Notes under the pieces: generated by a model
What the model saw: only the letters and a program-made list of their open reading frames with translations
The model's database searches: none
What the model was told of the DNA's origin: nothing
Shown here: positions 1 to 31,720 of the stretch, piece by piece
Position numbering within the stretch: position 1 is the stretch's first letter
Layout: the number at the start of each line of letters is the position of its first letter
Position numbers and translations under genes: made by a program
From: a virus
IMG/VR virus record: IMGVR_UViG_3300008117_000190
Location: 1-31,720 of that record
DNA length: 31,720 nucleotides
Direction: 5' to 3' (one strand)

Positions 1-95
1 TCATAGCTTTGAAAGTCAGCCTGGCTGTAGTTTTGATAAAAACGTTTCCAGTCTTCCAACCCAAATACTGCAGTCTGTCTAGTTGTTGTGGCCAT
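1..95 (-). CDS. 6: Baseplate wedge protein gp6, N-terminal fragment
   Basis: Only the first 31 codons are in the window; the gene runs off the left edge. The ATG is at 95-93. The visible protein has a short Thr-rich start followed by FGLEDWKRFYQ and a motif ending ADFQSY, which I recognise from the N-terminus of gp6 wedge proteins of environmental T4-like phages. gp6 forms the ring of the baseplate that joins the wedges. The gene directly upstream is gp25, the usual neighbour of gp6 in these phages, which supports the call. A late-type box lies 20 bases upstream of the start. The identification depends on a short stretch and on gene order. Confidence 0.6.
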   Translation of the reverse strand, partial: MATTTRQTAVFGLEDWKRFYQNYSQADFQSY

Positions 96-114
96 AGTTA
101 TAGTTGTGTTTTAA

Positions 115-122
115 TATTTATC
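115..122 (-). promoter_or_regulatory. Candidate late promoter box GATAAATA
   Basis: On the minus strand the octamer reads GATAAATA, one base from the T4 late box TATAAATA. It sits in the gap between the gp25 stop (142) and the gp6 start (95), at a distance that leaves a short leader. It would let gp6 be transcribed separately from the long operon. Confidence 0.45.
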
Positions 123-141
123 TGACAAAAAAACAGGGGTT

Positions 142-516
142 TTATACCTGCCCAGCCACGCCTGTGTTGCCGTCAAAAAATACCTGCAGCAACTCTACAT
201 CAGTGTTGGGAAGGAACTGTACTTCAATTTCCATGAGCATACCATTGTCAAAAGGAAACACGTTGATGGTCTGCAGGCTCAGTCTAGGGTCTTGTTTGAT
301 GATATCTATGCAACTCTGGCGTATGTTTTGCTGCACGTCCGGGGTCATTTGCTCAAAAATCATGGCCCAGATAGGCGACCCATATTGAGGGCGTCCTGGC
401 AGTTCGCCTTGCTTGATGTTGAAAGCATTCAACAAATCCCTGATCACCAACTGCTGATCAACCAAGGTAAATTTTTTGTATGCCTGCTGTGTGTTGTATC
501 CGATGAATGTTGCCAT
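142..516 (-). CDS. 25: Baseplate wedge protein gp25
   Basis: A 124-aa protein close in length to T4 gp25 (132 aa). gp25 belongs to the GPW/gp25 family, which is shared by contractile injection systems and builds the inner wedge of the baseplate that triggers sheath contraction. Family traits visible here are the start (VDQQLVIRDLLNAF), the central RPQYGSPIW segment, equivalent to the family's RP-x-[FY]-G-[ST] motif, and DPRLSL around residues 92-97, the counterpart of the conserved EPR core. It lies between a 389-aa structural gene and gp6, and gp25-gp6 is the typical order. The ATG at 516 fits the family N-terminus. Confidence 0.88.
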   Translation of the reverse strand: MATFIGYNTQQAYKKFTLVDQQLVIRDLLNAFNIKQGELPGRPQYGSPIWAMIFEQMTPDVQQNIRQSCIDIIKQDPRLSLQTINVFPFDNGMLMEIEVQFLPNTDVELLQVFFDGNTGVAGQV

Positions 517-526
517 GGTCTAGTAT

Positions 527-1696
527 TTAACCGCCCGAATAAGCAGGATTGCTGTATTTTTTAGCATATTCGCTGTCTTCAGCAGGTCTGGGATTGGGCA
601 AGCCGCTGAGGCCGCGTTTTAATCGCTCATTGTTGATGTCGTCCCAGACCTGCGTGTCAGGTCCTGAATAGGTCAGATCCTCGTCTTTGGTGTTTTTGAA
701 TCTAGCAGCATTGATAGATGCACCGGCCTGCTGTGCTGCAGATATAGTACCAGGATCAAAACTGGGCAGTCCCGGCGGCAGTGCTGATAAAAATGCACTA
801 TCTAATTTTGAACGATCGATAGCGCCAATTTTGGTACCAGCAGTGGCCAAGGGATTGGGCGGATTTTGTGCTGCTTCTATGGCAGCCGTGGCTGCTTTTA
901 ATTTTGCAGGATCTATGGCAGGTATGCCGCCTGGCAGTCCTGGTATGGCAGGTATGCTGGGTATGGCTGGTAGCCCACCGGGCAAGGCTACACCTGGTGC
1001 TGATATTTTCAGTGCCTGGCTGAGACTGCTCACAGCACCAGTCAGCTGCTGATTGGCAGCAGCTATCTGTGCGGTGTTGACTCCCACAGTGGCTCCTGCC
1101 TGCTGCAGTGAATTTATAGTGTTGGTAACAGCCGCTGCGGCGTTGGTATTGATAGAGCCAGTCTGCGCCAGAGCAGCGCCAGCACCGGGTATGTAACTGC
1201 TCACTGTTTTGGCCGCTGATGACACAGCCGAAGTCACGGATGATGTCACAGATCCCACCACATTGGTCAGACTGGACAATCCCGAAGTGGCCGACTTGGC
1301 CAAGGATGTGGGATCCACACCTGATGCGATTTTATCTGCCACGGCCTTGACATCGCTGGCTATCTTGTCTGCTGTTTGCTTGGCTGCTTTGAAGAAATCA
1401 GTGGCAGTGGCCGCAGCTCCCTGTGCAGAAAAAGTGCTTTCTAAACCAACTTTTGCCTTGCTCAAGGCCGCATCCACGGTCAGTGTGCTGTTGGGCAAGA
1501 GGCCTTGCACAGCACTGGTGGCCTGCTGATTCAATTTCAACAAGTTGGCCCCAGCTGCTGTGAGATTGGTAGCAGCCTGGGTCATGCTAGATAAACCGTT
1601 GATGTTGATGCCAGCAGCAGTGACCGAACTGGCTATGTTCTGCACAGCGCCCACGGTCTGGCCTATGCTGGTAGGTATGGTTACAGGAGCAGCCAT
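527..1696 (-). CDS. Unnamed Ala/Ser/Pro-rich structural protein
   Basis: A 389-aa protein I cannot assign to a named T4 gene. Residues 1-230 are Ala/Ser/Thr/Val-rich and predicted mostly helical, with many small side chains (for example runs of SSVTSAVSSAAKT type). Residues 235-265 are a Pro/Gly/Ile-rich strip with repeated LPGGLPAIPSIPAIPGLPGG-like units. The last 60 residues are charged and Tyr/Asn-rich. There is no signal peptide or membrane segment. The ATG overlaps the stop of the preceding gene by one base, so the two are translationally coupled. Its place inside the gp53-gp5-gp25-gp6 operon makes a baseplate or tail-tip structural role likely, but that is inferred from context. Confidence 0.6.
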   Translation of the reverse strand: MAAPVTIPTSIGQTVGAVQNIASSVTAAGININGLSSMTQAATNLTAAGANLLKLNQQATSAVQGLLPNSTLTVDAALSKAKVGLESTFSAQGAAATATDFFKAAKQTADKIASDVKAVADKIASGVDPTSLAKSATSGLSSLTNVVGSVTSSVTSAVSSAAKTVSSYIPGAGAALAQTGSINTNAAAAVTNTINSLQQAGATVGVNTAQIAAANQQLTGAVSSLSQALKISAPGVALPGGLPAIPSIPAIPGLPGGIPAIDPAKLKAATAAIEAAQNPPNPLATAGTKIGAIDRSKLDSAFLSALPPGLPSFDPGTISAAQQAGASINAARFKNTKDEDLTYSGPDTQVWDDINNERLKRGLSGLPNPRPAEDSEYAKKYSNPAYSGG

Positions 1697-2289
1697 TACA
1701 GTTGATTTCCTAAAAATTGAACCACTGCGGCAAAACCATAGATGCTGGTCAGCCCCACGGTCATGGCCAAGACTTCGATGTCTTCGGTGCCGTTGATTAT
1801 ATTGCCACTGATCAAAGCGTTATAACTCAAAATATAACTGTCTTGTTGTAGAATATATTGTAAAGTTGGTCTGGACAAAATATCCTCGATGCTGTTCACA
1901 TTGTATTGTCCGGTCCAGGCGGTGCGTAAGTTAAGCGCGTCATACACCTGGGATTCATTGAAATTCAAACTGGGTGGAACCAGTCCCACACTGTCTAGAT
2001 TGGTATTGCCTGTGACGAATTGATCAAACAACTGTGGTTTGATCAGGCCAAGATCGTAGATCTGCAGCAGATTCAATCCCAGGATGCCTATGCCACGATC
2101 CGTGCTCCAGGCAGCAGAAGGTTGTTCTACTGTTCTGATTCTTTGTGCCATCATTATTTGTTGTACCGCAGGTGTCAATGTGCCCAACAGCCTTGGCGGC
2201 AATGGCACATCTGACACATCCACAGTCTGTACTATGACTGTTTTGACGCCAAGATTTAATTGAGCTGCCAATTCAGTGAGATTATTCAC
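1696..2289 (-). CDS. Unnamed baseplate-operon protein
   Basis: A 197-aa protein with no motif I recognise. It is fairly hydrophobic and rich in Leu, Ile, Gln and Asn, and begins MNNLTELAAQLNLGVKTV. The last 50 residues are mainly aliphatic and aromatic but lack a clean membrane helix. The start overlaps the end of gp5 by eight bases and the stop overlaps the next start by one, so it is tightly coupled on both sides. In environmental T4-like phages the stretch between gp5 and gp25 often holds unnamed virion proteins, and a baseplate role is the simplest inference. Confidence 0.6.
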   Translation of the reverse strand: MNNLTELAAQLNLGVKTVIVQTVDVSDVPLPPRLLGTLTPAVQQIMMAQRIRTVEQPSAAWSTDRGIGILGLNLLQIYDLGLIKPQLFDQFVTGNTNLDSVGLVPPSLNFNESQVYDALNLRTAWTGQYNVNSIEDILSRPTLQYILQQDSYILSYNALISGNIINGTEDIEVLAMTVGLTSIYGFAAVVQFLGNQL

Positions 2290-3730
2290 TGGTGTCTACT
2301 CCATAGTTGTGCATGGGATATGGTTCGTGAGTGGGCGCACGAGTGGCCACTGTTTGGATCACGTCTTTTTGTATGATCCAATTGCTGCCTTCAAACTCTG
2401 TGTCGGGCAGGCTGTTTTTCACCAACTCTGGAACCACTGGTACTGTTTCCGAACCTCCGGAATTAAGGCCTATCAAACTGGCGTCCATGCGCAGTTCTGC
2501 ACCGCACTTCCAGGAACCCTTGCCGCCGGCTTCCAACAACAGGGTACCATCGGCCTTGACTTCGAATGTGGCCTGTGTGTAAACATTGATATTTTTATCG
2601 GCACGTAGATTAAACACATCCTGTGTTTCCAGATTCATGGCGCCTTTGCTGCGCATACGGATCTGACCCTCGGCATTGATGTTGATGTCTTTGTCCGCGT
2701 GCAGATTCAGCGTGCCGGCTGTGCGCAAGTTAATGCTGTTTTCCGCATAGATGTCCAAGGCACCTTCTCTATTGAGTTCGATCCAGACATCGCCGCGCTT
2801 GCTGATGATGTGTAAAAAACTATCTGAATCATTCATCAGAATCTGATGCCCTTGACAACTGCGAAGTCTGAACAGTTTGTTGTTGCCGGATAGATCACCG
2901 TCGTCCATGGCCAAGGTATGACCGCCTGTACGTGCAATGACTTCTAACTCAGAGGGTGCCACGTCGCCTGAATCAATGTCAGACTGTATTTCATCGTTGG
3001 CGAATTTGCCCTTGTACACAGGCTGCCCCGGTGTTGAAATACCAAACACACGACTAGGTGATTCGCGTTGGCTGTTGGTGGTTATGGGCCCACGCTGTGG
3101 ATCGTCGATGATACCTTGTTGTAGCATCTGTGCAGCCTGATAGACATGCACTGCTTTGGGTTTGGTGTAATACTTGGGGTCAGATAATATTGTAGGATCT
3201 TTGGTATTGATTTCGATAGTAGGCAGCAAAGGTTTGCCAGCAAAACCATCAGGCGTGCCTTCCACAGCATAATAATCGTTGCTGTCTCCTGGTTCATTGG
3301 GATCGGCAGCAGCACCAATGGCAGGAATCATGTGTGTCAGTGCTGGTTCGGGCACACAGCCAATGTAAAATCCTTGATTGGGATCGCCATACACAAATAT
3401 CACCATGACCCTGGTGCCTACATCTGGAGGAGTAGCCCAAAATCCATAACTTTGTCTGCCGCCAATGAAATCGCCTGCACCAGACGATGCACCGGTGTTG
3501 GGTGTAACTCCATAAAACGGACTCATATAACTCACTGTGTGCCAAGTGCTGGAATCGTTGGCCGAAGATCCCGGCATCTCGGGAATGTACACACGCAGTC
3601 TACCCGACAGTGTCACGTCTGTGCTGTCTTTGACTATACCAATGTAGGGCCCTGGATCTACCGGAGTACGGCCGCGTCCAAAGGTTAGATCCTTGGCTTG
3701 TCCGCGGTTGATTTCTATGTTATCGGCCAT
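2282..3730 (-). CDS. 5: Baseplate hub/tail spike protein gp5, without a lysozyme domain
   Basis: A 482-aa central spike protein. Residues 25-130 look like the gp5/VgrG OB-fold: GPYIGIVKDSTD, then LSGRLRVYIPEM, then a PPDVGTRVMVIFVYGDPNQGF segment. After a linker, residues about 260-420 are a long run of alternating hydrophobic strands (repeats such as INLRTAG, LNLHADKD, ININAEG, IRMRSKG, FNLRADK), as expected of the trimeric beta-helix needle that pierces the outer membrane. T4 gp5 (575 aa) carries a lysozyme domain between these parts; I see no such insert here, and the protein is correspondingly shorter. Cell-wall digestion may be delegated to another tail protein (see the M15 domain at 15874-18258). 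Confidence 0.85.
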   Translation of the reverse strand: MADNIEINRGQAKDLTFGRGRTPVDPGPYIGIVKDSTDVTLSGRLRVYIPEMPGSSANDSSTWHTVSYMSPFYGVTPNTGASSGAGDFIGGRQSYGFWATPPDVGTRVMVIFVYGDPNQGFYIGCVPEPALTHMIPAIGAAADPNEPGDSNDYYAVEGTPDGFAGKPLLPTIEINTKDPTILSDPKYYTKPKAVHVYQAAQMLQQGIIDDPQRGPITTNSQRESPSRVFGISTPGQPVYKGKFANDEIQSDIDSGDVAPSELEVIARTGGHTLAMDDGDLSGNNKLFRLRSCQGHQILMNDSDSFLHIISKRGDVWIELNREGALDIYAENSINLRTAGTLNLHADKDININAEGQIRMRSKGAMNLETQDVFNLRADKNINVYTQATFEVKADGTLLLEAGGKGSWKCGAELRMDASLIGLNSGGSETVPVVPELVKNSLPDTEFEGSNWIIQKDVIQTVATRAPTHEPYPMHNYGVDTSE

Positions 3731-3746
3731 GTGTAATTATTTCCTC

Positions 3747-6700
3747 TTATGGTGCTATGATATCTGAAATGCCAGGTGCATCGTCGTTGCCGGTCTGTGC
3801 TTGATTTGGCAACAATTTCCTTCTGAATTGATCGCGGCGAGCTTGCCGTATCGCTTCTGCTGCTGCTGCCTGGCGCTGGGCAAAAGTTGGTGGCGCAGTT
3901 GCCGGCAATGCGCTGGTGGGACTTTGCGGCACAGTAGTGGGACCACCTTCTTGTGTGCGTAGATCATTGGAGCCGTCGGTATCAAACGCACCTGTGCTGG
4001 CTTCGGTGGTCTCTTGTCTAGCAGTAACTGAGTCAGTGTCGGTAACTGTGTCAACTGGAGTGCCTGTGGCTATTTGGCCAGCAGCACCGCTGGTATAGTC
4101 TCCTTTGACAAAGGCTTGATCAGGATTCACATCGGCTAGGATTATGCCTTCTATGTCCTGTGTAAATCTGCCGTTTTGAAATTCACTGTTGATCTTGGTA
4201 AATTTGTAGGCATTGCTTTGGCGGCGCACAAACCCTTGGCGTGGTTCTACTTTGACTATGCCATCAGCGAGATTCCAGTCGTCGCCGGTGAGAAAAGTCA
4301 CCTGGAAATACAATTCGCCAAGATTGCTGTTGAGTATGTTGGAATCATTGCCGCCAGCTGCTTGTGTGAGATTTTGTCGATTGATCAAGGCTTGATTCAC
4401 ATTGTACCAGTCCTGCAACAACAGATCAGGATCACCAATAATTTTTAACTTGGCCTTGGCCAAATCTGTGAAACTGTAAATACCAGCGGCAGCACGAGCA
4501 GCCGGGTCTGTGCTGTCACCCAGACTGCCTTGTTTGCCTGTTTCGGCTACCACTCGAAAGGCATAACTGGTGCCCACTTGGCCTGCGGCGGCTGCGGCTT
4601 CCTTGCCAGCATCTTGGGCCAACTGTGCGCCAATGCCAAAGGTCTGTCTATACAGTGCGTTAAAATCTTGTTCGTAGTTTAGCACTGCTGTGTTTTGACC
4701 AGTGAAGGTAAAATTGTAGAGTTTGTCAGGACCTCGCCAAGGGGCTCGTTTGAAATAAGGACTGCGCACGTCAGTGACACTGTACTCGCTGATGGCAAAA
4801 ATAACCTTGTTGGCATAGGTTTTGCGAAGTTTATCGTAGCCCAAGATCTTGTTGAATGGGGTGATCTTGTACCATTTCACTGGTTTGGTTTGTTCTACTT
4901 TTTTGCCATAGAAGTCTTCTTCGCCTTGGGCGTCGGCATCTGTTGATCTTTCCTTGATAGCCAGCGATGCCTGAGATTTCACATATTCGCTGTTGCGTAT
5001 CATCATATCCAACCACTGGATGATTGGCGTGCCCGGCAGTATCCTCACATTCTTGGCATTTTTAGGCACCGCTGTGTTTTCTCTTGTGTTGATTGATTTG
5101 GTATCCGTGGGCACATCGCCGGCAGCACTGACCAGGCTGTTGTCTAGTCCTGCTGTGATAATTTTAGCGTTGCGTAGATTGTCGCTGGCAAATAACACTT
5201 CATACTCGTCGGGTATGTCAATGGCCTTGGTGCCTTGCTTTTGCGGCCGAGATAATCTTTGTAATTCTTGATTGATAGCCTGGCAAAGGCCGCGTGTGGG
5301 AATGTTTTGGCTGGGCTGTGCCGAGACTTTGCTGGCATCTCCGTAGAATCCCCCTTCTTGCGCATCGGCGTCGCTGGTTTCGGCCCTGGGATTGGCATCT
5401 TGGTTGTTGGCATTGTTACTGGTACCAGGCACGCCATTAAAGATATCATTGAGATTGGTACCAGTCAATTCAAATCTAGCAGGACTAACACCTAACATGG
5501 CTGTTCTAGCCACAAAGCTGGGACCAAATATGCCCGAGCATTGATACTCTACTATACGTGTGCCGATGCGTGTCTTGACATCTGACAACATGAACAAAAA
5601 TATCTTGGTAAGAACCGCAGACTCGCTGCTGCCGGCTAGATCCAGTTGATTGATATCTCCTTTGGGAGTAATCGGCTGACCATTGTTGTCATAGCCATAA
5701 AATCGTATGACCATTGCATAGGTATGGGCATAGTATTGTCTAGCACTGTTGGGATCTTTGTTGGCCAATGTTGCTGTGGCACTTTGTAATCTATAGATAA
5801 ATGTTGCGCCTGCTGGTTCCGTGATGGTAAAACTTAGCCTCCCTGTGGAAGAAGGCACGCCTTGTTCACTGAATCCTATCACGCTTTCAATGCGTAGATT
5901 GTCAAGTGTAAAATCGCAGTCGCTGAAATAAGAGTTGCGTTTGCCTGCTCCCACTGGGCTGCCACCAGATCGTATCAACAGTTGATCACCTGGCAAATTG
6001 ATAGTTTCGCTGGTGGTATCAGACTCCACAAATTTATTGTAGTCTTCAGGAGTCAGCAGATACAAACTGAGATTGTAGGTGTAACTGGCATATTTGTCCA
6101 AGGGATTGGTCACTGGTCCTGACCCTATGCCTAAACTATTGCTGTTACTAGACGGGGACGACGACGAAGACGCACGTATGGTCTGGGATACAGTTGGACC
6201 GGCGTCTTCTCGGCTGAAAGCAGTCTGCGGAAATCCTGCCGTAGTACCAAAGTTGGAAGGCAGTGCTATGGCTCCGCTGGCCCCGGCAGCAATGCCGCTG
6301 GCTGTGCCTGGTATGGCAGTAACTGTGGCTGCAGGTGTACCCAACGGTATGCCCGGAGAAGGTTGACCGCCGGCGGCTGTGTTGGCATTGGCAGGATCCA
6401 CTGCGCTGGCTGCACCCATTGTCTGTGGCGTAGATGCTGTGCCGCCCGACGCTGCTTGACTGGTGGAGGTGGCAGTGGCTTGATTACGCTGTGCTCGTCC
6501 CAGTGAAATAGCCAGGTTGTTTTGAAACGTTGTCAGACCTTGGTTAGTAATTTCAGTTTTGGCGATAAAAGCAGGCACACCAAACTCACTGAATATGCTG
6601 TCAGCGGAATTTCTAATGGCTGCCAATTCAGCAAATGCAGTCAGCACTGCATCGCTGGCTGCTTGGTATCTGGAATACACTTGATCGTAAGTTTCACCTT

Positions 6701-6809
6701 GTTCCGTGGCTGTTTGGATAGCTCTAATTTCAGGAGCCCACTTGCGGTTAAATTCCGCCTTCAGGGCTTCCCACTGTAAAACCAAAGTGTCTAGCGTGAC
6801 TGTGGCCAT
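3747..6809 (-). CDS. Large baseplate/tail structural protein (1020 aa)
   Basis: A 1020-aa protein lying between gp53 and gp5, where environmental T4-like phages commonly carry a long unnamed virion protein. Residues 1-110 are helical. Residues about 110-235 are low-complexity Ala/Gly/Pro/Ser/Thr, probably a flexible linker. Residues 240-450 look globular and beta-rich (YTYNLSLYLLTPEDYNKF, then FYGYDNNGQPITP). A second linker is followed by another globular region (about 545-860) with WYKITP and WRGPDKLYNFTFTGQN motifs. The C-terminal 120 residues are again low-complexity and end in a basic, Gln-rich helix. No catalytic motif is apparent. The start lies three bases after the gp53 stop. A hub or wedge-linking role is inferred from context only. 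Confidence 0.7.
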   Translation of the reverse strand: MATVTLDTLVLQWEALKAEFNRKWAPEIRAIQTATEQGETYDQVYSRYQAASDAVLTAFAELAAIRNSADSIFSEFGVPAFIAKTEITNQGLTTFQNNLAISLGRAQRNQATATSTSQAASGGTASTPQTMGAASAVDPANANTAAGGQPSPGIPLGTPAATVTAIPGTASGIAAGASGAIALPSNFGTTAGFPQTAFSREDAGPTVSQTIRASSSSSPSSNSNSLGIGSGPVTNPLDKYASYTYNLSLYLLTPEDYNKFVESDTTSETINLPGDQLLIRSGGSPVGAGKRNSYFSDCDFTLDNLRIESVIGFSEQGVPSSTGRLSFTITEPAGATFIYRLQSATATLANKDPNSARQYYAHTYAMVIRFYGYDNNGQPITPKGDINQLDLAGSSESAVLTKIFLFMLSDVKTRIGTRIVEYQCSGIFGPSFVARTAMLGVSPARFELTGTNLNDIFNGVPGTSNNANNQDANPRAETSDADAQEGGFYGDASKVSAQPSQNIPTRGLCQAINQELQRLSRPQKQGTKAIDIPDEYEVLFASDNLRNAKIITAGLDNSLVSAAGDVPTDTKSINTRENTAVPKNAKNVRILPGTPIIQWLDMMIRNSEYVKSQASLAIKERSTDADAQGEEDFYGKKVEQTKPVKWYKITPFNKILGYDKLRKTYANKVIFAISEYSVTDVRSPYFKRAPWRGPDKLYNFTFTGQNTAVLNYEQDFNALYRQTFGIGAQLAQDAGKEAAAAAGQVGTSYAFRVVAETGKQGSLGDSTDPAARAAAGIYSFTDLAKAKLKIIGDPDLLLQDWYNVNQALINRQNLTQAAGGNDSNILNSNLGELYFQVTFLTGDDWNLADGIVKVEPRQGFVRRQSNAYKFTKINSEFQNGRFTQDIEGIILADVNPDQAFVKGDYTSGAAGQIATGTPVDTVTDTDSVTARQETTEASTGAFDTDGSNDLRTQEGGPTTVPQSPTSALPATAPPTFAQRQAAAAEAIRQARRDQFRRKLLPNQAQTGNDDAPGISDIIAP

Positions 6810-6812
6810 GAG

Positions 6813-7112
6813 TTAGAGCCCCAGTGCTGCGCGAACATTGTCTCCGGATGGCAAATATATCTTTTGGCCTGTGACAAAGTCATTGATGGGATCTACCAAA
6901 GTATTGGGATTGCGCTGTGCAAACACCCACCATAATCTAGCATCACCATACAGGTCATAGGCCATCATGTCAGGGCGTAGGTTGTACACAGCAGAAATGG
7001 TAACGTATTCGTCGTCTACGCTTTTTGGTATAGGACGATTGATCATGACATCCAAGTAGTTGTCTACCACGTTGGTGTTGAAATAAGGACTGGTAGCATC
7101 ATATAATGGCAT
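6813..7112 (-). CDS. 53: Baseplate wedge protein gp53
   Basis: A 99-aa protein matching the conserved part of gp53, the wedge subunit that helps join wedges around the hub. Recognisable elements are PYFNTNVVDNYLDVM near the start, YNLRPDMMAYDLYGDARLWW in the middle and FVTGQKIYLPSGDNV near the end; the last resembles the LysM-like tail of gp53. It is about half the length of T4 gp53 (196 aa), which is usual for environmental relatives. The ATG overlaps the stop of the 931-aa gene by one base. Confidence 0.83.
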   Translation of the reverse strand: MPLYDATSPYFNTNVVDNYLDVMINRPIPKSVDDEYVTISAVYNLRPDMMAYDLYGDARLWWVFAQRNPNTLVDPINDFVTGQKIYLPSGDNVRAALGL

Positions 7113-9907
7113 TAGAAGAATCCTTGTTCACGCAGGCCTTGCCCGGTGGCATAATTTTTAAGGCTAAAGACCTGTGCTTGTTGCTGGCGACTTATCAATG
7201 GTAGTAGTGTGATTGATATGTCAATTTTGGTAGGCACATATGTGGGCTGACCTGCGATACCATAGTAATTAGTGATGTTTTGTGACACAGGATTATTTGC
7301 TCTAGCACCAGGATTGATAAAATTATCAAATGTATTTTTTAGACTGGTCAGCCTAGACAGCGTGGCACCCAAAGGACTGTTGCTGGCAGCGCCTTGTTGA
7401 TTTCTAATACCAGCTAAATTTACAGCACCGCCTGAATAATTTCTTGCACCACCGGCACGGATATAATCCACATCCGAAGGTAGACTATAGTTGAATGCGC
7501 TGAGCAAACAAGGATGTTCATTGAATTGATAAACTCCAAGGCCGTCCAAATACAGCACCGGGGGCGGTGTGCCTGCCACGGGATTGGAGTCTTGTCCGTA
7601 AAACATTTTGCTGGCGCTGCGGAAAAAATGTATCACAGCCAACATATAATCAGCTTCGGCGGCGCTGTTGGCAGTGAACACACCAGTTACAGAAATTTCC
7701 TGTACGCTGGAATTTTTGTAGAAATATCCTTTGTAGTTGGTATGTACCAATTCGTAAGCATCATAATTGGCGCGATAGCTTGTTGATATTGTGGGAGTAT
7801 ATGGAAACACCACACCTTGTGTTTCTCTCAAAGGTTGTAATATGCCGGCATCGGGTGCTCGGTACAGATAGTTGGCACCCGGTGCTAGGCCAATTCGCAA
7901 ACGCCAATCTTCGTTGGTGTTTTTGGCACGCAGTTGTTGTAGAGCCTGTGCTTGACGCAGTGTTTCTACTTCGGCCTGTGTCTGGGCACGAGCAGTCAGT
8001 GAACCGTCGGGGCCAACTTCGACTACATCGTCGCCGGTGCCTTCTTCACGTTCGCCGTAATCGCCTTCAACATCGCTGTAGGGATCCACTTCCACTTCAT
8101 TGCTGTAATCAATGGGATTGTCTTGTTCTTGCTGTTCTTCTTCGCTGAGTTCTCGATCTCCAATGGCTGTGTAGGGATTCTCTGCTGTTAGGTTTCCATC
8201 CTCATCTTGTACTATAAGTTGATTTTCTCGTTCCAGATCAATCTGTTCATCTGTTAATTGAGCATCATCTCCGCCTTGGACATCATAAGGATTCTCTGCT
8301 GTTAGATTTCCATCTTCGTCTTGCTCAATCAGTTGATTTTCTCGCGCCAGATCAATCTGTTCATCTGTTAATTCAGCATCATCTCCGCCTTGTACAGCTG
8401 TGTAGGGATTCTCTGCTGTGAAATTTCCATCTTCGTCTACTGTGATCAGTTGATTTTCTCGTTGCTGATCGATTTCGTCGTCGGTTGCAGATTGCTGTGC
8501 AGATAATGCAGAATCTAATTCTGGGTTTACTGTTGTGGTATTTGGAGTGGCATTGTTTATCTCCGCAGCCTGCTGATTAATAGCGTTGGCCGCGGGATCT
8601 GCGTTTCCGGTCACTGCTGGAGCCCCAGGTGCAGGTGCTGAGCCTCCCGAGGATACTCTGGCTAAGTCATCCTGACTTTGTGTCAAACTTTGTTCTTTGA
8701 TGGCCAGCACGCTGTTGGTCTGGCCAATTTTGTTTTCTTGATCGGATATATCTGAGTTCAAGGCATTGCGTTTAGCCAGTATCTCTGCTTGCTCGGGGCT
8801 GCCTGGAGCAGCCGACTTTAGTTCCTCACCCAACTTAGCACGGGCCGCTTCCAATGACTTGAGCTGCGTCTGCTGAATCTCCAAGTCAGATTTTAAGTCA
8901 TTGACCTGCGCTCGGTAATCGTCTACCTGCGTCTGATACGCTCGTGACGTCGAATTGGTATCTGCCGGCCGAGTCAATTCAGGACTTATTGCCGTGTTTA
9001 CTGGTGCATCTATACTCCTAGGTTGTGCTGTGTTGAAGGATGCTTGTGGAGATGCTGTGGCGGCACCTTCTACTGTGTTGGTCTGCACCAAGGTATTGTT
9101 GCCTTCGGCTCCGGCAATCTTGGTAGTGTTTACCGCGCTGTCGCCGCTGTCAAGAGCCGCCACCTGTTGGCGTGTGGCTTCGGCTTCTGTGGTTATTCTG
9201 GTCTGTGCTGTCTGGGGCACTTGCGAATTGGTAACAGAGGATGTCACTGTAGTGCTGTTGATAGTTTCACTAACGCCAGGTTCATATGTGGTGGTAACCT
9301 CCCCGCCTTCGCCAGACTTGGCTTCAAATGCTCGATTGTTCAATGCTGTTTGCTTGGCGCTGAGTTCTCGATAGGTGGGATCTCTCAGAATCTCTCTTCC
9401 GCTTTTGCCTTGATCGCGCAGGCTCTGTGCATAAGCTTCTTTTTCCAAACCGACTGAATCGGCCTGAGTCTGCAGAGCCCGGCTGGCAGGTGTATCCTTA
9501 TACACAAAATCCGCCACTTTGAAAGTGGTCACCCCGCCTCCGGATGTGGACACTTGTTCCTCGGTAAAGGTGGTAGTGGTGGTTGTTGTTTTGAGCGGGG
9601 GAGATGAAACCACCGGTTGATTGGTAATATTGGTGGGCGGAGGATCTTCAAAGAATCGAGCGTTTTCTGCTTGTTCCTCAGCAGTTGGAGTATAAACATT
9701 ATAATCTACACCCGCTTTTTTACTGCCAGTAGTATAAACTTCTACTTGGCCACGCGTGGGGCTGCCCGGCACATCGTTTAGTATCAACTCTGTGCTTTCA
9801 AGCAGCGCAGTGGCTCCGGGAACTTGTTGTTCTGCCTGTTCTAAGGTAAGACCCTGAGATGTCAGTCTGTTGAGTTCTGCGGCTATCTGTTGTGGTGTCA
9901 ATGCCAT
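7112..9907 (-). CDS. Large tail/baseplate structural protein with internal tandem repeat (931 aa)
   Basis: First gene of the leftward operon, 931 aa. Residues 1-330 are Thr/Ser/Gln-rich and extended. Residues about 325-420 form a predicted coiled coil (YRAQVNDLKSDLEIQQTQLK and following heptads). Residues about 470-590 hold three near-identical acidic repeats built around ENQLI, DEDGN and LTAENPY. Residues about 660-930 are globular and conserved-looking: DWRLRIGLAPGANYLY, FPYTPTISTSYRANYDAY, then a segment with KMFYGQDSN and FNYSLPSDVDYI. I know this last block from large virion proteins of environmental T4-like phages but cannot tie it to a T4 gene. ATG at 9907 is preceded by an AGGA ribosome site and a late-type box. 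Confidence 0.72.
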   Translation of the reverse strand: MALTPQQIAAELNRLTSQGLTLEQAEQQVPGATALLESTELILNDVPGSPTRGQVEVYTTGSKKAGVDYNVYTPTAEEQAENARFFEDPPPTNITNQPVVSSPPLKTTTTTTTFTEEQVSTSGGGVTTFKVADFVYKDTPASRALQTQADSVGLEKEAYAQSLRDQGKSGREILRDPTYRELSAKQTALNNRAFEAKSGEGGEVTTTYEPGVSETINSTTVTSSVTNSQVPQTAQTRITTEAEATRQQVAALDSGDSAVNTTKIAGAEGNNTLVQTNTVEGAATASPQASFNTAQPRSIDAPVNTAISPELTRPADTNSTSRAYQTQVDDYRAQVNDLKSDLEIQQTQLKSLEAARAKLGEELKSAAPGSPEQAEILAKRNALNSDISDQENKIGQTNSVLAIKEQSLTQSQDDLARVSSGGSAPAPGAPAVTGNADPAANAINQQAAEINNATPNTTTVNPELDSALSAQQSATDDEIDQQRENQLITVDEDGNFTAENPYTAVQGGDDAELTDEQIDLARENQLIEQDEDGNLTAENPYDVQGGDDAQLTDEQIDLERENQLIVQDEDGNLTAENPYTAIGDRELSEEEQQEQDNPIDYSNEVEVDPYSDVEGDYGEREEGTGDDVVEVGPDGSLTARAQTQAEVETLRQAQALQQLRAKNTNEDWRLRIGLAPGANYLYRAPDAGILQPLRETQGVVFPYTPTISTSYRANYDAYELVHTNYKGYFYKNSSVQEISVTGVFTANSAAEADYMLAVIHFFRSASKMFYGQDSNPVAGTPPPVLYLDGLGVYQFNEHPCLLSAFNYSLPSDVDYIRAGGARNYSGGAVNLAGIRNQQGAASNSPLGATLSRLTSLKNTFDNFINPGARANNPVSQNITNYYGIAGQPTYVPTKIDISITLLPLISRQQQAQVFSLKNYATGQGLREQGFF
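8155..8490 (-). repeat. Three tandem ~115-120 bp coding repeats
   Basis: Within the 931-aa gene, three consecutive units share long identical stretches, for example GATTCTCTGCTGT, CAGTTGATTTTCTCG and AGCATCATCTCCGCC as written on the plus strand. Each encodes an acidic unit of about 39-40 residues (TDEQIDL, ENQLI, DEDGN, TAENPY). The copies differ by scattered substitutions, many at third positions, so the repeat is selected at protein level or renewed by recombination. Confidence 0.85.
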
Positions 9908-9926
9908 TGCTTTATCCTGTTATCTA

Positions 9927-9934
9927 TATTTAGC
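9927..9934 (-). promoter_or_regulatory. Late promoter box GCTAAATA for the leftward baseplate operon
   Basis: Reads GCTAAATA on the minus strand, 20 bases upstream of the 931-aa gene start. The same octamer occurs at 25130 and 30693, and GCTAAGTA at 18264 and 24352. It matches the 3' part of the T4 late box TATAAATA recognised by gp55. Confidence 0.65.
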
Positions 9935-9969
9935 ACCCGTAAAAACGGCGATTTTGGAGTGATCCGCGG

Positions 9970-9997
9970 TTGACACAACGGCAATTTGTTGTAAAAT
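9970..9997 (+). promoter_or_regulatory. Sigma70-like promoter for the gp55-gp47-gp46 operon
   Basis: A perfect TTGACA at 9970-9975 and TAAAAT at 9992-9997 are separated by 16 bases, with the gp55 start 25 bases downstream. This fits early or middle transcription by the host holoenzyme, sensible for a gene set that makes the late sigma factor and replication/recombination proteins. An overlapping AATAAATA (9995-10002) could also serve as a late box, so the unit may be read at both times. Confidence 0.6.
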
Positions 9998-10022
9998 AAA
10001 TACATTCTAACAAGGATTCACC

Positions 10023-10892
10023 ATGGCATTGGCCGCACCCAGAAACTACCTAAACAACCGCGATTTACTGAAAGAAATACACCTAAGCAAAAACACCTAC
10101 TGCTATTACGCTGACAGAACACAGGATCATCAGTATGACATCATCTTGGCCAGTGTTGCCAAGATCAATCGCAATACCATAGCCGAAGCACGCAGAAATC
10201 GTGCAGCCAGACTGACCAAGGAAACTGGCGCAGAAGTCAACGAAAAAAAGATTCCGCACACGGATTTGGTGTTTCGCATCATGACCTGGGAGCATATTCC
10301 CATGGCGCCTAAAAAAGTGCCCAAGGCACAGGCCAAGAAGAAATCCGTGGAAGAACTGTTTGGCTGGGAAGAACTGCCTGAAGAAGATCCCTTGGCCGAA
10401 ATAGTGGACATCGTGCCCGAAGAAGAACCCGTGGCACAGACACATATCAGATTGAACTTTCCGCCGTTTGAACACTTCCGGCTCACGGAAGACAAAGATC
10501 CTTACATCGTGGGCCGCAGCCACTGGTCCGGAGATCTTGACACCGGAGTGTTTTGCAAAGAACACGGCAAGATGACCAACAAACTGGCACATATGTTTAT
10601 CAAACTGTGCGAGCGCTATGCCACCCGATCAAACTGGCGTGGTTATACCTACAACGAAGAAATGCGCGGCACCGCACTGCTGCAATTGAGCCAGATTGGA
10701 TTGAAGTTTGATGAATCAAAATCAGACAATCCTTTTGCTTACTATACCGCGGCCATAACCAATTCCTTTACTCGTGTGCTCAACGAAGAAAAGAAAAATC
10801 AAAACATCAGAGATGACATATTAGAAATCAATGGACTCAATCCCAGTTGGACAAGACAAATGTCCAATCAGACTGTGAAGTACGAAGAATAA
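10023..10892 (+). CDS. 55: Late-transcription sigma factor gp55 with extended N-terminus
   Basis: 289 aa, against 185 aa for T4 gp55. The C-terminal half (about residues 175-285) carries the gp55-type sigma region: GKMTNKLAHMFIKLCERYAT, RSNWRGYTYNEEMRGTALLQL, FDESKSDNPFAYYTAAITNS and FTRVLNEEKKNQNI, the sigma-2-like segment that recognises the late box. Residues 1-90 form an extra domain (NYLNNRDLLKEIHLSKNTYC and following), and residues 93-140 are a Lys/Pro then acidic linker containing SVEELFGWEEL. The protein would direct host RNA polymerase to the TAAATA-type boxes found across this window. The start ATG has AAGGA upstream. Promoter context suggests expression before the late genes it controls. 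Confidence 0.85.
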   Translation: MALAAPRNYLNNRDLLKEIHLSKNTYCYYADRTQDHQYDIILASVAKINRNTIAEARRNRAARLTKETGAEVNEKKIPHTDLVFRIMTWEHIPMAPKKVPKAQAKKKSVEELFGWEELPEEDPLAEIVDIVPEEEPVAQTHIRLNFPPFEHFRLTEDKDPYIVGRSHWSGDLDTGVFCKEHGKMTNKLAHMFIKLCERYATRSNWRGYTYNEEMRGTALLQLSQIGLKFDESKSDNPFAYYTAAITNSFTRVLNEEKKNQNIRDDILEINGLNPSWTRQMSNQTVKYEE

Positions 10893-10910
10893 CTGCTACA
10901 CTAGCACTCT

Positions 10911-11927
10911 ATGGATAAACTTTTCAAGAAGGCTGCTGTCTTTACGGACATCCACTTTGGACTCAAGTCCAACAGCCAACTGCACAATGAAGACTGTTTG
11001 AATTTCGTAATCTGGGCCACTGCCGAGGCAAAAAAACAAGGCTGTGAAGTGGCCATGTTCTTGGGAGACTGGCACAACAATCGTGCCAACATCAACATCG
11101 TAACACTAAATTATAGTTTACGAGCCTTAGAACATCTCAATGACAACTTTGATGCTGTTTATTTTATTCCTGGGAATCATGACCTGTACTATCGCGATCG
11201 TCGTGATATTCAAAGCGTGGCTTGGGCTAGACACTTACCGCGAGTTAATATTGTCAACGATTGGTTTAGTGGCGGTGATGTTGCTATCTGTCCTTGGCTC
11301 GTTGGCGAGGATCATAAAAAGCTTCGTTTCCTAGACAAGCAGTATGTGTTTGGGCATTTTGAACTGCCCACATTCTTGATGAATGCCATGGTAGAAATGC
11401 CCAGCCACGGTGAACTGTCCGCAGATGATCTGGCCAGTGCAGGCCACGTGTTTTCCGGACACTTTCATATGCGGCAGACCAAAAAGAATGTGACCTACAT
11501 AGGCAACTGTTTTCCGCACAACTACGCAGATGCCGGCGACGATGCTCGCGGACTCATGATCTTGGAGTGGGGGCAACAGCCTGTGTATCATGCCTGGCCC
11601 GACCAGCCCACTTATCGTGTGATGAATCTCAGCACTGCGATTGATTCTGCGGATCAGGTTTTCCGCTCAGGTATGCACGCTAGGCTGCAGTTGGACATAG
11701 ACATATCCTACGAAGAAGCCAACTTTATCAAAGAAACGTTCCACGAAAAATACAAACTTAGAGAAGTCAGTCTGATACCCAACAAGATGCAAGGCGTTGA
11801 AACAGATCTAGCACCAGGCAATGTGAAGTTTGAATCAGTGGATCAGATCGTCACACAGCAGATCACAGACATTGGCAGCGATCATTATGACAACAAGCTG
11901 CTGTTGGAAATATGGCATAGACTATGA
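10911..11927 (+). CDS. 47: Recombination nuclease subunit gp47 (Mre11/SbcD type)
   Basis: 338 aa, almost exactly the length of T4 gp47 (339 aa). All metallophosphoesterase motifs of the Mre11/SbcD family are visible: D13-I-H15, GDWH at 52-55, GNHD at 88-91, and the later GHFE and GHFHMR histidine motifs. With gp46 it forms the Mn-dependent complex that resects DNA ends for recombination-dependent replication. The gene lies 18 bases after gp55, and its stop overlaps the gp46 start in an ATGA junction, so the two subunits are translationally coupled. Confidence 0.93.
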   Translation: MDKLFKKAAVFTDIHFGLKSNSQLHNEDCLNFVIWATAEAKKQGCEVAMFLGDWHNNRANINIVTLNYSLRALEHLNDNFDAVYFIPGNHDLYYRDRRDIQSVAWARHLPRVNIVNDWFSGGDVAICPWLVGEDHKKLRFLDKQYVFGHFELPTFLMNAMVEMPSHGELSADDLASAGHVFSGHFHMRQTKKNVTYIGNCFPHNYADAGDDARGLMILEWGQQPVYHAWPDQPTYRVMNLSTAIDSADQVFRSGMHARLQLDIDISYEEANFIKETFHEKYKLREVSLIPNKMQGVETDLAPGNVKFESVDQIVTQQITDIGSDHYDNKLLLEIWHRL

Positions 11928-13687
11928 TACGCATCAACAAACTCACTGTAAAAAACTTCATGAGTGTGGGCAATACCACACAAGGTATCGACTTTGATCG
12001 CCAGGATCTAACCTTGGTCTTGGGCGAAAATCTAGACCTTGGTGGAGATGGTTCGCGCAACGGCACAGGCAAGACCACTATCATCAATGCTTTGAGTTAT
12101 GCGCTATATGGGCAGGCCCTGACCAACATACGTAAAGACAATCTCATAAACAAGACCAATGCCAAGAACATGATTGTGAGTTTGGATTTCAATGTGAACA
12201 ATCAGCGATATCGCATTGAGCGTGGACGCAAACCCAATGTACTTAAATTCAGCATTGACGACGAAGTACAGCAAACCGAAGATGACAACAGCCAAGGTGA
12301 CTCAAGAGAAACACAGTTGGCTATAGAACGCACCCTGGGCATGACCCACGATATGTTCAAACACATCTTGGCACTAAACACCTACACAGAACCTTTTCTA
12401 AGCCTCAAAGCCAATGACCAGCGTGCCATCATTGAACAGTTGTTAGGTATCACTTTGTTGAGCGAAAAAGCAGATCTGCTCAAGGAAGAAATGCGTGAAA
12501 CCAAAGACGCCATGAGCCAAGAAGAGCATCGTATCAAAGCCATGATCGAAGCCAATCGCCGCATGGAAGAGCAGATAGAAAGTTTGAAACGCAGGCAAAC
12601 TCTTTGGATCAACAAACGCGACGAAGATATCACTGCACTACAACGTCAAGTGGATGAACTTGGCCATCTAGACATAGAAGCAGAACTGCAGGCGCATCGT
12701 GACTTATTGGCCTACAATCAGCGTGCCAAAGATCTCAAAGATCTTGGTGCTGCCATTGCTCGTGGGCAAACCGACGCTGGTCGCGAGTCTCGGCTGATAG
12801 ACAAGATCACCAAAGAGATAGCCAGCCTACAGGATCATCGCTGCCACGCCTGCGGTCAGGATCTACACGATGCTGATCACGGCAAGATGCTGACCAGCAA
12901 ACAGCAAGATCTATCACAGTCACAAGCAAACTTACAAAAGATCAATCAAGATCTTGCAGAGTTATCCCTGGCAGTCACAGCAGTGGGTCCGCTGGGCACA
13001 CAGCCCAAGGTGTATTATGATCAAGAAGCAGATGCGCACGAGCATCGCAGTAGACTGGCCAGTGCCGAACTGAACTTGAAAAACAAACAGGCCGAGACAG
13101 ATCCTTATGCAGAACAGATTGAAGAAATGCAGCAACAGGCCTTGGTTGAAATCGACTATGATATGGTCAATCAACTGAAACGATTGCAGGATCATCAGGA
13201 CTTCTTGCTGAAACTGCTGACCAGCAAAGATTCGTTTGTGCGCAAAAAGATCATTGATCAGAATCTCTCATATCTCAACAGCAGGCTCACACACTATCTA
13301 GATCGCATAGGCCTGCCGCACACAGTGGTATTCCAAAACGATCTAACTGTACAGATCACAGAACTGGGCCGGGACCTGGACTTTGACAATCTTTCGCGCG
13401 GTGAGCGCAATCGCTTGATACTGAGTCTGTCCTGGGCGTTTCGTGATGTGTGGGAAAGTTTATACTCGCCGGTGAATGTGTTGTTCATTGACGAACTGAT
13501 AGATTCTGGTATGGATTCATCGGGTGTGGAAAATGCTCTGGCCCTGCTGAAGAAAATGACCAGAGAGCGCAACAAAAGTGTTTGGTTGGTGTCGCACAAA
13601 GACGAACTGGCCGGACGTGTGGAAAACATATTGAAAGTGGTCAAAGAAGGTGGCTTTACTTCCTATGCCACTGATGTGACCAATTAA
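11924..13687 (+). CDS. 46: Recombination nuclease subunit gp46 (Rad50/SbcC-type ATPase)
   Basis: 587 aa (T4 gp46 is 560). The ATPase halves are at the ends: Walker A NGTGKTT at 46-52, the ABC signature LSRGERNRL near residue 490, Walker B VLFIDELID near 518 and a VSHKDEL switch histidine near 550. Between them is a long coiled coil with a zinc-hook CHAC at about residue 306, which dimerises SMC/Rad50-type arms. It powers DNA-end processing with gp47 during phage recombination and replication. The start overlaps the gp47 stop by four bases. Everything expected of the family is intact. Confidence 0.94.
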   Translation: MIRINKLTVKNFMSVGNTTQGIDFDRQDLTLVLGENLDLGGDGSRNGTGKTTIINALSYALYGQALTNIRKDNLINKTNAKNMIVSLDFNVNNQRYRIERGRKPNVLKFSIDDEVQQTEDDNSQGDSRETQLAIERTLGMTHDMFKHILALNTYTEPFLSLKANDQRAIIEQLLGITLLSEKADLLKEEMRETKDAMSQEEHRIKAMIEANRRMEEQIESLKRRQTLWINKRDEDITALQRQVDELGHLDIEAELQAHRDLLAYNQRAKDLKDLGAAIARGQTDAGRESRLIDKITKEIASLQDHRCHACGQDLHDADHGKMLTSKQQDLSQSQANLQKINQDLAELSLAVTAVGPLGTQPKVYYDQEADAHEHRSRLASAELNLKNKQAETDPYAEQIEEMQQQALVEIDYDMVNQLKRLQDHQDFLLKLLTSKDSFVRKKIIDQNLSYLNSRLTHYLDRIGLPHTVVFQNDLTVQITELGRDLDFDNLSRGERNRLILSLSWAFRDVWESLYSPVNVLFIDELIDSGMDSSGVENALALLKKMTRERNKSVWLVSHKDELAGRVENILKVVKEGGFTSYATDVTN

Positions 13688-13725
13688 ATTTTGAACAGAC
13701 TCTAGACTCAGCTAACTATCTGCCT

Positions 13726-14235
13726 ATGCCATCAAAAAGTAAATCCAAAGGAAGCAGTTGGGAACGAGCAGTAGCCTTGCACCTAACTGAACTCTATGGA
13801 GAAACTTTTACCCGTGTGCCCAATTCAGGCGCATACATTGGTGGCAAGAACACACATCGCAAACAAACACTACACGAAGGTCAGATCCGCGCTTTCAAAG
13901 GCGACATCATACCCGGGCAGAGTTTTCCGCGATTCAATTGTGAATGCAAGTCGTATGCAGACTTTCCATTCCATCAACTGTTCCAAGGGCAGGTTGCTGT
14001 TTTAGAAACGTGGCTTGATCAACTGATGGACGTTGCCGATCCCGGTGACTACAACATATTGATCATGAAATTCAATCGCAAAGGCAAATACATCGCAACT
14101 CAGGCTCACAGAGACCATCTCCTATCTAGACAATTCAACTACGGCTCCATCAAACACGATCATTGGTATATCATGGATTACGATCAGTTCTGGGAAACAA
14201 ACGCTGATCTAGTCCGGCAGTATTGCGCTGCCTAA
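13726..14235 (+). CDS. Probable PD-(D/E)XK-fold endonuclease (Holliday junction resolvase-like)
   Basis: A 169-aa protein with a complete PD-(D/E)XK arrangement: E13 in the first helix (SSWERAVALHL), D60 in FKGDIIPG, E73-C-K75 in NCECKSY, and Q87/Q89 shortly after. The basic N-terminus (SKSKSKGSSWER) and this spacing are like archaeal-type and phage resolvases or structure-specific nucleases. It follows gp46/gp47 with a 38-base gap in the same direction, suggesting a role in resolving recombination intermediates or branched DNA before packaging. No T4 gp49 (endonuclease VII) homologue is seen in this window, but the rest of the genome is unknown. The fold call is by motif only; the exact substrate is inference. 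Confidence 0.7.
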   Translation: MPSKSKSKGSSWERAVALHLTELYGETFTRVPNSGAYIGGKNTHRKQTLHEGQIRAFKGDIIPGQSFPRFNCECKSYADFPFHQLFQGQVAVLETWLDQLMDVADPGDYNILIMKFNRKGKYIATQAHRDHLLSRQFNYGSIKHDHWYIMDYDQFWETNADLVRQYCAA

Positions 14236-14772
14236 CTACAGAACCCTACAATACGACCTGCGCTGGCTGCTGGAATGCCAGTCTCCAAGATGGACCCTCT
14301 GGGCCCTGGGTGTGGAGAGTCACCGCAATCGATGAGTTAGCACATATCCATGCTCCTAGAGCGAAAAATGTAGCACAAAAGATGCAGGCACTGTGAAAAA
14401 GAAACAACCTGCGCTGATCCGGGATTCGTCAGATGGGTCCAGGGTCAGTACCGTTGAAATGAACGCTGAAGTAGGGGGTACCGGTCAACCGCCTCCGTGT
14501 AGTGTACCAGACTACAATCTTCTTAATCTGACGGCTCTTCCAGGTGACGGGAAAACTCTGACCATGGCAAGCGATAGTTCACCCGCCCAGGGTGAACTAC
14601 GGCTCAAGGCTCTGGGAAATCAGTTTAAAGTAACAAAGGTTTTGACAGTAAACTTTAGGATGAACTAAGTTCAGATGAGCGCAAGCGAAATCTGAAGATC
14701 ACGCAGTGATCTATAAACAGTGTGAGACTCGTGCTTGAGAAATGACATACCCTGACTTGACTGTGACCAAAA
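14236..14772 (+). ncRNA. Candidate structured RNA in a 537-bp convergent intergenic region
   Basis: No convincing gene lies between the nuclease stop and the end of the oppositely directed gp51-like gene. Instead there are several perfect stems: 8 bp long-range (14427-14434 with 14526-14533); 6 bp with a 7-base loop (14498-14516); 10 bp with a 5-base loop (14575-14599); 6 bp (14626-14631 with 14652-14657); 7 bp (14670-14676 with 14690-14696) enclosing tandem G-A mismatches and a GCAA tetraloop; and 6 bp with a GCA triloop (14697-14711) that directly abuts the previous stem. TTCCAG at 14539-14544 can also pair with CTGGGA at 14612-14617. Directionality is inferred from the GNRA loop and the upstream plus-strand operon. 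I do not recognise the family. No poly-T terminator is visible at its 3' end. Confidence 0.5.
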
Positions 14773-14949
14773 TTAAAAGAATGGCAATCCAGACTTCTTG
14801 GTGGTTTCCATGTGCTGTTTGGTCATGTCATTGAACAATTTGCGATCGGTGGGACTGAGATAGAATGCATCTTCGTAAGATATACCACCACGGCTAAGCC
14901 ATGATATTTCCCACATTTCGCTCCTAATACCGTTGATGTCTCGATCCAT
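14773..14949 (-). CDS. Small gp51-like baseplate hub assembly protein
   Basis: A 58-aa protein from ATG 14949. A TTG codon at 14961 and a GTG at 14958 would add up to four residues, but the ATG gives the MDRDINGIRSEMW start I associate with this family. The core WEISWLSRGGISYEDAFYLS and the ending KSGLPFF are typical of the short protein that follows the gp26-like gene in environmental T4-like phages, annotated as gp51 or a hub-assembly chaperone. It probably helps fold or assemble the baseplate hub and may not be in the virion. It lies 38 bases after gp26 on the same strand. The name gp51 is by position and by look, so I leave the symbol empty. Confidence 0.6.
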   Translation of the reverse strand: MDRDINGIRSEMWEISWLSRGGISYEDAFYLSPTDRKLFNDMTKQHMETTKKSGLPFF

Positions 14950-14987
14950 TTTTGACACCAACTGTTCAATCGATTCTTGATCTAGTA

Positions 14988-15827
14988 CTAGGAGCTGCGC
15001 CCGAAAAAATTTGATAGATCCAACACCAGGGGTTGTTCGTAGTCCTTGCTACAGTGACTACAGGTCAACTTCAGCGGTTTGAGATTGCTGGCACTGCGTT
15101 TGGCAATGGCAGCATCTTTGATAGCATTGAAAATCTGACTGCTACAGTTGGTTAAAAATTCCAAGATCTGTGATTCATCATCTACTATGACATCATCGGT
15201 GCGTATGCTACCAATGCTGCGACTCAGTGCTTTGATGGTTCCTTCGGTTACTTTCAAAATGAGATCATTGATCTGTTGCAGTCGATCAGCATTGGTAAGA
15301 TCTGCTGTGGGCATGATTTCTGCTAGTTTTTGCTCGTTGAAGTGATCTTGATTGGTTTCGTTGATTTCTTTATAGGTCAAAGGTCTGAACATGATTTCAA
15401 AGTTGCCAATCACTGTGGATTTTTGATACTCGCTGCGGCCTATCATGGCCAGCTGATGGTTTAGATCTATCACATACTCTGATGTTTCTTGACAGTGCGT
15501 GCAGGATCCAGTGACATCTATGTCCTTGCCGTAGGTGGCAATCTTGATGGCTATCAACATAGCGTCAAGATCGATACTGGGCACTGCCCAGGCATTTTTC
15601 ACATTGGGTATGCAACTCTGTATGAGACTGATCACACTGGAGCCGTTGAACAGCGCATCAGGAGTCTTGTTCAGTATCTCATCCCGCACAGTCATGGGAT
15701 ACACTGGAAGTTCTCCGTTTTCAGGCATGTCAAGATCATTGGGTCCATAGTGTAGTCCGTTTGAAGGTAGTCGCAAAAATATCGTGGGCTGCCTAAAATA
15801 GCGAGTCAAAGGGTTAAAAGATGTCAT
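14988..15827 (-). CDS. 26: Baseplate hub protein gp26-like
   Basis: 279 aa from the ATG at 15827 (MTSFNPLTRYFRQP), the usual family start. An in-frame ATG nine codons earlier (15854) would overlap the late box at 15855-15862 and is rejected. Family marks are the FRQPTIFLRLPSNG start, GELPVYPMTVRDEI, NVKNAW-VPSIDLDAML, and two Cys pairs, CTHCQE near residue 110 and CSHCSKDY near 255, probably a zinc site. T4 gp26 (208 aa) is part of the central baseplate hub. Together with the following small gene it forms a two-gene leftward unit divergent from the tape measure. Confidence 0.8.
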   Translation of the reverse strand: MTSFNPLTRYFRQPTIFLRLPSNGLHYGPNDLDMPENGELPVYPMTVRDEILNKTPDALFNGSSVISLIQSCIPNVKNAWAVPSIDLDAMLIAIKIATYGKDIDVTGSCTHCQETSEYVIDLNHQLAMIGRSEYQKSTVIGNFEIMFRPLTYKEINETNQDHFNEQKLAEIMPTADLTNADRLQQINDLILKVTEGTIKALSRSIGSIRTDDVIVDDESQILEFLTNCSSQIFNAIKDAAIAKRSASNLKPLKLTCSHCSKDYEQPLVLDLSNFFGRSS

Positions 15828-15837
15828 TTTTCTGTCC

Positions 15838-15845
15838 AATAAATA
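15838..15845 (+). promoter_or_regulatory. Late promoter box AATAAATA for the tape measure gene
   Basis: The octamer differs from the T4 late box by one base and ends 28 bases before the tape-measure ATG. It lies face to face with an opposite box at 15855-15862. Confidence 0.55.
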
Positions 15846-15854
15846 AGGTAACAC

Positions 15855-15862
15855 TACTTATT
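15855..15862 (-). promoter_or_regulatory. Late promoter box AATAAGTA for gp26
   Basis: Reads AATAAGTA on the minus strand, sharing the TAAGTA ending with the boxes at 18264 and 24352. It lies 27 bases upstream of the gp26 ATG at 15827 and so supports that start over the earlier one at 15854. Confidence 0.5.
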
Positions 15863-15873
15863 GCGGTTAAACA

Positions 15874-18258
15874 ATGGATCAACAATATCTAAGAGAATTT
15901 GCCGAAGCAACCAAACGTGCCCAAGAAGAAATTCAAAAATACGGCGCAGTTACTGCTGGCACCGCACAGCAGTTAGAACAACTGCAAAAAGTACAACAAG
16001 CACAGATCCTCAACGCTAAAAAATGGAGTGTGGCTGCTGGCGCTGCTGCTGGCGCTGCTACGCAACTTGGCTCATCCTTGCTGGCCGGTGATACCAGTGC
16101 CAAAGCTTCGGCCAAGGCCTTGTCGTCATTTGCTGGGGAAATTGGTGATCTAGTCAGCGGCTTGTCTATGCTCATGCCCGGCGGCATAATCATCAAGGGT
16201 CTGACATTTGTTGGAGGCCAGCTGCTGAAACTGGGCGGCAAATACTTTGAAAAAGTAGCAGAGACCACTGACTCACTGTATACCAGTTTGTACAAATTAC
16301 GTGACACAGGACTGGCCACCGAATCGGGCATGAGCGGCCTGGCAGGTCGCATGGTAGAACTCAACTATGGTCTCAATGAAGTAGACAAAGCAGTTGCCTT
16401 GCTCAGTAGCAATGCTCAGACTCTGGGTGACTTTGGCGGTACCGCAGAAAAAGGCGCTATCGCATTTGGTGAATTTTCAGACAATCTACGAAAAAATGCC
16501 AACAGTACCTTTGTGGGCCTGCGTAGATTGACAGGCAGCCAAGACGAACTGAACAAAAGACAAGCAGTTTACATCAATCTGCAGACTCAGTTGGGCAACA
16601 AGACCAATGTTTCCATAGCAGAGTTTGAACGCATGACCAAAGCCACTGATGCACTCAGCAAGGCATTTGGTGTCAGTACCGATGAGTTAGACAAGAATCG
16701 CAAGCGAAATCTTGCTGAAACTGCCATGAGGTCTTTGGTACAACAGATGTCTGCTGGTGGTAAAGAAATGGCAGCACGCGGCGAGCAGATGCTAGAAGAA
16801 GTGGGTGTGCTACAAGCTCGAGGTGCAAGCAAAACAGCCGATGGTGTCAAAGCAGCACTGACAGGACAATTTGGCAGCGAAGATTATAAAAAATTACAGT
16901 TGGCAGCAGCAGCTGCAGGCGTGGATCTCAACAAACAAGTGGCCGACATCAAGACCGGCAAACAAACAGTCTTGGGTATGACGACATTGATAGCCCAAGG
17001 CGGACAAAAACTACAGGCAACTATGGGTCGAGTGGCTCAGCAAACACCCGAGATAATGGAAGAAACTTTTGGTTCATTACCGGAACTGCTAGATCTTGCA
17101 GCAGCCGGCGATCTTAAAAATCGCCAAGAACAAGGTGCCAAGTCCGCCGATGCCATGACCAAAGGATTAGATGCTGCCACTGAAGCCGAAAACAAAAGAC
17201 GTATCGCTGCCGAACAAGTTCGTAACAGTCTACAGAGTTTCGTGGAAGCAGGCATAGTGCCTGCTACCAGTGCGTTGAAGACCATGACTGAGACTATCAA
17301 CAAACTCACTGGCCAGAGAGCCGAGGCCCTGCGGGCACAAGAAAGATCGCCCAGTGGACTCGGCGGTGCGGCTGCAGGAGCTGCTGCTCTGGGGGCAGGA
17401 GGAGCTGTCATTGGATCAGTGGTACCAGGTGTGGGCACAGTTGCAGGTGGTGTCATTGGTGGCATAGTTGGCGGTATAGCAGGTGCCCTTGGTCTGATAG
17501 ATCATTCCTATGTAGATGCCTTCAAGACCAATCCCGACGATGTGATTGATTTTGGTGATAAAAGTGGATCACGGCAGGCTTTTGAAGGGTTAGATCCCAA
17601 AACCAAAGAAGATTTTTTAAAAATGGCCACCGAGTACCACAAGGAGACCAAAGAAAAAGTCAAATTAACTTCGGCATTTAGAACACGCGAAGATCAAGAA
17701 CGCCTCAAGGCCAATGAATCTAAAAACGCAGGCAGGCCCGTGGCTGCACCAGGAACAAGTTTACACGAAAAAGGCAAGGCCGTGGACATTGATACTGCTC
17801 AGGCACGCAAGATCAAGGCCATGGGCCTGCACGAAAAATACGGTTTTGCCAACGACATTCCTAATGATCCTGTGCATTTCTACAAAAAAGGATACAAAGA
17901 TGGCGGCATTGCCGACGGTCCCGAATCAGGTTATACAGCACTGTTGCACGGACTAGAAGCCATAGTGCCTCTCGCCAACAATCGCAGCATACCTGTGAGT
18001 TTCCGTGATTCTGCACCAATGGGCATGAACTCGGATGCCATGTTCTCAGATACGCTGCCCAAGATCAACGAATCAATGACACAGCAAAGTCAATTTTTAG
18101 AACAACAACTGCAGAAATCCGAAGCCATGCTACAAGCTCTAAATCGTTTTGCCAGCGCAGATCAGATGCAGATCATGATAGATAAACTGCAGAACATCAG
18201 CGATAAAATGAACACCAACAACGACATCAACTCCAAAATACTCCAGCAGCAGATGTAA
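15874..18258 (+). CDS. Tail tape measure protein with C-terminal M15-type peptidase domain
   Basis: 794 aa. Residues 1-480 are mainly helical, with Ala/Gly-rich hydrophobic stretches near 45-75 and 95-115, as in tape measure proteins. Residues about 490-545 are a long Gly/Ala/Val run (GGAVIGSVVPGVGTVAGG and following), a glycine-zipper type membrane-active segment. Residues about 575-680 form a VanY/M15-like zinc peptidase domain: TSAFRTREDQERL, then SLHEKGKAVDID giving H631 and D638, then DPVHFY giving H668. That is the full SxHxxGxAxD plus terminal His set. The last 60 residues are a coiled coil. It plausibly sets tail length and cuts peptide cross-links during DNA entry. It stands in for T4 gp29, with which I see no clear sequence match. 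Confidence 0.75.
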   Translation: MDQQYLREFAEATKRAQEEIQKYGAVTAGTAQQLEQLQKVQQAQILNAKKWSVAAGAAAGAATQLGSSLLAGDTSAKASAKALSSFAGEIGDLVSGLSMLMPGGIIIKGLTFVGGQLLKLGGKYFEKVAETTDSLYTSLYKLRDTGLATESGMSGLAGRMVELNYGLNEVDKAVALLSSNAQTLGDFGGTAEKGAIAFGEFSDNLRKNANSTFVGLRRLTGSQDELNKRQAVYINLQTQLGNKTNVSIAEFERMTKATDALSKAFGVSTDELDKNRKRNLAETAMRSLVQQMSAGGKEMAARGEQMLEEVGVLQARGASKTADGVKAALTGQFGSEDYKKLQLAAAAAGVDLNKQVADIKTGKQTVLGMTTLIAQGGQKLQATMGRVAQQTPEIMEETFGSLPELLDLAAAGDLKNRQEQGAKSADAMTKGLDAATEAENKRRIAAEQVRNSLQSFVEAGIVPATSALKTMTETINKLTGQRAEALRAQERSPSGLGGAAAGAAALGAGGAVIGSVVPGVGTVAGGVIGGIVGGIAGALGLIDHSYVDAFKTNPDDVIDFGDKSGSRQAFEGLDPKTKEDFLKMATEYHKETKEKVKLTSAFRTREDQERLKANESKNAGRPVAAPGTSLHEKGKAVDIDTAQARKIKAMGLHEKYGFANDIPNDPVHFYKKGYKDGGIADGPESGYTALLHGLEAIVPLANNRSIPVSFRDSAPMGMNSDAMFSDTLPKINESMTQQSQFLEQQLQKSEAMLQALNRFASADQMQIMIDKLQNISDKMNTNNDINSKILQQQM

Positions 18259-18263
18259 AACCC

Positions 18264-18271
18264 GCTAAGTA
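18264..18271 (+). promoter_or_regulatory. Late promoter box GCTAAGTA for portal gene 20
   Basis: The octamer lies between the tape measure stop (18258) and the gp20 ATG (18294), with AAGGAT following as the ribosome site. It is identical to the box at 24352. Confidence 0.5.
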
Positions 18272-18293
18272 ATAGCAAGGATCCCACACACCT

Positions 18294-20030
18294 ATGTCTT
18301 GGAAAAAACACTTTAAAGTAGCCAACCCCGGCGACGGCTCCATGAGCCCCATATCAGGCAGCACAGCGCAGAGCCGCAACTATGGCGCAGATTTTGGTTT
18401 CCGTAACTATGCGTCACGCTTGCCTGAAGTGTATTCGGGCCATCCCAACCGTATTGAACGCTATAATCAGTATGAAGCCATGGACACTGATGCACAGATC
18501 AATGCCTGTTTGGACATTATCTCTGAATTTTCCACGCAAAAAAACCTGCAAAACGGCACCAGTTTCAATGTCAAGTACAAGGAAAAAGCCACAGATCATG
18601 AAGTAAAAATCATCAAAGAACAGCTGCAGGCCTGGGTCAAACTCAACAAGTTTGATCAGCGTATGTTCAAGATGTTCCGCAATGTGATCAAGTACGGCGA
18701 TCAGGTGTTTATCCGTGATCCACAGACTTTTGAACTGTACTATGTGGACATGACCAAGGTCAGCCGTGTAATCGTTAACGAATCAGAAGGCAAGCGCCCT
18801 GAGCAGTACATTGTGCGTGACATCAACCCCAACTTCCAGAATCTAACTATCTCAGCCATTGCCACAGACGCTGCCTATGCCAATCAGCCGCAGCAGGGCT
18901 CCTGGGGCGGTCAGCCGGGCTATACAGTGCCTTCAAATCCGTTCAATCAAGGATCACGTTTCAGTCTCAGCCAAAACGAGTCGGCTATCGCTGCTGAACA
19001 CGTGGTGCATTTGAGTCTGTCAGAAGGTTTGGATTTCTACTGGCCATTTGGACAAAGCATACTGGAAAGCATTTTCAAGGTCTACAAGCAGAAAGAACTG
19101 CTAGAAGATTCCATCCTGATATATCGTGTACAGCGTGCGCCAGAGCGGCGTGTGTTTTACATCGACGTGGGCAACATGCCTTCGCACTTGGCCATGCAGT
19201 TTGTTGAGCGTGTGAAAAACGAAATACATCAGCGACGTATTCCTACCTTGACCGGTGGAAGCATGAACATCTTGGATGCCACCTACAATCCACTCAGCAT
19301 CAACGAAGATTACTTTTTTCCACAGACAGCAGAAGGTCGCGGATCTCGGGTAGAAATGCTGCAAGGTGGCCAGGCCGTGGGCGAGATCGACGATCTCAAG
19401 TATTTCAACAACATGATGATGCGTGGACTGCGTGTGCCTTCATCTTACTTGCCCACTGGTCCCGATGACTCTACCACACCACTCAGCGATGGGCGTGTGG
19501 GCACAGCACTCATACAAGAATTCCGTTTCAACGAATACTGCAAACGTCTACAGCAGTTGATACTGCACAAGTTGGATGATGAGTTCAAGATGTTCATGCG
19601 CTGGCGTGGATTCAACATTGATTCCAGTTTGTTTGATCTGGAATTCAATCCACCGCAGAACTTTGCTGCTTACCGTGAAGCAGAGTTGGATACCAGCAGG
19701 GTCAGCACTTTTACCACTTTGGAACCACTGCCTTATATGAGCAAGCGTTTCTTGCTGAAACGTTATCTGGGTCTGACCGAAGAAGAAGTGTTGGAAAACG
19801 AAGAAATGTGGCGCGAAGAGCGCGACGAGCCTGCAGCACAAGGCAGCCAAGGTTCAGAACTGCGTTCAGTGGGCATCAGTCCTGGAGGATTTGAAGCAGA
19901 TCTTGCAGGACTGCCACCCGAAGGCGCGGGTGCTGGAGACCTGGGTGCAGATGATCTTGGAGCACCCGGAGCAGCAGCACCGCCTGCAGCCAGCACTATC
20001 ACTGCGCCTGGTGCACCACCAGCAGTTTGA
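18294..20030 (+). CDS. 20: Portal vertex protein gp20
   Basis: 578 aa (T4 gp20 is 524). The family core is well kept: RIERYNQYEAMDTDAQINACL, IISEFSTQ, VIKYGDQVFI, SIFKVYKQKELLEDSILIYR, VFYIDVGNMP, INEDYFFPQTAEGRGSRVE and RVPSSYL. The portal is the dodecameric ring through which DNA is packaged and to which the tail attaches; it also nucleates prohead assembly. The last 60 residues are an Ala/Gly/Pro-rich tail that looks disordered. The gene heads the head-assembly series 20-core-21-22-23, as in T4. The start is preceded by AAGGAT and a late-type box. Confidence 0.95.
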   Translation: MSWKKHFKVANPGDGSMSPISGSTAQSRNYGADFGFRNYASRLPEVYSGHPNRIERYNQYEAMDTDAQINACLDIISEFSTQKNLQNGTSFNVKYKEKATDHEVKIIKEQLQAWVKLNKFDQRMFKMFRNVIKYGDQVFIRDPQTFELYYVDMTKVSRVIVNESEGKRPEQYIVRDINPNFQNLTISAIATDAAYANQPQQGSWGGQPGYTVPSNPFNQGSRFSLSQNESAIAAEHVVHLSLSEGLDFYWPFGQSILESIFKVYKQKELLEDSILIYRVQRAPERRVFYIDVGNMPSHLAMQFVERVKNEIHQRRIPTLTGGSMNILDATYNPLSINEDYFFPQTAEGRGSRVEMLQGGQAVGEIDDLKYFNNMMMRGLRVPSSYLPTGPDDSTTPLSDGRVGTALIQEFRFNEYCKRLQQLILHKLDDEFKMFMRWRGFNIDSSLFDLEFNPPQNFAAYREAELDTSRVSTFTTLEPLPYMSKRFLLKRYLGLTEEEVLENEEMWREERDEPAAQGSQGSELRSVGISPGGFEADLAGLPPEGAGAGDLGADDLGAPGAAAPPAASTITAPGAPPAV

Positions 20031-20038
20031 CAAAATCA

Positions 20039-20046
20039 AGTAAATA
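20039..20046 (+). promoter_or_regulatory. Late-type box AGTAAATA just before the 73-aa gene
   Basis: The box ends only five bases before the ATG at 20052. With T4 spacing the transcript would begin at the start codon itself, so it either makes a leaderless message or is a chance match. Confidence 0.3.
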
Positions 20047-20051
20047 TCATT

Positions 20052-20273
20052 ATGAATTTTCTTGAATTATTTGACAAAGAGCCCGAAGGCTATCAGGACT
20101 TACAGGACGACAACAGCCGTCCTAAACTGCGCCAACTGCGTAAAACCAAACTTACCTTGACTCAGATCAATAAAATACGCCGTATGCAAGAAGTGCGCAA
20201 GTTTGAGTACGATGAGAAATTAAAGTACATCCGCAAACAGTATGCACCGCCTCCTGCGGTGCCGGGCTTATGA
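20052..20273 (+). CDS. Small basic protein after the portal gene
   Basis: A 73-aa protein starting MNFLELFDKEPEGYQDL, followed by a strongly basic helix (LRQLRKTKLTLTQINKIRRM, then EVRKFEYDEKLKYIRKQY) and a Pro-rich end. Small proteins of this kind follow the portal gene in many environmental T4-like phages. The position corresponds to T4 gene 67, a prohead core component, but gp67 is acidic and I see no sequence match, so I do not use the name. A head-assembly role is inferred from its place between gp20 and the core genes. A strong terminator follows 37 bases later. Confidence 0.65.
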   Translation: MNFLELFDKEPEGYQDLQDDNSRPKLRQLRKTKLTLTQINKIRRMQEVRKFEYDEKLKYIRKQYAPPPAVPGL

Positions 20274-20310
20274 TACAGCCCAAGTCATAATACATAAATA
20301 TTTCTACCAG

Positions 20311-20338
20311 AAAACCAGCCATAAGTGGCTGGTTTTTT
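20311..20338 (+). terminator. Rho-independent terminator after the portal unit
   Basis: AAAACCAGCCA pairs with TGGCTGGTTTT over 11 bp with a TAAG loop, followed by T residues. It separates gp20 and the 73-aa gene from the core/protease/scaffold/capsid unit. Confidence 0.9.
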
Positions 20339-20347
20339 AATATGTGC

Positions 20348-20355
20348 AGTAAATA
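20348..20355 (+). promoter_or_regulatory. Late promoter box AGTAAATA for the prohead core unit
   Basis: Lies just after the terminator and 38 bases ahead of the 292-aa core gene, whose ribosome site is AAGGAA. It restarts transcription for the core, gp21, gp22 and gp23 genes. Confidence 0.5.
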
Positions 20356-20393
20356 ACTCTACACAAACCTTATTCTAGAAAAGGAACCAAAAA

Positions 20394-21272
20394 ATGTCAA
20401 GCAAGTTTGAAAAACTCATTGAGTACGTCATTAACGACGAAGAACAAAAGGCTCGTGACCTTTTTCACGAAATCGTAGTGGAAAAAAGCCGTGGTATCTA
20501 TGAAGACCTCATGGCAGCAGAACTCAAAGAAGAATCCGATGAGGATTTGGAAGAATCTGCAGATGAAGAAATGGAAGAGTCCATGGAAATGGAAACCATG
20601 GGCGGCGATGCAGCAGATCAACTGATGAACGATATCAGTGCCAATGTTGATGCCGATGAAACAGCCATGGAAGATGACGAAGAAGTCATGGACATGGGTG
20701 CCGAAGAAGAAATGGTTGGCGGCGATGATTTTGCCGACGAAATGGGCGCAGGCGGCGATCTCGAAGGTGATATCGCCAGCATTGACAGCAAACTAGACGA
20801 ACTACTGGCCAAATTTGAAGAAGTCATTGGCGGCGACGATGGTATGGTCGACGGCGAAGAAGACGATGAAATGACCATGGGTTCAGAAGTAGAAGCCGAA
20901 GAAGAAGAAGTTGAGGAAAGCCTAGCAGAAAACGTTCAACTGCAAAAAGTTGCTGTTGACCGTGGTGATCGTTTGGCAGGTCAAGGCACAACAGGCGGTG
21001 ACAAACTGCGTGTTGACTCCAAAAGCCCAAACGCTAACAATGCCGGCGCCAGTGTAACTGGTTCGGTGGCCAAACCTGCTTCCAGCAAGTTTACTGCTGA
21101 AAACCCCGATGGTACCAAAGCACCAACAACACAAAAAGCACCTGACATTGAGTCTGGCCTGCAGAACACTGCTGGTAAAAACATGGCTCCCATGAAACCT
21201 GCTACCAAGCCCACGCTGAGCCAGGCTTCGGGTGTTAACACCAAGAGTCCTTTAAAAGCAATCAAGAGCTAA
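20394..21272 (+). CDS. Acidic prohead core protein (gp68-like position)
   Basis: 292 aa. Residues 1-45 form a conserved-looking segment (SKFEKLIEYVINDEEQKARD, then FHEIVVEKSRGIYEDLM) seen at the start of head-core proteins of environmental T4-like phages. Residues 45-180 are extremely acidic (runs of Glu and Asp with Met). The remainder is a Lys/Pro/Thr/Ala-rich, probably disordered tail. T4 has the small core proteins gp67 and gp68 at this place. The acidic character and the position just before gp21 suggest a scaffold component removed by the protease. The ATG is preceded by AAGGAA. Confidence 0.68.
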   Translation: MSSKFEKLIEYVINDEEQKARDLFHEIVVEKSRGIYEDLMAAELKEESDEDLEESADEEMEESMEMETMGGDAADQLMNDISANVDADETAMEDDEEVMDMGAEEEMVGGDDFADEMGAGGDLEGDIASIDSKLDELLAKFEEVIGGDDGMVDGEEDDEMTMGSEVEAEEEEVEESLAENVQLQKVAVDRGDRLAGQGTTGGDKLRVDSKSPNANNAGASVTGSVAKPASSKFTAENPDGTKAPTTQKAPDIESGLQNTAGKNMAPMKPATKPTLSQASGVNTKSPLKAIKS

Positions 21273-21277
21273 TCTAG

Positions 21278-21928
21278 ATGTTTAAAGGGAACCGTCACTT
21301 ACAAGAAGTTCTCAGTTACGATGCTGCCAAGATCGTGGTTGAGAGCCGAGAAGAAGCTCCAGGTAAAGAGCCCTCCACTTTCATGGAAGGCATCTTTATC
21401 CAGGGTGACGTTAAAAACGCCAATGGACGAGTTTACCCAGTGCAACAGATTAGATCAGCAGTGGATCAGCTCAATGAGCAGATCAACGGTGGATTCTCTG
21501 TGTGCGGTGAAGTAGATCATCCAGAAGATTTAAAAATTAATCTAGACCGTGTGAGCCATATGATCCAGAAAATGTGGATGGATGGCCCCAACGGCATAGG
21601 TAAACTGAAGTTGTTACCCACACCCATGGGCAAGTTAGTTGATACAATGCTGCAGTCGGGTGTGAAATTAGGAGTTTCGAGTCGCGGATCAGGTAATGTT
21701 GATGACGCGACCGGACGTGTCAGTGACTTTGAAATAGTCACTGTCGACATCGTGGCACAGCCATCAGCACCAAACGCTTATCCTCGAACAGTGTATGAAA
21801 GCCTCATGAACATGAGATACGGACATAGAATGTTTGATATGAGCAAGAATGCTGTGGGCGGTGACACACTTGCACAGAAACACTTGAAGAACGAGATTGT
21901 CAAGTTCATCAAGGATCTGAAGATTTAG
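21278..21928 (+). CDS. 21: Prohead core protease gp21
   Basis: 216 aa (T4 gp21 is 212). The herpesvirus-assemblin-like serine protease motifs are clear: FMEGIFIQGDVKNANGRVYP, then GEVDHPEDL giving the catalytic His at 81, then LGVSSRGSG giving the nucleophile Ser at about 134-135, then DIVAQPSAPNAYP. The enzyme is activated inside the prohead and cleaves scaffold and capsid after an L/I-x-E motif. The start lies five bases after the preceding stop, with the ribosome site in the end of the upstream gene. It lies between core protein and scaffold as in T4. Confidence 0.93.
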   Translation: MFKGNRHLQEVLSYDAAKIVVESREEAPGKEPSTFMEGIFIQGDVKNANGRVYPVQQIRSAVDQLNEQINGGFSVCGEVDHPEDLKINLDRVSHMIQKMWMDGPNGIGKLKLLPTPMGKLVDTMLQSGVKLGVSSRGSGNVDDATGRVSDFEIVTVDIVAQPSAPNAYPRTVYESLMNMRYGHRMFDMSKNAVGGDTLAQKHLKNEIVKFIKDLKI

Positions 21929-21937
21929 GAGATCGTA

Positions 21938-23038
21938 ATGCTAGACGCAATCAAACCATTGCTAGATAGCCAACTGATCAACGAGTCAACTGGTGAAGCC
22001 ATCACAGAAGCATTTGAGGCCAAACTAAATGAAGCTCGTGAGCAGGTGCGTGCAGAACTCCGTGAGGAATTTGCACAACGCTATGAGCATGACAAGTCAG
22101 TTATGGTCGAAGCCCTAGATCGCATGGTAACCGAAGGCCTCAAAGCAGAAATGCAAGAGTTCCAAGAAGAGCGCCGTGGTCTCAATGAAGACCGTGTGCG
22201 TTTCCAAGTCAAGATGAAAGAATCAGCCGAGAAGTTTAACAACTTCATGGTTGGTAAACTTGCTGAGGAAATCAAGGAACTACGTTCGGATCGTCGCACT
22301 CATACCGAGAGCGTGGATCGTTTAGAACGATTTGTAATTGAAGCTTTGGCTCGTGAGATTACTGAATTTGCCCAGGACAAGCGTGACGTGGTTAACACCA
22401 AAGTCAAACTTGTGTCTGAAGCCAAGAAGCAACTCACAGCATTGAAACAGCAGTTTGTAAAAGAATCTGCTGCCAAGTTAGGTCAGCGTGTTGCTGAACA
22501 TCTACGTTCTGAACTTACTCAGCTCAAAGAAGACGTTAAAATTGCTCGAGAGAACAATTTTGGTCGTCGTATCTTTGAAGCATATGTCACAGAGTTTGCA
22601 GGCACTCATCTCAATGAGAATGCCGAAGTACGCAAGCTCCGGGCTGTGATTGCTGACAAAGAACAGAAATTGGCCGAAGCCATTGAATCAACTCGTACTG
22701 CCAAAGTATTGGTTGAGAACAAGGAACGTGAAGTTCGTATGATCAAGGAGTCCACAGAGCGTAGCCGCACTATGGATGAATTGCTCTCTCCTTTAAACGA
22801 GGAAAAAGCAGAAATCATGCGTAACTTACTAGAAAGCGTGCAAACACCTCGTCTTCGCACTGCTTTTGAAAAGTATCTACCAGCAGTTCTTGAGAACGCC
22901 GCTCGGAAAGTGGCTGTTGCAAAACAGACCATTACCGAAAGCGTACACAAAGAAGTCACTGGTGATAAATCTGCCGTCAAACCCAAGTCTGATGACGCAT
23001 CAAACGTCATTGAGCTCAAGAGACTGGCAGGGCTTTAA
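21938..23038 (+). CDS. 22: Major prohead scaffold protein gp22
   Basis: A 366-aa protein that is almost entirely charged helix and coiled coil (FEAKLNEAREQVRAELREEF, then long Lys/Glu/Arg heptads through residue 280), with a C-terminal part LSPLNEEKAEIMRNLLESVQ and TPRLRTAFEKYLPAVLE typical of environmental gp22. It lies between gp21 and gp23, the invariant T4 order. It is longer than T4 gp22 (269 aa). The protein forms the inner scaffold and is degraded by gp21. AGGAG precedes the ATG. Confidence 0.88.
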   Translation: MLDAIKPLLDSQLINESTGEAITEAFEAKLNEAREQVRAELREEFAQRYEHDKSVMVEALDRMVTEGLKAEMQEFQEERRGLNEDRVRFQVKMKESAEKFNNFMVGKLAEEIKELRSDRRTHTESVDRLERFVIEALAREITEFAQDKRDVVNTKVKLVSEAKKQLTALKQQFVKESAAKLGQRVAEHLRSELTQLKEDVKIARENNFGRRIFEAYVTEFAGTHLNENAEVRKLRAVIADKEQKLAEAIESTRTAKVLVENKEREVRMIKESTERSRTMDELLSPLNEEKAEIMRNLLESVQTPRLRTAFEKYLPAVLENAARKVAVAKQTITESVHKEVTGDKSAVKPKSDDASNVIELKRLAGL

Positions 23039-23065
23039 TCTTACGACAAGAAACAGGAGAGAATC

Positions 23066-24259
23066 ATGTCACAAGAACTGTTAGAAAGCCGTTGGGACGA
23101 GACCAAAGAAGCCCTACTAGAAGGACTCAATGGTTCCCGTCGCAGCACAATGGGTGTAGTTTTAGAAAACACTCGCAAGTACCTGAAAGAGTCATCTGCA
23201 GGTACCACAGTTAGCGGTAATATCGCTACACTGAATCGTGTGATCCTTCCAGTGATCCGCCGTGTTATGCCAACTGTTATTGCCAACGAACTCGTTGGTG
23301 TACAGCCCATGACTGGCCCCGTTGGTCAGATCCACACTCTGCGTGTTCGTTATGCACAAAGCATGACAGACACATCAGCAGCAGCAACCAGCGTTACAGC
23401 TGGCCAGGAAGCACTGAGCCCGTTCTTGATTGCAACAGCATACTCTGCTGGTGCAAGCACAAGCGCAACTCAGAGCACTTACACTGGTTCCAACACAGCA
23501 GCTTTAGAAGGCGACGGCGGTCGTAAGATTTCCGTTCAAATCCTGAAGCAGGCCGTTGAAGCTAAAACACGTAAGCTCCAGGCTCGTTGGACATTTGAAG
23601 CTGCACAAGACGCACAAGCAATGCACGGTATCGATGTTGAGGCCGAAATCATGGCTGCTCTCGCACAAGAGATCACAACTGAGATCGACCAAGAGATCCT
23701 GCTGAGCCTGCGTTCATTGGCTGCAACAGAGTTCACATACAACCAGGCTACCGTTAGTGGTACAGCAACCTACGTTGGTGATGAGCACGCCGCACTGGCA
23801 GTTCTGATCAATCGTGTTGCTAACCTGATCGCTCAGCGCACACGTCGTGGTGCAGGTAACTACGCTGTAGTTTCGCCCGCTTCCTTGACAGTGCTCCAGA
23901 GCGCAACAACTTCTGCTTTTGCTCGCACAACAGAAGGCACATTTGAAGCACCCACAAACACCAAGTTTGTTGGTACACTCAACAGTGCTATGCGTGTTTA
24001 TGTTGATAGCTATGCTAACGACTCGACACCAGTTCTGGTTGGCTACAAAGGCGCCAGCGAAGCTGATGCTCCAGCATTCTACTGCCCATACATTCCTTTG
24101 ATGTCAAGCGGTGTTGTTCTGGATCCCAGCACATTCGAGCCAGTCGTTTCGTTTATGACGAGATATGGCTACATAGAATTGACAAATACTGCATCGTCTT
24201 TTGGCAATGCGGGCGATTATGTCGGCGAGATAGCCGTCCAAAATCTGTCGTTCAGTTAA
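23066..24259 (+). CDS. 23: Major capsid protein gp23, compact form
   Basis: 397 aa with the gp23 HK97-fold core: ATLNRVILPVIRRVMPTVIA, ELVGVQPMTGPVGQI, KTRKLQARWTFEAAQDAQAM, HGIDVEAEI, NRVANLIAQRTRRGAGNY and VLVGYKGASEADAPAFYCPY. It is much shorter than T4 gp23 (521 aa). The stretch between GPVGQI and KTRKLQARW is about 85 residues, so most of the T4 insertion domain is absent. A possible gp21 cut site of the L-x-E type is L40-K41-E42, which would remove a short propeptide; this is inference. AGGAG precedes the ATG, and a strong terminator follows. Confidence 0.95.
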   Translation: MSQELLESRWDETKEALLEGLNGSRRSTMGVVLENTRKYLKESSAGTTVSGNIATLNRVILPVIRRVMPTVIANELVGVQPMTGPVGQIHTLRVRYAQSMTDTSAAATSVTAGQEALSPFLIATAYSAGASTSATQSTYTGSNTAALEGDGGRKISVQILKQAVEAKTRKLQARWTFEAAQDAQAMHGIDVEAEIMAALAQEITTEIDQEILLSLRSLAATEFTYNQATVSGTATYVGDEHAALAVLINRVANLIAQRTRRGAGNYAVVSPASLTVLQSATTSAFARTTEGTFEAPTNTKFVGTLNSAMRVYVDSYANDSTPVLVGYKGASEADAPAFYCPYIPLMSSGVVLDPSTFEPVVSFMTRYGYIELTNTASSFGNAGDYVGEIAVQNLSFS

Positions 24260-24307
24260 TTCTTCGCTGTACATCCTTGCAATACTTCCCCGGGATGGGA
24301 AACAAAG

Positions 24308-24335
24308 AAGGCACAGAAATGTGCCTTTTTTTTTT
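24308..24335 (+). terminator. Rho-independent terminator after gp23
   Basis: AAGGCACA and TGTGCCTT form an 8-bp stem with a GAAA loop, followed by an unbroken run of ten T residues. Confidence 0.93.
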
Positions 24336-24351
24336 GACTAGAAAATCTACC

Positions 24352-24359
24352 GCTAAGTA
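24352..24359 (+). promoter_or_regulatory. Late promoter box GCTAAGTA
   Basis: Lies between the gp23 terminator and the next gene (ATG 24406), restarting transcription. Identical to the box ahead of gp20. Confidence 0.5.
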
Positions 24360-24405
24360 TTGTTGCTCGTGTAGCACATACACATCACACAGAAAGGAGT
24401 CTATC

Positions 24406-24627
24406 ATGAGCAAAACACCTTACGAGATCCGTCTCGAACTACTCAAACTGGCCAACGAAGTGCTGGTAACACCCATCTTCCAGCGCCGCGATGCACTGAT
24501 CCAGGAATTCCACAGCCGATTTGAAAGCGACAAGTCTGCCCACTTTCCTGCACTGCCGGATTTTCCTAGCACAGACACAGTGATAGCAGAAGCCGAAAAA
24601 CTCAACCGGTTTGTAAGCCAGCAGTAA
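24406..24627 (+). CDS. Small conserved-looking phage protein
   Basis: 73 aa, starting at the ATG preceded by AAAGGAG. A longer reading from 24277 would run through the terminator hairpin and is rejected. The protein has two amphipathic helices (YEIRLELLKLANEVL and a C-terminal VIAEAEKLNRFVS) joined by a Phe/Pro-rich loop. I have seen similar short proteins next to structural genes of environmental T4-like phages, but I know no function. It is isolated between two terminators with its own late box, so it is an independent single-gene unit. Confidence 0.7.
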   Translation: MSKTPYEIRLELLKLANEVLVTPIFQRRDALIQEFHSRFESDKSAHFPALPDFPSTDTVIAEAEKLNRFVSQQ

Positions 24628-24651
24628 AAGAGCCCCGCAAGGGGCTTTTTG
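24628..24651 (+). terminator. Rho-independent terminator
   Basis: AGCCCC and GGGGCT pair around a GCAA tetraloop, followed by TTTT. The stem starts four bases after the upstream stop codon. Confidence 0.88.
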
Positions 24652-24656
24652 TTGTA

Positions 24657-24683
24657 TTGGTAATAAATATTAGTTCATACCAA
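24657..24683 (+). promoter_or_regulatory. Late box AATAAATA in the loop of an inverted repeat
   Basis: TTGGTA (24657-24662) is complementary to TACCAA (24678-24683). The late box lies at 24662-24669, and the right arm runs into the AAGGAA ribosome site of the 43-aa gene. RNA started at the box would lack the left arm. The stem is only 6 bp, so regulation is less certain than at 30684. Confidence 0.4.
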
Positions 24684-24692
24684 GGAATTGCA

Positions 24693-24824
24693 ATGAAGAC
24701 CTATAACTTTCGCGCACAAGTTAGAATCAACGGCAACATAGAATACAGAGATTTTGTTATCACTGCTACAAGTTGGCGCGATGCAAGACAGCAACTTCGA
24801 GAAGCCATGAACACTGCTGTTTAA
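24693..24824 (+). CDS. 43-residue protein
   Basis: An ATG at 24693 with AAGGAA eight bases upstream opens a 43-codon frame. It predicts a beta-hairpin (YNFRAQVRING, IEYRDFVITA) followed by a helix (SWRDARQQLREAMN). It has its own late box and lies directly behind a terminator, which argues that it is expressed. I do not recognise it. Its stop is 11 bases before the next start, so it may be co-translated with the 92-aa gene. Confidence 0.62.
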   Translation: MKTYNFRAQVRINGNIEYRDFVITATSWRDARQQLREAMNTAV

Positions 24825-24835
24825 GTTTTAATCAA

Positions 24836-25114
24836 ATGTCTAATCCTCCTCCTTATACTGATATAACTGGCATCACCCGAGCTGTCATGAAAGACAATGC
24901 GCAGGTGTCTATCGTGGACTACAATGGCAATGCCAGACCTGGAGAACTGGTAGTAGCACAAGGTACTACCAATCTTTACATAGGCAACAGCCTTGGCCAG
25001 TTGACCTTGGTTGCCAGTGGCATTGCTGTGTCCGCAGGCAATGTGGTTCCTGCAGGATCCTATCCACTGTACTATGATCCTGTGACCCAGCAAATGACTG
25101 TGGTCACTCCTTGA
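24836..25114 (+). CDS. Small virion-type protein with a fibre-like motif
   Basis: 92 aa from the ATG at 24836 (SNPPPYTDITGITRAVM). The centre, ARPGELVVAQGTTNLYIGN followed by GQLTLVAS, is the short beta motif found at the head of many phage fibre and adhesin proteins (the G-[EQ]-L-V-x(n)-L-Y-x-G pattern). It may be a fibre-like appendage or attachment subunit of the head or tail. There is no strong ribosome site, so it may be read by coupling to the 43-aa gene. An upstream in-frame ATG at 24773 lies inside that gene and is less likely. Confidence 0.6.
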   Translation: MSNPPPYTDITGITRAVMKDNAQVSIVDYNGNARPGELVVAQGTTNLYIGNSLGQLTLVASGIAVSAGNVVPAGSYPLYYDPVTQQMTVVTP

Positions 25115-25129
25115 TTTCTACTCCAGAAC

Positions 25130-25137
25130 GCTAAATA
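25130..25137 (+). promoter_or_regulatory. Late promoter box GCTAAATA
   Basis: Identical to the boxes at 30693 and 9927 (minus strand). It would give a leader of about 70 bases for the 163-aa gene. Confidence 0.6.
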
Positions 25138-25154
25138 TCTAGTCGCTCAAGACT

Positions 25155-25172
25155 TATGCAGGTCCCTGCGTA
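25155..25172 (+). other. 5' leader hairpin of the 163-aa gene
   Basis: TATGCAG pairs with CTGCGTA (one G-T pair) around a GTCC loop. It lies near the 5' end of the predicted late transcript and 41 bases ahead of the ATG, so it does not mask the AAGGAG ribosome site. Such 5' stems can protect abundant messages from decay. Confidence 0.45.
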
Positions 25173-25212
25173 TGACCTAGAACGTCAGCCCAATCTAAAC
25201 AAGGAGAAATAA

Positions 25213-25704
25213 ATGGGACGCCCACTCAAAATCGCAAAATACAACACTGCTCAATCCGTGCAGATCGACATCGGTTATCCTACATCCACGCCCAACGTTG
25301 GTGTTGTTGGTGGTAATACATCGGTCAGTGATACATTTTATCTCGCTGCTAATGTACTGGCCAACGTACCAGGTGCAGGCGCAGGTGAAGCATACATCAT
25401 CCGCCAAAAAGGCAAGCGCAAGTTCCTGGTCACACTGACCACAGATACCACACAGGCCTATGCCAATATCTGTGTGTTGGTCAATACTGATGATGTTGCT
25501 GCATTGACAGAAAATCAAATGGCCATTGTTGCCACAGATGCCAGTGCTGCCAATGTTACCATGCAGTATATCCAAAACAACTATGGTGTGGATTTCAGCA
25601 ACGTTGGTCACTATCTGACATTTGCCAGCGCCAACGCTACAGTACAGCCCGACGGTTCGGGCACCAGCGGTAGATTTGACATCGTCCAGATTCCCAGCGC
25701 CTAA
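25213..25704 (+). CDS. Probable virion structural protein (head decoration or similar)
   Basis: 163 aa, beginning MGRPLKIAKYNTAQSVQIDI with AAGGAG upstream. The rest is beta-rich with few charges (VGVVGGNTSVSDTFYLAANV, RQKGKRKFLVTLTTDTTQAY, then GHYLTFASANATVQPDGSG). I have a weak memory of proteins with an MxRPLKI start near the capsid genes of environmental myoviruses, annotated only as structural. Its own late promoter, a long leader with a 5' hairpin, a good ribosome site and a dedicated terminator suggest high expression, as for a capsid decoration or other abundant virion protein. The function is inferred. Confidence 0.62.
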   Translation: MGRPLKIAKYNTAQSVQIDIGYPTSTPNVGVVGGNTSVSDTFYLAANVLANVPGAGAGEAYIIRQKGKRKFLVTLTTDTTQAYANICVLVNTDDVAALTENQMAIVATDASAANVTMQYIQNNYGVDFSNVGHYLTFASANATVQPDGSGTSGRFDIVQIPSA

Positions 25705-25725
25705 AGCACTGGTTCTACTGCAAAG

Positions 25726-25759
25726 AATCCCCGACATCGCAAGATACGGGGATTTTTTT
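25726..25759 (+). terminator. Rho-independent terminator
   Basis: AATCCCCG and CGGGGATT pair over 8 bp around a 13-base loop, followed by seven T residues. It closes the 163-aa gene unit. Confidence 0.88.
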
Positions 25760-25772
25760 ACATTTCCAAACT

Positions 25773-25780
25773 ACTAAATA
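25773..25780 (+). promoter_or_regulatory. Late promoter box ACTAAATA for the tail fibre operon
   Basis: Lies just after a terminator and 25 bases ahead of the 839-aa fibre gene. Confidence 0.55.
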
Positions 25781-25805
25781 ATACAAACTAGGATCACAAG
25801 CAGAT

Positions 25806-28325
25806 ATGCCTTCATCTAAAAGAGTTACCGGTAATTTTAATTTCTGGACCGGCGCCAGTGAAAATTGGCAATATTTTGACTCCACGTCAAATTCACTTGT
25901 CACAGTTCGCCGCGGCAACAAAGACACTGTTTTTCAGTCTGCAAATTTAGTAGTTTATGGTAATATCGTAGGACTGGGCGGCAATATCTATGCCAACATC
26001 ACAGGCAATGTTGTTTTGCCCAGCGGAACCGATTACGGAATTTTATACAAAGCCCCAGGCGGTAACGCAGCAGTATCTGATGAGTTTACTGTTGATGAAG
26101 CAAATAATGCAGTTGCAATGACAGGCAACATTACCATAACTGGTGCAGGAAAAGGTAATCTTATAGCAAATAATGTTTCGTCAAATCGCGTGACAGCAAC
26201 TTTTGCCAATATCACATCAGCCAACATTGGCTCGGCCAATATCGCAACCAACGGCAACATCACAGCTGGCAACATCCGAGCAGTGTCATATCTCAATCTT
26301 GCTGGTGCAAATGTGCTGTACGGCAATGCCAATGTGGCAGCTTATCTACCAAGTTATCTACCAACATATACCGGTAATCTAGTGTCATTGACAGGCAATG
26401 TCACGACCACTGCTAATATTTCTGCTGCTTATATTTTAGGCAACGGTGCTTTTATCACAGGACTATCGTCGGCATATAGTAATGCTAATGTGGCCAATTA
26501 CTTGCCTGTGTATTCGGGCAATTTGGATAGTCTTGCTGGCAATGTCACTACCACAGCCAATATCTCTGCCAGTTATGTGCTGGGCAATGGAGCATTCCTG
26601 TCAGGCATCGTTACCAGCAGTTATTCAAATGCCAATGTGGCCAATTACTTGGTTTCCTACACCGGTAATATTTCTGCTGGCAATGTCTCCATCAGCGGTG
26701 CCCTAACGACGGTCACATCTAATGTCACTGGCCTGGCTGTGTTTTCCAGTGTGGCCAATCTGCGCATACCTGGAGGCAACATTGGTCAAGCATTGATCAG
26801 CGACGGTGCCAACGGTGTGGAGTTCCAAAACATATCGGCAACCCCGGGAAATTCCCCAGGGTCTTTCCAGTACAATTCCAATGGCACCGCCTTGTACGGT
26901 GTAGATGATTTTGTCTATGACACTTCAAATATTGCAGCACCCAACATTAGAATCAGCAATCTAAGCCTTAACATCTATCAAGGAGCAAATTCAACTGACA
27001 CCAATACCCTGACTGTGGCAGGCAACATCCGGCTGCAGACAGCCACTATTGGCAACACAGAACTGGCCAATAGCGGTGTGTTGATCATGGCAGGTATTGA
27101 CAAATTATACTTGGAAGATTTACAAGGCAACACCTATGATGGCCAGTTTGTTGTGGCCAACGGAGAATATCTTGGTTTTGCCAACGGCTATTCCAATGCC
27201 AATGTAGACTACTACTTGCCTACATACACAGGCAACATCTCAGCAGGCAACATCACAACCACCGGCAATGTTCGTGCAGCAAATTTCATAGTAGAAAACA
27301 GCATCGTGGCAACAAGTGCTAGTCCTGCGGCCACTCTTTCAGGATTTAGATCTATCTCTACCAGTGGCACTGCCAATGGCAATATCACTGCTTCTGGCAA
27401 TATTGTGGCTGTGGCCAATGTGTTTGGTTTATCCGGCATATTCACATCCAACATTTCTGGTGGTAATATTGCAGTGACAGATCGAATAACATTTGGTGAT
27501 GGCACCTATCAGAACACAGCTTGGACAGGAGTGGCTAACAATTACATAGCTCTGGGCACTGGAGCAGGTGGGGCCACACAAAGCCAGACTGCGGTGGCCA
27601 TTGGAGTGAACGCAGGCAATGTTGCCCAAGACTATTACACAGTGGCCATTGGCATAGGTGCTGGACAAAATACACAACTGGCCGGTGCCATAGCCATTGG
27701 TGCAGAAGCCGGCGGCAACAGCCAAGGAACCAATTCCATAGCCATTGGTTTCCGCGCAGGTCGTGTGAATCAAGCCAACAATTCCATAGTGTTGAACGGC
27801 ACAGGGGCCAATCTAAATAACACCACGGCCAATTCGTTTGTGGTAGCACCTATTAGAAACACATCGGGCAACGCAGGCATATTACAATACAACAACAGTA
27901 CCAAGGAAGTCACTTACAGCACAACAGTAAACGGCAATATACAAGTCAATCAACTGGGTGTTGGTACTGCACCTTCGGGTACCAATGGCGAGATTGTGGC
28001 CACAGGCAATATCATTGCATACTTCTCAGACGATAGGCTCAAAACAAGATTGGGCAATATAGAAAACGCACTGGACAAAGTTGATCAGTTGACCACATTC
28101 TACTTTGAGCCCAATGACATAGCAGTCAATACCTATGGTTATACCCGACATCGCGATCTTGGTGTGTCGGCACAAGAAGTGGCCAATGTAGTGCCTGAGA
28201 TCATAGCCGATGCACCCATAGGTGACGGATATCTCACAGTCAAGTATGAAAGATTTGCTCCATTGATTATTGCTGCCATCAAAGAGTTACGTCAAGAAAT
28301 CAATGATATCAAACGCAAACTATGA
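25806..28325 (+). CDS. Tail fibre with YadA-like repeats and C-terminal S74 chaperone domain
   Basis: 839 aa. Residues 1-90 are the probable virion-anchoring head. Residues about 100-560 are beta-rich and low in charge, with repeated blocks containing YSNANVANYLP, YTGN and GNVTT-ANIS, typical of trimeric fibre shafts. Residues about 580-665 hold repeats of VAIGxxAG type (TAVAIGVNAG, YTVAIGIGAG, GAIAIGAEAG, NSIAIGFRAG), as in the left-handed beta-roll heads of YadA-type adhesins. Residues about 735-839 are an S74 intramolecular chaperone: FSDDRLKTR with S741 as the expected autocleavage serine, then GVSAQEVANVVPEI and a final helix. The chaperone trimerises the fibre and is then cut off. It starts a three-gene ATGA-coupled operon. 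Confidence 0.85.
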   Translation: MPSSKRVTGNFNFWTGASENWQYFDSTSNSLVTVRRGNKDTVFQSANLVVYGNIVGLGGNIYANITGNVVLPSGTDYGILYKAPGGNAAVSDEFTVDEANNAVAMTGNITITGAGKGNLIANNVSSNRVTATFANITSANIGSANIATNGNITAGNIRAVSYLNLAGANVLYGNANVAAYLPSYLPTYTGNLVSLTGNVTTTANISAAYILGNGAFITGLSSAYSNANVANYLPVYSGNLDSLAGNVTTTANISASYVLGNGAFLSGIVTSSYSNANVANYLVSYTGNISAGNVSISGALTTVTSNVTGLAVFSSVANLRIPGGNIGQALISDGANGVEFQNISATPGNSPGSFQYNSNGTALYGVDDFVYDTSNIAAPNIRISNLSLNIYQGANSTDTNTLTVAGNIRLQTATIGNTELANSGVLIMAGIDKLYLEDLQGNTYDGQFVVANGEYLGFANGYSNANVDYYLPTYTGNISAGNITTTGNVRAANFIVENSIVATSASPAATLSGFRSISTSGTANGNITASGNIVAVANVFGLSGIFTSNISGGNIAVTDRITFGDGTYQNTAWTGVANNYIALGTGAGGATQSQTAVAIGVNAGNVAQDYYTVAIGIGAGQNTQLAGAIAIGAEAGGNSQGTNSIAIGFRAGRVNQANNSIVLNGTGANLNNTTANSFVVAPIRNTSGNAGILQYNNSTKEVTYSTTVNGNIQVNQLGVGTAPSGTNGEIVATGNIIAYFSDDRLKTRLGNIENALDKVDQLTTFYFEPNDIAVNTYGYTRHRDLGVSAQEVANVVPEIIADAPIGDGYLTVKYERFAPLIIAAIKELRQEINDIKRKL
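26327..26660 (+). repeat. Repeated fibre-shaft module
   Basis: Blocks coding for (S)NANVA-YLP, Y-GNL, LTGNVTT or LAGNVTT, ANISA-YILGNGAF recur at about 26327-26460, 26477-26600 and, in part, 26625-26680 and 27189-27240. A further copy is in the second fibre gene at 31424-31566. Confidence 0.75.
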
Positions 28326-28642
28326 CAGTGATAGTAACACAAGACGCAGCAGGTAATACTGTATGTGCTCAAGCAGATGACGGCGATGTGCTTACGTTAG
28401 CAGCACCCGCAGGTAAAATTTTCAACATTTTAGTATTTGCCAGTTACGGCAATCCTGGGGGACTGGCACCCAATTTTGAATATGGCAACAATAACTGCCG
28501 ATCCAGCCGTGCTGTAGTGGCCAATGTTTTTGCCAATCAAAATTCTGCTGCCTTGGCAGTGTCTAGTGAAATCTTTGGTGATCCGTTTCCTGGACAGCCT
28601 GGAAGATTATATCTGAGATATGCCTACGGGGATCCTGTATGA
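28322..28642 (+). CDS. SUEL/galactose-binding lectin-like fibre protein
   Basis: A 106-aa protein with the outline of a SUEL (rhamnose/galactose-binding) lectin domain: an opening Cys near residue 15, DGDVLTLAAPAGKIFNILVF, ASYGNPGG in the place of the family's YGR motif, NNNCRSSRAVVANVFANQNS, and SSEIFGDPFPGQPGRLYLRY in the place of FGDPC-G-KYL-V-Y. Most of the disulfide cysteines are absent, plausible for a protein folded in the bacterial cytoplasm. Its start overlaps the fibre stop (ATGA), and its end overlaps the next gene in the same way. It is likely a receptor-binding or fibre-tip accessory. The assignment is by pattern and needs a profile search. Confidence 0.55.
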   Translation: MTVIVTQDAAGNTVCAQADDGDVLTLAAPAGKIFNILVFASYGNPGGLAPNFEYGNNNCRSSRAVVANVFANQNSAALAVSSEIFGDPFPGQPGRLYLRYAYGDPV

Positions 28643-29472
28643 CGCTGCCTGTGTCCGGTGCCATTGGCGCAGGAATGATCAACGTGGAGTTAGGCAATAC
28701 TGCTACCACTACTTTTGCGCTTGGCAGTTCGTCGGCCAGGTATCTAGCCAATGTGTTTACTGGTCCAATAGGATATGGCAGTTTTTATGGCAAGGCATTG
28801 TCGGGCAATGTGCCTACGCCAGAATTTACCAATCCAGGATTTGAAACCGGCACTACCACTGGTTGGAATTTTGTCAATAGCCGATTTAGATTCAACAGTT
28901 CAGGTAATACTCCTACCGTGATCAATGGTGTGGCTGCACCGCCTGATCCTGATCCTGATCCTTACAGCAGTCCCGGGGATACCTGTAATCTCTTTCAATC
29001 TGGACCCACATACACCAGCAGTGTATCATTGTACAGTTCTCCAGGAGTCCCGGCTGGACCGCCAGGGGGATTATTGTACGGTGCTGTCATGCAAAGCACA
29101 GCTGACATGGATGCTGCATTTGGTTATAACATTCTATACGGGCCTTATATCTACAGCACCAATCCCGTGATAGCCAATGTGGGTCAAACTCTATCGTTTT
29201 ACTGGCGAGCCTACGATACAGGAAACCCTTCAACTAGCGACGCTTACTGTGTAAGAGCATACGCTTTTACCTCCACAGGACAGTATATTACTCTTTTAAA
29301 TCAAACTGCTTCGGCTGCAGGAACGGATTCTGGTTGGGTGCAGTCCAGCACTGTGATAGGTTCTGGGCAAGCAGGCTACTACTATTTTTGTTTTGTCTGC
29401 GGATCCTACGACGCCACGGGCGGTACAGTGTTAGGATCTACGCTGCTGCTTGATGAAGTAGTGATAACATAA
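28639..29472 (+). CDS. Fibre-tip/adhesin protein with a carbohydrate-binding-like C-terminus
   Basis: 277 aa. Residues 1-55 are the short module seen at the start of many phage tip proteins (MTLPVSGAIGAGMINVELGN, then a G-x-FYGK end). Residues about 62-277 look like a jelly-roll carbohydrate-binding domain: NPGFETGTTTGW is the usual first strand of such domains, followed by beta-rich sequence and the ending LLLDEVVIT, the typical last strand. A DPDPDPD strip at residues 100-106 probably marks a loop. It is coupled by ATGA to the lectin-like gene, so the three proteins are probably made together as parts of one adhesion device. Confidence 0.68.
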   Translation: MTLPVSGAIGAGMINVELGNTATTTFALGSSSARYLANVFTGPIGYGSFYGKALSGNVPTPEFTNPGFETGTTTGWNFVNSRFRFNSSGNTPTVINGVAAPPDPDPDPYSSPGDTCNLFQSGPTYTSSVSLYSSPGVPAGPPGGLLYGAVMQSTADMDAAFGYNILYGPYIYSTNPVIANVGQTLSFYWRAYDTGNPSTSDAYCVRAYAFTSTGQYITLLNQTASAAGTDSGWVQSSTVIGSGQAGYYYFCFVCGSYDATGGTVLGSTLLLDEVVIT

Positions 29473-29481
29473 ATTTTCAAT

Positions 29482-29505
29482 TATAAATAGAAATCTTAAT
29501 AAATA
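29482..29505 (+). promoter_or_regulatory. Two late promoter boxes in tandem: TATAAATA and AATAAATA
   Basis: TATAAATA at 29482-29489 is a perfect T4 late box; AATAAATA at 29498-29505 differs by one base. Both lie ahead of the 115-aa gene (ATG 29525), whose ribosome site GGAGGAG is also near-perfect. Confidence 0.68.
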
Positions 29506-29524
29506 ACTCACGGAGGAGAAATTA

Positions 29525-29872
29525 ATGTCACATTTCGCTAAAATTGAAGGCGGTATTGTTACCCAAGTTATTGTAGCCGAACAGGATTTTATCAATTCTG
29601 GCGCAGTGGGCAATGCCGCAGACTGGGTACAAACCAGTTACAACACACACGCTGGGCAACACCCCGAAGGTCGCCCCTTGCGTAAAAATTATGCAGGTAT
29701 TGGCTACAGTTATGATGCAGGCCGCGATGCTTTTATTCCGCCCAAACCCCACAACAGTTGGGTCTTGGATGAGGATACTTGTCTTTGGAATGCACCAGTG
29801 GCTTATCCCACAGATGGCAATCGTTACGAATGGAACGAAGGCACTACATCTTGGGATCAGATTCCTGAATAA
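29525..29872 (+). CDS. Conserved small phage protein of unknown function
   Basis: 115 aa beginning MSHFAKIEGGIVTQVIVAEQ. The pattern AKxxGGxVxxVIVAEQ, then WVQTSYNTHAGQHPEG, RKNYAGIGYSYDAGRDAFI, PPKPHNSWVLDE and a Trp-rich end, is one I recognise from many cyanophage and other marine T4-like genomes, where it stays unnamed. It sits among fibre genes and has the strongest late promoter and ribosome site in the window, suggesting high late expression. It could be a virion component or a fibre-assembly factor; neither can be shown here. Confidence 0.75.
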   Translation: MSHFAKIEGGIVTQVIVAEQDFINSGAVGNAADWVQTSYNTHAGQHPEGRPLRKNYAGIGYSYDAGRDAFIPPKPHNSWVLDEDTCLWNAPVAYPTDGNRYEWNEGTTSWDQIPE

Positions 29873-29893
29873 CAGCAGCCAAAAAAAAAATAT

Positions 29894-29931
29894 CTTAGGC
29901 ATACTGGATACTAATTAAAAGTATGCCTAAG
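29894..29931 (+). promoter_or_regulatory. 11-bp inverted repeat enclosing the start codon of the oxygenase gene
   Basis: CTTAGGCATAC (29894-29904) is the exact complement of GTATGCCTAAG (29921-29931), with a 16-base loop. The ATG at 29923-29925 lies in the right arm, so RNA read through from the upstream gene would bury the start codon. The loop holds ACTAATTA, one base from a late box. On the minus strand the same repeat is followed by a T run and could also act as a terminator. Confidence 0.6.
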
Positions 29932-30666
29932 AAACTTGCTCAAGCCGAACAAAACGGCACTATGCCGTCTAAAGAAATCAAAACAGTAAAAACTCCGCGA
30001 GTTAAAAAAACACTGGCAGTGTCCACAGAAAAAACTGCGGATAACACATCCAAGACAGAGTCTTCACCAAGTGTATTAAAAATACAACAGCCTTCTACTG
30101 TATGGCCCTTCCAGCTTGATCACGTGGAAGATTGGGCATATTTCCAAGGCGCATTTTCACCCGAAGACTGTCAAAAAATAGTTGAGATAGGCAATAGTCG
30201 CTTGGTAGAAGATGCACGTATCCGCGGTAATCAAGTGGATACCAAAATCCGAGACAGCAAAACTGCTTGGATCATGCCCAACGATGACAGCGATTGGATG
30301 TTTAGGCGCGTCACAGACATTATCGTTGATTTGAATTCTAGATTTTTCAAGTTTGATCTGTTTGGCTTTATCGAAGGATTTCAGTTTACACGCTATGATG
30401 CTCCTGGTGGCAAATATAATCAGCACGTGGACCGTGGACTCAATACCTGGACACGCAAACTAAGCTTTACACTGCAGTTATCCGACCCCAAGGACTACAA
30501 GGGTGGCGAATTGGAACTGTACTTTGGTGAAGAACCAACCAAGCCATCTAAAGACCAGGGATTTATTGCAGTGTTTCCCAGCTATGTGCTACACAGGGTA
30601 ACGCCCGTGACCAAGGGCACTAGATACAGCCTTGTGGCCTGGATCACAGGACCGTCATTTAAGTAG
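29923..30666 (+). CDS. 2OG-Fe(II) oxygenase (prolyl-4-hydroxylase type)
   Basis: 247 aa. Residues 1-60 are a Lys/Thr/Ser-rich tail without predicted fold. The double-stranded beta-helix domain follows, with the full iron site: H168-V-D170 in YNQHVDRG and H224 in PSYVLHRVTPV, with R234 in TRYSLVAW as the 2-oxoglutarate-binding arginine. WAYFQGAFSPEDCQKIVEIG and GGELELYF are typical of the prolyl-4-hydroxylase/PKHD group. Such enzymes are frequent in marine T4-like phages. The substrate is unknown: modification of a fibre or other protein is one idea given the neighbouring fibre genes, but a nucleic-acid or host target is possible. No clear ribosome site lies ahead of the ATG, which is inside a hairpin. 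Confidence 0.85.
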   Translation: MPKKLAQAEQNGTMPSKEIKTVKTPRVKKTLAVSTEKTADNTSKTESSPSVLKIQQPSTVWPFQLDHVEDWAYFQGAFSPEDCQKIVEIGNSRLVEDARIRGNQVDTKIRDSKTAWIMPNDDSDWMFRRVTDIIVDLNSRFFKFDLFGFIEGFQFTRYDAPGGKYNQHVDRGLNTWTRKLSFTLQLSDPKDYKGGELELYFGEEPTKPSKDQGFIAVFPSYVLHRVTPVTKGTRYSLVAWITGPSFK

Positions 30667-30683
30667 CACACCTGGTACCAACC

Positions 30684-30719
30684 GCTGTTTCCGCTAAATA
30701 GTTGTAAATTGGAAACAGC
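30684..30719 (+). promoter_or_regulatory. Late box GCTAAATA in the loop of a 9-bp inverted repeat covering the ribosome site
   Basis: GCTGTTTCC (30684-30692) is the exact complement of GGAAACAGC (30711-30719). The late box lies in the loop at 30693-30700. The right arm includes GGAA, the ribosome site of the ATG at 30722. RNA read through from the oxygenase gene would fold and hide the site; RNA started at the late box (expected near 30706) would lack the left arm and be free for translation. T4 uses this layout on gene e and soc. Confidence 0.65.
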
Positions 30720-30721
30720 TT

Positions 30722-31720
30722 ATGCCAGCAACAAAACCCCGCGCATACCAAGTATACGACATCGACTGGAAACAGGCGGTTCGTGCTTTATCTGACTCAA
30801 ACATCAATCTAGCCAGCCCTGGCGCACTGGTCATTGACGCAGTGGTGTTAGATCCCTATGATCGTGTGTTGTTGACAGCACAGACCAATGCCACCGAAAA
30901 CGGCATATATCAGGTCAATGCTGCGCAGACATTGTTGGTGCCTGCACCAGACTGGGTCAATATCAATTCTGGATTGAGTTCCGCAGTGAACTCAGGATTG
31001 ACTGTGGCCGTCACCGAAGGTGCAGATTATGCACAGACCACTTGGACATTGACCACGCCCAATCCCGTTGTGATTGGTGTAACGGCCATAGTATTTGAAC
31101 CAGTGCCTGAAGCCAGCGATCGCATAGGCAATATCTACTTTGATGGTGCCACCATTGAGTTGGCCAACGGCGCATCCGAAACAGCTATCGCTATCAGGCC
31201 CAACGGTGCTTCTGGCCTAGCGGGTATTACCATACCCGATGACGCAGCCGCCAACTCGTTCAGTTTAAATATTTTTAATTTTGCCAACAGAGGCAATGTC
31301 AAGATCGACACCAACAGTGGTGATTGGGTTTTTGACTACTCAGGCAATCTCACAGCCACAGGTTACATCACAGCCAATTACTTTGTTGGAGATGGCGGAC
31401 TATTGAGTAATATATCTGTGGTGGATGGATATAGTAACGCTAACGTGGCCAACTATCTTCCCACTTACAGTGGCAATCTATCATTATTGACAGGCAATGT
31501 CACTACCAATGCTAACATTTCAGGATCTTATATTTTAGGCAACGGTAGGCAACTGTCGGGCATAGACAGAATATCCAATGGCACATCCAACATTGTGATC
31601 TTCGATAACGGTAATGTTGAGATCACCAGCGGATCTGAAACTTGGTTTTTCATCAATAGCGGCGCCATGCATTGTCCCCCGGTGTCCACTATCTATGCTG
31701 AAGGCACAGGTGAAATGTCT
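30722..31720 (+). CDS. Second tail fibre protein, N-terminal part
   Basis: 333 codons are visible; the gene runs off the right edge. Residues 1-130 form a domain starting MPATKPRAYQVYDIDWKQAV and continuing with VVLDPYDRVLLTAQTNATEN and GIYQVN, a beta-rich head found on phage fibres that carry many linked domains. Residues about 135-220 are beta-rich. Residues about 234-281 contain the shaft module YSNANVANYLPTYSGN, TGNVTTNANIS, YILGNG, nearly the same as in the 839-aa fibre. The end resembles further fibre shaft. It is preceded by the promoter-in-hairpin element. It probably encodes an alternative or additional receptor-binding fibre. Confidence 0.72.
   Translation, partial: MPATKPRAYQVYDIDWKQAVRALSDSNINLASPGALVIDAVVLDPYDRVLLTAQTNATENGIYQVNAAQTLLVPAPDWVNINSGLSSAVNSGLTVAVTEGADYAQTTWTLTTPNPVVIGVTAIVFEPVPEASDRIGNIYFDGATIELANGASETAIAIRPNGASGLAGITIPDDAAANSFSLNIFNFANRGNVKIDTNSGDWVFDYSGNLTATGYITANYFVGDGGLLSNISVVDGYSNANVANYLPTYSGNLSLLTGNVTTNANISGSYILGNGRQLSGIDRISNGTSNIVIFDNGNVEITSGSETWFFINSGAMHCPPVSTIYAEGTGEMS

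What the first reader, a model, noticed from the sequence alone, without database searches (positions are those of the whole stretch)
14236..14772. Possible undescribed structured RNA in a 537-bp gene-free convergent region
The rest of the window is packed with genes at gaps of a few bases, yet this region has none that convince. Seen directly: perfect stems of 8, 6, 10, 6, 7 and 6 bp at 14427-14434/14526-14533, 14498-14503/14511-14516, 14575-14584/14590-14599, 14626-14631/14652-14657, 14670-14676/14690-14696 and 14697-14702/14706-14711. The fifth stem has tandem G-A pairs under a GCAA tetraloop, and the sixth stacks directly on it. Weaker pairings (GCAGG 14384-14388 with CCTGC 14408-14412; TTCCAG with CTGGGA) would enclose larger domains, and ACCTGCGCTG occurs twice (14256, 14407). 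The density and nesting look like a large folded RNA rather than one terminator. Phages are known to carry large ornate RNAs such as GOLLD and ROOL; I cannot match this to either. It would be transcribed after gp46/47 and the nuclease.
Basis: partly seen in the sequence, partly recalled or inferred. Interest (0 to 1): 0.75.

Follow-up and report, generated by a model that had tools for sequence, protein, structure and literature searches.

The report
Structured phage RNA with twin elements
The gene-free stretch encodes a real, intricately folded RNA that many large phages and some bacteria share, and it carries two short stretches that evolution usually keeps identical to each other, which is a new clue to how such unexplained RNAs work.

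Summary
Perfect stems are no commoner than in shuffles; the fold z-score is -2.4. Homologues show it. The core (14378-14650, + strand) recurs in over 100 viral contigs, usually between gp46/RusA and convergent gp51/gp26 genes. 43 of 46 pairs tested, two pseudoknots included, change on both sides in some relatives and stay paired. Rfam has no gathering match in the window, but its Polynucleobacter-1 (RF01718) is the 5' domain of one branch, in phages and bacterial chromosomes. The core was not described in what I searched. New feature: two elements, A-CTC-N7 and A-TCT-N7, flank a hairpin. N7 is identical in 91 of 101 RNAs yet takes 22 forms; 70 of about 97 changes are identical in both copies on one branch, against 0-1 in shifted controls. 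The window's own clade breaks that rule. Likeliest role: a trans-acting RNA showing two identical sites to one unknown partner. I saw no transcript data.

The parts
14236..14715 (+). Whole RNA as proposed (ends inferred: 5' start directly after the RusA stop codon, 3' end after the tandem hairpins)
   Evidence: Homologue alignments; + strand from G-U 509 versus A-C 147 in paired columns
14236..14377 (+). 5' domain, exchangeable between clades; shares ACAGAACCCTACA with some sister-clade RNAs (L046, L052, L068); RF01718 takes this place in other branches
   Evidence: read by eye in 63 and 73
14384..14412 (+). H1: GCAGG 14384-14388 / CCTGC 14408-14412, conserved loop CTGTGAAAAAGA-ACAA
   Evidence: helix 1: 5 of 5 pairs change on both sides, 88.3% paired
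14414..14448 (+). H2: 14414-14420/14442-14448 and 14422-14426/14436-14440
   Evidence: helix 2: 12 of 12 pairs change on both sides, 82.2% paired; 10 of 38 window/L005 differences fall in its two facing arms
14427..14533 (+). H3 long-range pseudoknot: loop of H2 14427-14434 with 14526-14533
   Evidence: helix 3: 7 of 8 pairs change on both sides, 71.4% paired; pairs not in the search model;
14453..14489 (+). H4 pseudoknot: GTTGA 14453-14457 with TCAAC 14485-14489 in the loop of H5
   Evidence: helix 4: 5 of 6 pairs change on both sides, 94.5% paired (the sixth, 14458-14484, is A-G in the window); pairs not in the search model; 14457-14485
14474..14496 (+). H5: GGGGG 14474-14478 / CCTCC 14492-14496, loop with TACMG and AACCG
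   Evidence: helix 6: 4 of 5 pairs change on both sides, 90.7% paired
14468..14522 (+). H6: 14468-14471/14519-14522, encloses H5 and H7
   Evidence: helix 5: 4 of 4 pairs change on both sides, 89.3% paired
14498..14516 (+). H7: 14498-14503/14511-14516, variable hairpin
   Evidence: helix 7: 6 of 6 pairs change on both sides, 75.2% paired
14555..14565 (+). Element A (A-CTC-N7; here ACTC-TGACCAT)
   Evidence: same-base covariation with element B in the family; the window copy departs from the rule
14575..14599 (+). H8 hairpin between A and B
   Evidence: covarying pairs 14580-14594 and 14584-14590
14610..14620 (+). Element B (A-TCT-N7; here CTCT-GGGAAAT)
14670..14711 (+). 3' module: hairpin 14670-14676/14690-14696 with GAGCGCAAGCGA, then terminator-like hairpin 14697-14702/14706-14711; in a number of other phages it lies 1-3 kb further downstream
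13726..14235 (+). Neighbour: PDDEXK_15 / RusA-like nuclease, upstream, same strand
14773..14961 (-). Neighbour: small convergent ORF ('gp51s' is my label), with homologues beside gp26 in many relatives
   Evidence: no Pfam or PHROG match

Best explanation
SHOWN: 14236-14715 (+) encodes a structured non-coding RNA of T4-like large phages: a pseudoknotted core (H1-H7), then element A, hairpin H8, element B and a 3' tandem-hairpin module. It belongs to a broader RNA group in which one branch, in phages and in Polynucleobacter-type bacteria, has Rfam's Polynucleobacter-1 as its 5' domain. INFERRED: it is made by read-through from the late-sigma/gp47/gp46/RusA operon or from its own promoter, and acts in trans as a free RNA. 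The core is a scaffold that presents two single strands, A (CUC-N7) and B (UCU-N7), whose N7 must be the same sequence. The likeliest reason is that both bind one partner: a repeated or dimeric site on a sequence-specific protein, or one complementary nucleic acid outside the phage genome. I put the RNA itself at 0.97, trans action at 0.7, and twin-site recognition of one partner at 0.45.
For: Covariation: 83.7% of cells paired against 61.3% after shuffling, 43 of 46 pairs with two-sided change, score 0.507 against 0.170 (0 of 500), slid controls at most 0.113. My own substitution-permuting null: 19 column pairs above the maximum of 20 null alignments, four of them same-base A/B pairs. Model R1 finds 98 of 100 sources given (30 of them supplied the model), one full strong copy in each of 9 IMG/VR records (three of these also have one weak extra hit, E 0.06-0.42) and in 12 of 12 more. 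Twin N7: 91 of 101 identical, 22 forms, 70 identical same-branch changes against 0-1 in shifted controls. Bacterial copies: 19 of 21 examined keep identical N7. N7's complement is absent from the RNA itself (0 of 118 with the full seven-mer; mean 2.6 with N7s swapped between RNAs), so no cis partner. Position: 133 of 161 loci have gp51s/gp26 next downstream in convergent orientation (some loci share a contig).
Against: No transcript was seen by me; expression is inferred. The window and L005, the very clade in question, break the N7 rule (3 of 7 and 2 of 7 positions agree). No complementary target stood out in 8 phage records, and no conserved stem holds A or B. A purine swap A/G would be tolerated by pairing to U, yet A and B still change together, which fits a protein partner or a direct A-B contact better than simple antisense. 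No sigma-70-type promoter or T-tailed terminator was found within the RNA. The single-sequence stem count is at chance level.
Confidence: 0.72

Rival explanations
1. A and B contact each other, in one molecule or between molecules of an oligomer, through a parallel helix of same-base pairs, so identity rather than complementarity is selected; the RNA is then a self-assembling scaffold in the manner of GOLLD, ROOL or OLE.
For: Same-base covariation, with no complement of N7 in the RNA; N7 is purine-rich with an invariant A at position 6; the large ornate RNAs form homo-oligomers, with an unusual A-A helix reported (PMC12286853, abstract and passages); as in GOLLD, one end is conserved and the other exchangeable.
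Against: Long mixed-sequence parallel same-base helices are not known to me in natural RNA; N7 often contains U and sometimes C; the flanking CTC and TCT do not match each other.
Confidence: 0.2
2. A and B are twin cleavage or processing sites of a sequence-specific RNase, so a piece of about 55 nt with H8 is released; the sites co-evolve with the enzyme.
For: Identical sites on both sides of a hairpin, spacing 48-63 nt in 100 of 103 RNAs.
Against: No co-varying RNase was looked for or identified; CTC and TCT differ next to the supposed site.
Confidence: 0.15
3. Decoy or mimic: phages carry the RNA without DUF6641 to bind the partner of the bacterial DUF6641-linked RNA found on islands beside defence genes.
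For: DUF6641 lies divergently upstream in 21 of 21 bacterial copies examined; Zorya gene matches beside one copy, a methylase and a candidate defence gene near another; DUF6641 not found in 20 phage records, in 281 phage pieces plus the window or by tblastn in the named phages.
Against: DUF6641 is common without this RNA (97 of 186 genomes, against 19 with RF01718 over the cut-off), so it may be a general island gene. A PHROG family (phrog_31551) contains DUF6641-like viral proteins, so some viruses or prophages have it. Only two islands were annotated in depth.
Confidence: 0.15
4. Ordinary 3' UTR or terminator of the gp46/RusA transcript that protects mRNA ends.
For: 3' position in a convergent gap; tandem 3' hairpins.
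Against: The terminator-like module is separable, 1-3 kb away in a number of phages, while the core stays; two pseudoknots and twin N7 are far beyond a terminator.
Confidence: 0.05
5. The 91-aa ORF 14393-14668 is the real gene.
For: Found in six loci of near relatives, four over the full length and two cut by contig ends, 86-100% identical.
Against: Not open in the family at large; no Pfam or PHROG match; window/L005 differences cluster in facing H2 arms.
Confidence: 0.01

Closest known systems
Polynucleobacter-1 RNA (Rfam RF01718; Weinberg et al. 2010, PMC2864571: table row and passages seen)
   Same: Sits directly 5' of the same core and the same A-H8-B block in one phage branch and in bacterial chromosomes
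   Different: The Rfam model is 141 nt and covers the 5' domain only; the window has another 5' domain and no match to the model; core, pseudoknots and twin N7 are not in the model
GOLLD RNA
   Same: Large pseudoknotted phage RNA, one end conserved and the other variable (PMC12286853 passages)
   Different: No Rfam match; no tRNA gene in the window; shorter
ROOL RNA
   Same: Large phage RNA with multiple pseudoknots (PMC12286853 passages)
   Different: No Rfam match; no tRNA gene in the window; shorter
IS110 bridge RNA (recalled)
   Same: Two loops in one RNA that read related sequences
   Different: No recombinase among the ten neighbouring proteins tested; here the two elements are identical and the RNA sits at a fixed locus

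Membership tests
Polynucleobacter-1 (RF01718) | Score at or above 37 bits with the Rfam model | tested here: not met
   Window: no match at gathering; not among the hits at E up to 10 for 14100-14900. Met in 11 of 20 relatives with the core
Polynucleobacter-1 (RF01718), extended by the core | Downstream core with H1-H7, A-H8-B | tested here: met
   Window 131.7 bits with R1, by construction since it was in the model; bacterial RF01718 loci 14.2-22.9 bits in 3 of 3 tested and core 3' half in 21 of 21 examined
This RNA family (twin rule) | N7 of A identical to N7 of B | tested here: not met
   Met in 91 of 101 RNAs, not in the window or L005
GOLLD / ROOL / HEARO | Match to the Rfam model | tested here: not met
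Group I / II intron | Match to the Rfam model and an interrupted gene | tested here: not met
   No match; lies between complete ORFs
tRNA or tmRNA | ARAGORN call | tested here: not met
   0 in the window
Intrinsic terminator only | G+C-rich hairpin followed by a run of T | tested here: not met
   3 terminator-like sites in 13600-15000, none within 14236-14715
Homo-oligomeric ornate RNA | Self-assembly | not testable with these tools
   Needs gels, mass photometry or cryo-EM

The most novel reading that the evidence does not exclude
An RNA in which selection enforces that two separate strands have the SAME sequence, whatever it is: a twin-key RNA, used by large phages and, with DUF6641 beside it, by bacterial islands, either as a two-site recogniser in phage-host conflict or as a scaffold held by same-base strand contacts. 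Neither kind of identity code is known to me in natural RNA.
Probability: 0.4. Interest if true: 0.92.

Novelty: new variant of a known kind. Interest (0 to 1): 0.8.

Why it matters
GOLLD and ROOL, the best-known large phage RNAs, are still described as of unknown function (PMC12286853 passages). This RNA adds a widespread family at a fixed place among core T4-like genes, joins an orphan Rfam entry (RF01718) to a full-length RNA with an exchangeable 5' domain, places it in both phages and bacterial chromosomes, and offers a direct experimental handle: change N7 in one copy, the other, or both.

Tried and rejected
Rejected: the 91-aa ORF as a gene. Translational bypass between matched codons (N7 often reads NNN-TRA, as at T4 gene 60, recalled): at most 16 of 103 RNAs have 30 open codons before A in any one frame and the A-B spacing has no fixed frame. 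A third cis strand pairing with N7: none, even depleted. A and B as loops of conserved hairpins: no better than shuffled partners. A complementary target in 8 phage records: matches no longer than controls. Phosso and SCTP-2: no homologue in the right place; Phosso has only an off-slot hit at E 0.19. blastn of four type I or II RNAs and of the window region against named phages: no match; plasmids none. The sister-clade 'type II' RNA was not linked to type I by model R1, only by motif and position.

Full report
WHAT THE WINDOW IS. The 31.7-kb window is a whole IMG/VR viral record classed by length only with T4-like genes: late sigma factor (10023-10892), gp47/SbcD (10911-11927), gp46/SbcC (11924-13687), a PDDEXK_15/RusA-like nuclease (13726-14235), a gp26-like baseplate protein (14988-15854, minus) and a portal protein (18294-20030). 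The closest named phages by gp46 are PA5oct-type Pseudomonas phages at 50% identity. Its host and habitat were not determined.

THE OBSERVATION. The stems exist but do not stand out in one sequence: 11 perfect stems of at least 6 bp against 8.7 +- 2.8 in shuffles, and 29 of 39 other pieces of the window have as many; fold z = -2.40. Rfam gives nothing at gathering in the window and only chance-level hits at 14100-14900.

HOMOLOGUES. The 91-aa ORF recurs in six loci of near relatives. The nuclease as query gave 231 matches, of which the best 80 were kept; blastn then showed that parts of 14377-14506 match distant relatives in gaps without a common ORF. Iterated nhmmer and an exact 19-base pattern from the pseudoknot brought 194 loci with some hit, 161 of them with the core as I counted it. 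Of 120 pattern loci, 111 carry the core by nhmmer, and R1 adds 2 of the other 9. Of 80 nuclease loci, 40 carry the core by nhmmer; 6 of the other 40 are cut off by the end of the held sequence inside the RNA.

STRUCTURE. From 30 sequences I built model R1 for 14378-14538 with H1, H2, H5, H6 and H7. It finds 98 of 100 sources, all but PA5oct and Phosso. On the resulting 96 distinct rows, 46 pairs including pseudoknots H3 and H4, which the model did not contain, are 83.7% paired against 61.3% after shuffling; 43 of 46 pairs have changes on both sides; the covariation score is 0.507 against 0.170 +- 0.006, and slid structures score at most 0.113. The other pairs were fitted by the model, so their counts lean towards it. 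A second test with my own substitution-permuting null on 103 sequences gave 19 column pairs above the maximum of 20 null alignments: 14 Watson-Crick type, one unclear (14472-14519, half paired) and four same-base; this is an imitation of R-scape, not R-scape. G-U outnumbers A-C 509 to 147 in paired columns, so the + strand is the RNA. Between the window and L005, otherwise nearly identical here, 10 of 38 differences lie in two facing blocks of H2 and mostly restore pairing (pairing read by eye). Identity between the two falls from about 96% to about 70% near 14650, which suggests that RNA and nuclease were exchanged as a block.

NOT A PROTEIN. The longest stop-free run has a median of 42 codons in 103 homologues, and the A-B distance has no fixed frame.

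TWIN ELEMENTS. 5' of H8 lies A-CTC-N7 and 3' of it A-TCT-N7. At the three flanking positions the commonest combination holds in 101 of 102, 103 of 103 and 99 of 103 RNAs. N7 is the same in both copies in 91 of 101 RNAs and takes 22 forms. On a tree from 233 columns outside A and B there are 98 changes in A and 96 in B; 71 fall on the same branch and 70 are the identical change. Shifting the comparison by 1-3 bases leaves 0-1. Two of 103 RNAs with gaps in A or B were left out. The ten exceptions include the window (TGACCAT/GGGAAAT; the row used is L002, identical to it) and L005 (TAATCAT/AGGAAAT). No full complement of N7 lies in the RNA and no unusual target in 8 phage records.

LINK TO A KNOWN FAMILY. 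Rfam RF01718, Polynucleobacter-1, matches at 71-120 bits directly 5' of the core in 11 of 20 core-bearing loci scanned and is over the cut-off in 7 of 18 records. In the source paper it is a table entry, 'Burkholderiales, fresh water/estuary' (PMC2864571, passages); it was the only paper in the library with that name. In 399 genomes of the order of G016 (a genome whose locus is titled Rhodoferax) 3 are over the cut-off; in the 186 genomes of the genus of one of these, 19 are. Of 26 over-cut-off bacterial matches I examined 21. All 21 have the 3' half of the phage core downstream (nhmmer E 3e-14 to 5e-3), 19 have exactly matching N7 (six forms), and 21 have a DUF6641 gene divergently upstream. 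R1 itself scores 22.9, 19.3 and 14.2 bits on the three tested (E 1e-4, 1e-3, 0.03), and by eye two of them pair H3 and H4 with new letters (L340: CCACTTA/TAAGTGG and GTTTC/GAAAC). So RF01718 is a piece of a larger RNA. In the phage family the 5' domain is exchangeable: at least three kinds precede the same core (by eye).

A SECOND RNA IN THE SAME SLOT. Sister-clade phages without the core carry, between the same genes, another conserved, largely ORF-free element of about 450 nt (17 aligned) with 76 predicted pairs, 38 with two-sided changes, in 13 sequences (no shuffle control was run). It has a similar pseudoknot motif (CGTTGC / GCAACCG) and a similar repeat-hairpin-repeat block by eye; R1 does not find it, so kinship is only suggested. 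PA5oct has a weak R1 match (20.2 bits, E 0.004 for the whole genome) in this gap and on the right strand, overlapping a 40-aa ORF annotated as hypothetical; nhmmer does not see it.

CONTEXT. In 161 loci with the core, the next downstream marker is gp51s or gp26 on the opposite strand in 133, the next upstream one RusA or gp46 on the same strand in 117; 9 have no marker and 2 another order (several loci come from one contig, and many run out of sequence). Two bacterial copies sit on what look like islands: an integrase-like gene, a methylase and a candidate defence gene near L340's copy, matches to ZorA-D beside L341's. DUF6641 is widespread without the RNA (97 of 186 genomes). Of 30 DUF6641 loci taken from that search 8 have the bacterial core and 2 more a matching repeat; shuffled DNA gives the repeat in 4 of 600. 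In 19 of the other 20 an ORF of at least 70 codons starts within 400 nt upstream, though 5 of the 10 RNA-bearing loci show one too. So in these bacteria the RNA implies DUF6641, not the reverse.

FUNCTION. Covariation, a fixed place, and independence from the reading frame and from the terminator module argue for a trans-acting RNA. Enforced identity of two strands needs one partner read twice, or contact of the strands with each other. I prefer the first. Gene conversion between the copies is unlikely, since the base directly before N7 differs between the copies in 100 of 101 RNAs and the one before that in 101 of 101.

LITERATURE. The listings of searches in the open library showed no description of this core or of the twin rule; subscription papers are not held. 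I saw PMC12286853 (abstract and passages), PMC2864571 (passages), PMC7522526 (passages; nothing on small RNAs) and PMC13142463 (abstract and outline only). A PA5oct transcriptome paper, recalled, did not appear in searches.

Noticed in passing
L046, L052, L061, L064, L068, L071-L075, L078-L080, L083, L084, L086, L087 (for example L064:5508-6061): A second conserved structured element of about 450 nt ('type II') occupies the same gap in a sister clade of phages.
   Followed up: partly
L336-L338, L408-L425, L340, L341: Bacterial genomes carry the RNA (RF01718 plus core) with a divergent DUF6641 gene in 21 of 21 loci examined; no paper in the library names DUF6641.
   Followed up: partly
L341:8578-17947: Matches to Zorya defence genes ZorA-D (ZorA over 171-662 of 663 model positions) begin about 1.5 kb from one bacterial copy of the RNA.
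   Followed up: partly
window 14640-14660 against L005: Identity drops from about 96% to about 70%: a possible recombination boundary near the 3' end of the RNA.
   Followed up: partly
L147 record (G005), position 165725-165864: A weak RF01718-like match (35.5 bits, under the cut-off) about 110 kb from that phage's core RNA: possibly a second RNA.
   Followed up: no
window 14670-14711 and many loci: A tandem-hairpin module (GAGCG..AGCGA hairpin plus terminator-like hairpin) recurs near the gp51/gp26 side and is separable from the RNA.
   Followed up: partly
window 14773-14961: A 62-codon convergent ORF with a TTG start has homologues in many relatives but matches no family.
   Followed up: partly
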